Shown here: positions 1 to 64,000 of the stretch, piece after piece | Numbering within the stretch: the stretch's first letter is position 1 | Layout of the letters: each line of letters starts with the position of its first letter | The notes under the pieces: model-generated | Databases searched by the model: none | The model's input: the letters and a program-made list of their open reading frames with translations, nothing else | Told to the model about the DNA's origin: nothing | Assembly: GCA_029882915.1 (NCBI GenBank) | Contig: JAOUJZ010000005.1 | Coordinates: 1 to 64,000, forward strand | DNA length: 64,000 bases | Source: Gammaproteobacteria bacterium | GTDB lineage: Bacteria > Pseudomonadota > Gammaproteobacteria > Nitrosococcales > Methylophagaceae | Direction: 5' to 3' | Made by a program: the position numbers and the translations under genes

Positions 1-187
1 AAAAAGCACCTTCAGCAAATAGCCGGCGTAAAAAGTTTGGTATCTTGAAGGCGACAAAAAATACGTCGGCTCCCACTCCTGCACCAAACAGGCGAGCGAT
101 CACGATATCACGAATAAATCCGAGGATACGCGATAAAAAGGTCATACTGCTTACGATGGCAGTTGATTTAAATAGTTTTTCACTCAT
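1..187 (-). CDS. murJ: Lipid II flippase MurJ (MviN), N-terminal part, cut by the window edge
   Basis: Read on the minus strand from the ATG at 187, the frame stays open to the window edge (62 codons). It translates to the characteristic MurJ start: a short cytoplasmic lead, then a hydrophobic segment with [17 protein letters not shown] and [19 protein letters not shown]. This is the first-helix region of the MOP-superfamily flippase that moves lipid II across the inner membrane for peptidoglycan synthesis. An AGGA ribosome site lies about ten bases upstream (198-201). Only the N-terminus is seen, so intactness of the rest cannot be judged. The gene diverges from the Sco-like gene at 254. Confidence 0.93.
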
Positions 188-253
188 TGGTGAATGATCC
201 TGTTTAAGTGGTAGGATTCAGCTTTCTAAGCAACTTAATAGGCTTTATAAAGT

Positions 254-907
254 ATGGCCAAAAGATGTCAAGGACTCAATTCTAAGTGTTTTTTGATCAC
301 ATATCTCATGATAGTAGGTTTTTTATTGGTATTGTGGCTTAACCGTCTGTCTTTAATGCAAGAAGAACATCGTCAAATCCCTGTAGAGATGCAAGATTAT
401 CTTGAGTCTCCACCACGCCTACTCCCCCCATTTTCATTGAGATCTTTCGGTGTGCAAGCACTTACTAACGAATGGTTTGCTGATAAGTGGTCTTTTGTTT
501 ATTTTTCTCATGGACATTGTTTGCCGAGCTGCAAGTCTTCTTTGTCAAAAATAAAAAATCTACAGGCTTCTTTTGCCAATAATGATCTACAATTTCTAAT
601 TGTAGGCATAGACAGTGAGCATGAAACCGCAGAAAATTTAGCGGATTTTTTAAAGTTTCAACAACTGGATTTTGCCAACAGTGTTACTGCTAGCTCGCAG
701 AAGATAGATTCCCTAGCTAGCACTTTTAGGGCATTGTTTCTTCAAACAGACTATGCCGATGGCAGCTATAAAATTGAGCAGGAACATCATATCTTTGTGG
801 TTGATCCCAAGGGACGAGTTTACGCAACCTTCCGACCATCTTATACAGACAGCAGCATCGAGTCAGCATTTATCAAACTTCGTCATTTTTATGCTCGTAC
901 AGAATGA
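254..907 (+). CDS. Membrane-anchored Sco1/SenC-like thioredoxin-fold protein
   Basis: The 217-residue protein has one N-terminal membrane anchor (about residues 13-30) followed by a periplasmic thioredoxin-like domain. The Sco-type CxxxC motif is C89-L-P-S-C93, and a terminal strand reads HIFVVDPKGRVYATFRP. Sco proteins bind copper and help build the CuA centre of cytochrome oxidase, or act as thiol-disulfide reductants. In Sco1 the third copper ligand is a His nine residues before the conserved Pro of this last strand. Here that place is a Gln, with two His (178, 179) a few residues later, so copper binding is uncertain. No oxidase gene is adjacent. The 3' end overlaps the convergent oxyR end by 19 bases. 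Confidence 0.72.
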   Translation: MAKRCQGLNSKCFLITYLMIVGFLLVLWLNRLSLMQEEHRQIPVEMQDYLESPPRLLPPFSLRSFGVQALTNEWFADKWSFVYFSHGHCLPSCKSSLSKIKNLQASFANNDLQFLIVGIDSEHETAENLADFLKFQQLDFANSVTASSQKIDSLASTFRALFLQTDYADGSYKIEQEHHIFVVDPKGRVYATFRPSYTDSSIESAFIKLRHFYARTE

Positions 908-1830
908 TCACTCTCATGAAGTGCGCCCGCGAAGGTATTTGCTAGCTGCTCAACCGTCGTGACGCGTCTGTAGCTCGGCCGCCAGACCAAACCTAATTCA
1001 CGTACAGGATTTTGTTCTGTTGTTACAAGAGGCCGTATACAAATATCGGCATGACGAACCATATCTGAGTTAATGGCCATTTCAGGTAGCAAGGTTATAC
1101 CCAGCCCTCCTGCAACCATTTCAATCAGAGTATATAGGCTGGTTCCCTGAAAGCTGGTTCTATGAGTGGTGGCGGGCAACTGACATGCTGAGAGTGCGTG
1201 TTCACGTAAGCAATGGCCCTCGGATAACAGCAGCAGTTCATTAACGGGTATTTGTTCAGCACTAATGGTTTTTTGTGATGCTAGATGGTGATATTTGGGC
1301 AGCGCAACCCAAAAAGGTTCACTTGCAAAAATTGCATGTTTTAAATCTCCAATATCAAATGGAAAAGCCATAATAGAAAGATCAATATCACCGGCCCGCA
1401 GCTGTTTTAATAATCGTTCCGATTGATCTTCGATCAATACCAGTTCAAGCTCGGGGAGCTGTTCACGAATGGCTGGAAGCACTTTGGGAAGTAAAAAAGG
1501 ACTTATGCTCGGAATGACGCCTATTCGCAGTCTTCCTGTTAGTGGGTTATGTTCGGACAGCGCTAAGTCGACTAAATCTGCTGATAGCGACAGAATGTGT
1601 CGCGCACGTTCAGCAATTTCTAACCCTAATGCTGTTGGCATGACTTTCCGATTGGTTCTTTCTAGTAAGGGTGCAGCTAGCAGGCTTTCAAGATCCTGTA
1701 TGCCCGCACTCAGTGTTGACTGAGTTACAAAGCAACGCTCGGCTGCGTGTCCAAAATGTTTTAATTCAACAACAGCGGTTAAATATTGTAACTGCCTTAG
1801 TGTGGGTAAATTCATAATCGTCTTTTCCAC
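889..1830 (-). CDS. oxyR: Hydrogen-peroxide sensing LysR-type regulator OxyR
   Basis: A LysR-type regulator of 313 residues, or 308 if translation starts at the second Met, which gives the usual OxyR start MNLPTLRQLQYLTAV. The N-terminal winged helix (about residues 9-67) is followed by a periplasmic-binding-like effector domain. The OxyR signature is present: GHCLREHALSAC holds the two redox cysteines (C207 and C216 from the first Met) that form the peroxide-induced disulfide in E. coli. It is divergent from rubredoxin at 1951. oxyR next to rubA-rubB is also known from Acinetobacter, which supports a shared oxidative-stress role. Confidence 0.93.
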   Translation of the reverse strand: MEKTIMNLPTLRQLQYLTAVVELKHFGHAAERCFVTQSTLSAGIQDLESLLAAPLLERTNRKVMPTALGLEIAERARHILSLSADLVDLALSEHNPLTGRLRIGVIPSISPFLLPKVLPAIREQLPELELVLIEDQSERLLKQLRAGDIDLSIMAFPFDIGDLKHAIFASEPFWVALPKYHHLASQKTISAEQIPVNELLLLSEGHCLREHALSACQLPATTHRTSFQGTSLYTLIEMVAGGLGITLLPEMAINSDMVRHADICIRPLVTTEQNPVRELGLVWRPSYRRVTTVEQLANTFAGALHESDHSVRA

Positions 1831-1883
1831 TTAATAAAATATAAATAATCACTTAGTCTTAAATTATCATAAAATGTCTGGTG

Positions 1884-1920
1884 ATAGTCTTTACAATGAT
1901 CGTATCGATTAAAAGATGAT
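1884..1920. promoter_or_regulatory. Candidate OxyR operator between oxyR and rubredoxin
   Basis: Within the 120-base divergent gap lie two imperfect 17-base direct repeats starting at 1884 (ATAGTCTTTACAATGAT) and 1904 (ATCGATTAAAAGATGAT), 11 of 17 bases alike. ATAG-like elements fall at roughly ten-base steps. OxyR is known to contact four ATAG-type elements on one helix face and LysR genes often control their divergent neighbour. The match to the consensus is partial, so this is only a candidate. Confidence 0.25.
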
Positions 1921-1950
1921 CCAGATAAATTAAATATAGAGGGTAGACCT

Positions 1951-2115
1951 ATGAGAAAGTGGCAATGTGTAGTCTGTGGTTTTATTTATGATGAAGCTAA
2001 GGGACTGCCCGAAGAAGGTATTGCAGCTGGCACAAGTTGGGATGATATTCCTGACGACTGGGAGTGTCCGGAATGTGGTGTCGGTAAAGACGATTTTGAA
2101 ATGATCGCTATCTAA
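1951..2115 (+). CDS. rubA: Rubredoxin
   Basis: This 54-residue gene translates to a complete rubredoxin: two CxxC knuckles (C6-VV-C9 and C39-PE-C42) that bind the single iron, with the conserved W37 just before the second knuckle and a [16 protein letters not shown] core. A GAGGGTAG ribosome site precedes the ATG. Rubredoxins are small one-electron carriers in the cytoplasm. The reductase gene follows 61 bases downstream and oxyR is divergent upstream, so electron delivery to a peroxide- or oxygen-reducing partner is the likely role. Alkane hydroxylase, the other common partner, is not in the window. Confidence 0.95.
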
Positions 2116-2176
2116 ACATGTTCTGAATTAGTTTTACTAGTTTGTAGATATTGTTAAATTATAATGAAAACATAAT

Positions 2177-3346
2177 ATGACCCCAGTGATTATTGTTGGC
2201 ACGGGTATCGCTGGTTACACCATCGCACGTGAGTTTCGTAAATTGGATACCCAGACTCCATTATTGCTTGTCACAGCCGATGATGGGTGCAGTTACCCTA
2301 AGCCGCTGTTATCCAATGCGCTAACTAAAGGCAAAGCCGCTGATCAGATAGCGATGTTTGATGCGAGCACAATGGAAAGCACATTAAATACACAAATTAT
2401 TACCCACCAGACAGTGCGTAGGATTGATCCGAAAACAAAAGCTATAATCATTAACAATGATAGAGCCATTAGCTATAAAAAACTTGTCCTCGCTGTCGGC
2501 GCAGATCCGGTTCGCGCTCCCATTGTTGGCGATGCTGAAAGTGAAGTGCTTTCAATCAATAATTTGGTTGACTACACACTCTTCAGAGAAAAGCTGACTA
2601 AGGCCAAGCACATTACATTAATTGGTCCGGGTTTAATAGGTTGTGAATTTGCCAATGACTTAATTAATTCAGGTTTCAATGTATCCATTATTGGTCCAGA
2701 CCCCTACCCGATGAGCTCACTCTTACCTGAGCGGGTAGCTGTCGATCTTAAAATAGCATTTGCAGAGGCAGGAGTAGATTGGCACCTAAACTTAACCGCT
2801 TCAAAAATTAATTTTTGCGATCATGGTTATGAACTTACACTCTCGAATGGAGAAGTGATAAAAACAGATTTGGTCGTTTCCGCGGTTGGACTTCGACCAA
2901 ATGTTGGGTTGGCTGAAAGATCTGGTCTGGCTGTTGATCAGGGTATTGTTACGGATAATTACTTACAGACCAATCAAGAAGATATCTTTGCATTAGGAGA
3001 TTGTGCGCAAGTTGCTGGGCACAATTTATTGTATATCGCGCCCATCATTGCTGCTGCAAAAGCGTTAGCAAAAACATTAGCAAATAGTATTGGCACACTG
3101 ACAGCTGTTAATTATCCAGCTATGCCTATAATGGTGAAAATGCCAAGCTACCCTCTTGTTCTTGCTCCACCTCCATCATCATGTGTTACAGGTAACTGGC
3201 ATTTTGAAATGGCACCCGCTGGACGTTCGGGCATAAAAGGCTTGTTTTTAGGCGAGGATAATAATCTACTCGGCTATGCGTTAAGTTGTGATATGGTAAA
3301 TGAGAAGCAGGCCCTTACAAAGCAGTTGCCGCAACTGTTACCGTAA
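2177..3346 (+). CDS. rubB: Rubredoxin-NAD(+) reductase, FAD-dependent
   Basis: A 389-residue pyridine nucleotide-disulfide oxidoreductase-type flavoprotein. It has an N-terminal FAD-binding Rossmann motif (GTGIAGYTIAREF, about residues 8-20), a second nucleotide site for NADH (GPGLIGCEFANDL, about 157-169), and the FAD-closing motif DIFALGDCAQ near residue 275. Length and domain order match rubredoxin reductases of the Acinetobacter/Pseudomonas type, and the rubredoxin gene lies directly upstream. The start has no clear Shine-Dalgarno; a three-codon frame (ATG AAA ACA TAA, 2164-2175) ends one base before the start codon, so reinitiation is conceivable. A NorW-like role cannot be excluded. Confidence 0.87.
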   Translation: MTPVIIVGTGIAGYTIAREFRKLDTQTPLLLVTADDGCSYPKPLLSNALTKGKAADQIAMFDASTMESTLNTQIITHQTVRRIDPKTKAIIINNDRAISYKKLVLAVGADPVRAPIVGDAESEVLSINNLVDYTLFREKLTKAKHITLIGPGLIGCEFANDLINSGFNVSIIGPDPYPMSSLLPERVAVDLKIAFAEAGVDWHLNLTASKINFCDHGYELTLSNGEVIKTDLVVSAVGLRPNVGLAERSGLAVDQGIVTDNYLQTNQEDIFALGDCAQVAGHNLLYIAPIIAAAKALAKTLANSIGTLTAVNYPAMPIMVKMPSYPLVLAPPPSSCVTGNWHFEMAPAGRSGIKGLFLGEDNNLLGYALSCDMVNEKQALTKQLPQLLP

Positions 3347-3404
3347 ACACTTCTTTATAGGGATCTGATTTTCCAGTAAAGTATTCTGCTTCATACTTGC
3401 TTTC

Positions 3405-4532
3405 ATGGACTTGCTGGTGCTGAACCAACTAACCATTTCAAACTTGCGCAACATATCTGATGTTACTATTCGGCCAGCACATGGCATTAATTTGATATTA
3501 GGTGATAATGGTTCAGGAAAGACCACCTTGCTTGAAGCCATCCACTTGCTTGCTCTAGGTCGCTCTTTCAGAACACGCACATTAAAAAATGCCGTTCAAT
3601 TCGGACAGCAGAAATTGCAGATTGTCGCGAAAATAAAAAATGATATCCCAGTTGGATTGCTTTTTGATCTTACTGATGGTTTGCAAATTCGCCTCAATAG
3701 CGCTCGAGTAAAAAAGCTTTCAGAACTTGCATCTCAACTTCCATTACAAATGATTCCTGCCAATTGCCATCAGTTTTTTGAGCAAGGTCCTCGTTATCGC
3801 CGACAATTGTTAGACTGGGGTGTGTTTCACGTGGAACCAGACTTTAATTATCATTGGCAATCCTATAGAAGAGTATTACAGCAACGAAATTCTGCGCTAC
3901 GCCAGTGTAAACAAAACGATGAAATACAGCTCTGGGATAACCATCTTGCAAATCATGGCGAGCAAATATCACGGCTTAGGCAGCAATATTTAGAATCTCT
4001 ATTGGACCATTTCAAAGCCATATTCTCTCGCTTATGTCCTGAATACCTAAGTGCAACTTATTCACTCAGATACCAATCAGGCTGGCAAAAAGAACAGAGT
4101 CTCAAAGATGTGCTTTCGACTACGGTTGAAAGGGATAAGCAACTCGCCTATACACGATCAGGGTGTCATGCTGCTGATTGGACATTCAAGGTCAATGATT
4201 CTGATCCGTCAACCATCTTTTCTCGTGGCCAGCAAAAACTTTTTTTTCTGGCTTTGTGTATGGCGCAGCAGCAAGCGGTTGTGGTCAACAGTATTGCTAA
4301 AGGCAATGCCGCAATGTCTGAAATCGGCATCATTATTATAGACGATATTAGTTCTGAATTAGACGACCAGCATCAAATGCTTGTGCTCACCGAGCTTGCT
4401 AATCTGCATGCCCAATCCTTCATTACCAGTACGGATCTTTCTTTATCTAAAAGCATTAAAACAACAGAGCAGAATGCAGTGTTTCACGTGAAACAAGGTG
4501 TGGTTTCCAACAAAGATGAAACGTTATCATGA
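3405..4532 (+). CDS. recF: DNA replication and repair protein RecF
   Basis: A 375-residue SMC-like ATPase that helps load RecA at gapped DNA. Visible motifs are Walker A GDNGSGKT (residues 33-40), the RecF signature region SRGQQKLFFLALCMAQ (about 274-289), and Walker B IIIIDDISSELD. Length is normal for the family. gyrB follows after 50 bases in the usual order. Upstream the expected dnaA-dnaN pair is missing and rubredoxin reductase stands there instead. No good ribosome site is visible before the chosen ATG, which nevertheless gives the standard RecF start (LNQLTISNLRNI). Confidence 0.96.
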   Translation: MDLLVLNQLTISNLRNISDVTIRPAHGINLILGDNGSGKTTLLEAIHLLALGRSFRTRTLKNAVQFGQQKLQIVAKIKNDIPVGLLFDLTDGLQIRLNSARVKKLSELASQLPLQMIPANCHQFFEQGPRYRRQLLDWGVFHVEPDFNYHWQSYRRVLQQRNSALRQCKQNDEIQLWDNHLANHGEQISRLRQQYLESLLDHFKAIFSRLCPEYLSATYSLRYQSGWQKEQSLKDVLSTTVERDKQLAYTRSGCHAADWTFKVNDSDPSTIFSRGQQKLFFLALCMAQQQAVVVNSIAKGNAAMSEIGIIIIDDISSELDDQHQMLVLTELANLHAQSFITSTDLSLSKSIKTTEQNAVFHVKQGVVSNKDETLS

Positions 4533-4579
4533 TGTGGTAGAATGACTGTCTGGACAAATAATCCTGTATTAATGGATAA

Positions 4580-6997
<2,418 letters not shown>

Positions 6998-7024
6998 TTT
7001 CGAAACAGGAATTATTGCCACACA

Positions 7025-7061
7025 CAAAGGTCATAGTAGTCATTATTATGACCTTTGTTGT
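7025..7061 (+). terminator. Hairpin terminator after gyrB
   Basis: An 11-base perfect stem CAAAGGTCATA (7025-7035) pairs with TATGACCTTTG (7047-7057), followed by TTGTTATT. It sits in the 99-base gap after the gyrB stop and probably ends that transcript. Confidence 0.7.
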
Positions 7062-7096
7062 TATTGGACATATTAAATTGATTTTGGAGAGAGAGA

Positions 7097-7654
7097 ATGA
7101 CGAACGATGTTGCCCGATATGATCGTGTACAGATTATTCTGCACTGGTTGATTGCAGCGATTATTTTTCTCATGATTGGTCTGGGGTTGTTTATGGTTGA
7201 ACTACCAAAACAATCTGAATTACCGCCAGGTGAGGAAAGTGTTAGGGCATTTTACTTTCTATTACATAAATCTATGGGGCTGACGGTCGCCATGCTTATT
7301 ATATTGCGTGTATTCTGGCGTTTAACTCATAAGGCCCCTGCTCTACCAGATAGCATAGAGAAATGGCAGCAGAGAGCTGCTGGAGTCGTTCACGGCCTGC
7401 TTTATCTGGTTATGGTGGCAATGCCTTTATCGGGTTATGCTCAATCCATGTTCAGTAAATACGACACCAAGTTCTGGGGTATAACATTGCCCCGCATAGC
7501 AGAGGCCGATTCTGCTATGCGAGAAACGTTCACCGAACTACATGAGTGTTTGGCATTCCTATTCATCGCTTTAATTGTGATACACCTTGCGGCTGCAATT
7601 AAACATCATATGGCGGGAACAGGAATTTCCGAACGAATGTCACTTAAAAGATGA
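7097..7654 (+). CDS. cybB: Cytochrome b561 family protein
   Basis: A 185-residue inner-membrane protein with four hydrophobic helices. His residues stand in the positions expected for di-heme b561 of the bacterial CybB/YodB type: H17 in RVQIILHWL, a HKSMGL His after the second helix, and further His in LHECLAF and VIHLAA. Such proteins pass electrons between the quinone pool and other acceptors (E. coli CybB is a superoxide:quinone oxidoreductase). A strong GGAGAGAGAG ribosome site precedes the ATG. It ends against a bidirectional terminator shared with the convergent NADH dehydrogenase gene. Confidence 0.88.
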   Translation: MTNDVARYDRVQIILHWLIAAIIFLMIGLGLFMVELPKQSELPPGEESVRAFYFLLHKSMGLTVAMLIILRVFWRLTHKAPALPDSIEKWQQRAAGVVHGLLYLVMVAMPLSGYAQSMFSKYDTKFWGITLPRIAEADSAMRETFTELHECLAFLFIALIVIHLAAAIKHHMAGTGISERMSLKR

Positions 7655-7686
7655 TTGCCAAATAGGGATAATAGGCAGTGAAAGAT

Positions 7687-7716
7687 AAAAAAGCCCAATG
7701 ATAAGGGCTTTTTTTG
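7687..7716. terminator. Bidirectional terminator between cybB and ndh
   Basis: The stem AAAAAAGCCC / GGGCTTTTTT with a short loop is flanked by an A-run on the left and a T-run on the right. It can stop transcription from both convergent genes. Confidence 0.88.
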
Positions 7717-7721
7717 TTTTG

Positions 7722-9044
7722 TTAATGTAACTTGATTTTAGGGTGAACACTACGACGGAATATGTGTGATAGTGATAGCATCGCTACCCGGAACAGCCCG
7801 AACAAGGCAACCTGATGCATTTTATACAGTGACAGGTACATTATTCTGGCAATAAAACCCTCTACTTTTAAGCTGCCTTTACTCAGGCTCCCCATCATAT
7901 TGCCGACAGTACTGTATCTGCCTAAAGAAACTAGAGAACCATAGTCATGGTAGGTATATTCAGGTATAGATTTATCGGCCATACGATGAGTGATGGACTT
8001 GTGAACAAGCGAAGCCATTTGGTGTGCTGCTTGAGCGCGTGGTGGAACATTCTGGTCTTGTCCTAGCCATTTACAGGCACAACAGTCGCCAATGGCATAG
8101 ATATCATCATCTAGCGTGGTTTGAAGGGTTTGCTGAACCACAAGTTGGTTCATCCAGTTGGTTTCAAGACCGTCTATGTCTTTAAGGAACTCAGGGGCCT
8201 TGATGCCCGCTGCCCATACCTTGATGGCGGCAGGAATCACTTTACCACTTTCAGTTTTTATTGCTTCACTGGTGACTTCAATTACTCGTTCATTGGTTAA
8301 TACATCAACCCCCAGTTTTGAAAGCTCATTTTCAGTGGCCTGAGACAGGTTTTCAGGAAGCCCAGGCAATACACGATTGGCCGCTTCAATGATGCTTATT
8401 TTGACGTCGGTAGGTTTAACCTCATCCAAACCGTAAGCGGTCAGCAAGTGTGATACCTCGTGTAACTGAGCACTTAATTCAACACCAGTGGCTCCTGCGC
8501 CGACAATGGCAATATCAAGTTGGCCTTTATCAACAGGCTTGCCTTGAGTATGTGCGCGCAAGTACGCTTCTAGCAGTTGTGATTGAAAGAATTCTGCCTG
8601 AGTGGTTGTATCCAGAAACAGGCAATGGTCAGCAACACCTTTAATGCCAAAGTCATGACTAATACTACCTACGGCGATGACCAGGTAATCGTAATCAAAA
8701 TTACGACGAGGAATGATTTCATCACCTTTAGCATTGTGTGTGGGGGCGACACTGATATGTTTGTTTACACGGTCAAGACCATCCATACGGCCAAGGCGAA
8801 AACGAAAACCGCTACACATCGCCTGACCAAGGTATTCAATTTCATCTTCATGGGAGTCAATAGTTCCGGCCGCAACTTCATGTAATAAGGGCTTCCAGAT
8901 ATGAGTATGTGTACTATCAACCAGAGTGATTTCAGCTTTTCCCTTCTTACCGAGCTTTCTGCCTAAAGAGGTGACAAGCTCAAGTCCGCCTGCCCCACCA
9001 CCAACCACCACAATTTTTGGTAGTTTATTTTCTGTTGATGCCAT
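7722..9044 (-). CDS. ndh: Type II NADH:quinone oxidoreductase (NDH-2)
   Basis: A monomeric flavoprotein that passes electrons from NADH to quinone without pumping protons. The FAD site is VVVGGGAGGLEL near the N-terminus, the NADH site is IAIVGAGATGVELSAQL in the middle, and the second FAD motif is DDIYAIGDCCAC. A hydrophobic and amphipathic C-terminus (FIARIMYLSLYKMHQVALFGLF) fits peripheral membrane attachment. I chose the ATG at 9044 (440 residues) because GGAG lies 11 bases upstream; an earlier in-frame ATG at 9068 has no ribosome site. Confidence 0.92.
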   Translation of the reverse strand: MASTENKLPKIVVVGGGAGGLELVTSLGRKLGKKGKAEITLVDSTHTHIWKPLLHEVAAGTIDSHEDEIEYLGQAMCSGFRFRLGRMDGLDRVNKHISVAPTHNAKGDEIIPRRNFDYDYLVIAVGSISHDFGIKGVADHCLFLDTTTQAEFFQSQLLEAYLRAHTQGKPVDKGQLDIAIVGAGATGVELSAQLHEVSHLLTAYGLDEVKPTDVKISIIEAANRVLPGLPENLSQATENELSKLGVDVLTNERVIEVTSEAIKTESGKVIPAAIKVWAAGIKAPEFLKDIDGLETNWMNQLVVQQTLQTTLDDDIYAIGDCCACKWLGQDQNVPPRAQAAHQMASLVHKSITHRMADKSIPEYTYHDYGSLVSLGRYSTVGNMMGSLSKGSLKVEGFIARIMYLSLYKMHQVALFGLFRVAMLSLSHIFRRSVHPKIKLH

Positions 9045-9180
9045 ATTGTTCAACTCCAATGGATCCATGATTGTTAGTTTAATTCTATCTTATAAAAGGC
9101 TGTAAACTCTATCTTAATTTTTACTCCGACATAATAGTCTGGCAAACTTTGCAGACGGAAAGTTACAAAAAGGTATCTTG

Positions 9181-9729
9181 ATGCAATCACGACCTGAAAG
9201 ATCACGTTTAGCATGGGCCGTCACTGGCTCAGGACACTATTTGGAAGAATGTTTGGATATCGTTCGTGATTTAGATGATGTTGATTTGTTTTACAGTCGA
9301 GCTGGGGAAGAAGTGATTCGGATGTACGGCCATGACCCAAAGGCAATAAATAGTAATGGTAGGGTGTATCGCGATCGTGCAGCCAGCTCTCCGCCTGTCG
9401 GGCTTTTTTATCGTGGCGATTACCACACCCTAGTCGTCGCACCAGCCACATCTAATACCGTTGCCAAAATGGTATTGGGGTTATCTGACACTTTGGTGAC
9501 CAATGTTTACGCGCAGGCTGGCAAGTGCCGCATTCCAAGTATCATTTTGGCGTGTGATACAGAGCCTGAGATGGATACACCTGCACCTGATCGGATAGTT
9601 AAGGTTTGGCCGCGGGAAGTTGATTTAGCGCATACGCATAAGCTACGTTCATTTGAAGCTACAACGGTTGTTGAGAACCCAGAAAAGCTATTATCAGCAC
9701 TGCGCGTTCGACTGGACGAAATTAATTAA
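9181..9729 (+). CDS. Flavoprotein of the methanopterin/methanofuran gene cluster (AfpA-like)
   Basis: A 182-residue protein of the flavin-binding flavoprotein family (fold shared with dihydromethanopterin reductase DmrB, archaeal AfpA and the UbiX/PPC decarboxylases). The family features are an N-terminal WAVTGSGHYLEE loop, a central VVAPATSNTVAKMVLG flavin-binding stretch and the cysteine-containing IILACDTEPE. In methylotrophs such genes sit with tetrahydromethanopterin biosynthesis genes, as here, so a reduction or redox step in C1-carrier synthesis is inferred. The ATG at 9181 is preferred to the TTG at 9178 because AAAAAGG ends seven bases before it. The next gene starts three bases after the stop. 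Confidence 0.8.
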   Translation: MQSRPERSRLAWAVTGSGHYLEECLDIVRDLDDVDLFYSRAGEEVIRMYGHDPKAINSNGRVYRDRAASSPPVGLFYRGDYHTLVVAPATSNTVAKMVLGLSDTLVTNVYAQAGKCRIPSIILACDTEPEMDTPAPDRIVKVWPREVDLAHTHKLRSFEATTVVENPEKLLSALRVRLDEIN

Positions 9730-9732
9730 AAT

Positions 9733-11142
9733 ATGGCTGAAAAGCTATTATTCCTGACAGGTAAATTGGCCGAGCCGAGCTTGCGTAATGTGCTTAACCA
9801 AATGGAGCCGGTTCCTTTTCAATATCGCATTCATCAAATAGGCGTGTCGGTAGCAGCGTTGATGACTGAAAAGATGATTGGGCGCAGGCTAACAACAGAG
9901 GATATTGCAGAGAGTGACAAAATCATCGTTCCCGGTCGTTGCAGAGGCGATCTTGAAGCTCTCAGCAAACAGTTGGGAGTAGAAGTTGTGCGAGGACCAG
10001 AAGAAGTTAAAGATTTGCCATTATTTTTTGGACGTGAACGCAAGCAACCAGATTTGAGCCGATATGACGTTAATATCTTTGCTGAAATAGTCGATGCTCC
10101 AGAGCGCGATATTGATGGCATTCTGGATCGTGCGAACTATTATCGCGACTGTGGAGCGAATGTTATTGATATTGGTTGCCTGCCGACAGAAAAATTTCCT
10201 CATATGGAAGACGCCATCATTGCGTTACATGAGGCAGGCTATAAAGTCAGTGTAGATTCGCTGGCGTTGGATGATTTACGCCGAGCCGGAAAAGTGGGCG
10301 CTGATTATCTGTTAAGTTTGACAGAAAAAACCTATCATTTGGCAGAAGAAGCAGATGCAGTGCCAATATTGGTTCCAGCAGAGCCGGGTTCTCTGGCCTC
10401 CTTGGAGAGGGCCATGGAGTTAATGGATAAAATTAATCGTCCATGGATCGCTGATCCTATCCTTGATCCTATTCATTTTGGGCTAACCGACTCTATAGTT
10501 CGTTATCATGATCTACGGCAACGCTATCCTGATGCTCCCATGATGATGGGAGTGGGCAACCTGACAGAACTAACGGATGCCGATACTAGTGGGGTCAATG
10601 CAATATTATTTGGAATTATTTCTGAACTTAATATAAATAACGTACTTACAACCGAAGTAAGTCCTCACGCACGAACAGCAATAAAACAAGCAGATGTGGC
10701 TCGAAGAATGATGTTTTCTGCCCGAGAAGACAATAGTCTGCCGCGTGATATTACAAATGAATTGCTTGTTTCACATGAACGACGTCCTTTTCCTGATAGT
10801 TCAGAAGAAATCACAGCGTTAGCAAAACAGATTAAAGATCCGAACTATCGGATAAAAGTGGCTGAACAAGGTATTCACATGTTCAATCGTGACGGTGTGA
10901 TGCAGGACATCGATCCTTTTGCTTTCTACCCACAACTGGATTTAAAAGGGGATACCGGTCATGCTTTTTATCTAGGGGCTGAACTGGCCAGAGCACAAAT
11001 AGCGTGGCAACTTGGCAAGCGTTATACCCAGGATGAGGAGCTGGAATGGGGGTGTGCAGTAACGAAACAAGAACAAAACATTACCAAGCAAAAAACAGAA
11101 GGTTCAACAATGACGTCGGGGAAAAAATGTGGCACAGCTTGA
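9733..11142 (+). CDS. Dihydropteroate synthase-like protein (DUF6513 plus TIM barrel)
   Basis: A 469-residue protein with an N-terminal domain of unknown function (about residues 1-110) and a dihydropteroate synthase-like TIM barrel (about 110-400). Barrel landmarks are ANVIDIGCLP, YKVSVDSLALDDLRRA, WIADPILDPIHFG and MMMGVGNLTELTDADT. Proteins of this type occur in methanogens and H4MPT-using methylotrophs next to methanopterin biosynthesis genes. The exact reaction is not settled as far as I know. The C-terminal 30 residues after EWGC are polar, carry a second Cys and look like an added tail. The 3' end overlaps the DUF447 gene by 14 bases. Confidence 0.85.
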   Translation: MAEKLLFLTGKLAEPSLRNVLNQMEPVPFQYRIHQIGVSVAALMTEKMIGRRLTTEDIAESDKIIVPGRCRGDLEALSKQLGVEVVRGPEEVKDLPLFFGRERKQPDLSRYDVNIFAEIVDAPERDIDGILDRANYYRDCGANVIDIGCLPTEKFPHMEDAIIALHEAGYKVSVDSLALDDLRRAGKVGADYLLSLTEKTYHLAEEADAVPILVPAEPGSLASLERAMELMDKINRPWIADPILDPIHFGLTDSIVRYHDLRQRYPDAPMMMGVGNLTELTDADTSGVNAILFGIISELNINNVLTTEVSPHARTAIKQADVARRMMFSAREDNSLPRDITNELLVSHERRPFPDSSEEITALAKQIKDPNYRIKVAEQGIHMFNRDGVMQDIDPFAFYPQLDLKGDTGHAFYLGAELARAQIAWQLGKRYTQDEELEWGCAVTKQEQNITKQKTEGSTMTSGKKCGTA

Positions 11143-11713
11143 AAGCAAGGTTCATGAAGTCATTGTCACTACATTAGACCATAAAAGATCCCCTCATTCC
11201 GCACCAATGGGAATAAGCGAAGTAAATGGCCACTTTTTGATAAAGCCTTTCAAGCCCTCTCAGACTTATGACAATTTAAAACAACACCGACAGTGCAGTA
11301 TTTCATATACCGATGATGTCCGGGTCTTTGCAGGATCATTAACAGGACGACGAGAATGGCCTACTCAGCCCTGCCAACACATTGAAGGCCAATATCTTAA
11401 GCAGGCATTGGCCCATACTGAACTGGAAATCATCGCTTTTGATGATGATGATCCTCGTGCTTGTTTTACAGGTGCACTGGTTACTGATGTGAATCATGCA
11501 TCTTTTAGAGGGTTTAACAGAGCTCAAAGCGCAGTTATTGAAGCGGCAGTGCTAGTTAGTCGACTCACAATGTTGCCTGTTGAAAAAATTCAACAGGAGA
11601 TTGCGTATCTATCAATTGCAATAGAAAAGACGGCGGGACCAAGAGAGCGAGAGGCCTGGGGATGGCTGATGACTAAAATCAATGAAGCTGGAATTGAATT
11701 AGACAATGAGTAA
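11129..11713 (+). CDS. DUF447 family protein of the C1-carrier cluster
   Basis: A 194-residue protein whose N-terminal half resembles the split-barrel flavin-binding fold (VIVTTLDHKRSPHSAPMGI, then KPFKPSQTYDNL). The second half contains EAAVLVSRLTMLPVEKI, typical of DUF447. The family is found in archaea and in bacteria that use tetrahydromethanopterin, usually beside the DHPS-like and MfnB genes; its reaction is not known to me. The start is a GTG with GGGG eight bases upstream. Its frame overlaps the previous gene by 14 bases and the next by 8, which implies translational coupling. Confidence 0.85.
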   Translation: MAQLESKVHEVIVTTLDHKRSPHSAPMGISEVNGHFLIKPFKPSQTYDNLKQHRQCSISYTDDVRVFAGSLTGRREWPTQPCQHIEGQYLKQALAHTELEIIAFDDDDPRACFTGALVTDVNHASFRGFNRAQSAVIEAAVLVSRLTMLPVEKIQQEIAYLSIAIEKTAGPREREAWGWLMTKINEAGIELDNE

Positions 11714-12407
11714 ATGGTTGGCCAGCGTACAGTCGTTGGAAGAAGCACAAACCCTGCTGCCGATACTGCCAGATATTCTGGACATGAAAAACCCGTCACA
11801 AGGTGCATTGGGCGCCTTAACCGTGAACACGGTTAGCCAGATCGTGAAGTTGATAGCAGGACGTTGTCATACCAGTGCAACCATTGGTGACTTACCGATG
11901 CGGGCTGACTTAATCAATACTGCCATGATCAAAATGGCCAGTTCTGGCGTTGACTATATAAAGGTTGGGCTGCTTACGGACGACAATCTAACGAACTGTA
12001 TTATTGGTCTTGCAAATACAATCAAGAAATTAAGAACTCCAGTGATCGCGGTATTTTTTGCAGATAAAACATCGGATGTCAGTGCATTATTACCATTATT
12101 AAAAGCGAGTGGCTTTTATGGTGTGATGATTGATACCGCAATCAAAAATGGACAACATTTGCAGGACCACTGGGATTTGTTGCAACTGGCACGATTTGTA
12201 AAAGCAGTGCATCAACATAATATGATCTGCGGGTTGGCAGGTGCGTTACGGTATGAAGATATTCAGCAAATGCGGCCTTTGGATGCTGATTACCTTGGGT
12301 TTCGCAGTGCATTATGTGAGCGGCGACAACGCACATCAGAATTAAAATTAAAATTTGCAGAACAGATCCATCAAGCCATTAAAGCTAAAACGGTAGTAGC
12401 AGGATAA
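11706..12407 (+). CDS. mfnB: (5-formylfuran-3-yl)methyl phosphate synthase MfnB (DUF556)
   Basis: A 233-residue TIM-barrel protein. The family active-site stretch DILDMKNPSQGALG is near the N-terminus; K28 corresponds to the catalytic lysine of Methanocaldococcus MfnB. Other landmarks are GVDYIKVGLL and a C-terminal phosphate-binding LAGALRYEDI. MfnB joins two glyceraldehyde-3-phosphate molecules into the furan ring of methanofuran, the formyl carrier used by the formyltransferase/hydrolase complex. It is the last gene of the four-gene island and overlaps DUF447 by 8 bases. This gene is the strongest single marker for H4MPT/methylofuran-linked formaldehyde oxidation in the organism. Confidence 0.92.
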   Translation: MSKWLASVQSLEEAQTLLPILPDILDMKNPSQGALGALTVNTVSQIVKLIAGRCHTSATIGDLPMRADLINTAMIKMASSGVDYIKVGLLTDDNLTNCIIGLANTIKKLRTPVIAVFFADKTSDVSALLPLLKASGFYGVMIDTAIKNGQHLQDHWDLLQLARFVKAVHQHNMICGLAGALRYEDIQQMRPLDADYLGFRSALCERRQRTSELKLKFAEQIHQAIKAKTVVAG

Positions 12408-12451
12408 ACGTGTTGCTCCCCCACTCTTACAAGAAGTTTTTAATTAACGAT

Positions 12452-12510
12452 ACGGTTTGCACAACCGTTGGGATTGAGGGAAAGAAGACGGCTTTAGATA
12501 TATAAGCCGT
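12452..12510. terminator. Two small hairpins between convergent mfnB and the response regulator gene
   Basis: ACGGTT/AACCGT (12452-12468) and ACGGCTT/AAGCCGT (12488-12510) form two short hairpins in the 102-base convergent gap. Neither has a good T-run, so a terminator role is only possible. Confidence 0.3.
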
Positions 12511-13313
12511 TAACCTTGTTCATCAAGTATTCGGTATAGAAGTTCTCTAATTGACTGGGGTTCAAAAGGCTTATCACAAATAGCGGATACTCCAGCTTGC
12601 TGGACGTTACCTAACCGGGCTTCATTTGCTTCGCTGGTGACCATCAGAATAGGCACAAAGGTGTTATTCAGTTCATTACGAACAAACTCAATTAATTGTT
12701 GGCCATCCATTTCAGGCATATTAAGATCAGTGACGATCAGATCAAAAGTGGAGTTAGTTAATATCTGTGCCGCTTCAGCACCATTGGTCGCGGTGGATAA
12801 ATGTTGAACACCCAAGCTTTTTAGTACACGGATAACATGATTTCGCGCTGTGGTACTGTCATCAACTACCAGCACCTGCAGTTCAGCAATGTCATAATTT
12901 TCCAGCTCTAATTCTTCAGGGGCGATGTATTCAATCGTAGTATGTAGAGCTCGCCGAAGATCTTTATGATCAAACGGTTTTGGTAGAATAGCAACCACGC
13001 CAGCCTGTCGAATTGGATCTAGTGCGGTAAAGTCGGTTTCACTGGATACCAGCATGAAGTTAATGTCTTGCAGGTCATCAGTACTACGAATAGTCGTTAG
13101 TAATTCTGACGCTGTCATGTCTGGCAAATACATTGCACTGATGATTAAATCTGGTGGGTATTGGCTAATAAATTTCAGTGCTTCAGAACCGGTAGCCACG
13201 CCGTCAATGTTGTTGATACCCTCCTCTTTCAGGTGAGTCAAGATGACTTTTCGCTGCATGGAAGAGGGCTCAATCAGTAAAATGGACAGTTCTGATAAGT
13301 TCATTGAAGACAT
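12510..13313 (-). CDS. Double-receiver response regulator with a degenerate first receiver
   Basis: 267 residues made of two CheY-like receiver domains (about 8-130 and 145-265) and no output domain. The second receiver is complete: acidic pair D151-D152, phospho-acceptor D196 in DLIVTDLNMPEMDG, T226 and K248. In the first, the acidic pair is E15-P16 and the phospho-acceptor position is A60 (DLIISAMYLPDM), while K112 is kept, so it should not be phosphorylated. A good AGGA site precedes the first ATG. It is the last gene of a minus-strand run behind DJ-1, ctpA, envC and gpmI; no kinase is adjacent. Proteins of this build relay or sequester phosphate, but the partner is unknown. Confidence 0.9.
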   Translation of the reverse strand: MSSMNLSELSILLIEPSSMQRKVILTHLKEEGINNIDGVATGSEALKFISQYPPDLIISAMYLPDMTASELLTTIRSTDDLQDINFMLVSSETDFTALDPIRQAGVVAILPKPFDHKDLRRALHTTIEYIAPEELELENYDIAELQVLVVDDSTTARNHVIRVLKSLGVQHLSTATNGAEAAQILTNSTFDLIVTDLNMPEMDGQQLIEFVRNELNNTFVPILMVTSEANEARLGNVQQAGVSAICDKPFEPQSIRELLYRILDEQG

Positions 13314-13340
13314 GGTCTATTCCTAAAAAACATGAAGCAA

Positions 13341-13898
13341 TCAGGCTGAACGAACTAGGCCGATCTCAACTTCGTTACGAGTAGTGTGGTTGGTGAGAAA
13401 TTCAATAATAGCTAAGGCAAAATCCATCGCAGTGCCAGGGCCTCTTGACGTTAAAATGTTATCATCAATAACTACTGCATCATCTGATAGTGTAATTTCA
13501 GGCCAATCATTGGTATTTAAGATGCCTGGATAGCAGGTAGCGCGTTTGCCATTTAATAAACCGGCATTTGCCAGCACAATAGGCGCAGCACAGATGGCTG
13601 CAACGGCTTTACTGGATTGATGCAGCCTTTTTAATATGGCGTGAATTCGAATATCGTCATTCAAATGAGTGGCGCCAGGCAAGCCTCCAGGCAAGATGAT
13701 CATGTCAAAATCATCATAGATAACCTTGTCTAGCGTAGTGTCAGCCACCATACGAACACCCCGACTGGCAACTACAACAGTTTGTTGTTCGAGGCTAGCC
13801 GTAATAACCGTGATTTCTGCTCGGCGTAATAAATCTATTATCGTGACGGCTTCAAGTTCTTCATAACCTTTAGCCAGAGGTATCAACACGTTAGGCAT
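13341..13898 (-). CDS. yajL: DJ-1/YajL family protein
   Basis: A 185-residue DJ-1/PfpI-superfamily protein. The nucleophile elbow AAICAAP carries the reactive C103, E16 in GYEELEAVT matches the Glu that hydrogen-bonds the cysteine in human DJ-1, and LPGGLPGATHL precedes it. Family members protect against oxidative or carbonyl stress, though their exact activity (glyoxalase, deglycase, chaperone) is debated. GGAG precedes the ATG. It sits 15 bases after ctpA and 27 bases before the response regulator, so co-transcription is likely. Confidence 0.88.
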   Translation of the reverse strand: MPNVLIPLAKGYEELEAVTIIDLLRRAEITVITASLEQQTVVVASRGVRMVADTTLDKVIYDDFDMIILPGGLPGATHLNDDIRIHAILKRLHQSSKAVAAICAAPIVLANAGLLNGKRATCYPGILNTNDWPEITLSDDAVVIDDNILTSRGPGTAMDFALAIIEFLTNHTTRNEVEIGLVRSA

Positions 13899-13913
13899 AA
13901 GCTATCTCCAGGC

Positions 13914-15224
13914 TCAAGGGTTTAAAATATTAACCCCTTTAAGTAAGTTTAATGCTTCAGATAACGGATAATCAGTGACCGCCAGTGGAGTTGCATTTAT
14001 CTTATTGTCAGCATCCTTAGCTTTTGCGTCATCAGTGACATTACCGTTTTCAAGGTGCCCAGACAAGTCTTGCTCTCGCAAAGGCGTAAATTCGCTAGTT
14101 TCTGTGGACGAAACTTTTACAGCCTCTATTTGAATGTCAGGAACAATACCTTCAGCCTGAATGGAACGACCAGAAGGCGTGAAATAGCGCGCAGTAGTCA
14201 TTTTTACTGCGGTATCATTGGTTAAAGGCATTACGGTCTGTACGGAGCCCTTACCAAATGTTTTAGACCCTAGAATGATGGCGCGTCGATGATCCTGTAA
14301 TGCACCAGCAACAATTTCCGAGGCCGAAGCTGAGCCACCATTAACCAGAACGACCAGAGGCGCACCTTTAAGAAGATCGTTGGGTTTGGCGTTAAATTGC
14401 TGTTTAGCATCTTCAACCCGACCATCGGTATACACAATCAGGCCTTTGGTGATAAATGTGTCGGAAACCTCGACGGCAGCATTTAGCAGACCGCCTGGAT
14501 TATTGCGTAAGTCGAGTACCAGTCCTTTCAAATTGCCATCATTTTCAGCTTTAAGAGCGGTGAGGGCTTCTTTCAGACTTGGACCAGTACGGGACTGGAA
14601 GGTGCTTATGCGGATATATCCATAGCCGGGCTCAAGCATTTTATGTTTGACACTCTTGACCTTGATGATGGCACGAATAAGTTCAATTTTTAGCGGTTTA
14701 TCTACGCCCTCCCGAATGATTGTAAGTAAAAGCTTACTATCAGGCTCACCCCTCATTATATCGACAGCTTCACTTAGTGACAGCCCTTTAACTGGTGTGT
14801 CATCCAGACGGATAATTAAGTCACCTGAAAGAATGCCGGCCCGCGCTGCCGGCGTGTCATCAATGGGTGATACAACTTTTACGAAACCGTCTTCCATGGT
14901 GACTTCAATTCCAAGGCCACCAAATTCACCGGTAGTGCCTTCACGTAATTCTTTAAAGTCTTCAAGATCGAGATAGGTGGAATGGGGGTCTAAACCTGAT
15001 AGCATACCGCGGATGGCATTTTGTAATAGTTCTTTGTCTTCTACTGGCTCTACATAATTGTTTTTTATCCGGCCAAAAATTTCAGAAAAAGCACGGAGTT
15101 CCTCCAGTGGCAGATCTGGTTTGCTCGGTGTTTTGTCGGCAAAGACCATTTGGCCAAATATCAGTGATGCACCAAGAGCGGCACCGGCACCAATTAAACC
15201 AAGATCACGTTTAAAAAAACTCAT
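13914..15224 (-). CDS. ctpA: Carboxy-terminal processing protease CtpA (S41 family)
   Basis: A 436-residue periplasmic protease with an N-terminal signal or anchor segment (residues 9-29). A PDZ domain follows (about 100-185, GLGIEVTMEDGFVKVVSP), then the S41 catalytic core with the nucleophile Ser in NGGSASASEIVAGAL and the general-base Lys in GSKTFGKGSVQT. Such proteases cut C-terminal tails of periplasmic proteins and, in gammaproteobacteria, trim or control peptidoglycan hydrolases. The place next to envC, an activator of such hydrolases, fits. The C-terminal 70 residues are low in conserved motifs. Confidence 0.93.
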   Translation of the reverse strand: MSFFKRDLGLIGAGAALGASLIFGQMVFADKTPSKPDLPLEELRAFSEIFGRIKNNYVEPVEDKELLQNAIRGMLSGLDPHSTYLDLEDFKELREGTTGEFGGLGIEVTMEDGFVKVVSPIDDTPAARAGILSGDLIIRLDDTPVKGLSLSEAVDIMRGEPDSKLLLTIIREGVDKPLKIELIRAIIKVKSVKHKMLEPGYGYIRISTFQSRTGPSLKEALTALKAENDGNLKGLVLDLRNNPGGLLNAAVEVSDTFITKGLIVYTDGRVEDAKQQFNAKPNDLLKGAPLVVLVNGGSASASEIVAGALQDHRRAIILGSKTFGKGSVQTVMPLTNDTAVKMTTARYFTPSGRSIQAEGIVPDIQIEAVKVSSTETSEFTPLREQDLSGHLENGNVTDDAKAKDADNKINATPLAVTDYPLSEALNLLKGVNILNP

Positions 15225-15249
15225 AGCTTTTCCCTACTGAATATCATTA

Positions 15250-16389
15250 TTAACCTTGTTTTCCTAACCAATTCGCAGGATTGGTAGGGTTTCCCTTATG
15301 TCTAACTTCAAAATACAAACCAGCATATTGGCGGATGCCCTGATCGCCACTTAAAGCGATGACTTCTCCAGCATTGACAGTATCACCTACTTCTTTAAGT
15401 AGTGTTTGGTTGTTGCCATATAAGGTCATATATTGATCTCCATGGTCAAGGATCAATAATAAACCAAAGCCTCGCAACCAGTCTGAAAACACCACTTTAC
15501 CCTGAGCCGCAGAGATCACCTCTTTGCCAGCCTCGGCTTTAATCATAATGCCTTGCCAAGTGAGTTTACCAAGATTTCTTGAGCTACCATAGCTGGCTAT
15601 GACTTTACCTTGAATGGGCCAGTCAAGCGAGCCTTTGCGACTGGCAAATGCGGAAGAGTTCAATTTTTTGGGTGAGTGCGTAACGCTTTTTTTCTGTGAG
15701 AGTGATTTCAACAATGCTTGAAGGGATAGCTCCTCTTCTTGCAGTGCGGTTAGGCGTCCCCCTTGAGCGTTTATCTTTATATCCAGTTGTTTTAGCGTTG
15801 CAAGCCGTTGCTTATTCGTTTTTTGTAGTGCTTGTCGCTGCTGTTGATTTTGGACATAAAGCTGTTGATAGCGTTGCTGTGCAGTTTGTATTTGCTGCTG
15901 GCTATTAGTCAATGTCTGTAATGTTACGCTGATGTTTTCCAGTTGTTGCTGACGAGCCTGATGAAAATAACGAAAATATACATCGGTTCTGCTTAAGCTA
16001 GAGGGGTTATGCTGGCTCAGCAGTACTTTTAAATAATTAGGTTGAATGTTGATATAGGCTGCTCGAAGTTGATCATATAGTGCTTGTAATTGCTGACCGT
16101 GTGATAATTGCTGCTCTTGTTGCTGCTGTTTTAATGTCTGAAGCTGTTTTGCCTGTTGCTGGAGCTGTTTATCAAGGTGGTGCAATTCACGGTTGATTTT
16201 TGATATGGCCTGACTTTGCTTTTTGAGTTGTTGGTAAAGCGCTTTTTTTGTTGTTTTGGTCTGCCCCAGCTCTTTAGACAGAGATTGAATTTCTGATTGC
16301 ACATTTTCAAGTCGTTGAGTTGATTTTGTATCAGCCCATATAGAGGCTGGAAAGGCAATCATCAGGGTAAGGAAAAAGTAGATTTGCAC
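15250..16389 (-). CDS. envC: Murein hydrolase activator EnvC
   Basis: 379 residues: a signal peptide (cut likely after ASIWA), a very long Gln-rich coiled coil (about residues 25-235), and a C-terminal LytM domain (about 255-377). All the zinc ligands of active M23 peptidases are replaced: the HxxxD place reads WQGIM, YGH is YGN and HLHFE is GLYFE. This is expected of EnvC, which activates amidases AmiA/AmiB at the septum rather than cutting itself. The start is a GTG. It lies between gpmI and ctpA, the normal order gpmI-envC-ctpA. Confidence 0.92.
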   Translation of the reverse strand: MQIYFFLTLMIAFPASIWADTKSTQRLENVQSEIQSLSKELGQTKTTKKALYQQLKKQSQAISKINRELHHLDKQLQQQAKQLQTLKQQQQEQQLSHGQQLQALYDQLRAAYINIQPNYLKVLLSQHNPSSLSRTDVYFRYFHQARQQQLENISVTLQTLTNSQQQIQTAQQRYQQLYVQNQQQRQALQKTNKQRLATLKQLDIKINAQGGRLTALQEEELSLQALLKSLSQKKSVTHSPKKLNSSAFASRKGSLDWPIQGKVIASYGSSRNLGKLTWQGIMIKAEAGKEVISAAQGKVVFSDWLRGFGLLLILDHGDQYMTLYGNNQTLLKEVGDTVNAGEVIALSGDQGIRQYAGLYFEVRHKGNPTNPANWLGKQG

Positions 16390-16403
16390 GTGAATTAAAG
16401 CGG

Positions 16404-17966
16404 CTAGTTATGACTATCGGTCGAGTTTAGATTAACGAGCAAATGTTTGCCCATTTCACTGGGTATAGGTAAATCCATCAGAGACAACAGTGTCGGAGCG
16501 ATGTCTGCTAAAGTACCATGGTCAACGCAAGAGCCTTTGCGTCCGGCATAAATAAGTGGAACAGGATTGTTAGTATGCGCCGTATGTGCTTGTCCGGTAT
16601 CTTCATCCATCATCAATTCAGCATTACCGTGATCAGCAGTGACAATCATTTCTCCGCCGACCTGTTTTAAGGCGGACCAAACACGCCCCAGACAATTATC
16701 CAGAGTTTCAATTGCATTGACAGCCGCCTCAAAATTACCGCTATGACCCACCATATCAGCATTAGCAAAATTACAGATAATCATATCGTATTTATTGCTG
16801 TTGATGGCTTTGACCAATTGATCGGCAACTTCCGGTGCATTCATACTTGGCTGCAAATCATAAGTGTCAACGTCTGGCGAGGGTATTAGAATACGATCCT
16901 CTCCTTCAAAGGGCTGATCTCTGCCACCATTAAAGAAAAAAGTGACATGGGCATATTTTTCGGTTTCAGCAATTCGGAGTTGGCGTAAGCCTAGTGATGC
17001 AACATAAGCACCAAGCACGTTGTTGAGCTTTTCAGATGGAAAAGCAATGGGAGCAGTGAAGTCTTTTTTGTACTCTGTTAAGGTAACGAATTCACCCAGC
17101 TTAATGGTTCGTTCACGTTCAAAATTATCAAACTCAGTATCGATGAAACTGTTGGTTAATTCGCGAGCTCTATCAGAGCGAAAATTCATAAAGACCACGA
17201 CATCACCATCTTCGACGGTAATGGTTTGTCCGTTGGGAGAAAGAATGCTGGTTGCTTTGACAAACTCATCAGTTTCATCACGCTGGTAAGCCATGCTCAG
17301 GGCAGTGGTGGCATCCGGAGCCAGGAATTCTCCTCTTCCATCGGTGATTAAATGATAGGCTTTGGCAACACGTTTCCAACGTTGATCACGATCCAGTGCA
17401 TAAAAGCGTCCGATTACAGAAGCAAACTGTCCTCCTCCCAATTGTTTGAACTTCTCTTCCATGGCAGAAATTGAAGCTTGGGCGCTTTTGGGAGGGGTAT
17501 CTCGACCATCGAGAAAAGCGTGGACGTAAACTTTTTTTACACCACGTTTAATTGCCAATTCGACCATGGCATGAATATGTTCTTCATGACTGTGAACACC
17601 GCCGGCAGACAGTAAGCCCAGTACATGCACGGCTTTGTCATTTTCGAGAGCCAGATCAACGGCATGGGTGAGTGTGCGATTGGTAAAAAATGAGCCGGTA
17701 CGTATCGCTCGGCTGACGCGGGTGAATTCCTGATAAACCACTCGACCAGCCCCTATATTGAGATGTCCAACCTCTGAGTTGCCCATTTGTTCACCCGGCA
17801 GACCAACCCCTGCACCTGAAGCACTAATCAACGTATGAGGATAATCCTGCCATAGATGATCCCAAACCGGGGTCTTTGCGGCAAGAATGGCATTGAACTT
17901 TGGATCTTCACTGTAACCCCAACCGTCTAAAATAATTAGCGCTAATGGGCGGTGAGGGTGGCTCAT
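16404..17966 (-). CDS. gpmI: 2,3-bisphosphoglycerate-independent phosphoglycerate mutase
   Basis: A 520-residue dimanganese enzyme interconverting 3- and 2-phosphoglycerate. The N-terminus [11 protein letters not shown] and the catalytic-serine region [15 protein letters not shown] are typical, as are [11 protein letters not shown] and the metal-binding TADHGNAE. I chose the ATG at 17966 because AAGGAC lies seven bases upstream and the product then starts just before the conserved strand; the frame is open for 21 more codons upstream. It is the first gene of the minus run towards envC and ctpA. Confidence 0.96.
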
Positions 17967-18101
17967 AGAATCGTCCTTATAACTTGAAAAAGTGCGGTTT
18001 AACAGTAAAGTTCTTTGTAATACATGCAAATGATGGAAAATGCCGTGTATTATATGAGCTTTTGTGACTAATTGCAGTCACACAATTATTTGGTGAAAGT
18101 C

Positions 18102-18422
18102 GTGGCCCAAGCAGAAAAATCGGATCTTATTACACATGATAGTGATATTGAGCGTGCTGCTTTTGCATTAAAGGCAATGTCACATCCTTTGCGTTTGAAG
18201 ATTTTGTGTGCGGTTGGTGAACAAGAAATGGCTGTTCAGGACATTGTTGACCATGTGGGCACAACCCAAAGCAACGTTTCTCAACATTTGGCCAAGTTAA
18301 GAGATAAAGATATTTTAGCATCACGACGAGATGCTAATCGAATTTACTACCGAGTGAAAGACGATCGAACACTGCGACTTGTTGAAATGATGCGCGACGT
18401 GTTTTGCTCTGACGGACTGTGA
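18102..18422 (+). CDS. ArsR-family winged-helix regulator
   Basis: A small winged-helix repressor of the ArsR/SmtB type. AFALKAMSHPLRLKILCAV is followed by the recognition helix TTQSNVSQHLAKLRDKDIL and the wing ASRRDANRIYYRV. The usual ELCVC metal-binding motif is absent, so it is probably not a classic arsenic or zinc sensor. I prefer the GTG at 18102 (106 residues), preceded by GGTGA; the frame extends to a TTG at 18072 and a GTG at 18093. It precedes yibN-grxC-secB-gpsA by 32 bases and is divergent from gpmI. Its target is not evident, but the rhodanese and glutaredoxin genes next to it suggest a sulfur or redox signal. Confidence 0.85.
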   Translation: MAQAEKSDLITHDSDIERAAFALKAMSHPLRLKILCAVGEQEMAVQDIVDHVGTTQSNVSQHLAKLRDKDILASRRDANRIYYRVKDDRTLRLVEMMRDVFCSDGL

Positions 18423-18454
18423 TTTAGAACCGCTTCTAATTTTTAAGGTTATAT

Positions 18455-18874
18455 ATGGAAAACGTAAGTGAATTTATTATAAATCACTGGATATTGGTCA
18501 CGATTTTTGTCGTGTTGGCTTCAATGCTGATGTCAGAGTCATTAAATAGTAAAATATCTGGTATCAATCCTGTTGGGACAACACAGGCAATCCAGATGGT
18601 AAACCAACGCAAAGGCTTGTTTTTAGATATCAGAGAAGCGTCAGAATATAGCAAAGAGCATATTGCTGATTCGCTTAGCATGCCTTTGTCGACGTTGCCG
18701 GATAATTTGAAGACACTGAAGGATCCTGAACAACCGATTATTCTGGTGTGCGCAAGTGGCCAGCGTGCCCGTTCAGCGGCCAAGCAATTACGAGTTAATG
18801 GTTTTTCAGACGTCCATGTTTTGACTGGTGGCTTAAACTCTTGGAAAGAAGCCAAGCTTCCTCTATTTAGTTAA
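18455..18874 (+). CDS. yibN: Membrane-anchored rhodanese-like protein YibN
   Basis: 139 residues with one N-terminal membrane helix (about residues 10-27) and a cytoplasmic rhodanese domain. The domain shows LFLDIREASEYSKEHI and the active-site loop VCASGQRARSAA with the persulfide-forming cysteine. Rhodaneses move sulfane sulfur. The order yibN-grxC-secB-gpsA is the same as in E. coli. AAGG stands seven bases before the ATG. Confidence 0.92.
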   Translation: MENVSEFIINHWILVTIFVVLASMLMSESLNSKISGINPVGTTQAIQMVNQRKGLFLDIREASEYSKEHIADSLSMPLSTLPDNLKTLKDPEQPIILVCASGQRARSAAKQLRVNGFSDVHVLTGGLNSWKEAKLPLFS

Positions 18875-18892
18875 AATGTAGGCTGGTTTAAC

Positions 18893-19150
18893 GTGGCTAA
18901 AGTTGAAGTATACTCCTCTGCTCATTGTCCTTATTGTGTTATGGCCAAGCAGTTATTGGAGCGAAAGGGCGTGGAGTACACAGAAATTCGTGTCGATTTA
19001 GAGCCCGCTAAGCGACAAGAAATGATGAAAAAAAGTCGGCAGCGCACAGTGCCGCAAATATTCATAAATAACGAGGCCATTGGTGGATACACTGATCTGG
19101 TGGCTATTAATAAATCTCAACGACTGGATAGCCTGTTGGCTCAGTCTTAA
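18893..19150 (+). CDS. grxC: Glutaredoxin GrxC (dithiol, CPYC)
   Basis: An 85-residue glutaredoxin with the dithiol active site CPYC at residues 12-15, the cis-proline loop RTVPQIF and the glutathione-binding IGGYTDL. It reduces disulfides and glutathione mixed disulfides in the cytoplasm. The start is a GTG, 18 bases after the yibN stop. Confidence 0.96.
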   Translation: MAKVEVYSSAHCPYCVMAKQLLERKGVEYTEIRVDLEPAKRQEMMKKSRQRTVPQIFINNEAIGGYTDLVAINKSQRLDSLLAQS

Positions 19151-19167
19151 ACCAATCAGGAAGCATC

Positions 19168-19653
19168 ATGGCAGAAGAAAAAGCAGCATCAACGGAACAG
19201 CAACAAGCTCGTTTTGTTATTCAAAAAATTTATACAAAAGATATTTCATTTGAAACACCAAATTCACCGGATATCTTCCGTGAAGAATGGGCGCCAGAAC
19301 TAGATCTGCAGTTGGGCAATGAATATAACCGCATTGATGATGATAATCACGAAATCACATTGACCGTCACCGTAACAGCGAAAGTGGGCGATAAAGTGGC
19401 ATTTCTGGTTGAAGTGAAACAAGCGGGCGTATTCTCACTAACTGGATACAGCGATCAAGAAATGGGTCCGCTGATCGGCAGTTATTGTCCAAACACGTTA
19501 TTCCCTTTTGCCCGTGAAGTGGTTTCAGATATCGTATTAAAGGGTGGCTTTCCGCAGCTAGTACTTGCTCCGGTTAATTTCGATGCTGTGTATATGAACC
19601 AAATGGAACAAGCCAAACAACAAGCTGCAGCGGCACAAGAAACAACACACTAA
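19168..19653 (+). CDS. secB: Protein-export chaperone SecB
   Basis: A 161-residue tetrameric export chaperone. It has the typical FVIQKIYTKDISFETPNSP start, and PLIGSYCPNTLFPFAREVVSD is the conserved core near the C-terminus. It holds preproteins unfolded and hands them to SecA. The Gln/Ala-rich tail is usual. AGGA precedes the ATG; the gene lies between grxC and gpsA as in other gammaproteobacteria. Confidence 0.97.
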   Translation: MAEEKAASTEQQQARFVIQKIYTKDISFETPNSPDIFREEWAPELDLQLGNEYNRIDDDNHEITLTVTVTAKVGDKVAFLVEVKQAGVFSLTGYSDQEMGPLIGSYCPNTLFPFAREVVSDIVLKGGFPQLVLAPVNFDAVYMNQMEQAKQQAAAAQETTH

Positions 19654-19671
19654 CCGTTTAGGATCAGACCG

Positions 19672-20715
19672 TTGTCAGCACAACCCTTTCCGCTTTTTCC
19701 TACAACCGTCATTGGTGCCGGTGCGTGGGGCACGGCTTTGGCGATGGCTATTGCCAGAAACGGCCATGAGGTGTTGTTGTGGGGACGCGATGCGGTGCAG
19801 ATGGAAGAGATGCAAAAAACGCACAGTAATGAACGTTATTTACCCGGTTTACGTTTTCCAGACACCTTAAATATCATTGGTGATTTTGAGCAAGCCGTAA
19901 CGGCTGGTAATCATGTTCTGATTGCTGTGCCCAGTATTGCGTTTAGTGATACCTTAAATGTGCTGCAACCATTGATTGAAGATGGCACACCAGTGAGTTG
20001 GGCAACAAAAGGGTTAACAACTGAAACAGGCCGATTTCTTTATGACACGGCCGCAGAAATATTGGGTGAATCACATCCGCTAGCTGTTATTTCTGGCCCC
20101 TCTTTTGCCGCTGAAGTGGCAAAAGGGTTGCCGACAGCGGTGACGATTGCTTCCGCGGACGACCTTTTTTCTCAAGCGTTAGCTTCAGCGATGCACTGTC
20201 CTGCCTTAAGAGTCTATACAACCGATGATGTGTTGGGAGTACAGATTGGCGGCATAGTGAAAAATGTATTGGCAATCAGTGCAGGTATTTCGGATGGACT
20301 GGGATATGGCGCAAATGCCCGGGCAGCATTAATTACCCGCGGAATGGCTGAAATTTTACGTTTGGCAGCTAGCCTAGGGGCGAGAACTGAAACCATGATG
20401 GGTTTATCGGGCATTGGCGATTTGATTTTGACCTGTACCGATGATCAAAGTCGAAACCGTCAGCTCGGATTGGCAATTGGCCGAGGTTTAACGGTTGAAA
20501 AGGCGCTGACGGAAGTCGGAAAAACTGTGGAAGGAATGCATGCAGCCCGTGAAGTATTGATGCGTGCTCAGCAGGCTGGAATTGAAATGCCAATCGTTGA
20601 ACAGGTATGCAAGATTTTATTTGAAGGGTACGATCCGCGTGAGGCTGTACAAGCGTTACTTTGCAGGGAGCAAAAGGCAGAAGCCGGCCACCTTGCATCA
20701 ATACCAAATAATTAA
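19672..20715 (+). CDS. gpsA: NAD(P)+-dependent glycerol-3-phosphate dehydrogenase
   Basis: 347 residues. The N-terminal nucleotide fold has VIGAGAWGTALAMAIARNGH, then SWATKGL and AVISGPSFAAEVAKGLPTAV. The substrate domain has the catalytic Lys in GIVKNVLAISAGISDGLGYG. It makes sn-glycerol-3-phosphate for phospholipids; plsY, which uses this product, lies 4 kb further on. The start is a TTG with AGGATC ten bases upstream. Confidence 0.96.
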   Translation: MSAQPFPLFPTTVIGAGAWGTALAMAIARNGHEVLLWGRDAVQMEEMQKTHSNERYLPGLRFPDTLNIIGDFEQAVTAGNHVLIAVPSIAFSDTLNVLQPLIEDGTPVSWATKGLTTETGRFLYDTAAEILGESHPLAVISGPSFAAEVAKGLPTAVTIASADDLFSQALASAMHCPALRVYTTDDVLGVQIGGIVKNVLAISAGISDGLGYGANARAALITRGMAEILRLAASLGARTETMMGLSGIGDLILTCTDDQSRNRQLGLAIGRGLTVEKALTEVGKTVEGMHAAREVLMRAQQAGIEMPIVEQVCKILFEGYDPREAVQALLCREQKAEAGHLASIPNN

Positions 20716-20728
20716 AGAGGAAAATCGT

Positions 20729-21619
20729 ATGCGGCAGTTTGTTAAATTTGGCGGTATTATCGCTGTCAGTTTGGTTTTATTAACAGGGATGTCTGGGTGT
20801 GGCGGAGGCTTATTTACACCTGACAAACCAGCATCAGAGGCCGATATTTTACTAGGACAGGACGGACATACATTGTGGGAGTCAAACCTGCAATACGTCA
20901 AAATTGTTAATCGTGATATGGCTGGTTTAGCAAATGAACACCCAGCTGCGTTGACTGCTGAAGAGCTTCGCACAGTGCTGAGCTCACTATATGTCTCAAA
21001 ACGTGTTGTGCTTAAGCAGGTTGAAGATCCACTGTTTTCTATTGGTGAATTACAAATACTGAGTACAGCGATAGCAAATGGTTTAGGGCAGGCACAGCCG
21101 GAAGAAGATATTAATTTTGTTACTATTGGTGCTCACCGTGGGGCGATTGCTAAAGAGCGCAAGACTAATTCGGGTCGGGTATTTATAAGTGGTGGTCGCC
21201 TTAATATTATATTCGGTTTGGTTCATGAAGAATTTCGAGAAAAAGATAGAGCCACAGGCCAGGAAATTGATCGTCGTCTTCATCCTTTATTGCCAGGCAC
21301 ACGTTTAGCAGATTCAAAGCCAAATATTCGAGTGGTCTTGGATAAAGGCCAGTCCTATTATCTTGATCCTGAAACAGGTAAAGAACGTACAGATTGGTTG
21401 GTCATTGATATTGCGACGGTACTTGCAACTGCAAAAGAACGTAAAGAAGGTGATACTGGTGATGTCAGCCCTGAATTGCTGGAAGATGTTGCCCGTAGTA
21501 AGCAGGCAACTGGCAACTTGCGTCATGATGTCAGTAATATCAAGGAAATTCTGTTTGAATTGAGCGATGAAATTGAGCGTTTAAAGCAGCAAATTGAGGA
21601 ATTGAAGTCCAAACCTTAA
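20729..21619 (+). CDS. Lipoprotein of unknown function with a C-terminal coiled coil
   Basis: A 296-residue protein that I cannot place in a named family. The N-terminus is a lipoprotein signal (hydrophobic residues 7-19 ending in the lipobox MSGC), so it should be lipid-anchored in the cell envelope. The middle is soluble and mixed alpha/beta (SEADILLGQDGHTLWES, NSGRVFISGGRLNIIFG). The last 35 residues form a heptad-patterned helix (IKEILFELSDEIERLKQQI). AGAGG sits eight bases before the chosen ATG; the frame runs back into gpsA but has no ribosome site there. It follows gpsA by 13 bases and ends at a strong terminator, so it belongs to that transcript. Confidence 0.85.
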   Translation: MRQFVKFGGIIAVSLVLLTGMSGCGGGLFTPDKPASEADILLGQDGHTLWESNLQYVKIVNRDMAGLANEHPAALTAEELRTVLSSLYVSKRVVLKQVEDPLFSIGELQILSTAIANGLGQAQPEEDINFVTIGAHRGAIAKERKTNSGRVFISGGRLNIIFGLVHEEFREKDRATGQEIDRRLHPLLPGTRLADSKPNIRVVLDKGQSYYLDPETGKERTDWLVIDIATVLATAKERKEGDTGDVSPELLEDVARSKQATGNLRHDVSNIKEILFELSDEIERLKQQIEELKSKP

Positions 21620-21649
21620 AAGCCAATCTTTGGACATATATCTAAGAGA

Positions 21650-21671
21650 GGGAGCTTCAGCTCCCTTTTTT
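21650..21671 (+). terminator. Rho-independent terminator after the gpsA-lipoprotein run
   Basis: The perfect hairpin GGGAGC-TTCA-GCTCCC (21650-21665) is followed by six T. It is only six bases from the end of the convergent midA gene. Confidence 0.93.
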
Positions 21672-21676
21672 GTACC

Positions 21677-22849
21677 CTATAAACTATAACGCCGATCACC
21701 CAGCTGCAGCCGGGGCAGTAGGTGATCGATGTCTTTAGTTAGGCTTAATACTTTAAAGTTTTCACCCATTTCAGAAGGTAAGGTCAATCGCTTAATTTGA
21801 GAGGCTTGCTGCATTAAAGCCAGCCCATCATGACTAAAGGAATGATTTAGCTCTGTGATACCTCCAGCAAGTAAAAAATCAGCTTGAGACTGGAATCCTG
21901 CTACCTGCAGGCCATTATCAACAGCAGATTGCGCCAGTGCAGTGAAATCAACGTGGGCAGTAATATCTTGTAGTCCTTGCAGAATGAGAGGATTGTCATG
22001 CCCCTGATGTTGGAAATAGCACATTAGCGTGCCGCTAGTTCGTTGAGGGTGGTAATAACTGCTTTGGGGATACCCGTAGTCAATAATAAATATTGCACCC
22101 TGTTGAATGTTTTCAGCAAGGCTGGCAAGCCAAGCTTCGGCGGATAAGTTTATTTCGGTAATATAATTACTGTCACTATCTATTAAAGACTTAATTTCGG
22201 CGGCTCGATGGGCCAAATGTGAGTGAGATAATGAACCGTCACACCATTGTAATTTTGAATCATCACTTTCAATATGTCGCTCGCTTACCTTGCCATCTTT
22301 AAAACGTAAGCAATGCACAGGCATGGCATCACAGACCTCATTTGCAAGCACTACACCCACAAACTGATGAGGCATCTTGTCCAGCCAGACGACTTTTTCA
22401 GCGAGGTGAGGGATTCTAGATGATATTGTCTGTTGCTGTCTTTGTCGTAAGTCAGCACTTGTTTCGATAATGTAATAGTAATCGGGTAAAGCTTGAAGCA
22501 CGGATAGTTCAGTTAAGATATCAGCAGCCATTTTGCCGCTACCTGCACCGAATTCCAAAATATCTTTTTTCTTGAGTTGTTGAAAAACATCATTAACATG
22601 GTGAGCTAGTGTGCGTGAAAAAAGTGGTGAAATTTCAGGGGCAGTGGTGAAGTCACCTTTCTGTCCCAGCTTATAGCTTCCAGCACTGTAGTAACCTAAT
22701 CCTGGGGCATAAAGGCAGAGCTGCATATATTCGGCAAAACTGATTTTTCCTCCTGCGTCGACTATTTTTTGTTGGATAAGGGCAAGTAGTTGTTCACTAT
22801 GCTGTTGCGCAATAGTGTCAGGAGCAGGTAATTTGTCAGACACAGTCAT
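21677..22849 (-). CDS. midA: Class I SAM-dependent methyltransferase, MidA/NDUFAF7 family
   Basis: A 390-residue member of the family whose mitochondrial version (NDUFAF7/MidA) methylates an arginine of complex I subunit NDUFS2. Landmarks are ISFAEYMQLCLYAPGLGYY and GDFTTAPEISPLFSRTLAH, the SAM-binding ILEFGAGSGKMA, and GVVLANEVCDAMPV. In most relatives I know the last motif reads NELLDALPV, so the Cys here is a small variation. The substrate of the bacterial proteins is not established. It diverges from folM, whose start lies 19 bases away. Confidence 0.88.
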   Translation of the reverse strand: MTVSDKLPAPDTIAQQHSEQLLALIQQKIVDAGGKISFAEYMQLCLYAPGLGYYSAGSYKLGQKGDFTTAPEISPLFSRTLAHHVNDVFQQLKKKDILEFGAGSGKMAADILTELSVLQALPDYYYIIETSADLRQRQQQTISSRIPHLAEKVVWLDKMPHQFVGVVLANEVCDAMPVHCLRFKDGKVSERHIESDDSKLQWCDGSLSHSHLAHRAAEIKSLIDSDSNYITEINLSAEAWLASLAENIQQGAIFIIDYGYPQSSYYHPQRTSGTLMCYFQHQGHDNPLILQGLQDITAHVDFTALAQSAVDNGLQVAGFQSQADFLLAGGITELNHSFSHDGLALMQQASQIKRLTLPSEMGENFKVLSLTKDIDHLLPRLQLGDRRYSL

Positions 22850-22867
22850 CAGTTTAAGGGTATCCAG

Positions 22868-23590
22868 GTGTTAGAAAATGCAATTTTAGTCACAGGAGCC
22901 GGTCGTCGTGTTGGGTATCATCTCGTTAAAAGACTACACGAGGACGGCTATACAGTCATCGCTCATTATCGTACGTCTACCGCTGAGATCCAAGCGTTGC
23001 AGGACTTGGGCATTTTGACGATACAGGCACAACTGGACAATAGAGCCACCATATTGGATTTTGTGAAGGCACTGCAACACTGTTGCAGTAGTTTTAGAGC
23101 GCTGATCCATAATGCCTCATCATTTGAGCCAACAGCGGCAGACTTAGTGGTGGCGGCAGAACAATATGAACAGTTTTTTAACGTTCATATGATGGCGCCA
23201 TTTTTGATTAATCAGAGCTTGCAACCATTACTACAGGGTGAGGACGGCAATCCAGCAGACATTATTCATATCACCGATATTAATGTTGAAAATCCAACGC
23301 CACGCTTTGACATTTATGGCACGACCAAAGCAGGCTTACATAATATGACGCTTGTTTTAGCCAAAAAATTTGCCCCAAATATTAAAGTCAATGCGGTGGC
23401 ACCTGGACCGGTATTATTTGCTGAGCATCACACGCAAGCGATACGACAACAAATGTTAGATGAAACACTATTGGAAAAAGAGGGTGGAGCAGAGCCAGTA
23501 TATCTAGCTGTAAAAAGCCTGTTAGATAACCCGTTTGTTACTGGTGCCAGCATTCCTGTGGATGGTGGTCGCCGTCTGTCCAAACGTTAA
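22868..23590 (+). CDS. folM: Short-chain dehydrogenase of the FolM / pteridine reductase type
   Basis: A 240-residue SDR with the NADPH-binding motif TGAGRRVGYHL, whose TGxxxRxG form is typical of FolM and trypanosomal PTR1. It also has the structural IHNASSFEPTA and the catalytic YGTTKAGLHNMT (YxxxK). FolM reduces dihydromonapterin or dihydrofolate. The flanking folK and folB genes support a pterin role. The start is a GTG with AAGGG upstream. Its last 69 bases overlap the 3' end of folK on the other strand. Confidence 0.87.
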   Translation: MLENAILVTGAGRRVGYHLVKRLHEDGYTVIAHYRTSTAEIQALQDLGILTIQAQLDNRATILDFVKALQHCCSSFRALIHNASSFEPTAADLVVAAEQYEQFFNVHMMAPFLINQSLQPLLQGEDGNPADIIHITDINVENPTPRFDIYGTTKAGLHNMTLVLAKKFAPNIKVNAVAPGPVLFAEHHTQAIRQQMLDETLLEKEGGAEPVYLAVKSLLDNPFVTGASIPVDGGRRLSKR

Positions 23591-24052
23591 GTTATTTATG
23601 ATAATTTCTACACCTTCTTGTTGTAGTGAGTGGTTGTTTCCTGATAAATAAGCGTTAATCTCATCTAATAGGGGGTAGAGAAAATATTCATCAGTGATAC
23701 TGCTTGCAGAGAGTTGTCCATCATCTGGAAATTGTGCCTTAGTCAGAATATCCAGATCTGCAGGCCGATCTTTTATTTTACGGCTTGGATCATCACGGTT
23801 TCTGCCAAGTTGTATTTCTATATCGTTACAAATCGATTTGAGTTCAGCTTCTGTGAGCTCGGTTTCAACAAATGCCACCACGTTAAGAAAATCTTGATGA
23901 CTGTTCATGCCGATTGGTGGGATTTTAAGCACACGACTTAGCGTGAGTTGAGGGAAGTGATCGAGCAATAGGTTAACAATGCGGGCAATATTGTGATGTG
24001 GCTCAATATTGCTACCAATGCCGAGTAAATAACCCGCTGGCGATCCTGTCAT
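23522..24052 (-). CDS. folK: 2-amino-4-hydroxy-6-hydroxymethyldihydropteridine pyrophosphokinase
   Basis: A 176-residue HPPK that transfers pyrophosphate from ATP to 6-hydroxymethyl-dihydropterin in folate synthesis. Motifs are YLLGIGSNIEPHHNI at the start, the substrate-binding HQDFLNVVAFVET and the metal site DRPADLDIL. The last 23 codons run into the convergent folM gene; they are less motif-rich (NAGTSNKRVI end). The start overlaps the folB stop by four bases, so the two are translationally coupled. Confidence 0.92.
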   Translation of the reverse strand: MTGSPAGYLLGIGSNIEPHHNIARIVNLLLDHFPQLTLSRVLKIPPIGMNSHQDFLNVVAFVETELTEAELKSICNDIEIQLGRNRDDPSRKIKDRPADLDILTKAQFPDDGQLSASSITDEYFLYPLLDEINAYLSGNNHSLQQEGVEIIINNLTFGQTATTIHRNAGTSNKRVI

Positions 24053-24402
24053 GATTTTTGGCGCTCGATCATAATTCTGGCTGTATTCTGACCGTGCAGA
24101 TCTACCGGCTTGCTTAATGTTAATTTAAGTTTAGGTATGGGATATTCTTTTAACAATAAAGAGCATAAGTCTTCAGCCAGAGTTTCTATTAACTGATAAC
24201 TGCTGGCTTCAACAAAGCCGACAATGGTTTGTGCGATTGAACCATAATCGAGAGTAGCAGTAATATCATCCGTTTTTGCTGCTGGCCTGATATCCCAATC
24301 CATCTCTAGGTCAAACGTAAGTGTCTGTAGCGTTTCACGTTCCCAGTCATAAATACCAATAATAGTCTCAATTTTGAGATCGTTAAGAAAAATTTTATCC
24401 AT
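24049..24402 (-). CDS. folB: Dihydroneopterin aldolase
   Basis: A 117-residue aldolase of folate synthesis. The signature is IFLNDLKIETIIGIYDWERE at the start, LDYGSIAQTIVGFVE in the middle, the catalytic Glu region LIETLAEDLCSLLL, and KLKLTLSKPVDL at the end. It splits dihydroneopterin into glycolaldehyde and hydroxymethyl-dihydropterin, the FolK substrate. It is divergent from plsY. Confidence 0.95.
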   Translation of the reverse strand: MDKIFLNDLKIETIIGIYDWERETLQTLTFDLEMDWDIRPAAKTDDITATLDYGSIAQTIVGFVEASSYQLIETLAEDLCSLLLKEYPIPKLKLTLSKPVDLHGQNTARIMIERQKS

Positions 24403-24480
24403 GATTTACTACACGCAAAGGTGGAAATAACTGATAACACCCCTATAATATCGGGATGACAAATTAAGGTGCATCATACC

Positions 24481-25074
24481 ATGCTTGAAACACTTGCTTT
24501 ACCCCTGATTGTTCTTGTTGGCGCGTATTTAATCGGTTCTTTATCTAGCGCTATTATTTTATGTAAATTAGCAGGCTTGCCCGATCCTAGGTCACAAGGT
24601 TCTGGTAACCCAGGGGCCACCAATGTTCTACGCTTTGGCGGTAAAAAATTAGCCGCAACCGTATTGTTGATTGATGTTATTAAAGGCGTGCTGCCTGTTG
24701 TGATGGCGAGAGCCATGGAGCTTGATACGTTCTGGCTAGCTGCAACGGCATTTTTTGCTTTTGTTGGCCATCTTTATCCAGTGTTTTTTGAGTTTAAAGG
24801 CGGGAAAGGCGTGGCCACAGCGTTGGGTGGTTTTATAGCGTTATCACCATTGATGGCTGGCCTGATATTATTAAGTTGGCTGGCGGTATTTGTCTTTAGC
24901 CGAATTTCGTCCTTATCCGCCATCGTGGCCGCATCACTAGCACCAGTTTATAGTTTATGGGTGATTGATAACGTTCAGGCTCGTTGGATTATTCTGGTCA
25001 TGGCAATAATGTTACTGATGCGACATCAGGGCAATATTAAGCGATTGCTAGCGGGTGAAGAAGCTAAGTCTTAA
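24481..25074 (+). CDS. plsY: Acyl-phosphate:glycerol-3-phosphate acyltransferase PlsY
   Basis: About 197 residues with five hydrophobic helices. The three conserved loops are GSLSSAIILCK, the phosphate-binding GSGNPGATNVLR, and GHLYPVFFEFKGGKGVATALGG. It makes lysophosphatidic acid at the inner membrane. I chose the ATG at 24481; a GTG four codons upstream (24469) sits on top of the AAGG site. Convergent with tsaD, whose stop is six bases away; a small CTTAAC/GTTAAG hairpin spans the junction. Confidence 0.95.
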   Translation: MLETLALPLIVLVGAYLIGSLSSAIILCKLAGLPDPRSQGSGNPGATNVLRFGGKKLAATVLLIDVIKGVLPVVMARAMELDTFWLAATAFFAFVGHLYPVFFEFKGGKGVATALGGFIALSPLMAGLILLSWLAVFVFSRISSLSAIVAASLAPVYSLWVIDNVQARWIILVMAIMLLMRHQGNIKRLLAGEEAKS

Positions 25075-25080
25075 CAATAG

Positions 25081-26088
25081 TTAAGGCGGACTAAGCTCAT
25101 TGAGTGACCAGCGCGGTTTGGCAGAGAAGGTTGGTACAGTTTGTTTGACCATTGCAGATTGTCGCATCGCGCCAGCAAAAGCAATCATGGCACCATTATC
25201 ACCGCAAAACTCAGGACGAGGATAATAAACACGAGCATTAGGTATGGCATCAAGTCGGGTGCGTAAGGCTTTATTAGCACTCACGCCTCCCGCAACTACG
25301 ATCGTGCTATGCCCCGTTTGTTTTAAGGCGCGCTTACATTTGATAGCCAGCGTTTCCACTGCGGCCGTCTGAAAAGCCAAAGCAATATCTGCTTTATCTT
25401 GTTCCATTTGGGCACTGTTTCGCCAAGTATTCATGGCAAATGTTTTGAGGCCACTAAAACTAAAATCGAGCCCCGGACGGTTGGTCATAGGCCGTGGAAA
25501 CTCATATTTATCTGGGATTCCCCGTTCCGCCAATGCTGCAAGAATAGGGCCGCCGGGATAGCTAAGTCCTAGCATTTTTGCCGTTTTATCAAAGGCTTCA
25601 CCGACAGCATCATCAATCGATTCACCCAACAAACTATATTGACCAACACCCTGCACATCGACTAATAAAGTATGGCCACCAGAGACCAGTAACGACACAA
25701 AAGGGAAAGCCGGGGGGTGTGCTTCCAGCAATGGTGACAGTAGATGTCCTTCCATATGATTGATGGCCAATGCAGGAATATCTAAAGCCCAAGCAATGCT
25801 GCGACCAATTGCAGCGCCAACTAATAGTGCACCAACCAGGCCCGGGCCTGCCGTATACGCAACGGCATCGATCTCAGAGCGATTTAGATTTGCCTCAGTT
25901 AAGACCTGCTCAATCAGTGGCAGCGTTTTACGAATGTGATCGCGGGAAGCCAGCTCGGGAACAACCCCACCATATTCAGCATGCAAAGCAATTTGGCTAT
26001 AAAGCGCGTGCGCTAACAGGCCTTTTTCGCTATCATAGAGTGCAATCCCTGTTTCATCACAGGATGATTCAATGCCTAATACCCGCAT
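25081..26088 (-). CDS. tsaD: tRNA N6-threonylcarbamoyladenosine transferase TsaD
   Basis: 335 residues, the universal Kae1/Qri7/TsaD protein. It starts [19 protein letters not shown], has the metal-binding His pair in [20 protein letters not shown], and DFSFSGLKT followed by [13 protein letters not shown]. Together with TsaB, TsaE and TsaC (TsaC is at 59965) it makes t6A37 in ANN-decoding tRNAs. It is divergent from rpsU, as in E. coli and many relatives. Confidence 0.97.
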
Positions 26089-26159
26089 TTTGAAGTCAGT
26101 CTCAGGTTGTAATAATTAGCAATATTATGCCTTCTTTAAAAGAATTTTGATTCAACTCT

Positions 26160-26187
26160 TTGCTTTCTGGTTAATATTTCGTACAAT
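26160..26187 (+). promoter_or_regulatory. Sigma-70-type promoter of the rpsU-dnaG-rpoD operon
   Basis: TTGCTT (26160-26165) and TACAAT (26182-26187) are spaced by 16 bases and lie 38 bases before the rpsU start in the tsaD-rpsU divergent gap. They are the best promoter match in that gap. Confidence 0.5.
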
Positions 26188-26225
26188 TAGGGGCTTTTCC
26201 ATAGAAAATTGTTTAGGATTTATTA

Positions 26226-26441
26226 ATGCCATCAGTACGCTTAAAAGAAAATGAGCCATTTGATATTGCTTTGCGTCGCTTCAAACGTGCATGCGAAAAA
26301 GCAGGTACCGTTGCAGAAGCTCGTGAACGTCAAGCTTATGAAAAACCAACAACAGTACGTAAACGTGCAGCTGCAGCCGCAGTTAAACGCCATCAGAAGA
26401 AAGTATCTCGCGAAAGCGCTCGTCGCATCCGTTTATACTAA
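26226..26441 (+). CDS. rpsU: 30S ribosomal protein S21
   Basis: A 71-residue, very basic ribosomal protein ([20 protein letters not shown] start, RRIRLY end). It is needed for initiation with full-length mRNA pairing to 16S rRNA. It is the first gene of the macromolecular synthesis operon. Confidence 0.98.
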
Positions 26442-26453
26442 AAGCCGATAACT

Positions 26454-26915
26454 ATGCCAGCTGAAGCGAGCCCTTTAAAGGTTACGATCCAGGAGCACGT
26501 CAAGACCGCAATGCGCGCTAAAGACAAAGATCGTCTTGCGACTTTGCGCCAGATCACTGCCGCGATTAAGCAGTTTGAAGTTGATAATCGACAAGATCTG
26601 GATGACGATGGCATCATCACCATCTTAACAAAGATGTGTAAACAACGCCGTGACTCATTAAGCCAGTTCCAAGAAGCGGGTCGAGATGATCTGGCTGCTG
26701 TCGAAATTGCAGAATTAGCGATTATTGAAGAGTTTATGCCTACAGCGATGACAGATGATGAAATTGCCGGTGCAATTGAAGCTGTTATTGCAGAAACAGG
26801 AGCCGCTGGCCCTGCAGATATGGGTAAAGTAATGAATGCATTACGTCCCAAGCTTCAAGGCCGGGCAGATATGGGGTCAGTAAGCGGTCTTGTTAAGGCG
26901 GCCTTGACGGCATAA
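26454..26915 (+). CDS. yqeY: GatB/YqeY domain protein
   Basis: 153 residues of the YqeY family, related to the tRNA-binding tail of amidotransferase GatB. It has VKTAMRAKDKDRLATLRQI near the start and IIEEFMPTAMTDDEI in the middle. Exact function is not known. The position between rpsU and dnaG is common in gammaproteobacteria outside the enterics. Confidence 0.95.
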   Translation: MPAEASPLKVTIQEHVKTAMRAKDKDRLATLRQITAAIKQFEVDNRQDLDDDGIITILTKMCKQRRDSLSQFQEAGRDDLAAVEIAELAIIEEFMPTAMTDDEIAGAIEAVIAETGAAGPADMGKVMNALRPKLQGRADMGSVSGLVKAALTA

Positions 26916-26990
26916 GGTGACATGCTTGCCAAGCCTAATCACAGGTAAGCTTGTTACAATAGAATTAAGTCGGCCATAGGCAGTTACGTC

Positions 26991-28712
26991 ATGGCCGGTC
27001 AAATTCCAACACAATTTATTGATGACTTATTGACTCGAGTCGATATTGTTGATGTCATTGATGCACGCGTCCCACTTAAAAAAGCAGGTAAAAACCTCCA
27101 TGCCTGTTGCCCATTTCATAACGAAAAAACGCCTTCTTTTACCGTAAGCCCGGATAAACAGTTTTATCACTGCTTTGGCTGTGGTGCGCATGGCACTGCC
27201 ATTGGGTTTTTGATGGAATATGATCAAATGAGTTTTCCAGAAGCAATTCAGGAACTCGCTGATCAAGTGGGTATGAGTGTTCCCACAACAAAGTCGTTAT
27301 CTCCTGCGCCAGCCACGCAGAATCTGTACGATTTACTGGATAAAGTCAGTCAGTATTACGTCCATCAACTACAGACACATCCCCAGCGAGAGGTATTTGT
27401 TGATTACTTGAAGCAGCGTGGTTTGTCGGCAGCAACCATTGAGAAATTTGATATCGGCATGGCACCTGATGGCTGGGATAATGTGCTCAGAACGTTTGGA
27501 ACAACAGACCTTGCTCGAAAACAATTGAATGAAGCAGGTTTACTCAGCAGTAATGATAAGGGACGAACTTATGATCGATTCCGTAACCGCATTATGTTTC
27601 CTATTCGTGATCGACGTGGGCGGGTTATTGGTTTTGGTGGGCGCGTTTTAGATGATGGCACTCCTAAATATTTAAACTCTCCTGAAACAGCTGTTTTTCA
27701 TAAAGGCCATGAACTTTATGGATTATTTCAGGCGCGTAAGGCAAACCGAAAACTTGAACGTATCGTGATTGTCGAAGGCTACATGGATGTGATCGCATTA
27801 GCAGAACATGGCGTAACTAATGCGGTGGCGACACTAGGAACAGCAACAACACCTGACCATTTGCGGTTGGTATTGCGCAGTACACCTGAAGTGGTATTTT
27901 GTTTTGATGGCGATCGTGCTGGTCGCGAGGCGGCATGGCGAGCAGCAGAAAATGCATTGCCATTGTTGGGCGGCAACCACCAGTTGAAATTTATGTTTTT
28001 AGCTGAGGGTGAAGATCCAGACAGCCTTGTTAGAGAGCAGGGTGCCGCAGCATTTAATACCTTGGTCGAACAGGCAAAAAATTATTCTGATTTTTTCTTT
28101 GATACTTTGGAAAGTCAAGTGGATATTGCTTCCATGGATGGTCGGGCGCGCTTGGTTGAAATTGCCAAGCCTTATCTTCGGCATGTTCCAGCGGGTGTCT
28201 ACCGCGACATGCTAGAACAGCGTCTGGCAGAAAAAGCGCAGACAAATGTAGCACTATTAAATAAACATTTAGATCGACCGATAACTGTTGAGCACAAGAC
28301 GAAACAAAAGGCAGGATCAATTTCGACAGCTACGTCTCCTGTCAGAATGGCCATTACTATATTATTGCAGCATCCGGTTTTATACACAGCGGTGGGGGAG
28401 TTTGACAAGATAGCGACACTGGATCGCCCAGGAATAAAAATCTTATCGACAATGCTTGAAACTTTACAATTGAATCCCCATTTAAATACTGCGGCTTTAT
28501 TGGAGCGATCGCGGGGGAGTGAACACTCGGAGCATTTGCAACGACTGGTTCAGGAATCATTACCCCTGACGGCAGAACAGTTAAAACCGGAGCTGGTGGG
28601 AATTGTTCAACAGTTACAGCAACAAGCGACCGAGCAACGTAAGGCGTATTTGGAACAAAAACATCCTAGCCAACTGACGGATGAAGAAAAAGAAGAAATA
28701 AGAAATAACTGA
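26991..28712 (+). CDS. dnaG: DNA primase DnaG
   Basis: 573 residues. The CHC2 zinc finger is C40, H43, C61, C64 (CPFHNEKTPSFTVSPDK, then YHCFGCG). The TOPRIM catalytic core shows IVEGYMDVIAL and FCFDGDRAGREAAWR, and a C-terminal domain for the DnaB helicase follows. It makes RNA primers for replication. Central gene of the rpsU-yqeY-dnaG-rpoD string. Confidence 0.98.
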   Translation: MAGQIPTQFIDDLLTRVDIVDVIDARVPLKKAGKNLHACCPFHNEKTPSFTVSPDKQFYHCFGCGAHGTAIGFLMEYDQMSFPEAIQELADQVGMSVPTTKSLSPAPATQNLYDLLDKVSQYYVHQLQTHPQREVFVDYLKQRGLSAATIEKFDIGMAPDGWDNVLRTFGTTDLARKQLNEAGLLSSNDKGRTYDRFRNRIMFPIRDRRGRVIGFGGRVLDDGTPKYLNSPETAVFHKGHELYGLFQARKANRKLERIVIVEGYMDVIALAEHGVTNAVATLGTATTPDHLRLVLRSTPEVVFCFDGDRAGREAAWRAAENALPLLGGNHQLKFMFLAEGEDPDSLVREQGAAAFNTLVEQAKNYSDFFFDTLESQVDIASMDGRARLVEIAKPYLRHVPAGVYRDMLEQRLAEKAQTNVALLNKHLDRPITVEHKTKQKAGSISTATSPVRMAITILLQHPVLYTAVGEFDKIATLDRPGIKILSTMLETLQLNPHLNTAALLERSRGSEHSEHLQRLVQESLPLTAEQLKPELVGIVQQLQQQATEQRKAYLEQKHPSQLTDEEKEEIRNN

Positions 28713-28820
28713 TTTAGAAAAAATGGGTCAGAAAACATAAAATATGTGCATAAATATAGGGTTGTCGTTATAATATGCAGCTGCTCACGAGCTAACATAC
28801 ACGATGAATAAAGAGGTCAA

Positions 28821-30614
28821 ATGAAAGATCAACAGTCACGCATTAAAGCACTTATTGCTCTAGGTAAAGAGCGTGGTTATCTTACTTATGGCGAGATAAA
28901 TGATCATTTACCAGAAGATTTGGTTGATGCGGATCAAATCGAAGATATCGTTGGTATGTTCAGCGATCTCGGTATCATGGTTCATGAAGATGGCATGGAT
29001 ACCGATGAAATGGAAAGGCTGGCAGAAGCTGCATCCTCAGGTGATGAGGTGTCTGCTGATGAAGCCGCGGCCGTCCTAGCAAGCTCTGATGGGGAATTCG
29101 GACGCACAACAGATCCTGTTCGTATGTACATGCGTGAAATGGGTTCAGTCGAACTGCTGACACGTGAAGGCGAGATCGTTATTGCTAAACAGATTGAAGC
29201 AGGTCTTCGAGAAAGTCTGGCGATGCTGTCAACCTACCCAGCGTGTATTAATACTTTTCTTGAACAGTATGATGCGGTAGAAGCTGGCGAATTGCGTCTT
29301 AATGACCTGATTAAGGGCTTTATTTTTCCTGAAGAGGAAACCTCAGAACTTGACGAGGCTGAAGTTGAAGCAGTTGAAGTTGTTGATGAAGATGCTGAAG
29401 ATGATGACTCAGCTGCTGGCGTCGACCCTGAGGAAGCACGGGAACGTTTTGAAGCACTTCGTGCAGCGAACAAAAAAGTTCAGGCAGCAACAGGCGATGA
29501 CTTGATTGCAGCACGTGAACTGGCCAGCAATTTGTTTATGGAGTTCAAGCTTACACCAAAAACATTGTCGACCTTGAATGCACTAATGAGTGAGACGATT
29601 AAAACCATTCGCAAACAAGAACGTATTATTTCCAAGATTATTGTTGATGAAGCGCGTATGGATCGTCGTGATTTTATTGATTCATTCACTGGAAATGAAG
29701 TGAATACAGCGTGGACAGATAAACATATCCGAGCTAAAAAACACTATTCATCAACGATTAAGAAAAATCTTGATGCTATCGTGTCTGCGCAAGAAAAAAT
29801 GGCAGAAATTGCTGAAGATCGTGACATGACGATTGGCGAAATCAAAGAAATTAGTCGTCAAATGTCGATCGCAGAAGCAAAAGCGCGTCGAGCCAAAAAA
29901 GAGATGGTCGAAGCGAACTTGCGTCTTGTGATTTCCATTGCCAAAAAATATACCAACCGTGGATTACAGTTCCTGGATTTGATTCAAGAAGGTAATATCG
30001 GCTTGATGAAAGCGGTAGACAAATTTGAATACCAGCGTGGTTACAAATTCTCGACTTATGCAACATGGTGGATTCGACAGGCGATTACCCGTTCAATTGC
30101 GGATCAGGCTCGCACAATCAGAATTCCGGTTCACATGATTGAAACTATCAATAAACTGAATCGAATTGCTCGCCAAATGTTGCAAGAAATGGGGCGTGAA
30201 CCAACACCTGAAGAATTGGCAGAACGTGTTGATATGCCAGAAGACAAAGTACGAAAAGTACTAAAAATTTCCAAAGAACCGATTTCAATGGAAACGCCAA
30301 TTGGTGACGACGAAGATTCACACTTGGGTGACTTTGTGGAAGATCTGAATGTCATGTCACCACAAGATTCAGCCATGAATGAAGGCCTGAGAGAAGCAAC
30401 ACAAGGCATGCTGGGCGGCTTAACTGAGCGAGAAGCGAAAGTCTTGCGTATGCGATTTGGTATTGACATGAATACCGACCATACACTGGAAGAAGTCGGA
30501 AAACAGTTTGATGTAACCCGTGAGCGGATACGTCAAATCGAAGCAAAAGCATTGAGAAAGTTGCGTCATCCAACGCGGTCTGACCAGCTACGAAGCTTCT
30601 TAGATACAGATTAA
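28821..30614 (+). CDS. rpoD: RNA polymerase primary sigma factor RpoD
   Basis: 597 residues with region 1.1 at the start, an acidic non-conserved insert (about residues 165-205, [19 protein letters not shown]), and region 2 with the melting and -10 recognition stretch [19 protein letters not shown]. The -35-binding helix of region 4.2 reads [25 protein letters not shown] element (28769-28774) in the 108-base gap after dnaG suggests an internal promoter, but no good -35 box goes with it. A tRNA-Ile gene follows nine bases after the stop. Confidence 0.98.
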
Positions 30615-30623
30615 TTAACTTTA

Positions 30624-30700
30624 GGGCCTATAGCTCAGTTGGTTAGAGCAGGGGACTCATAATCCCTTTGTCCGGGGTTCAAGTCCCTGTGGGCCCACCA
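30624..30700 (+). tRNA. tRNA-Ile with CAU anticodon (lysidine type)
   Basis: A complete 77-base cloverleaf with encoded CCA: acceptor GGGCCTA/TGGGCCC, D stem GCTC/GAGC, anticodon loop CTCATAA, T loop TTCAAGT. The anticodon is CAU, so elongator Met is the alternative. C4-G69 and C5-G68 in the acceptor are the pairs by which TilS recognises tRNA-Ile2 in E. coli. The second CAU tRNA in the window (49188-49264) has T4-A69 and A5-T68 like tRNA-Met, which makes the Ile assignment here the better one. Confidence 0.88.
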
Positions 30701-30701
30701 T

Positions 30702-30740
30702 ATAAATCAAAGCCTCATCTCACTATCGTGGGTTGGGGCT
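30702..30740 (+). repeat. Left copy of an imperfect repeat flanking the cbb locus
   Basis: The stretch ATAAATCAAAGCCTCATC followed by TCACTATCGTGGGTTGGGGCT matches 37631-37670 (ATAAATTAAAGCCCCATC, then GCTCACTAACGTAGATCGGGCT) in the same orientation. By hand alignment 32 columns are identical, six differ and three bases are gapped. It starts two bases after the tRNA-Ile CCA end. Confidence 0.6.
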
Positions 30741-30745
30741 TTTTT
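30709..30745 (+). terminator. Terminator after rpoD / tRNA-Ile
   Basis: The stem AAGCCTCA-T-CTCAC / GTGGG-T-TGGGGCTT has 13 pairs with one internal mismatch and a TATC loop, followed by TTTTTT. A closely similar element lies behind cbbO (37641-37680). Confidence 0.92.
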
Positions 30746-30795
30746 ATATGTAACAAATCAGTAGAGCGTCTTGTAGTTTTAATTTTTATTTATAA

Positions 30796-31707
30796 TCAAC
30801 TATTAGAGATTTGAGAGATGGTTCTATTCTCTTTAAGTATGTAGTCAAGAAAAGTTTTGGCTACCAGAGATAGTTTTTTGCCTTTTAGGCGAACAGCGTA
30901 CCAAGGGCGTTTTATTGGAAAACCTTCAACATCTAATATAACTAGTTTATTAGCCGCTTGTTCAAGTTGGATGCTGTGTAATGAGATCACGGCAATACCT
31001 AGACCGGCCATAACCCCCTGCTTAATGGCTTCACTACTACCTAATTCCATATAAGGCATAACCTCTAGTCCCTGTTTTGCTAGCATGCGCTCAAAAAGCA
31101 TGCGAGTACCTGAGCCGATTTCACGTTCTAGAAAGCGCTCCTGAAGTAGATCCGTTAAAGCTATTTTCTTTCTTTTGGCCAAAGGGTGATTGGGGTGTGC
31201 AATAGGTACAAGAATATTTTCTAAAAAAGGAGAGGTTTCTAATTTGTCATCCTCAAGAATTTGACCCATCACAACAAAATCAACTTCATTACTATATAAG
31301 CGTTGAATCACTTTGGCACGATTAGTAAAGGTTAATTTGGGTTCGACATCAGGATGTTCGGCCAAAAAACTACCAAGCAGGTGAGGCATGAAATATTTAG
31401 TGGTTGAAACGACAGAAAGTTTTAATAGGCCCTTTACTTCACCTTGTAAGGTTTCAATTGAAGTTTTTAGCTCTTCGACTCGTGCCAGAATGTCTCGTGA
31501 TGCTTCATACATGCTACTTCCAGCCGCAGTTGGAAATACTTTTTTTCCGACCAATTCAAAAAGAGGTACTCCAACTTGATTTTCAAGCCGTTTGATTTGG
31601 ATTGATACAGCAGGCTGTGTAAGATGTAATTCTTTTGCGGCACGCGTGTAACTTGAATTTCTTGAAACGGCCTCAAAGAGTTTTAGTTGCTGTAAAGTAA
31701 AGTGCAT
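30796..31707 (-). CDS. cbbR: LysR-type regulator of the Calvin-cycle operon, CbbR
   Basis: 303 residues with the LysR winged helix (LQQLKLFEAVSRNSSYTRAA, LTQPAVSIQIKRLE) and a periplasmic-binding-like sensor domain containing LLKLSVVSTTKYFMPHLL and SEAIKQGVMAGLGIAV. It is divergent from cbbL across a 194-base gap, the standard place of CbbR, which activates cbb operons in response to metabolites such as NADPH or phosphorylated intermediates. Identification rests on sequence type plus position. Confidence 0.92.
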   Translation of the reverse strand: MHFTLQQLKLFEAVSRNSSYTRAAKELHLTQPAVSIQIKRLENQVGVPLFELVGKKVFPTAAGSSMYEASRDILARVEELKTSIETLQGEVKGLLKLSVVSTTKYFMPHLLGSFLAEHPDVEPKLTFTNRAKVIQRLYSNEVDFVVMGQILEDDKLETSPFLENILVPIAHPNHPLAKRKKIALTDLLQERFLEREIGSGTRMLFERMLAKQGLEVMPYMELGSSEAIKQGVMAGLGIAVISLHSIQLEQAANKLVILDVEGFPIKRPWYAVRLKGKKLSLVAKTFLDYILKENRTISQISNS

Positions 31708-31740
31708 ATCAAAGTTAGTATAAACAAATGTATATGTATT

Positions 31741-31786
31741 TTATAACATAAATTAATTTTTATTAATGATTATTTGTGTTTATAGT
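31741..31786 (+). promoter_or_regulatory. cbbR-cbbL control region with CbbR-type palindromes
   Basis: Two AT-rich dyads stand in the divergent gap: TTAT-aac-ATAA (31741-31751) and ATTAAT-TTTT-ATTAAT (31752-31767), the latter containing the LysR T-N11-A pattern (T31753, A31765). A -10-like TATAGT follows at 31781-31786 without a good -35 box, as expected for an activator-dependent promoter. The role is inferred from position and symmetry. Confidence 0.4.
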
Positions 31787-31901
31787 ATATATGGCTGAGA
31801 GGTTAGCGAATGCAGGCACAACTTACCGAGCTAGCAAAATAAATTTTGATATGAATGGAATTCACCATTCAACCATCATAAATAAATAGAGGACGCGAGT
31901 A

Positions 31902-33323
31902 ATGGCGGAAAATAAATATAACGCAGGTGTAAAAGAGTATCGAGAAACTTACTGGATGCCAGAATATACCCCTAAAGATACAGATATTTTGGCATGTTTC
32001 AAGATTGTCCCACAAGATGGAGTCCCTCGTGAAGAGGTAGCGGCAGCTGTTGCAGCTGAATCTTCAACAGGAACATGGACAACAGTATGGACTGACTTGT
32101 TAACGGATCTCGACTACTACAAAGGTCGAGCCTACGCGATTGAGGATGTTCCAGGTGACGATACTTCATTCTATGCATTCGTGGCTTACCCTATCGATTT
32201 ATTTGAAGAAGGATCAGTGGTCAACGTAATGACATCATTGGTCGGTAACGTATTTGGTTTTAAAGCCCTACGAGCGCTTCGACTAGAAGACATTCGCTTC
32301 CCGGTTGCCTATGTAATGACCTGTAATGGACCACCTCAAGGTATCCAAGTTGAACGAGACATTCTGAACAAGTATGGTCGTCCTCTTTTGGGTTGTACGA
32401 TCAAACCTAAATTGGGTCTGTCAGCTAAAAACTATGGCCGCGCATGTTATGAAGGCCTACGTGGCGGTTTGGACTTCACAAAAGATGATGAAAACGTAAA
32501 CTCACAGCCGTTCATGCGCTGGCGTCATCGCTTTGATTTCGTAATGGAAGCTATTCACAAAGCTGAAGCTGAAACTGGTGAACGAAAAGGTCACTATTTG
32601 AATGTAACAGCACCAACATCTGACGAAATGATGAGACGTGCTGAATATGCGAAAGAAATCGGCGCACCAATCATTATGCATGACTACCTGACAGGTGGTT
32701 TATCAGCGAACACACAATTAGCACAATGGTGTCAGGATAACGGTATGCTTCTGCATATCCATAGAGCGATGCATGCTGTATTGGACAGAAACCCGCACCA
32801 TGGTATCCACTTCCGTGTTTTGACTAAGATCTTACGCCTGTCAGGTGGTGACCATCTGCATTCAGGTACCGTTGTAGGTAAGTTGGAAGGTGATCGTGAT
32901 GCGACCTTAGGTTGGATCGATCTAATGCGTGATTCTTATATCAAAGAGGATCGTTCACGCGGTATCTTCTTTGATCAAGATTGGGGCTCAATGCCAGGTG
33001 TAATTCCTGTCGCATCAGGTGGTATCCATGTTTGGCATATGCCTGCGTTGGTGAGCATCTTTGGTGATGATTCTGTTCTACAGTTTGGTGGTGGTACGTT
33101 AGGTCACCCTTGGGGTAATGCAGCGGGCGCAGCAGCAAACCGTGTTGCAGTAGAAGCGTGTGTTGAGGCTCGTAACCGAGGCGTAGAGTTAGAAAAAGAA
33201 GGTAAAGAAATTCTAACTGCAGCAGCTAAGCACAGCCCTGAGTTGAAGACAGCAATGGAAACCTGGAAAGAAATTAAATTCGAGTTTGATACGGTTGATA
33301 AGTTAGACGTTTCTCATAAATAA
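31902..33323 (+). CDS. cbbL: Ribulose-bisphosphate carboxylase large subunit, form I
   Basis: 473 residues of RuBisCO, which fixes CO2 onto ribulose-1,5-bisphosphate. Catalytic residues are in place (spinach numbering is seven higher): K168 in [11 protein letters not shown], the carbamylated K194 in [16 protein letters not shown]287 in HIHRAMHAV and loop-6 K327 in VVGKLEGDR. The sequence type is form I of the proteobacterial IA kind. With cbbQ/cbbO downstream and no carboxysome genes seen, it fits the non-carboxysomal IAq arrangement. AGAGGA stands before the ATG. Confidence 0.98.
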
Positions 33324-33373
33324 GACTGACCTTTAATTGTACGAATTTAAGAATTATATTTGGAGTAAACACC

Positions 33374-33730
33374 ATGAGTGATATGCAAGATTACAAATCA
33401 AGCCTGAGTGACACAACGAGTCGCAAGTTTGAAACATTTTCATACTTGCCTGCAATGACCAGCGAACAGATCCGCCAACAGATTGAGTACGTGGTCAGTA
33501 AGGGTTGGAATCCTGGTATTGAGCACACTGAACCAGAAAATGCACGAAGCAACTACTGGTACATGTGGAAACTACCAATGTTTGGTGAGACAGATGTTGA
33601 TGCCATATTAGCTGAGGTTGAAAACTGCCATAAGGCACATCCTGATAACCATGTTCGTTTGTTGGGGTTTGATAACTTCAAACAATCAGCAGGCGCATCT
33701 ATGGTTATTTATCGTGGTAAAACAGTTTAA
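33374..33730 (+). CDS. cbbS: Ribulose-bisphosphate carboxylase small subunit
   Basis: 118 residues. Conserved parts are [20 protein letters not shown] near the N-terminus, [15 protein letters not shown], and [12 protein letters not shown] at the C-terminus. It completes the L8S8 form I enzyme. GGAG stands before the ATG, 50 bases after cbbL. A strong hairpin follows 23 bases after its stop. Confidence 0.98.
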
Positions 33731-33752
33731 CTCCACAATAGTTGACGCTATT

Positions 33753-33779
33753 AAAGCCCTCGACAAAGTCGAGGGCTTT
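33753..33779 (+). terminator. Perfect 12-bp hairpin behind cbbS, inside the cbb operon
   Basis: AAAGCCCTCGAC (33753-33764) pairs perfectly with GTCGAGGGCTTT (33768-33779) around an AAA loop. Only three T are present and CACT follows, so it is more likely a partial terminator or an mRNA-stabilising end than a full stop. Confidence 0.75.
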
Positions 33780-33795
33780 CACTAAAAAGAAAGCT

Positions 33796-34107
33796 ATGAA
33801 TAAACCAGATACATATGTAGGAATTGATAATGACATCAATGGTAGTATGACGACCATTGGTAAAATTATTCGAGATGCTTGGGTATTTGAGCTTATTCCT
33901 GAAACTGAAACATGCAAGGGCTGGAATTTGGCAGGGATTGATGCATTATTGCAAAAATTGAATGCCGAATGGGATAAATATGACTGCCTGGTTAGCCATT
34001 TGCCTGAGGCTTTATTTGACCGTCACCAACGGATTCATGGTGAAGCTATCGCTAAAGCAAAAGCTGAAGGATGGTCTGGCGAATTTGAGACAGAAGACGA
34101 AACGTAG
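33796..34107 (+). CDS. Small cbb-operon protein of unknown function
   Basis: A 103-residue acidic protein between cbbS and cbbQ that I do not recognise as a named family. The N-terminus reads YVGIDNDINGSMTTIGKII; then DAWVFELIPETETCKGW, a helical stretch (ALLQKLNAEWDKYDCLVSHLPEAL) and an acidic tail ending EFETEDET. No signal peptide or membrane helix. The frame is open further upstream through the hairpin (from a TTG at 33742), but the ATG at 33796 gives a compact start. Same strand and tight spacing with cbbQ (46 bases) make it part of the operon; a role with RuBisCO or its activase is an inference from position only. Confidence 0.75.
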   Translation: MNKPDTYVGIDNDINGSMTTIGKIIRDAWVFELIPETETCKGWNLAGIDALLQKLNAEWDKYDCLVSHLPEALFDRHQRIHGEAIAKAKAEGWSGEFETEDET

Positions 34108-34153
34108 TTAGCCAGTTTGTTTCGGGGTTTCAGAAGAAAATCAAAGGTGAGCT

Positions 34154-34966
34154 ATGTCCACAAATAAAGATCAACAGCAATACATCATAGAAAACGAACC
34201 ATACTATCAACCAGTAGCAGATGAGATCGAGCGCTATGAAGCGGCCTATCATGTGCGAATGCCGATGATGTTAAAAGGGCCTACAGGTTGTGGTAAATCG
34301 CGATTTGTTGAATATATGGCGTATAGATTGGGCAAACCATTGATTACGGTTGCTTGTAATGAAGACATGACAGCTTCAGATCTTGTTGGCCGTTTTTTGT
34401 TGGATAAAGATGGCACTAAATGGCAGGATGGCCCTCTGACAACGGCAGCAAGAATAGGAGCAATCTGTTATTTGGATGAAGTCGTTGAGGCTCGTCAGGA
34501 TACCACCGTTGTTATTCATCCATTGACGGACCATCGACGCAGTTTGCCGCTAGATAAAAAAGGGGAACTGATCACTGCGCATGACGATTTTCAATTAGTA
34601 ATTTCCTATAACCCGGGCTATCAAAGCTTGATGAAAGACCTGAAGCAATCAACCAAGCAGCGTTTCGGAGGCTTGGACTTTGATTATCCAGCAGAAGATT
34701 TAGAAGTTGATATTGTTGCCAAAGAGTCTGGGGTAGACAGGCCAACAGCAGAAAAATTGGTCCAGATTGCTCATCGCGCCCGTAATTTAAAAGGCCATGG
34801 CCTTGATGAAGGTATTTCAACGCGTCTGCTGGTATATGCAGGCCAGCTTATAGCAAAAGGACTTTCTGCCGAGGCAGCATGCAGTATGACAATGGTAACT
34901 CCTCTGACTGATGACAGTGATATGCGCGACACATTGAACGCTGCGGTTCAGACGTTCTTTGGCTAA
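34154..34966 (+). CDS. cbbQ: RuBisCO activase AAA+ subunit CbbQ
   Basis: 270 residues of the MoxR-type AAA+ family. Walker A is [11 protein letters not shown] (about residues 41-51), Walker B is [10 protein letters not shown] (about 101-110), and sensor-like [12 protein letters not shown] follows. With CbbO it forms a ring motor that removes inhibitory sugar phosphates from form I RuBisCO. AAAGGTGAG gives a strong ribosome site. Confidence 0.95.
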
Positions 34967-35042
34967 GAGTTAAAAGCAGCGCAATAGAAGCCGCTATGGT
35001 TTCTGTTGCAGTTTAATTAACTCAAGTGAAGGTGTATTGGCT

Positions 35043-37397
35043 ATGAGCATCCAACTGGAAGATTACCGAGAGTTTCTGGAGGAGTCAGCTCCTGTGGTGC
35101 GTGATGTACTGGAGGCAAGCTTTCAAGAGGCGGCTCGTGTTATGTCACCAGCGGGGTTGGATGACTATATAAACGGTGCTAAGGCTTTATCTGGCCTTGG
35201 TCGTGGCAGCGATTTGGTTGTGTCGTATCTTCAAGAAGTCCCACTGGTGGTAAAAGAGTGTGGAGAAGATGTTATTCCTGATATTTTAACGTCTGCAATG
35301 AAGCTATCTTCCATGACCTCTGGCGAAGTTATTTCCTTACTGTTTAACAGTTTACCCACTGCCGCAAAAAACCTCGGCGATGCTCAGTTATTGCGAGGCT
35401 ACCTTACTTTCATCCATCAATTGGCCTCCACAGCGGCTCGCGGCCTGCGCCCGATGTTAAATCATATTGATGAATTATTATCAAAACTCACATTAAGTGG
35501 TTTACGTCGTTGGGCTAACTTTGGTGCTCAGGCTTATCGACGTGACTTTGCCAATTTAAATGCTTATTTTAATCTGGAGACGGCGGATTCCAGAGCGATG
35601 TTGCAAAAAGAACGTCGTGGTGTTTTGTTTATTAAAGTGCAAAGAAAGTTGAATTTTTACTTACGAGCATTATGGGGACGTGATTTCTTTTTACGCCCGA
35701 CAGGCGCTGATTACACTGATTTTCGACCATATATTGAGCATCGAATTATGCATATGCCTGATGCGGTCGACAATATTGAACAGCAAGACAATACAATCGC
35801 TGGCCTAGAGCTATATAGGGCGACAGCAGCCCATATGGCAGCCCACATGTGTTATTCCACATCGCCGATCAGTGCCGAGCAACTTAGTCCGGCGCAAATG
35901 TTTTTTATTGGGTTTATGGAGGATGCCCGAGTTGAGTATAAGGCGATAAAAGATTTTCCCGGTTTAAAAAGCTTATGGAAATCATTGCTTGTTGTCGACA
36001 AAGACAATGACGCTGAACATGAAACGGTGCCGGTTCTGGAGCACGTGGCATTGATGCTGCTTGATAGCTCAGCTTCATCAGATGATGAAGAGCTGAATGA
36101 ATTTACTGCCAAGTTCCATGCTGAAATTGCACAGCAGCAAGATAACAATCAGTCATCCTGGCAATTGGGTCTGGAATTATTTAATTTATTTGCCGGTCGT
36201 AAAGCAGTTCCTAGTCTTCGTATTTTGGAACGTATTCGTATTCCATACCGAGATGATAATCGTTACGTCTGGGAGTTTGAGGAGTTTGCCTGGGATGCGG
36301 AAGTAGACTATGTACCAGCTAGCCAGCGCCAAGTACGTAGAAATGTCAGCGCGATTGAAATGGCAAATGAAGTTGATTGTGAACTTGCTGGTGATGATGC
36401 TCAGGAAGTATGGATCTGTTCTACTGAAATGCGTCCTTATGAAGATGACCTTACGGATGATACAAAAAGCTTTAATGAGATGTGGGGTAAAGAACCGGTA
36501 TCGGAACCCTTTCGTTATCAAGAATGGGATTATCAAATTCAGTTGCACCGCCCTGATTGGGCCACAGTCTATGAACGTAGACAACCCAAAGGTGACGTGG
36601 AAGACATTAATCTCATATTAGAAAACTATAAGCCTGTCACACACCGGATAAAACAAATTATCGATCTGCTGACGCCAGAGGGCGTGCAACGCATTCGTAA
36701 TATGGAAGATGGCGACGAAATTGATCTCAATGCCGCCATTGATGCAATGATAGCGATTCGTATGGGTGATCAACCTAATTCACGGATTACCATGCGTAAT
36801 GTACTCAAAAGCCGAGACTTGTCTGTCGTGGTATTAATGGATTTATCAGAATCAACCAATGAAACCATTAATGGATCAGATAAAACGGTTTTACAGTTAA
36901 CGCGTGAGGCAGCAACATTAGTGTCAACGGCAATCAATGGAATTGGTGATCCTTTTGCGGTTCATGGGTTTGCATCAGACGGCCGTCATGACATCCAATA
37001 TTATCGTTTTAAAGATTTTAACCAGCATTTTAATGATGAAGCCAAGTCACGACTAGCGGGAATGAAGGGTGGCCTGTCTACTCGTATGGGGGCAGCATTG
37101 AGACATGCGGGATATCACTTATCTAAACAACAAGAACGTCGAAAACTCATACTGTTAGTTACTGATGGTGAACCAGCAGATATTGATGAACGCGATCCTC
37201 AGCATTTACGCCATGACACAAAAAAAGCAGTAGAAGAGCTTTATAGTCAAGGCATCTTAACGTACTGCTTAACCCTTGACCTAAATGCAGATGACTATGT
37301 GAAACGTATTTTTGGTATGAATAATTATACGATTATTGATAATGTCGACCGTCTCCCAGAGCAACTGCCAACACTGTTTGCAAGCCTGACAAGGTAA
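35043..37397 (+). CDS. cbbO: RuBisCO activase adaptor CbbO with von Willebrand A domain
   Basis: 784 residues. The long N-terminal part is helical. The C-terminal third is a von Willebrand factor A domain with the MIDAS motif DLSES (in VVLMDLSESTNET, about residue 600), followed by STRMGAALRHAG and LLVTDGEPADID. In the CbbQO activase the MIDAS recruits the RuBisCO large subunit to the CbbQ ring. I chose the ATG at 35043, with AAGG ten bases upstream, over a TTG at 35037. Last gene of the operon. Confidence 0.95.
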   Translation: MSIQLEDYREFLEESAPVVRDVLEASFQEAARVMSPAGLDDYINGAKALSGLGRGSDLVVSYLQEVPLVVKECGEDVIPDILTSAMKLSSMTSGEVISLLFNSLPTAAKNLGDAQLLRGYLTFIHQLASTAARGLRPMLNHIDELLSKLTLSGLRRWANFGAQAYRRDFANLNAYFNLETADSRAMLQKERRGVLFIKVQRKLNFYLRALWGRDFFLRPTGADYTDFRPYIEHRIMHMPDAVDNIEQQDNTIAGLELYRATAAHMAAHMCYSTSPISAEQLSPAQMFFIGFMEDARVEYKAIKDFPGLKSLWKSLLVVDKDNDAEHETVPVLEHVALMLLDSSASSDDEELNEFTAKFHAEIAQQQDNNQSSWQLGLELFNLFAGRKAVPSLRILERIRIPYRDDNRYVWEFEEFAWDAEVDYVPASQRQVRRNVSAIEMANEVDCELAGDDAQEVWICSTEMRPYEDDLTDDTKSFNEMWGKEPVSEPFRYQEWDYQIQLHRPDWATVYERRQPKGDVEDINLILENYKPVTHRIKQIIDLLTPEGVQRIRNMEDGDEIDLNAAIDAMIAIRMGDQPNSRITMRNVLKSRDLSVVVLMDLSESTNETINGSDKTVLQLTREAATLVSTAINGIGDPFAVHGFASDGRHDIQYYRFKDFNQHFNDEAKSRLAGMKGGLSTRMGAALRHAGYHLSKQQERRKLILLVTDGEPADIDERDPQHLRHDTKKAVEELYSQGILTYCLTLDLNADDYVKRIFGMNNYTIIDNVDRLPEQLPTLFASLTR

Positions 37398-37630
37398 TCA
37401 AAAAGCAGTGTGTCAATATACGAGCAAATAATCTGGACACAAAAAGACTTTCTAAGTTGGCTATAAAAGCGCTTATATCGGGCAATAAAATACAGCTTGG
37501 AAGCATAGAGTGCTTAGGCTTACACATATAGGGTTGCGTGATTTTTCATTCTTAACTTCCAGAAACATACTGCCTGAGTTGAATCTATAGTATCTTTTTC
37601 TCAGAGCTTAATGCTCAATCAGTCGAACTT

Positions 37631-37670
37631 ATAAATTAAAGCCCCATCGCTCACTAACGTAGATCGGGCT
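37631..37670 (+). repeat. Right copy of the imperfect repeat flanking the cbb locus
   Basis: Same orientation and order of blocks as 30702-30740: ATAAATTAAAGCCCCATC, then GCTCACTA, CGT, GGGCT. It lies about 230 bases after the cbbO stop. Confidence 0.6.
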
Positions 37671-37680
37671 CTTCTTTTTT
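37641..37680 (+). terminator. Probable terminator of the cbb operon
   Basis: GCCCCATC and GATCGGGC pair (eight positions, one mismatch) around a 13-base loop, followed by CTTCTTTTTT. Confidence 0.65.
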
Positions 37681-37857
37681 AACTCGTAGATTTCTCACAT
37701 CATTTTGGCTTGAATAATTTTAGTGACTGCAGTCATAAAATGAGACTTGGCTAACAATTTTAAAATTAAAGTTGTTTGTGGCTTTCATTTTTAAGAAGCC
37801 CTTAAGTTTCACATGATAGTATTCATAATTTAGTAATTGTAAGAATATAAAAGAATA

Positions 37858-39975
37858 ATGGTTTTACTTTATCGGTTGCTGCCCATCTTTGTTTTGTCAG
37901 CAGGGCTGACGGCAACATTTTTTACTCATTCATTTTTGGAGAGAGAGTCAGGTTTAGAAAGCAGAGCTAGATTTGTTGAGGCGAGCCAAATCAGAATCAA
38001 CGCTGTTAAACAACTTCTTCATGATGTTGATGGATCGTTACTGGCTATTAAGGCTTTTTTTGACGCATCGCAATCTGTTTCAAAAGAGGAATTTAAGTCG
38101 TTTACACTTCCACTATTGAAGAATAACCAGTCAATCCTGACTTTATCATGGAGCGAAATAAAGCCGAATGATAAAAGCAATAATAACAACCCAAGCTCTC
38201 CATCAGTTCACGACATTATTTTTTTTGATGCTGCATTACAGGGCGGTAATACAGAATTCAATGATTGGTTATCTTCAAACTTCTATCGTATACAGGAGGC
38301 CATGACAGATGGCGAAAATAGGCTTGTCTTTCACTTGAAAGAAAGGGGGGGAGCTGATGAGATGGTAGTTGTTCTGCCAACAGTTACCAAGACTATGAGA
38401 AGCGGCAATACAATAAGCGTTAAAGGTTTTGCAATGATGAAAATAAACCTGGCTTCTCTTATGAGTCAAGCATTGGCTTCTATCCCACCTGCCGGCATTC
38501 ATCTTGACCTAAAAAATAAGAATGAATTAGTTGGCCGCCATATCTCTCGTCATGAAAAGAAGCATGGTTCACGAATTCAGTCAAATGATGAAAGGTTGAT
38601 ATACCAAGAGCCGTTGGAATTTTCAGGCAATGAATGGACTATAGTTTCTAGGGGTATTAATAGTGTTTTTTATCCTAAACATAGTCTCAAAAATCATACA
38701 GCTCTGTATGTTGGGGCGTTAATAAGCTGTTTGATTGCAATAATCAGCTATGTCATGATTAATCGACATATTTATATTCTTAATATGGTGAAGGAAAAAA
38801 CAAGTGAGCTAAATAAGGCGCATTTGAAGGTAACAAAATATTCAAAAAATTTAGAACAAGAATTAAATAAAAGAGCGCAGGAGTTAATCTATCAACAAAG
38901 AGCCCTTGATCAGCACGCAATCGTCAGCATTGCTAATGTTAAAGGTGATATTACTTATGTTAATGATAAGTTTATCGAGATTAGTCAATTCTCAGAAAAT
39001 GAGCTGCTCGGAAAAAACCACCGTGTTATTAAGTCAGATTTTCACCCCAATTCATTCTATAAAGAAATGTGGCATACCATTGCCAATGGTGATGTTTGGA
39101 CAGGCGAAATTAAAAACCAAGCGAAAGATGGTACTCACTATTGGATGGAAGCAACCATCGTTCCCTTCTTAAATGATCAAGGTAAGCCAGAGAAGTATAT
39201 TAGTATTCGTACAGATATTACGCATATAAAGACTATTGAGGAAGCATTGCTTGTATCAAAAGAAAATGCTGAGAGAGCCAATAAAGTAAAGTCGGAATTT
39301 GTTTCTGCAATGAGTCATGAGCTGCGTACACCGCTAAATTCAATTTTAGGTTTTAGCCAATTACTAGAAAGTGACACGCAAACTCCTCTTACAGAAGATC
39401 AAAAAGAGAGCGTTGGTTATATCATTAATGGAGGGCAGCATTTGCTGGACTTAGTCAATCAGGTTCTAGATCTATCCACAATAGAGGATGGCTCATTAGA
39501 TCTTTCTATTACAGAAGTTCCGATACGAAATGCAGTTAATGATGTTCTTTCTTTAATGCATGTAATAAGCAAGAAAGCTAATGTTAAAACTCATGTGTCC
39601 TCAGAGTTAGATCTGTCAGTACAAGCGGATCCCATTAAGCTGAAACAAATATTGTTAAATCTCGTCGGTAATGCAATTAAATATAACAAGGAAGGGGGCT
39701 CTGTTAGTGTTAATTGGTGTGTAGCAGCCAATATGGTGAAGGTTAGTGTTGTCGATACAGGGATAGGCATACCAAAGGAGTTTCACTTCAAACTGTTTAC
39801 TGCATTTAACCGATTGGGACAAGAAAATTCGACGATTGCAGGTACAGGTGTCGGATTGCTAGTAACTAAAAGTCTTGTTGAATTGATGGGTGGAATGATC
39901 GGTTTTGAAAGTGTTGAAGGAAAAGGCAGTACATTTTGGTTTGAATTGCCAATCGAGACAAAACCGTATAGGTAG
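37858..39975 (+). CDS. CHASE-PAS hybrid-free histidine kinase
   Basis: 705 residues: N-terminal membrane helix (about 4-24), periplasmic CHASE sensor domain (about 40-275), second helix (about 282-302), a coiled linker, a PAS domain (about 350-460, with GDVWTGEIKNQAKDGTHYW) and the kinase core. The phospho-accepting His is H487 in MSHELRTPLNSILGF; the ATPase part has NAIKYN, DTGIGIP and GTGVGLLVTKSLVELM. No receiver domain is attached. It should be an inner-membrane sensor for a small extracellular ligand. A paralogue follows directly and no response regulator gene is adjacent. Confidence 0.92.
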   Translation: MVLLYRLLPIFVLSAGLTATFFTHSFLERESGLESRARFVEASQIRINAVKQLLHDVDGSLLAIKAFFDASQSVSKEEFKSFTLPLLKNNQSILTLSWSEIKPNDKSNNNNPSSPSVHDIIFFDAALQGGNTEFNDWLSSNFYRIQEAMTDGENRLVFHLKERGGADEMVVVLPTVTKTMRSGNTISVKGFAMMKINLASLMSQALASIPPAGIHLDLKNKNELVGRHISRHEKKHGSRIQSNDERLIYQEPLEFSGNEWTIVSRGINSVFYPKHSLKNHTALYVGALISCLIAIISYVMINRHIYILNMVKEKTSELNKAHLKVTKYSKNLEQELNKRAQELIYQQRALDQHAIVSIANVKGDITYVNDKFIEISQFSENELLGKNHRVIKSDFHPNSFYKEMWHTIANGDVWTGEIKNQAKDGTHYWMEATIVPFLNDQGKPEKYISIRTDITHIKTIEEALLVSKENAERANKVKSEFVSAMSHELRTPLNSILGFSQLLESDTQTPLTEDQKESVGYIINGGQHLLDLVNQVLDLSTIEDGSLDLSITEVPIRNAVNDVLSLMHVISKKANVKTHVSSELDLSVQADPIKLKQILLNLVGNAIKYNKEGGSVSVNWCVAANMVKVSVVDTGIGIPKEFHFKLFTAFNRLGQENSTIAGTGVGLLVTKSLVELMGGMIGFESVEGKGSTFWFELPIETKPYR

Positions 39976-40157
39976 AGGCGGGCAACATTTAATGACAAGA
40001 GCTACCGTAAGCAATTGAAAAATATAGTGTAAAAACATCCTCCCAGTGTTGACTTCCAGTCTCTCTGAATCTGGAATATAAGTTAAAACAGGATTATTCT
40101 TGTCGATGCGGGAAGTGATACTAATGCCAAATCTTTAAAAGTTATATAATATTTTAT

Positions 40158-41951
40158 ATGTCGTTCATTCATCGATTAATTATCATTATCTCCTTGCTTC
40201 TAGGGTTTATGGCAACCTATATTGCCTATAGCTTTGTCCAATCGCAAGCCGACAATAAAATAGACGATAACTTTAAAGAGGCCGCGCATCTGAGAGTTCA
40301 CGCGGTTGAAGAAAGTATTAAACTTAATATGGCTGCTTTACTCGCTATGCAGGCTTTCTACGATGCGTCGGAAAAAGTGACAAGAGAAGAGTTTGAGCAT
40401 TTCACATCTCGATTGATGGATAATGACCCTTCGATTTTGGCACTAAAATGGGCGCCCATTGTTGCACATAAAAATAAGCGTTCACAATTAATAGAAAATC
40501 AATGGAGAGAAGGCAATAAAAGTAATGCTTATTATCCACTTTTATATATCAATCCTTCGCAAGGCAATGAAGACTTAGTAGGCATTGACTTGGCTCTAGA
40601 CGATAATATATTGAAAGGGATATTGTCTTCAGAGAAAACAGGACTGGTCTCTATTGCTGTTCCCACTCCCCAAGACAAACAAAGGGCAACGCATTTTATT
40701 TTGCCTATATATCATAAGTTCGACACTCGACCATCAGACAGAGCCAACATCAGGGGCTTTATCATTATGGACACGGATGTTCGAACGTTGATGGATCGAT
40801 CCTTGGATCACCTTCCAGAAGGTGGCGTTCATATTTCAGTAAAAGAAAATAATCAACTACTGGGTTATCACAGGTCGCGAGTAGAAAATAGCAACAGTGT
40901 AATAAGGAATCAGACTTTCCCCACAGAAAAAGAGACCCTGATGTATAAAGAATTATTCTTTGTCGGAGATAAGGAGTGGAAAATCGTTGCTGAAGGCATC
41001 AATGCTGAGTTTTTTAGGGAAACAAAGACATCCAGTCTGCTGGTTATGGTTTCAGGCATTATTATCAGCACATTACTTACAATTATTTTATCTATAACAC
41101 TAAAGCGTCATGAGACCATTGTTAATTTGGTTGATGAAAAAACCAGAGAATTAAATCAGGCTAACGATAGTCTTCAGCAACAGTCAAATGATTTGGAGCT
41201 AGAGGTAGAGAAGAGAACCAGAGAGTTTTTAAGGGCCAAGGTGGCTGCTGAATCATCTAGTTTGGCCAAGTCAGAATTTCTTTCATCAATGAGTCATGAA
41301 TTACGAACTCCGCTTAATTCCATTTTAGGTTTTGCTCAATTATTGGAAATGGAAGATGAGGCGCCTCTCTCGGATAATCAAAAAGAAAGTGTGGATTTCA
41401 TAGTCGCTTCAGGAGAGCATTTATTAAAACTTATCAATCAGGTTCTGGACTTATCTGCTATTGAGGCTGGTAAGGTAGAACTTGTCATGGGTAGTATCAC
41501 ATTATCCGATATTATTAACGATACTATCGCTTTAATGCAGATAGACGCTGAAAAAGCTGGTGTCCAATTGCATGTTCTATCTGATTCAGATCTATCAGTA
41601 AATGCTGATTACACTAAATTAAAACAGGTTTTATTAAACCTGATAAGCAATGCAATTAAATACAATATAAATGGCGGCTCAGTGAGTATAGACTGGCAGG
41701 ACATGGAAGATAATCTAGTGAAAATCAGTATCACTGATACAGGGGTGGGCATTCCTAAAGCCTTTCAAAACAAGGTTTTTAGTGCTTTCGATCGGCTTGG
41801 ACAAGAAAACTCCAATATTCAAGGAACAGGCATAGGCCTGTTGACGACAAAAGACCTCGTTGAACTCATGGATGGAAGTATTGGTTTTGATAGCATAGAG
41901 GGAGAAGGGTCAACCTTTTGGTTTATGTTGCCTGCTACACAGAAGGCCTAA
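40158..41951 (+). CDS. CHASE histidine kinase, paralogue of the preceding gene without PAS
   Basis: 597 residues with helix (about 7-24), CHASE sensor (about 40-285), helix (about 292-314), a short coiled coil and the kinase core. H380 lies in MSHELRTPLNSILGF; NAIKYN, DTGVGIP and GTGIGLLTTKDLVELM follow. It differs from the gene before it mainly by lacking the PAS domain, and many stretches are alike, including the HisKA block, the NQVLDLS.IE helix and the ATPase motifs. A tandem duplication followed by gain or loss of PAS is the likely history. Confidence 0.92.
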   Translation: MSFIHRLIIIISLLLGFMATYIAYSFVQSQADNKIDDNFKEAAHLRVHAVEESIKLNMAALLAMQAFYDASEKVTREEFEHFTSRLMDNDPSILALKWAPIVAHKNKRSQLIENQWREGNKSNAYYPLLYINPSQGNEDLVGIDLALDDNILKGILSSEKTGLVSIAVPTPQDKQRATHFILPIYHKFDTRPSDRANIRGFIIMDTDVRTLMDRSLDHLPEGGVHISVKENNQLLGYHRSRVENSNSVIRNQTFPTEKETLMYKELFFVGDKEWKIVAEGINAEFFRETKTSSLLVMVSGIIISTLLTIILSITLKRHETIVNLVDEKTRELNQANDSLQQQSNDLELEVEKRTREFLRAKVAAESSSLAKSEFLSSMSHELRTPLNSILGFAQLLEMEDEAPLSDNQKESVDFIVASGEHLLKLINQVLDLSAIEAGKVELVMGSITLSDIINDTIALMQIDAEKAGVQLHVLSDSDLSVNADYTKLKQVLLNLISNAIKYNINGGSVSIDWQDMEDNLVKISITDTGVGIPKAFQNKVFSAFDRLGQENSNIQGTGIGLLTTKDLVELMDGSIGFDSIEGEGSTFWFMLPATQKA

Positions 41952-42033
41952 TGTTCTTTTAATGTACTGAAAATCGTATTACAGTAAGCAGTGTGCCGTA
42001 ACTTCAAACCTTAATATATAAGGACAGACTGCC

Positions 42034-43674
42034 ATGAAAACATCGGACTTACTTGTTAAGGCCTTGGAAAACGAAGGCGTCGAATATATTTTTGGCATTC
42101 CAGGGGAGGAAAACCTCGATTTTCTGGATTCATTGCAACACTCTACGATTAAGTTGATATTAACCCGCCATGAACAAGGTGCTGGTTTTATGGCTGCGAC
42201 TTATGGTCGGTTAACAGGGAAGCCAGGGGTGTGCTTGTCTACATTGGGTCCAGGAGCAACCAACCTAGTGACGCCAGCGGCATACGCTCAACTTGGTGGT
42301 ATGCCAATGCTGATGATCACAGGCCAAAAGCCTATTAAGACCAGCAAACAGGGCCAGTTTCAAATTGTTGATATCGTCAACATGATGCGCCCGATCACGA
42401 AATATACCAAACAGATTGTTCATGGAAATACTGTAGCGGCAACGGTTCGTGAGGCCTTTCGTGTTGCGATGGAGGAGCGTCCCGGCGCAGTACATATCGA
42501 ATTGCCCGAAGATATTGCTGCTGAAGATGCCAGTGATCACATTTATACCGTGGCCTCAATACGTCGTCCAGATGCGGATAATTTGGCTATAAAAAACGCA
42601 GTTGAGAAGATCAAAAATGCCAGAATGCCTTTATTGTTAGTTGGTGCAGGGGCAAACAGAAAGCGAACCAGTCGTGCGCTGACAAAATTGGTGGAAAAAA
42701 CGGGAATTCCTTTTTTTAACACTCAAATGGGTAAAGGCGTGATTGATGAGCGCCATGTGAACTATCTGGGAACTGCAGCCTTATCAGATCATGATTTTCT
42801 ACACTGTGCTATTGATAGAGCTGATTTGGTCATTAATGTGGGTCATGACGTAATAGAAAAGCCACCTTTTTTTATGAAAAGTGATGGGCCAGAGGTGATT
42901 CATGTCAATTTCTCTCCTGCACAAATTGATTCGGTCTATTTTCCTCAACTTGATGTGGTGGGCGATATCGCAACCTCGGTTAACCGGATTTGTAAAGCGC
43001 TAACGCCTCAGGATCATTGGGATTTTTCATACTATTTTCGTGTGAAGGATGAGGTGGTGTCGCGTCTTTCTATTCATGTCGATGATGAGCGGTTTCCAAT
43101 TCTGCCACAAAGCGCGGTTAAGATTATTCGCGAAAATTTAGATGAAGATGGCATCTTAACGTTGGATAATGGGGTCTACAAAGTCTGGTTTGCTCGTAAT
43201 TATCCTTGTTACCAAAACAATTCTTTGTTACTTGATAATGCGTTGGCAACTATGGGGGCAGGGCTACCCTCTGCAATGCTGGCCAAACTGATTAACCCTG
43301 ATCAAAAAGTGATTAGTGTTTGTGGCGATGGCGGCTTTATGATGAATTCGCAGGAGTTGGAAACAGCCGTTAGACTCGATCTGGATTTAGTAGTGATTAT
43401 TCTCAATGACAGTGCCTATGGCATGATTAAATGGAAGCAGGAGGGTATGGGGTTTAATGACTATGGATTAGATTACAGTAACCCTGATTTTGTGAAGTAT
43501 GCAGACAGTTATGGTGCAATTGGTCATCGACCTACCAGTCACATAGAATTTGCGAAGATATTACAACAAGCGCTGGTGTCTAAAGGTGTTCATTTAATTG
43601 ATTTGGCAGTGGATTACTCACTGAATCATTCGATTCTGAATGAAGGTCTGAAAGAAAAGATCTGCGTGTTATAA
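42034..43674 (+). CDS. Acetolactate synthase-type thiamine-diphosphate enzyme
   Basis: 546 residues of the TPP enzyme family closest to acetolactate synthase large subunits. The catalytic Glu is in LILTRHEQGAGFMA, the STLGPGATNLVT loop is typical, and the TPP-Mg motif is CGDGGFMMNSQELETA with LNDSAYGM. No small regulatory subunit gene (ilvN) is adjacent, so a catabolic or decarboxylase-like role is possible. An aldehyde dehydrogenase starts 14 bases after the stop, which suggests the product is, or yields, an aldehyde to be oxidised. The substrate cannot be read from the sequence. Confidence 0.82.
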   Translation: MKTSDLLVKALENEGVEYIFGIPGEENLDFLDSLQHSTIKLILTRHEQGAGFMAATYGRLTGKPGVCLSTLGPGATNLVTPAAYAQLGGMPMLMITGQKPIKTSKQGQFQIVDIVNMMRPITKYTKQIVHGNTVAATVREAFRVAMEERPGAVHIELPEDIAAEDASDHIYTVASIRRPDADNLAIKNAVEKIKNARMPLLLVGAGANRKRTSRALTKLVEKTGIPFFNTQMGKGVIDERHVNYLGTAALSDHDFLHCAIDRADLVINVGHDVIEKPPFFMKSDGPEVIHVNFSPAQIDSVYFPQLDVVGDIATSVNRICKALTPQDHWDFSYYFRVKDEVVSRLSIHVDDERFPILPQSAVKIIRENLDEDGILTLDNGVYKVWFARNYPCYQNNSLLLDNALATMGAGLPSAMLAKLINPDQKVISVCGDGGFMMNSQELETAVRLDLDLVVIILNDSAYGMIKWKQEGMGFNDYGLDYSNPDFVKYADSYGAIGHRPTSHIEFAKILQQALVSKGVHLIDLAVDYSLNHSILNEGLKEKICVL

Positions 43675-43687
43675 GGAGAAACACACC

Positions 43688-45139
43688 ATGACTGATATTC
43701 AACACTTTCCACTGATGATTGCCGGCGTTACGAAAACAAGTGAACATCGGCTAGAGGTCTCTTCACCTTATGACAATCACATTATCGCAACCGTAGATAC
43801 GGCGAATGCTGATGATGTTAATCAGGTGCTGGAGACGGCCAGCACCGTGTTCGCCGATCGAGATAACTGGCTTCCGGTGCCTCAACGGATAGCTATTCTT
43901 GAACGTGCTATCGTTCTTATGCAACAACAGGCTGAGCAATTGGCGATGGGATCGGCGCTTGAAGGTGGAAAACCTTTAATTGATTCAAGAATTGAAATGA
44001 CCCGCTGTATAGACAGTATTCGTATTTGTGTGGATACACTAAGAACGGATGTCTGTAAGCCTGTTCCAATGGGCATTAATCCTGTTTCACAACACCGTTT
44101 CACCATTATGAATAAAGAGCCGATAGGAGTCGTGGTTGCAGTGAGTGCCTTTAACCATCCGCTTAATTTGATAGCTCATCAGGTCGGACCAGCCATTGCA
44201 GCTGGTTGCCCTGTCATTGTGAAACCAGCAGAAAATACACCGTTATCGTGTTTCCGATTGGTAGATATTTTTCATCAGGCAGGGCTACCTGAGCAATGGT
44301 GTCAAGTGATTTTGCCACAAGATCACAAACTTACAGAAATGCTGGTGACGGATCCAAGAGTGGCTTTTTTTAGTTTTATCGGTAGTGCAAAAGTCGGCTG
44401 GTATTTACGATCCAAACTTGCGCCCGGTACACGTTGTGCATTGGAGCATGGCGGAGTGGCGCCGGTGATTATGGCAGAGGATGCTGATCTGGGCATTGCT
44501 ATATCAGCTCTTGCTAAGGGAAGCTTTTATCATGCCGGTCAAGTGTGTGTGTCTGTTCAACGCATTTTTGCACATGAATCTATTGCTCAAAATGTTGCGA
44601 ACAAACTTGCCGCCGCCGCAGAAGACATGATTGTTGGTGATCCCTTATCAGATCAGACAGAAGTTGGGCCGTTAATCAGGCCTACAGAAGTCGTACGAGT
44701 TAGTTCCTGGGTACAACAGGCCGTCGATGCTGGAGCTGAATTAAGGTGTGGTGGCCATTCGTTACCAAATAACTGCTATGCGCCTACAGTGTTATTTAAT
44801 CCACCTTTAGATAGCAAGGTGTCAACCTCTGAGGTATTCGGTCCAGTGGTCTGTATTTATCCGTTTAGCGATCTAGATCAGGCAATCAAAGAAGCCAATG
44901 CACTTGATGTGGCGTTTCAAGCCTCAGTCTATAGTGACAACATTAATACTGCGATGTACGTCTCTGACCGTTTGGCAGCATCAGCAGTAATGGTTAATGA
45001 ACACACTGCTTTCAGGGTGGACTGGATGCCTTTTGCAGGCTTGCGTCATTCTGGATTAGCTACTGGAGGTATTCCCTATACTATGGAAGATATGCAAATT
45101 GAAAAAATGATAGTCATTACTTCAAGGGATATTCATTAG
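43688..45139 (+). CDS. NAD(P)-dependent aldehyde dehydrogenase
   Basis: 483 residues of the aldehyde dehydrogenase superfamily. The general-base Glu is in ALEHGGVAPVI, the catalytic Cys in HAGQVCVSVQRIF, the cofactor-binding AFNHPLNLIAHQ lies in the N-terminal half, and SEVFGPVVCIYPF is towards the C-terminus. AAGGAG precedes the ATG and the gene is coupled to the TPP enzyme upstream. The preferred aldehyde is unknown. Confidence 0.92.
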   Translation: MTDIQHFPLMIAGVTKTSEHRLEVSSPYDNHIIATVDTANADDVNQVLETASTVFADRDNWLPVPQRIAILERAIVLMQQQAEQLAMGSALEGGKPLIDSRIEMTRCIDSIRICVDTLRTDVCKPVPMGINPVSQHRFTIMNKEPIGVVVAVSAFNHPLNLIAHQVGPAIAAGCPVIVKPAENTPLSCFRLVDIFHQAGLPEQWCQVILPQDHKLTEMLVTDPRVAFFSFIGSAKVGWYLRSKLAPGTRCALEHGGVAPVIMAEDADLGIAISALAKGSFYHAGQVCVSVQRIFAHESIAQNVANKLAAAAEDMIVGDPLSDQTEVGPLIRPTEVVRVSSWVQQAVDAGAELRCGGHSLPNNCYAPTVLFNPPLDSKVSTSEVFGPVVCIYPFSDLDQAIKEANALDVAFQASVYSDNINTAMYVSDRLAASAVMVNEHTAFRVDWMPFAGLRHSGLATGGIPYTMEDMQIEKMIVITSRDIH

Positions 45140-45280
45140 TTTACAGTGATTGTATTGCATAGTATTTGTAGTGAGGTACTTCACCTTAAAAGTTAAAGTA
45201 AGTTGGAGCGTTAGAAATAATTTTCCCAAGGAGATTTTATATTGGCAGATAAACAGACAGTCTATCCTTACTGATTTATA

Positions 45281-46930
45281 ATGGCGGCCATGTTGAATAT
45301 CAGTAATCAAAAAATTGTAATTCTTTCGCTTTCGATAGCTCTGTTATCCGCGTGTAACTCTCTCATCACGGTGAAAGAAAAAACATCGAAACCAGTATCG
45401 TCGCAAACTACGGCTAAGGTCGAAGAATCAACATGGCAGGAGGCCTATGGCGAACCGCTAGCGGAACAAGAAAATATTCTGTCAGAAGTGCCTGAAACAG
45501 AGGTTGAGGCCGAGAGTATAACGCCAGCACCAAATCCAGATTTATGGCAACGGATCCGTGATGGCTTTGCCATTTCACAGCCCAATCTGCATGCTGATAC
45601 CCAACGACAATTACAGTGGTTTGTTAATCACCCGGACTATATCAATCGAGTCGTCGAACGTGCACGCCCTTATTTACATTATATTGTTGATGAAATAGAG
45701 CGTCGTGATATGCCGCTAGAGATTGCATTATTGCCGGTTGTTGAAAGTGGTTTCCAGCCTTTTGCTTATTCTCATGGTCGAGCGGCAGGTATATGGCAGT
45801 TTATTCCAGGAACAGGTCGGTTGTATGGGTTGAAACAGAACTGGTGGTATGACGGTCGTCGTGACATCATTGAGTCAACAAGAGCGGCACTTGATTACCT
45901 GCAAAAATTGCATAATGACTTTGACGACTGGCAATTGGCTTTAGCAGCGTATAACTGTGGGGAAGGAACAGTAGGACGCGCCATTAGACGTAATAAAAAG
46001 GCAGGCAAGGGCATTGACTTCTGGTCGCTGGATTTGCCGAAAGAAACTTCAGCCTATGTACCGAAGTTAATGGCGGTTTCCGAGTTAATAAAACACCCTG
46101 AAAAATATGAACTCACACTGAGTTCAATTGATAATTCACCATTTTTGACGGTGGTTGATGTAGGTGGTCAAATTGATTTGGCACTGGCAGCAAAACTCGC
46201 TGAAATCAGTGTAGATGAAATGTATCAACTCAACCCCGGATTTAACCATTGGGCAACGACACCCGATGGACCTCATCGTTTGGTTATTCCATTGGAAAAG
46301 GCGGATGTTTTCCAACAAGCAATGGATGATTTACCCGCTAATAAGCGTGTGCAATGGACGCGCCACAAAGTTAAATCCGGTGACTCACTGGGTGTGCTTG
46401 CAGCGCATTATAAAACGACAATAGCGATTATTAAGGAAGCTAATGGGATTGATAGCAACAGGATCCGTGTAGGCACACATTTACTGATCCCAATAGCGTC
46501 AGGTAAGCCAAGCGACTATCCTTTGACCGTCAGTCAGCGGTTGGCAACTCGCCAAAATACGCCGCAACGTGGCAGCAAGAAAGTACATACAGTGAAAACA
46601 GGCGATACCTGGTGGGATATTGCCAGACTGTATAATGTAGAAGTTAGAAAATTAACAGGATGGAATAACAAAGCGCCAGGAGATATTTTACGCCCGGGCC
46701 AAAAGCTGGTGGTGTGGACTAATGGTAATCCAAAAGATTCCAATAAGAAAATCAGAACAGTCAGTTATAAAATACGAAGTGGTGACTCACTTTGGAAGAT
46801 ATCTCAGAAATTTAATGTGAGCATAGCTCAAGTACGAGAATGGAACGGCCTGAGTAACCGTAGTTTGTTAAAACCGGGCCAGAAATTGACCTTGTATGTT
46901 GATGTCACTCAGCAACATGACAGCATATAG
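45281..46930 (+). CDS. mltD: Membrane-bound lytic murein transglycosylase D with three LysM domains
   Basis: 549 residues. A lipoprotein signal ends in LLSAC near residue 25. The SLT domain has the catalytic Glu E155 in LPVVESGFQPFAYS and GIWQFIPGTGRLYGL. Three C-terminal LysM repeats follow (about 360-404, 434-480, 493-540: VKSGDSLG, VKTGDTWW, IRSGDSLW). It cleaves peptidoglycan glycan strands with a 1,6-anhydro product. A second ATG lies three codons in (45290); neither has a clear ribosome site. Confidence 0.94.
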   Translation: MAAMLNISNQKIVILSLSIALLSACNSLITVKEKTSKPVSSQTTAKVEESTWQEAYGEPLAEQENILSEVPETEVEAESITPAPNPDLWQRIRDGFAISQPNLHADTQRQLQWFVNHPDYINRVVERARPYLHYIVDEIERRDMPLEIALLPVVESGFQPFAYSHGRAAGIWQFIPGTGRLYGLKQNWWYDGRRDIIESTRAALDYLQKLHNDFDDWQLALAAYNCGEGTVGRAIRRNKKAGKGIDFWSLDLPKETSAYVPKLMAVSELIKHPEKYELTLSSIDNSPFLTVVDVGGQIDLALAAKLAEISVDEMYQLNPGFNHWATTPDGPHRLVIPLEKADVFQQAMDDLPANKRVQWTRHKVKSGDSLGVLAAHYKTTIAIIKEANGIDSNRIRVGTHLLIPIASGKPSDYPLTVSQRLATRQNTPQRGSKKVHTVKTGDTWWDIARLYNVEVRKLTGWNNKAPGDILRPGQKLVVWTNGNPKDSNKKIRTVSYKIRSGDSLWKISQKFNVSIAQVREWNGLSNRSLLKPGQKLTLYVDVTQQHDSI

Positions 46931-46945
46931 CTCTCAAGGTACTTG

Positions 46946-47413
46946 ATGGTGTTACACATCGCTCTGTTTGAACCAGAAATTCCGCCTAATACGGGTAATA
47001 TTATCCGACTATGTGCCAATGTGGGTGCACAGCTTCATTTGATTCAGCCGTTTGCCTTTGAGCTGGATGACAAGCGACTTCGTCGTGCTGGTCTGGACTA
47101 TCATGAATTTGCTGATGTCCACATTCACCCAGGCTTCTCTGAATTTAAGGCATGGATAGGAACAAGACGTTTATTTGCTTGTACCACAAAAGCGTCACAG
47201 CATCATGACCAGCCTGATTATAAGGATGAAGATGTGTTGTTATTTGGGCCGGAATCACGAGGTTTGCCCGCAGATATTCTTGATGCTATTAAAATAGAAC
47301 AAAAAGTTCGTATTCCAATGCAAGCCAATAGTCGTAGCTTAAACCTTTCTAATGCTACTGCAATTATTTTGTATGAAGCATGGCGTCAATTGGGTTATGC
47401 TGGAGCTGTCTAA
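46946..47413 (+). CDS. trmL: tRNA (cytidine(34)-2'-O)-methyltransferase TrmL
   Basis: About 155 residues of the SPOUT class. The family features are [30 protein letters not shown] and the knot-forming [19 protein letters not shown]. It methylates the wobble base of leucine tRNAs. I prefer the ATG at 46946 (AAGG six bases before it) to the adjacent TTG at 46943. Confidence 0.95.
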
Positions 47414-47534
47414 GAGAGCAGCACAATTGAGAGTTCTTTAGGCTTAATAACAACAGTTTATCGTGGCATGGTTAAGGTTGAAATGACCATTTGTAGTGAC
47501 AATTGCTAAACAAAAAACGTAACGTGTATAAAGT

Positions 47535-49103
47535 ATGAGTTTTCCACATCCAGACAATATGCCTGCCCTGAATCTCAATACGCCATCGCAATTGGGTCGA
47601 ACAAGCAGTGTTGAGCTAAATGAGGGGTTATTGCGTCACTGGATTAAACGATTACCAAATAATGACCTTGAATCATTCACTAAACTTTATTTAGAAGCAT
47701 TGCAACGGTTTAATCAAAACGATACTAATGAACAGCAACGGCTATTATTGCTTGATCTTTATCGAGAACCTTTAAACAGTTTGCTTTTCTCACTAACGCC
47801 ATCAAGGTTAGCTAAAGATCTTCCAGACTTATCTCGCCGAAATAAGTTCATCAATGTTTTTTCCGAAGTGATGGCTGAATTGGCAACTGGATATAAAATC
47901 ATCATCATTCAGGCAGAACAAAAAGATGCCAACCTGACTCCGCTGTCTATTGCGTTGCTGGCGGTTAATAGAGCATGTGAACAGCTTAGCTATATGGCAC
48001 TTCACGCGTATAAATTCTATCGGGCCGTACCCGCGAGGCTCTTCAATGAGCTGCACCAGCTTTATCAGTTAACTCTGGCCGCAGGTGTCGAGAAAAGCAC
48101 GGCTTTTGTAAACAAGCAATTGCAATCAGAGTCTTCTTTTAAGGATCGTTATAGTCAACTATTATTAATCAGCATTAGCAATCCCTATGGCCTTGCCAGT
48201 GGAGAGATTTTAAATGCATACAAGATCATGGGGCGACTGGCTGCTGCCGCCGATATAACGCCACTACCAATGGGCGCAAAAGCAACGCCAGGCCATTTTT
48301 ATATCAATTGCCTTAGCGATCGTATTCCAACGCCATCAGTGCTTCCAATGTTGGCAAATCAGGCTCAGCCCCCTGCACTAGTGCTCAACACTAAACCCGT
48401 TTTAATTGCAGTAGATGCATTTTTTCAGAAGCTTACAGATGTTCAAGATCCATCTGTCGCCGCTAATATTAATTTATTAAAACAACTCATTCCTTTTCTG
48501 AATACGTCCTATGAGCGAAAACAAGCGCGAATACCAGTAACAGGTAATAAGTATGCCTATTTGGCTGTTGGCCTGACAACGGTTCACCAATGTCTGACAG
48601 ATGCTAGTATTCTGGCTGAGGATATCGCCAAACCTAATTCTTCATGGGAGATTCTTAATAAAAACGGTACTGGCTACCTCGTAAGTCAATATAATGTTAT
48701 TGATCATCGGGATGTATCTGTAGAAGGTTTGGTTGGAGTATTTGAGCTTGATTCTAAGGGTGAAAAAGCGCTCATTAGGATCGCTGTTATTCGATGGATA
48801 AGAACGGACCATGATGGCCGAACCAAGATTGGATTAGATGTTATTGAGGGTGAACCCAGTGCAGTTCAATACAGTACAGACAATACAGATAAACTACTAC
48901 CAGCAATATTTATCCCAGAAATAAGTCGAATTAACCGGCCGGCTTCTCTTATTACTGTCACTGGTGTCTTTTCTCCAAATCGAATTGTACAAATAAAGCC
49001 GAAAAAGAAAAAACATTTCCAGTTTAATATTAAGCTTGGCAAGCTTATCGAAAGTAATGCAAGTTTTGAGCGCTTCACTTTCAGTGAAGACGTTGCTGAA
49101 TAA
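47535..49103 (+). CDS. Protein of unknown function with a possible PilZ-like C-terminus
   Basis: A 522-residue cytoplasmic-looking protein with no signal peptide or membrane helix. The first 250 residues are helical and Leu-rich. The last third is beta-rich, with GTGYLVSQYN, VSVEGLVGVFEL and IRIAVIRWIRTDHDGRTKIGLDVIEG, reminiscent of the PilZ-type barrels that bind cyclic di-GMP. The canonical RxxxR and D/NxSxxG motifs are not clearly present, so this is a weak likeness. It ends in a Lys-rich stretch. No neighbour suggests a role. I do not recognise the family with confidence. Confidence 0.8.
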   Translation: MSFPHPDNMPALNLNTPSQLGRTSSVELNEGLLRHWIKRLPNNDLESFTKLYLEALQRFNQNDTNEQQRLLLLDLYREPLNSLLFSLTPSRLAKDLPDLSRRNKFINVFSEVMAELATGYKIIIIQAEQKDANLTPLSIALLAVNRACEQLSYMALHAYKFYRAVPARLFNELHQLYQLTLAAGVEKSTAFVNKQLQSESSFKDRYSQLLLISISNPYGLASGEILNAYKIMGRLAAAADITPLPMGAKATPGHFYINCLSDRIPTPSVLPMLANQAQPPALVLNTKPVLIAVDAFFQKLTDVQDPSVAANINLLKQLIPFLNTSYERKQARIPVTGNKYAYLAVGLTTVHQCLTDASILAEDIAKPNSSWEILNKNGTGYLVSQYNVIDHRDVSVEGLVGVFELDSKGEKALIRIAVIRWIRTDHDGRTKIGLDVIEGEPSAVQYSTDNTDKLLPAIFIPEISRINRPASLITVTGVFSPNRIVQIKPKKKKHFQFNIKLGKLIESNASFERFTFSEDVAE

Positions 49104-49113
49104 GGTGAAATAG

Positions 49114-49142
49114 CGTAACAATTATTAATGAGGATTGTTACG
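49114..49142 (+). terminator. Inverted repeat after the 522-residue gene
   Basis: CGTAACAAT (49114-49122) pairs with ATTGTTACG (49134-49142) around 11 bases. The T-run is weak, so termination is probable but not certain. Confidence 0.45.
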
Positions 49143-49187
49143 TTAACTTGCCAGATTTGGGTGTTTGAATCTTGATAAGATAGGAGG

Positions 49188-49264
49188 TGGTGGCTATGGG
49201 TGGATTCGAACCACCGACCCCATCATTATGAGTGATGTGCTCTAACCAACTGAGCTACATAGCC
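49188..49264 (-). tRNA. tRNA-Met (CAU, elongator)
   Basis: A 77-base cloverleaf on the minus strand with encoded CCA: acceptor GGCTATG/CATAGCC, anticodon loop CTCATAA, T loop TTCGAAT. It closely resembles E. coli elongator tRNA-Met. T4-A69 and A5-T68 argue against lysidine modification. Confidence 0.93.
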
Positions 49265-49411
49265 ACGGAAGCAGGGAATTCTACGTTGCTATCCAATAAA
49301 TATCAAGAATTACATGATTTTTTTAGCAATAATCAGCTCTGCGAACTATCGTTATAGTATCTGTCGTGCAGACTGCAATTAAAAGAGTGCTCGCTATTAC
49401 CTAAAGGAAAC

Positions 49412-50503
49412 TTATACATTAAAACGGAAATGCATTACATCGCCATCTTTAATAATGTAGTCTTTTCCTTCTAGACGCCACTTGCCGGCATCTTTGGCGC
49501 CTTGCTCACCTTTGTATTGAACAAAGTCATCATAGCTGATGACTTCAGCTCTGATAAAACCTTTTTGAAAGTCGGTATGGATGACGCCAGCACCTTCAGG
49601 GGCTGTTGCTCCAACACGAACCGTCCATGCACGCACTTCTTTTACACCAGCTGTAAAATAGGTGTGCAAATTAAGCAGGGCATAACCACTGCGAATAACA
49701 CGGTTCAAGCCCGGTTCATCCTGACCCAGTTCCTGCAGAAAATCAGATTTTTCATCGTCATCCAGTTCTGCAATTTCTGATTCAATCGCAGCACAGATGC
49801 TAACAACAACGGCACCTTCCTGTTCTGCCAGTGCTTTTACGGCATCAAGGGCCGGGTTATTTTCAAAACCGTCTTCGGCCACATTGGCAATATACATGGT
49901 GGGTTTAATGGTCAGTAAGTGTAAATCATACAATAACGCCAACTGATCCTCATCCAGCCCCATGGCACGAACGGGGTTACCCTGATCTAGCTCGTCACGC
50001 ATTTGTGTTAATAATGCCAGTCGTGCCTTGGCTGTTTTGTCGCCGCCTTTGGCATCACGTGTTGTTTTGGTGATCGCTTTTTCGACGCTTTCCAGATCCG
50101 CCAATGCCAACTCAGTATTGATGACTTCAATATCATCTATCGGTGAGATTTTGCCAGCTACGTGAACAACATTTTCATCTTCAAAACAGCGCACCACATG
50201 GGCGATAGCATCTGTTTCACGAATATTGGCCAGAAACTTGTTTCCAAGCCCTTCACCTTTTGATGCGCCAGCTACCAAACCGGCAATATCAACAAATTCC
50301 ATCGTAGTGGGTAAGACTCGTTCAGGATTGACAATCTCTGCCAAGGCATCCATTCGTGGATCAGGAACAGGCACAATACCGACATTAGGTTCTATGGTAC
50401 AAAACGGGTAATTTTGTGCCTCAATACCTGCTTGAGTCAGTGCATTGAATAAGGTTGATTTGCCGACATTAGGCAGACCTACGATGCCACACTTAAATCC
50501 CAT
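49412..50503 (-). CDS. ychF: Redox-regulated ATPase YchF (Obg-like)
   Basis: 363 residues of the universal YchF/OLA1 family. It has [18 protein letters not shown] (P-loop), [18 protein letters not shown] and the C-terminal TGS-like domain with TFLKV-type strand sequence [19 protein letters not shown]. The family prefers ATP over GTP and binds ribosomes. It follows pth by eight bases, the classic pair. Confidence 0.96.
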
Positions 50504-50511
50504 GATAGTTC

Positions 50512-51084
50512 CTATTGTGTATGTAGCCAGTGCATGGCTTTTTCTAAATCACCTGATAACACATCAGGTAATACCCTTAATGAATCGTCTATTGCTGACA
50601 GAATAAGTTGTCGATCAGCTTGCGAAGGTTTGCTGAGTACGTAGTCAGACACTTGCCGGCTGTCGCCAGGGTGACCAATACCGAGACGGCAACGTAAAAA
50701 GTCTTTGCCACCAGTTTGAGCAATAATGTCACGCAAGCCATTATGACCACCATGACCACCTTCATGCTTTAAACGCACCGTGCCCGGAGGCAGATCCAAC
50801 TCATCATGAACAATGAGGATATTGCTTAAGGGGATTTTGTAAAAATTGGCTAATGCTGCCACTGACTGACCACTTCGATTCATAAATACCAGTGGTTTGA
50901 GCAGAAGTAGCTTGTGTTCAGAAGTTTGATGTTGGGCCAATTGGCCATGATATTTGTTGTCAACAGCGAATGTTGCGCCTAAATCATGAGCCAATTGGTC
51001 CAGCCACCAGAACCCGACATTATGTCGGGTGTGTTCATATTGAGGGCCCGGATTGCCCAATCCGGCGATTAACCAGTTTGCCAT
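50512..51084 (-). CDS. pth: Peptidyl-tRNA hydrolase
   Basis: 190 residues. [20 protein letters not shown] holds the catalytic His (H21) and the substrate-binding Asn; [11 protein letters not shown] and the Asp in [10 protein letters not shown] complete the site. It releases tRNA from peptidyl-tRNA that drops off ribosomes. It lies between rplY and ychF. Confidence 0.97.
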
Positions 51085-51111
51085 TGCCGCCAGCTCTCAA
51101 TATTGACTGAA

Positions 51112-51789
51112 TTAGTCTTCAGTTGTTTCTGCAGCTTCACCTTCAGCTTCAACTTCAGCTACTTCAACATCAGCCACAACACGAGGGGTGTGAATGTTAA
51201 CGACAGCCTGATCGTAAGTTGAACGTTCCCCTTCTTCCAGGTGTTCTTCTTGACCATGGGAAAGCGCTGTTAAAGAAACGCCTTTTGGTAAAGTGATTTC
51301 AGACAAGTGGATACTTGTATCCAATTCCAGTGCAGAAAGGTCAACTTCAATGTACTCAGGAAGATCTTTAGGTAAGCAAGAGATCTCAACATCTGTCATC
51401 AAGTGAGAAACCGCACCACCAGCTTTAACGCCAGGAGCAATATCTTCACCGATAAAGTGTAAAGGTACCGTCATTGTCATTGCATGTTTAGCATCTACAC
51501 GCAAAAAGTCAGCATGCATGATTTTTCTATCTTTTGCAGGGTGACGTTGTAGATCTTTCAATACAACCTGATTTTTCTTGCCATCAACAACCAAAGTTAA
51601 GATATGAGCATAAAATGCTTCTTCGGCAAGGTGGCGAATGAACTGGTTGTGATCCAGCGTCAATGATACTGGAGCTTTATCAGCACCATACATAATCGCT
51701 GGGATTTTACCTGCGTGACGTAGGCGGCGGCTCGCACCTTTCCCCTCGTCTGTACGCAGTTCAGCGTGAACTTCGAATAAATTTTCCAT
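51112..51789 (-). CDS. rplY: 50S ribosomal protein L25 (CTC form)
   Basis: About 225 residues: the L25 5S-rRNA-binding domain (FEVHAELRTDEGKGASRRLR at the start) plus the C-terminal TL5/CTC domain, ending in an acidic Glu-rich tail. I use the ATG at 51789, which has GGAG six bases upstream. It lies between prs and pth as in many gammaproteobacteria. Confidence 0.96.
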   Translation of the reverse strand: MENLFEVHAELRTDEGKGASRRLRHAGKIPAIMYGADKAPVSLTLDHNQFIRHLAEEAFYAHILTLVVDGKKNQVVLKDLQRHPAKDRKIMHADFLRVDAKHAMTMTVPLHFIGEDIAPGVKAGGAVSHLMTDVEISCLPKDLPEYIEVDLSALELDTSIHLSEITLPKGVSLTALSHGQEEHLEEGERSTYDQAVVNIHTPRVVADVEVAEVEAEGEAAETTED

Positions 51790-51831
51790 TGTTTTCTCCA
51801 AAAATATGAACCAAATAGTATTTAGTTCATT

Positions 51832-51853
51832 AAAAATGCCGCCAATTGGCGGC
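51832..51853 (-). terminator. Terminator between prs and rplY, first hairpin
   Basis: GCCGCC-AATT-GGCGGC (51838-51853); on the minus strand it is followed by ATTTTTA. It should end transcripts coming from prs just before rplY. Confidence 0.8.
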
Positions 51854-51888
51854 GTTTTGCCTCACCCGCGACCAGGGTTGGCATATAA

Positions 51889-51913
51889 AGAACATCACTT
51901 AAAATGATGTTCT
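51889..51913 (-). terminator. Hairpin just after prs, second of a tandem pair
   Basis: AGAACATCA (51889-51897) and TGATGTTCT (51905-51913) form a perfect nine-pair stem with a seven-base loop; TTTATA follows on the minus strand. Confidence 0.65.
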
Positions 51914-51944
51914 GACAACCAGCTAAAACAAAGTTTTAAACTGG

Positions 51945-52880
51945 CTAATCCATATACAAGGAGCTGACAGACTCCTCGTTACTAATTCTATACATGGCCT
52001 CAGCAATCATTTCAGCGATGCTTAATGGCCGAATTTTACTACAGGCTTCAGCATTTTTCTGTAATGGAATGGTATCGGTTACGATCAGTTCATCCAAAAC
52101 AGAGTTTTCAATATTTTCAACCGCAGGCCCAGACAATACCGGGTGCGTACAATACGCAACCACACGGGATGCGCCTTTCTCTTTTAGGGCAGTGGCAGCA
52201 GCACATAATGTGCCGGCAGTATCAACCATGTCATCTATTAATACACAAACACGCCCTTCTACATCACCAATGATATTCATTACTTTAGCAACATTTGCAC
52301 GTGGGCGACGCTTGTCGATAATGGCCAGTTCTACGTCCAGAAGTTTAGCTAGGGCACGGGCTCGAACTACGCCACCAATATCGGGTGAGACAACAACCAG
52401 ATCCTGATACTTATGTTTCCAGATATCGGCCAATAACACTGGTGATGCGTATATATTATCAACGGGGCAATCAAAAAACCCCTGAATTTGATCTGCATGC
52501 AAATCGACGGTTAACACTCTATCAGCACCGACACCAGTGAGCATGTTTGCAACCACTTTGGCAGTGATGGCAACTCGTGCAGAGCGAGGTCGGCGATCCT
52601 GACGGGAGTATCCGAAATAAGGTACTACCAATGTAATACGGCCAGCAGATGCGCGACGAATAGCATCCGTCATGACCATTAATTCCATCAAGTTATCATT
52701 TGCTGGCATACATGTCGGCTGCACGATGAACACATCTTTACCGCGAACATTGTCAAGAATTTCAACCATGATTTCGCCATCACTGAACGATTCAACGGTG
52801 GCTTTTCCAATAGGCGCATTAAGAAATTTGACAATACGCTCAGCCAGCTGGCGATTAGCATTACCAGCGAACACCATCAT
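51945..52880 (-). CDS. prs: Ribose-phosphate pyrophosphokinase
   Basis: About 311 residues; makes PRPP from ribose-5-phosphate and ATP. Seen are [15 protein letters not shown] at the start, [34 protein letters not shown], the PP-binding [15 protein letters not shown] and the PRPP loop [14 protein letters not shown]. The frame is open for 43 more codons upstream, but that stretch runs through the 3' part of tRNA-Gln, so I chose the ATG pair at 52880/52877 that matches the usual protein start. No good ribosome site is visible before it. A GTG at about 52928 is an alternative. Confidence 0.94.
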
Positions 52881-52973
52881 GCTGGTGTCAGCGGTGCGTT
52901 CCTGTAACTGAAGAAGTCTGTTTTTGTTCACGGTAAAAGGGGCCGAGTTCTCTGTCAAAAAACAAAAAAAGAA

Positions 52974-53048
52974 TGGCTGGGGTACCAGGATTCGAACCTG
53001 GGAATGCAAGGATCAAAACCTTGTGCCTTACCGCTTGGCGATACCCCA
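52974..53048 (-). tRNA. tRNA-Gln (TTG anticodon)
   Basis: A 75-base cloverleaf on the minus strand: acceptor TGGGGTA/TACCCCA, anticodon loop TTTTGAT, T loop TTCGAAT, encoded CCA. The weak first pair (T1-A72) is typical of glutamine tRNAs. It lies between ispE and prs on the same strand, a common arrangement in gammaproteobacteria. Confidence 0.96.
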
Positions 53049-53097
53049 ACAGATTAAACTCATTTTAACATCTTGTAGTCATGTTATGGCTTCTTTT

Positions 53098-53928
53098 TTA
53101 AGAAACCTTCTTTGTGAGAGGCGATTGATTGCAGCCTTTAGCTACAAAACCCTGCCAACCCTCTGGCAAGTTATCCACTACCTGTCGTGCTTCTGCCTGA
53201 CTATCAAAGTCAGCAAATACACAAGCCCCCGTCCCAGTCATCCTTGGTTTAGCATATTGTGCTAACCATTCAATTGCCCTAGCAACAGGCGGGTAGAGTT
53301 TTTTTACTACATCTTCACAAACATTTCTACCTTCCCCCGAAAGGAAGCGCGATATTGTGATAGGTTCACAATTTCGTGTCAATTCATGAGAAGAGAATAT
53401 TTCTGCTGTTGAGATGTGACAATCTGGAATAATGACAGTATACCAAGGTTCAGGCGGTGATATAGCTGTTAATTTCTCACCCACTCCTTCCGCCCATGCT
53501 GCACTTCCATGGATAAAAATGGGTACGTCTGCGCCTAATGTCAGACCAATTTGCGCTAATTCATCAGTCGATAACTGACAATTCCACAGTTTATTCATAG
53601 CGACTAAAGTAGTTGCTGCATTTGAACTGCCACCACCTAAACCGCCACCCATTGGTAAGTTTTTTTCAAGTGTAATATCAACGCCTTGTTCTATATGCGC
53701 GTGCTGTTGGAGCAATGTTGCCGCACGCACTATCAGGTTTTCTTGATTATCAACGTCTGGAATCGGAGTAAGTAAGCGAATATCCTTTTTTTCAGTCACG
53801 AAAAATTGTAGCTGATCACAATAATCAAGAAACTGGAATGCGGTTTGTAATTCATGATAACCGTCATTGCGTTGGCCGGTGATATGCAAAAAAAGATTTA
53901 TTTTTGCTGGGGCAGGCCAAAAGGTCAT
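53098..53928 (-). CDS. ispE: 4-diphosphocytidyl-2-C-methyl-D-erythritol kinase
   Basis: 276 residues of the GHMP kinase family, fourth step of the MEP isoprenoid pathway. It has WPAPAKINLFLHITGQR at the start, the ATP loop PMGGGLGGGSSNAATTL and the C-terminal MTGTGACVFADF. The start overlaps lolB by four bases. Confidence 0.96.
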   Translation of the reverse strand: MTFWPAPAKINLFLHITGQRNDGYHELQTAFQFLDYCDQLQFFVTEKKDIRLLTPIPDVDNQENLIVRAATLLQQHAHIEQGVDITLEKNLPMGGGLGGGSSNAATTLVAMNKLWNCQLSTDELAQIGLTLGADVPIFIHGSAAWAEGVGEKLTAISPPEPWYTVIIPDCHISTAEIFSSHELTRNCEPITISRFLSGEGRNVCEDVVKKLYPPVARAIEWLAQYAKPRMTGTGACVFADFDSQAEARQVVDNLPEGWQGFVAKGCNQSPLTKKVS

Positions 53929-54542
53929 TGAACAGAGTCCCAGCTTGTGATGACCAGTCGTAGACTGAGATCAGGATGTTTGAGAAAGATTTTAGAGGGC
54001 ATAGAATGGCCATCAAAAGGTACATAGCGTAAAAATTCTATATCCCAGCCTTGTTGTTTAAGGTGAGTAAGTCTTCCTTGATTATCGTAGCTGATGAATT
54101 CAATGTTTTTCTGGCCATAGGGCAGGCCGCGAAGCCAGTCACGTAAGGCACTGACGGGTAGATGTAATCCCATTGTTTCCGCTATTAAGGCTTCGGGACT
54201 GGAAGATGTTACTTGCTGACCATCTTCCATTGTTAGAACAACCTGTTCCTCATCACCATCCAATGTCACTCCGCCTTGAGCGAAGGGTCCGAGTAATTTA
54301 ATTTGATATGTGCCGTGATCTTGTTGCCAGCGTATACCCGCGTTCCATGCCTCGCGTTGCTGAGTGATGACGGTTCGTCCCTGAATTTTCCAACGATCAA
54401 GTTGCAGTAATTGTATCCGTCTTGCCTGCCATAATGTTTCTGGACTGATATCAGGTCGCTGATGCCACACTGGTACGCAAGCTGTAGCCAAAAAAGTCAG
54501 GCTGATGACAAGCAGTGTTCGAAGGTGAAGCAACTGTTTCAT
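53925..54542 (-). CDS. lolB: Outer-membrane lipoprotein assembly factor LolB
   Basis: 205 residues with a lipoprotein signal (LATAC lipobox near residue 22) and the LolB fold (RWKIQGRTVITQ, GPFAQGGVTLDGD, LPVSALRDWLRGLPYG). It receives lipoproteins from LolA and inserts them into the outer membrane. It overlaps by four bases with the genes on both sides, so the three are coupled. Confidence 0.95.
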   Translation of the reverse strand: MKQLLHLRTLLVISLTFLATACVPVWHQRPDISPETLWQARRIQLLQLDRWKIQGRTVITQQREAWNAGIRWQQDHGTYQIKLLGPFAQGGVTLDGDEEQVVLTMEDGQQVTSSSPEALIAETMGLHLPVSALRDWLRGLPYGQKNIEFISYDNQGRLTHLKQQGWDIEFLRYVPFDGHSMPSKIFLKHPDLSLRLVITSWDSVQ

Positions 54543-56308
54543 CGTCTAAAAAGACGCAACGTTTGATTTAATAACTTATTATCAGGATCTTGTTTTAACC
54601 CACGCTGCCAGACTTTTTTGGCTTCAGAGTGTTGTCCTAATTGCCATAGTGCTTCGCCTAAATGTGCTAAAAACTCGGGATCGTCCTGAATCTCAACGGC
54701 TTGTTTTAAATAACGTACGGCTTCATTGAGCTTGCCCATTCGATAATAAACCCAACCTAAACTGTCCAAGTAAAATGGATCATTGGGTTTAATTTCTATG
54801 GCTTTTAGGATCAAGGCCAATGCTTCCTCGTGCCGGTTTGTCCTATCGGTCAAGGTATAACCAAGCGCATTTAATGCCTGAGGATTATTTGGCTGTTGGG
54901 CTAAAATGGCAAGTAAATCCTGTTCCAGCACGCTTAAGCGATTCAGTGGTTCAGAGACCATTGCTCTCCCATAAAGCAACTCAATATGGTCAGGGTGGTG
55001 TTTCAACGCTTCACTATATATATCAAAGGCGGCTTGTTCGTGTCCCCGTTCCCTTAAAAAAGAGGCTTCAAATAAGTAATAGTGTACTGAGCGGTCTGGA
55101 TGTTCTTTTCGGAGTAACTTTATGTGTAGACGTGCTTCTTTTAACTGGCCATTGTCAGCTAATAAATGGACGTAACGTGACTGTGCCGCTTGGAATCTTT
55201 GGCTGTCTGCGGGTACGGATGCAAACCAAATGAGAGCAGCATCAATATCATGATTTAACTCTTCCGCCAGTCCCAGAAAATAGGAAGCTTGTTTGCCACG
55301 ATCACCAAGAGTGACCAGTTGGCTAAAATATTGTTTTGCCTGATGGCCATCTTTTTCTTCTAATGCCAGTAAACCTAAGGCAAAGATGACTTCTTCATTT
55401 TCAGGTTGTTCATTATGAAGTTGTTCAAAAATCAAGCGTGCCTGAGGTGTTTTATGGTTTTCGCCCAATAATTTTGCATATGCAAATCTCACTTTCTCAC
55501 TGGCATCGTTACTGGTTGCCACACGTTTTAAAATGGACATTGCGGCTTTGCCTTTTTTGAGGCGTTGCAATATCTCGGCCTTTAAAATCAGAGCATCTTC
55601 TCGATTTTCCTGTTGGTTGAGCACACTCTCAATGGCTGGTAAGGCAATATCATAGTTGTTGTAAAACGCAGATAAGCGGGCATAAGTAAATAAGGCTTCG
55701 GGATCATTGGCTTTATATGCTTTTATCTGCTTGATTACAGATAAGGCTTGCTCGGGTGTGGCCAACTCATTCAAATTGTCTGATAGTCGAGTCAAGTACT
55801 CAGAGGCTTTGTCCGGAGCAAGTTCAAGCGCAGTATTAATAGCTGCGACTACAGCATCATAGTCACCCTGTAACATCAGGAAAGGGGCCTGCATGATATA
55901 AACATCAGCGTCAGTTGGATCAACAGCGATCCAACGTTTTAATGCCCGATTAATGCGCTTCTGATCGCGGGTAAAGTTAGCTATTTGTGTTGAACGGCCT
56001 GCCAAAGCAGGTGAGTCAATAGCATCAGCTGCTTTTTCATATAAATCAACAGCAAGACCTAGCTCTCCTCTTTGGCCTGCGATTTCAGCCATTAAAATGT
56101 AATAAACCAGTTCTGCTGTAAGTGGTAATCCAGGTTGTGTCGATTTACTTACATCTACTTCGGTATGTGCAGTCCCAACAGACGGAGCTTGCTCCATTTG
56201 TTGGGGAGGGAATGATGCACATGCTGCCAACAAAATTGTTGCACTAAATAAAAGACTTTGCTGAATGAAACAGCGCAGCCTTTTCCACTGCACATGTGAT
56301 AAATCCAT
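54539..56308 (-). CDS. Lipoprotein with tetratricopeptide repeats
   Basis: 589 residues with a lipoprotein signal (LLAAC lipobox near residue 25) followed by many TPR units. The clearest are towards the C-terminus (EALALILKAIEIKPNDPFYL, then GWVYYRMGKLNEAVRYLKQA, then EALWQLGQHSEAKKVWQRG). Related proteins stand before lolB in pseudomonads and relatives. A scaffold role in outer-membrane assembly is likely but the partner is unknown. I start at the ATG at 56308, before the signal peptide; the frame is open further upstream to 56407. Confidence 0.9.
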   Translation of the reverse strand: MDLSHVQWKRLRCFIQQSLLFSATILLAACASFPPQQMEQAPSVGTAHTEVDVSKSTQPGLPLTAELVYYILMAEIAGQRGELGLAVDLYEKAADAIDSPALAGRSTQIANFTRDQKRINRALKRWIAVDPTDADVYIMQAPFLMLQGDYDAVVAAINTALELAPDKASEYLTRLSDNLNELATPEQALSVIKQIKAYKANDPEALFTYARLSAFYNNYDIALPAIESVLNQQENREDALILKAEILQRLKKGKAAMSILKRVATSNDASEKVRFAYAKLLGENHKTPQARLIFEQLHNEQPENEEVIFALGLLALEEKDGHQAKQYFSQLVTLGDRGKQASYFLGLAEELNHDIDAALIWFASVPADSQRFQAAQSRYVHLLADNGQLKEARLHIKLLRKEHPDRSVHYYLFEASFLRERGHEQAAFDIYSEALKHHPDHIELLYGRAMVSEPLNRLSVLEQDLLAILAQQPNNPQALNALGYTLTDRTNRHEEALALILKAIEIKPNDPFYLDSLGWVYYRMGKLNEAVRYLKQAVEIQDDPEFLAHLGEALWQLGQHSEAKKVWQRGLKQDPDNKLLNQTLRLFRR

Positions 56309-56687
56309 AATAAAACGACCTGACCGATTGATTTTGTTAGAATGGCGTATCATTTTGACCAAACTAACAACAAAATAATTAATAACGGCTGTAGAGTTTA
56401 CCAGCATTTTAATGATGACTTATCACCTAAGAAACTTCTAACCTATCCATGAATTCATATTTTGTGTCCAGAATATTTATATTCTGTGTTGACAATCATC
56501 GCAGAGGTTTACTGTTTAACTCAGCAGTGATGCTGTTTTGCGCAATTTTTAACTTGAAAAACATGTTTGGAGTTTCCTCCTTTAATAGCCACCTCAAAGG
56601 GGCGAGACAAAAGGAAGGCATGAATAACTCGAATTTTATGAATCACAAGCCAATACATCCAGAACTGGTTAGAGGTTGCTAGAAAAT
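56309..56687. other. Divergent control region between the TPR lipoprotein gene and hemA
   Basis: 379 bases without a convincing gene. It must hold the promoters of the lolB-ispE and hemA-prfA runs. A 77-codon frame (56449-56682) is present but shows no family features. No clear promoter pair stood out. Confidence 0.5.
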
Positions 56688-57944
56688 ATGCACTTTGTCA
56701 GCTATGGAATAAATCATAATACGGCCCCTGTTCATATCCGTGAGCAACTGGCTTTTAATGCTGACGTTTTGCCGGCAGCGCTTACCTCTTTGCAGCAGTG
56801 TCCAGCAGTGGTTGAATCTGTGATTGTCTCAACCTGTAATCGTACGGAAATATACTGCCATATTGCAGACGACTATGATCATGATGCTGTTTGTGAATGG
56901 TTACACCAGTTTCACCAACAGCCCCCCGGCTCATTGGATGAGTTTATATATCACTATCATGGCACTGACGTGATCCGTCATTTATTACGTGTTGCCTGCG
57001 GGCTGGACTCAATGGTGCTGGGCGAGCCTCAGATCCTCGGCCAAATAAAAACAGCTTATAGTCAGGCGCTACATGTAGGTTCGATAGACAAATCACTGGG
57101 CCGTTTATTTCAGCATGCATTCACTGTTGCCAAGCAAGTGCGCACAGACACTGCCATCGGGAATAGCCCTGTTTCTGTAGCCTTTGCAGCGGTTAGTCTT
57201 GCCAAACAAATTTTTTCTAATCTGGCAGATTCAACAGCCTTGTTAATTGGTGCTGGAGAAACCATTGAGTTAGCAGCCCGTCATTTGTATGACAATGGCA
57301 TCGGCCGTGTCATCATTGCCAATCGCACGATTGAGCGGGCACATAGTTTGGCAACTCAGGTGAATGGGTATGCAATCAGCCTTAGTGAGATGCCAGCACA
57401 CATAGCGGAGGCAGACATTGTTATAAGTTCTACCGCTAGCCAATTACCGATTTTGGGTAAAGGCACGGTAGAGAGAGCACTCAAACAACGTAAGCGGCGC
57501 CCTATATTCATGGTTGATATTGCCGTACCTCGAGACATTGAACCTGAAGTAGGCAATCTGGAAGATATTTACCTTTACTGTGTGGATGACCTACACGGTA
57601 TTATTGAAGAAAATTTACAATCTCGTCGTGATGCAGCATTACAAGCTGAAGAGATCATTGATACACAGGTTGGCCATTTTGAAGGCTGGTTACGAACACA
57701 AGATGCCGTTCCAGTTATAAGAGCTATACGCGACAATGCAGAAAAAGAAAGTGAGCGCTTGCTAGAAAAGGCAAAAAAACAACTTGAACAAGGTATGCCT
57801 GCAGAGCAGGTTATCAATGAGCTTGTCAGGACATTAACCAATAAATTATTGCACGAGCCCAGTAGACAACTACGTCAATCGGGTTTTAATACTGATATAA
57901 ATTTGATTGAAGCGGCACGTAGTCTCTTTAACATCAAGGATTAA
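56688..57944 (+). CDS. hemA: Glutamyl-tRNA reductase
   Basis: 418 residues; first committed step of C5-type heme synthesis. It has YGINHNTAPVHIREQLAF, the catalytic Cys in VIVSTCNRTEIYC, GLDSMVLGEPQILGQIK, the NADPH site ALLIGAGETIELAARHL, and a C-terminal dimerisation helix. I chose the ATG at 56688; a TTG four codons earlier sits on the AGAGG itself. prfA follows, the usual pair. Confidence 0.96.
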   Translation: MHFVSYGINHNTAPVHIREQLAFNADVLPAALTSLQQCPAVVESVIVSTCNRTEIYCHIADDYDHDAVCEWLHQFHQQPPGSLDEFIYHYHGTDVIRHLLRVACGLDSMVLGEPQILGQIKTAYSQALHVGSIDKSLGRLFQHAFTVAKQVRTDTAIGNSPVSVAFAAVSLAKQIFSNLADSTALLIGAGETIELAARHLYDNGIGRVIIANRTIERAHSLATQVNGYAISLSEMPAHIAEADIVISSTASQLPILGKGTVERALKQRKRRPIFMVDIAVPRDIEPEVGNLEDIYLYCVDDLHGIIEENLQSRRDAALQAEEIIDTQVGHFEGWLRTQDAVPVIRAIRDNAEKESERLLEKAKKQLEQGMPAEQVINELVRTLTNKLLHEPSRQLRQSGFNTDINLIEAARSLFNIKD

Positions 57945-57947
57945 GCT

Positions 57948-59036
57948 TTGAAAGAATCGATTAAACACAAACTAGAAACCTTAGTTGAGCGCCATGAAGA
58001 AATTAGTGGCTTACTAGCAGAGCCTGAGACGATGGCCGATCAAAATAAGTTTCGTACTTTGTCGCAGGAATATGCGCAACTTGAGCCTATCGTGACAAAT
58101 TTTACAGCATATATGAATACGTTAACGGCCATTGATGATGCCAAAGTCATGATGGCAGAAGATGATGACGAAATAAAAGCCATGGCCAGGGAAGAGCTTG
58201 CATCTGCCCAGGAAAAAGAAGCAGAGCTAGAGCTGACTTTGCAAAAACTGCTATTGCCAAAGGATGAGAACGATCAACGTAATATCTTTTTAGAGATTCG
58301 CGCTGGTACAGGTGGTGATGAGGCGGCAATCTTCTCCGGGGATTTATTCCGTATGTATAGCCGCTATGCTGAATCACGCCGCTGGAATGTAGAAGTTGTG
58401 AATGCGCAGGAAGGCGAGCACGGTGGTTATAAGGAAATTATTGCTCGTATTGTTGGTGATGGCGTCTATTCGCAATTGAAATTTGAATCGGGTGCCCACC
58501 GGGTACAACGAGTACCCGAGACAGAATCCCAAGGCCGGATTCATACTTCAGCGTGTACAGTGGCTATTCTTCCAGAGGCAGATGAAATCGATCAGATTGA
58601 CATTAATCCAGCCGATCTTCGTGTCGATACATACCGTTCACAAGGGGCGGGGGGGCAGCACGTTAATACGACAGACTCGGCTATTCGTATCACCCATATT
58701 CCGACAGGCATTGTTGTTGAGTGTCAGGAAGAGCGTTCACAACATAAAAACAGAGCCAAAGCGATGTCAGTCCTGCAGTCACGCATCATGGCGGCAAAAC
58801 AGGAGAAGCAAGATTCAGAACAAGCCGAGACCCGTAAGTTGCTGGTGGGCAGCGGTGATCGCAGTGAGCGTATTCGTACGTATAATTACCCGCAAGGACG
58901 AATTACTGATCACCGGATTAACCTGACCTTATACAAACTTTCTGAGGTTATGGATGGTGATCTTGAGCAAGTTGTTGAGCCACTGATTAACGAATATCAG
59001 GCTGATCAACTGGCGTCTTTAGCGAACGAAAACTAA
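57948..59036 (+). CDS. prfA: Peptide chain release factor 1
   Basis: 362 residues. The catalytic GGQ loop lies in [18 protein letters not shown], the stop-codon reading motif region precedes it, and [19 protein letters not shown] follows. It terminates at UAA and UAG. The start is a TTG with AAGGA eight bases upstream, three bases after hemA. The methyltransferase gene prmC that often follows is absent; hemF is convergent instead. Confidence 0.97.
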
Positions 59037-59038
59037 AC

Positions 59039-60513
<1,475 letters not shown>

Positions 60514-60530
60514 GATTCTTTTATCACCTT

Positions 60531-60557
60531 AAAAAAAGATACCGCCAATGGGCGGTA
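60531..60557 (-). terminator. Terminator after the phosphoribulokinase gene
   Basis: TACCGCC (60540-60546) pairs with GGCGGTA (60551-60557) around AATG. On the minus strand the hairpin is followed by ATCTTTTTTT. It separates the phosphoribulokinase transcript from tsaC-hemF. Confidence 0.9.
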
Positions 60558-60591
60558 TACTTCATGTTCTACTTGATGTTAGATACTATAA

Positions 60592-61464
60592 TTATCCACG
60601 TTGGCGTTTTTTCACCATCATTTCTTCAATAAATGGTGTCAAAATAATTTCCATCGCCAGTCCCATTTTTACTGCCGGTACGACAATGTTATTGGGACGA
60701 GACATAAATGAGTCCTTTAACATGCTGAGGTAGTATGGAAAATCAGCCATTTTAGGATCTTTGAAGCGAATTACCACCAAACTTTCATCTGGTGAAGGAA
60801 TTTCACGCATCACAAATGGGTTCGAAGTATCAATCAGCGGTACACGCTGAAAATTGATATGAGTGCGAGAAAATTGCGGTGTAATGTGGTGAATGTAATC
60901 AGGCATTCTTCTCAAAATGGTATCCACGATCGCTTCTGAAGAATAACCACGTTTGGCAGAATCGCGTTTAATTTTCTGAATCCACTCCAGGTTAATTACC
61001 GGAACCACACCAATCAATAAGTCGACAAATTGCGCGATATTGACGTCATCTGTCACGATCCCGCCGTGAAGTCCTTCATAAAATAGCAAATCATTATTGC
61101 CATCTATTTCTTCCCAAGGGGTAAATGTTCCCGCAGGTTGATTGAATGGGATACCTTCTTCATCACTATGGATGTAAAAACGCCTTTCACCTTTGCCCGA
61201 TTCAGAATAGATTTGGAATAACTTTTCCAGTCCATCAAGACAGTTAGCTTCGGGTCCAAAGTGCGTTAGGGTACGCCCTTCCTTTTCTGCCTTCGCTATT
61301 TCTTCCCGCATCTGTTTACGTTCATAGCGGTGAAAACTATCACCTTCTATAACAACAGGTTTAATTCCGCCGCGACGAAATATATCTTCAAATGCCTGTT
61401 TAACGGTTGTCGTACCTGCACCAGATGAACCAGTGACAGCAATAATAGGGTGGGATACAGACAT
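60592..61464 (-). CDS. cbbP: Phosphoribulokinase (proteobacterial type)
   Basis: 290 residues; phosphorylates ribulose-5-phosphate to the RuBisCO substrate. Features are the P-loop GSSGAGTTTVKQAF (about residues 12-25), VIEGDSFHRYERKQM, HFGPEANCLDGLE, DLLFYEGLHGGIVTDD and MPDYIHHITPQFSRT. It lies 23 kb from the cbb operon, between purD and tsaC, in its own transcript with its own terminator. With cbbLS it completes the two Calvin-cycle-specific enzymes. Confidence 0.96.
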   Translation of the reverse strand: MSVSHPIIAVTGSSGAGTTTVKQAFEDIFRRGGIKPVVIEGDSFHRYERKQMREEIAKAEKEGRTLTHFGPEANCLDGLEKLFQIYSESGKGERRFYIHSDEEGIPFNQPAGTFTPWEEIDGNNDLLFYEGLHGGIVTDDVNIAQFVDLLIGVVPVINLEWIQKIKRDSAKRGYSSEAIVDTILRRMPDYIHHITPQFSRTHINFQRVPLIDTSNPFVMREIPSPDESLVVIRFKDPKMADFPYYLSMLKDSFMSRPNNIVVPAVKMGLAMEIILTPFIEEMMVKKRQRG

Positions 61465-61562
61465 TAAGTCTTCTCCTTAAAATTTAAAAAGACCTGATAA
61501 ATTTACTCCGAACAATACAATGAATCAGAATAAATAACACAGGTTCTGTAACGTTATAAAAT

Positions 61563-62852
61563 TTAGTGTGCCTGTTCTCTTTCGACTGCTCGGTAGGCAA
61601 TATCTGTACGATAATACATATCTTGCCAATGGATATTGTCGATGGTTTTATACGCCTTGTTTTGTGCTTCGGCAACTGTTGTTCCTAAGGCAGTTGCACA
61701 TAAAACACGGCCACCAGCGGTGACAACCTTACCATTTTTTAAGCGTGTGCCAGCATGAAAAACTTTCGTGCCATCCTGTTCGTCACTATTCAGGCCAGTG
61801 ATTTCATCCTCTTTGCGATATGTTTCAGGGTAGCCCCCAGCCGCTAATACAACACCTACAGCAGCACGCGAATCCCATTGCACATCAACAGTATCCAGCT
61901 TGCCATCCAAAGCCGCTTCACACAACATCACCAAGTCTGATTGCAAACGCATCATAATGGGCTGTGTTTCTGGATCACCAAAGCGACAGTTGTATTCCAC
62001 CACGCGTGGTGCGCCGTTAGTATCGATCATTAAGCCTGCGTATAAAAAGCCCACATAAGGTCTTCCGTCAGCGGCCATTCCTTTGACGGTTGGTTCAATC
62101 ACTTCGGTCATAATGCGATCGTGTACTGCTGGTGTTACTACTGGTGCAGGTGAATATGCTCCCATGCCGCCAGTATTAGGCCCTTGGTCACCATTGTCTC
62201 TGGCTTTGTGATCTTGCGATGTTGCTAAAGGTAAAATATGTTCTCCATCAACCATCACAATAAAACTGGCCTCTTCACCAGTCATGAACTCTTCAATGAC
62301 AACGCGATGACCCGCCTCGCCAAAGGCATTTCCGGATAACATGTCTTCCACAGCATCAATCGCCTGCTGTTCGGTTTGGGCGACAATCACTCCTTTACCG
62401 GCAGCCAGCCCATCTGCTTTAACCACAATCGGAGCACCCTGTTGTTTAATGTAGTCAACGGCGGGCGCAACATCAGTAAATACTTGATAAGCGGCAGTTG
62501 GAATTGCATGGCGAGCTAAGAAGTCTTTGGTAAAACTTTTCGATGCTTCCAACTGTGCCGCATCGCGTGATGGGCCAAAACAGCGAAGACCAGCATCATT
62601 AAAGGCATCAACTACACCCATTACTAGGGGCACCTCTGGTCCGACAATCGTCAGTTCAATGTTGTTATCTTTAGCAAATGTCACCAAACTAACAATATCA
62701 TCAACAGCGATATCGACATTTTCAATCCCTGTTTCAATAGCGGTTCCTGGATTTCCCGGTGCAACATAGACTTGAGTGCAACGCGGCGACTGGATTAACT
62801 TCCATGCTAACGCATGTTCACGACCGCCGCCGCCAATGACCAAAACCTTCAT
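61563..62852 (-). CDS. purD: Phosphoribosylamine-glycine ligase
   Basis: 429 residues of the ATP-grasp fold; second step of purine synthesis. It has KVLVIGGGGREHALAWKL, GPEVPLVMGVVD, VKADGLAAGKGVIVA, DHKARDNGDQGPNTGGMGAY and CRFGDPETQ. No purH lies next to it. Confidence 0.97.
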   Translation of the reverse strand: MKVLVIGGGGREHALAWKLIQSPRCTQVYVAPGNPGTAIETGIENVDIAVDDIVSLVTFAKDNNIELTIVGPEVPLVMGVVDAFNDAGLRCFGPSRDAAQLEASKSFTKDFLARHAIPTAAYQVFTDVAPAVDYIKQQGAPIVVKADGLAAGKGVIVAQTEQQAIDAVEDMLSGNAFGEAGHRVVIEEFMTGEEASFIVMVDGEHILPLATSQDHKARDNGDQGPNTGGMGAYSPAPVVTPAVHDRIMTEVIEPTVKGMAADGRPYVGFLYAGLMIDTNGAPRVVEYNCRFGDPETQPIMMRLQSDLVMLCEAALDGKLDTVDVQWDSRAAVGVVLAAGGYPETYRKEDEITGLNSDEQDGTKVFHAGTRLKNGKVVTAGGRVLCATALGTTVAEAQNKAYKTIDNIHWQDMYYRTDIAYRAVEREQAH

Positions 62853-63042
62853 AACTGCCTGCCAAATAAATCAATAAAGAGCGCTATGATACCGTAGATA
62901 GTTGGATAACTGAATTGATAACACTGCAAATATTGATTTAGATTAGGCTGAAAAAGTGAAGCGGAAGCTGATTGCAAAGAGTGTGGATTTTCTTTATCTT
63001 CAATCAGGTTGAATTATCTCAATAGTTATAGAGAGCCGAAAA

Positions 63043-63717
63043 GTGGAAGATCTTAAAACCTCAGAAGCGTGGCGTGTATTCCGTATCCAGTCAGAATTGA
63101 TTGATGGCATTGAAACACTCATTGACCTTGGACCGGCGGTCTCCATTTTTGGAAGTGCTCGCTTGTCGGAGAAATCGACTTATTATCAAGATGCTATCAA
63201 TGTTGCCCATAATTTATCTCGAGCCAAATTTTCAGTGATCAGCGGTGGTGGGCCAGGCATTATGGAAGCTGCCAGTAAAGGTGCTTACAAACAAGGCGGT
63301 CATTCAGTTGGCTTAAACATTGAGCTCCCGATGGAACAGGTGCCTAATCCTACTCAGGATATCAGCTTGAGTTTTAGATACTTTTTTGTACGAAAATTGA
63401 TGTTTGTGAAATATTCTATTGGTTATGTGGTTTTTCCAGGCGGATTTGGCACTTTGGATGAGTTTTTTGAAGCGTTAACACTTATCCAGACTAAAAAGAT
63501 CCGGCAATTTCCCGTTATTCTCTATGGATCAGCATTCTGGAACGGATTAATTGACTGGCTTAAAGATCAGATGCTTGAAGCAGGTTGTATCTCGGAAGAG
63601 GATTTTAACCTGTTCCAAATTGTTGATACGCCAGAAGAAGTACTGCCTATTATTCAACGACATTATGAACACTTGCGAGAACATCCCGAACACGAACATC
63701 GTTTCATCTCGGTATGA
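63043..63717 (+). CDS. LOG-family nucleotide phosphoribohydrolase-like protein (TIGR00730)
   Basis: 224 residues with the lysine-decarboxylase-like Rossmann fold. VSIFGSARLSEKSTYYQ, SVISGGGPGIMEAASKGA and the signature VFPGGFGTLDEFFEAL (PGGxGTxxE) are present. Family members cleave nucleoside monophosphates to base and ribose-5-phosphate (cytokinin-activating LOG, E. coli PpnN). The start is a GTG with GAGAG upstream. Confidence 0.92.
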   Translation: MEDLKTSEAWRVFRIQSELIDGIETLIDLGPAVSIFGSARLSEKSTYYQDAINVAHNLSRAKFSVISGGGPGIMEAASKGAYKQGGHSVGLNIELPMEQVPNPTQDISLSFRYFFVRKLMFVKYSIGYVVFPGGFGTLDEFFEALTLIQTKKIRQFPVILYGSAFWNGLIDWLKDQMLEAGCISEEDFNLFQIVDTPEEVLPIIQRHYEHLREHPEHEHRFISV

Positions 63718-63814
63718 TTAATATCAATAAATGAGTCGTTTTATAAAATTTGATTGGTTCAAAGCGATATAATTAATTAAAAAATCGACAACTAATAGTT
63801 TTAGGAATACGGCT

Positions 63815-64000
63815 TTGGAACAAACAGTCACTTTTGATCTTGATCTTATTCAACGCTACGATAAGGCTGGACCGCGCTATACATCCTACCCGACCGCCGT
63901 TGAGTTCGACGAAAATTTTAACGCTGACAGTTATCGGCAGCAAGTTCAACTATCTAATCAGCGTGGCGGCCCATTATCGTTGTATTTTCATTTGCCGTTT
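63815..64000 (+). CDS. hemN: Oxygen-independent coproporphyrinogen III dehydrogenase HemN, N-terminal part
   Basis: 62 codons open to the window edge. They include LIQRYDKAGPRYTSYPTAVEF and PLSLYFHLPF, the start of the radical-SAM HemN family just before its CxxxCxxC cluster motif, which lies beyond the edge. The start is a TTG with AGGA eight bases upstream. TATAAT at 63768-63773 may be its -10 box. Confidence 0.92.
   Translation, partial: MEQTVTFDLDLIQRYDKAGPRYTSYPTAVEFDENFNADSYRQQVQLSNQRGGPLSLYFHLPF

Follow-up and report, generated by a model that had tools for sequence, protein, structure and literature searches.

The stretch of DNA that was analysed (the window) comprises 64,000 nucleotides of a contig from a gammaproteobacterium of the family Methylophagaceae. 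It contains a Rubisco operon with the gene order cbbL-cbbS-X-cbbQ-cbbO and a divergent cbbR-like gene, X being a small gene between the Rubisco and the activase genes. The features of the locus are:

30796–31707, minus strand: divergent cbbR-like gene for a LysR regulator
31902–33323, plus strand: cbbL, form I Rubisco large subunit, with the C-terminus ...KLDVSHK
33374–33730, plus strand: cbbS, Rubisco small subunit
33753–33779, plus strand: 12-pair hairpin between cbbS and X, a candidate partial terminator or processing site
33796–34107, plus strand: gene X, 103-residue protein of no known family, with homologues and under purifying selection
34154–34966, plus strand: cbbQ, AAA+ activase subunit, with AAA_5 and CbbQ_C matches
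35043–37397, plus strand: cbbO, VWA-domain activase adaptor, with a VWA match; named by position and similarity

The KLDXXHK motif of CbbL, to which the C-terminus of the large subunit conforms, has been described before (PMC8718961). Since no BMC shell protein was found in the genome of the window (90% complete), the setting looks like a non-carboxysomal (IAq) one. No Rfam matches are present within 33300–34400. On the 3′ side of cbbO two tandem sensor-kinase-like genes follow on the plus strand, at 37858–39975 and 40158–41951; the first shows PAS, HisKA and HATPase matches and the second is alike by eye.

Gene X is an open frame of 103 codons and a stop codon. Its start was assigned to the ATG at 33796, where the homologues begin; the longest mechanical reading frame opens earlier, at the TTG at 33742. 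A single scan of GTDB genome contigs led to 542 confirmed relatives, and from these the 80 closest were retained. X differs from its nearest relative (88% identical) by 35.5 synonymous and 15.5 non-synonymous changes, which corresponds to a dN/dS of ∼0.06, and the mean pS of 0.76 versus a mean pN of 0.17, obtained from 2145 pairs of the 66 gap-free copies among the 80 kept loci, shows the same tendency. X is a genuine gene under strong purifying selection, and both the 103-residue gene between cbbS and cbbQ that had been read from the sequence and the existence of conserved homologues are confirmed. The genome of the window has a single copy. Columns conserved at ≥90% include Y7, G9, G16, G17 (Ser in the window), M18, T19, G22, R26, D27, A28, W29, F31, E36, C40, G42, W43, W59, L69, P70, A88, G92 and W93. 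Inspected by eye, the protein contains about twice as many Asp and Glu as Lys and Arg residues and no obvious membrane segment, in agreement with its earlier description as acidic and soluble.

Searches with X against Pfam and NCBIfam revealed no family match, and 77 aligned members gave scattered weak matches only. The AAA+ (CbbQ_C) and VWA domains that Pfam detects in the neighbouring CbbQ and CbbO are absent from X. Among the 77 members there were no matches at E ≤ 0.1 to the pterin dehydratase-like (acRAF) domain or to the RbcX and Raf1 families of Pfam, nor were P-II or CP12 family domains found with Pfam and NCBIfam. Because there is no Pfam model for it, X would escape Pfam-based surveys such as that of PMC7895386. 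An AlphaFold2 model, calculated from a 76-row alignment (mean pLDDT 88.7, pTM 0.78), describes a small helical protein with helices at residues 14–17, 20–30, 45–60 and 71–90 and an acidic tail modelled at low confidence. A Foldseek search with this model returned no PDB or viral matches at E ≤ 0.001, which in itself does not prove a new fold, and a second-look aligner run against 64 chains gave a best Z of 2.0, a value that is still compatible with a shared chaperone fold as in RbcX or Raf1. The top match among PDB sequences, 'H12' of entry 8fjg (profile positions 48–96, E 8e-5), was set aside, its score being tentatively attributed to helix composition. A viral scan produced 10 pattern matches and 0 relatives, and X occurs in one record among 72,556 plasmid records.

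The 80 loci retained are by construction those of the closest homologues; in 70 of them X is located between cbbS (at ≤400 bp) and cbbQ (at ≤700 bp). Four of the other ten are cut by a contig end and six depart from this order (L031, L044, L056, L059, L085 and L089). Named carriers include Sedimenticola, Thiothrix, Cocleimonas, a Solemya symbiont, Ghiorsea and Methylophaga sp. 42_25_T18, and the culturable Sedimenticola selenatireducens and Thiothrix lacustris are among those with the order cbbLS-X-QO. Distant members, ∼36–60% identical to X, are arranged as LSQ-X-O (L121, L150) or LSQO-X (L125, L147, L158), or stand alone; in L149, X and a second cbbL, which is of the 77% identity class, are divergently oriented. 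Over the whole class, 47 of 118 copies lie ≤6 kb from a listed cbbL or cbbO match, a lower bound given that one or two Rubisco/CbbO matches per genome were used. Another 12 are found at 6–25 kb, and for 59 no such match lies within 25 kb. Fetched DNA showed linkage for three of the 59, to a cbbL stretch in G193, to a short cbbO-like fragment in G348 and to a broken cbbO in G399. The expectation that homologues mostly stand next to cbbQ or cbbO thus holds for the closest loci and fails for the class at large, where linkage within 6 kb is seen for 47 of 118 copies plus at least three. With linkage this limited, co-occurrence at the genome level outweighs operon position as evidence.

The surroundings of the unlinked copies were tallied from 91 ORFs, comprising 90 selected by hand among the 180 flanking ones (mainly those closest to X, with a preference for longer frames) and one BMC ORF of L165 that lies near X without adjoining it. 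No recurrent functional family was frequent among them (abhydrolase 5, frataxin 3, BMC 2, one of which is that of L165). Dispersed copies near the frataxin gene cyaY were observed in L122, L126, L131, L146 and L152, the frataxin being confirmed by Pfam in L122 and assigned by clustering in the others; a small protein, membrane-like by eye, is encoded near X in four of these five loci.

Across 369 genomes of the class, X is present in 112 and the form I small subunit in 144, with 104 genomes having the two together; of the 113 genomes listed for X, G224 was dropped (42 positions, E 7e-4), and G119 and G280, with partial matches, were retained. The small-subunit domain PF00101 is matched in 104 of the 112 genomes with X versus 40 of the 257 without it (Fisher p ∼1e-47, uncorrected for phylogeny). 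Among genomes classed as form IA, an assignment made by exclusion in which the ambiguous G199 is counted as IA, 104 of 136 carry X and 32 do not, against none of the nine form IC-only genomes. Three of these nine calls (G096, G128, G252) are based on E-values only; in the other six, which were fetched, CbbL is 53–57% identical to that of the window. When the genomes are grouped by how closely their best CbbL matches that of the window, X is found in 40/41 genomes at ≥90%, 29/36 at 86–89%, 10/19 at 82–85% and 21/33 at 77–81%; these classes cover 129 genomes, the other 15 of the 144 having no listed CbbL match. On these genome counts, X tracks the green-type form IA enzyme and not Rubisco at large.

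Two further samples were compared. In 59 genomes of relatives, all nine with X also have cbbS, and cbbS occurs without X in seven more, i.e., in 7 of the 16 cbbS genomes. In 200 genomes of the phylum X was found in nine, all nine with cbbS, and 11 more have cbbS only. The PF00101 match of these 11 covers positions 1–97, as in the six verified form IC genomes, which hints that they may be form IC as well; it is a hint only, because G093 and G336 of the class show the same 1–97 match together with a CbbL identity of 79–80%.

The possibility that X serves a general cellular function and merely hitchhikes in Rubisco operons would be in line with the roughly half of the class-wide copies that are unlinked by the listed matches, some of them beside cyaY, and with G399, a genome (100% complete) with two copies of X, one next to the broken cbbO remnant, and no Rubisco large chain. 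Against such a role, the form I small subunit accompanies X in 104 of 112 genomes and is missing from 217 of the 257 genomes without X, and within the family of the window the 6 of 36 genomes that have X are precisely those that have cbbS. This co-occurrence makes a general role very improbable. Other genomes in which X lacks part of its usual company are G271, with a RuBisCO_large match and no form I small subunit, G202, G339 and G357, where X and a form-I-type CbbO are present and cbbS was not found, and G073, G088 and G324 (72–88% complete), with neither cbbS nor a form-I-type CbbO. At 7550–7952 of L127, a broken C-terminal cbbO remnant lies beside a stop-free X frame in a genome without a Rubisco large-chain match. 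As the form I small subunit occurs in only 6 of the 36 genomes of the window's family (G000–G035), of which Methylophaga sp. 42_25_T18 is a relative, the operon is patchy there, by transfer or loss.

The interval between cbbS and X folds more stably than its shuffled versions in most relatives, with an energy z < −2 in 68 of 75 loci (30 mononucleotide shuffles each). A hairpin similar to that at 33753–33779 is present in relatives and is followed by a T-run in most of the 23 loci whose sequences were inspected; in the window itself no T-run follows and the terminator scan has no entry at this site. A strong hairpin is conserved in the cbbS-X intervals of L012–L091 and frequently has a T-run. 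The hairpin is likely a partial terminator that sets the expression of cbbLS above that of X-cbbQ-cbbO. Because it separates cbbS from X, the X, CbbQ and CbbO proteins are probably made at a lower level than CbbLS, and such a lower level would suit a helper better than a structural subunit.

The position of X invites a comparison with the CbbQ/CbbO activase, which is encoded in the same operon and acts on form IA Rubisco. X could be a regulatory or targeting subunit of CbbQO that modulates its ATPase or the way it docks on Rubisco, as might be expected from its place directly 5′ of cbbQ in 70 of the 80 close loci and, in distant members, between cbbQ and cbbO or 3′ of cbbO. The distances between sequences point partly in the same direction, with a partial correlation between X and CbbO of 0.35 (55 loci) or 0.32 (46 operon-type loci). 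The strongest partner of X, though, is CbbL in one set and CbbO in the other, and in view of this disagreement co-evolution was not counted for the main reading. Unlike CbbQ and CbbO, X has no AAA+ or VWA match, and it also occurs where no form-I-type CbbO was found: X is present in 85 of the 103 form IA genomes that have such a CbbO and in 19 of the 33 without, the CbbO set having been typed from listed matches that may miss short fragments. X is therefore not merely a CbbQO subunit. In 18 of these 19 genomes the CbbL match ends at query position 470–471 instead of 473, an ending reported by Tsai et al. for carboxysomal Rubiscos without CbbQO (PMC8718961). Furthermore, purified CbbQO complexes act as an activase with just these two proteins (PMC8718961), and the operon list given for cbb2 of A. 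ferrooxidans names nothing between cbbS2 and cbbQ2 (PMC2942843). We consider a CbbQO subunit unlikely on balance. Of the assembly, activase or regulatory role that the original prediction had thought plausible, the tie to Rubisco is borne out by co-occurrence and by gene order in close homologues, and a pure activase function is weakened.

X might alternatively be a regulator or linker of carbon supply that senses a metabolite and acts on inorganic-carbon uptake or on carboxysomes, in a role resembling that of P-II or CP12. X adjoins DabA/DabB/P-II genes on plasmid 1 of Nitrobacter hamburgensis, which lies outside the class sample, and in G085, where it is one of the 12 copies at 6–25 kb; in L132 it adjoins a BMC shell gene. 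However, the two DAB-linked cases are the only ones seen, and no ligand-binding family was matched in Pfam or NCBIfam. The lack of BMC matches in the 90% complete genome of the window suggests that X functions without a carboxysome. A carbon-supply role is improbable, more so than a role as activase subunit. A small hypothetical gene of Halothiobacillus neapolitanus, located beside DAB/P-II genes between csoCbbO and csoCbbQ, resembles X as a small unknown among activase and carbon-uptake genes, a likeness that is one of description (PMC4633670).

X is probably a helper protein that accompanies one class of bacterial Rubisco, the form IA enzyme, on which many sulfur, iron and nitrite oxidisers and symbionts rely. 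It is an even call whether X is, more precisely, a dedicated accessory factor that binds form IA Rubisco for its assembly or maintenance. As such it would be a non-enzymatic protein, most likely contacting the large subunit or the holoenzyme and helping the enzyme to assemble or to stay competent; it would act beside the CbbQO activase as no required part of it, and would probably be co-produced with CbbQ and CbbO in smaller amounts than CbbLS. Small dedicated accessory proteins of Rubisco are already represented by the assembly factors acRAF, RbcX and Raf1. Their role is the one proposed here for X, which differs from them in having no Pfam match to these proteins among its 77 aligned members and no PDB fold match for its model, the latter leaving room for a shared fold; acRAF is also covered in PMC7714395 and PMC12918739. 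A bolder version, to be taken as tentative, is that X is the missing chaperone for assembly or holoenzyme maintenance of proteobacterial form IA Rubisco and arose independently of its counterparts RbcX, Raf1 and acRAF; it would have a fold not represented in the PDB, serve free (IAq) and carboxysomal (IAc) enzymes alike and travel with Rubisco in horizontal transfer. Form IA Rubisco is used in engineering work and its assembly is poorly known; for alpha-carboxysome bacteria, a 2026 review calls complex formation and assembly 'relatively unknown' (PMC12918739). Should X prove to be an assembly factor, adding it to heterologous expression would be simple.

X had been called unrecognised, which stands as far as its function is concerned, literature searches having found none in print, and does not stand for its position. 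Assie et al., printed in 2019, describe a conserved hypothetical protein encoded between the rbcS and cbbQ genes of Ca. Thiobarba; the hypothetical genes recur in Ca. Thioglobus autotrophicus and in bathymodiolin symbionts (PMC6908604). This gene and X share their operon position in form I clusters of gammaproteobacterial origin and are likened by position alone, from which X would appear to be the hypothetical protein of that study (PMC6908604). The Ca. Thiobarba type of gene is also reported in Campylobacterota with Rubisco, in two families, the case of Ca. Thiobarba being explained by gene transfer; the account of the gene in that paper gives no function, family or fold (PMC6908604). Bohnke and Perner (2017) called the interval between cbbS and cbbQ-1 non-coding, and a clone with part of this interval deleted showed reduced RubisCO activity in a cbbL-negative background (PMC5506194); as a lead only, their deletion may have disrupted an unannotated X.
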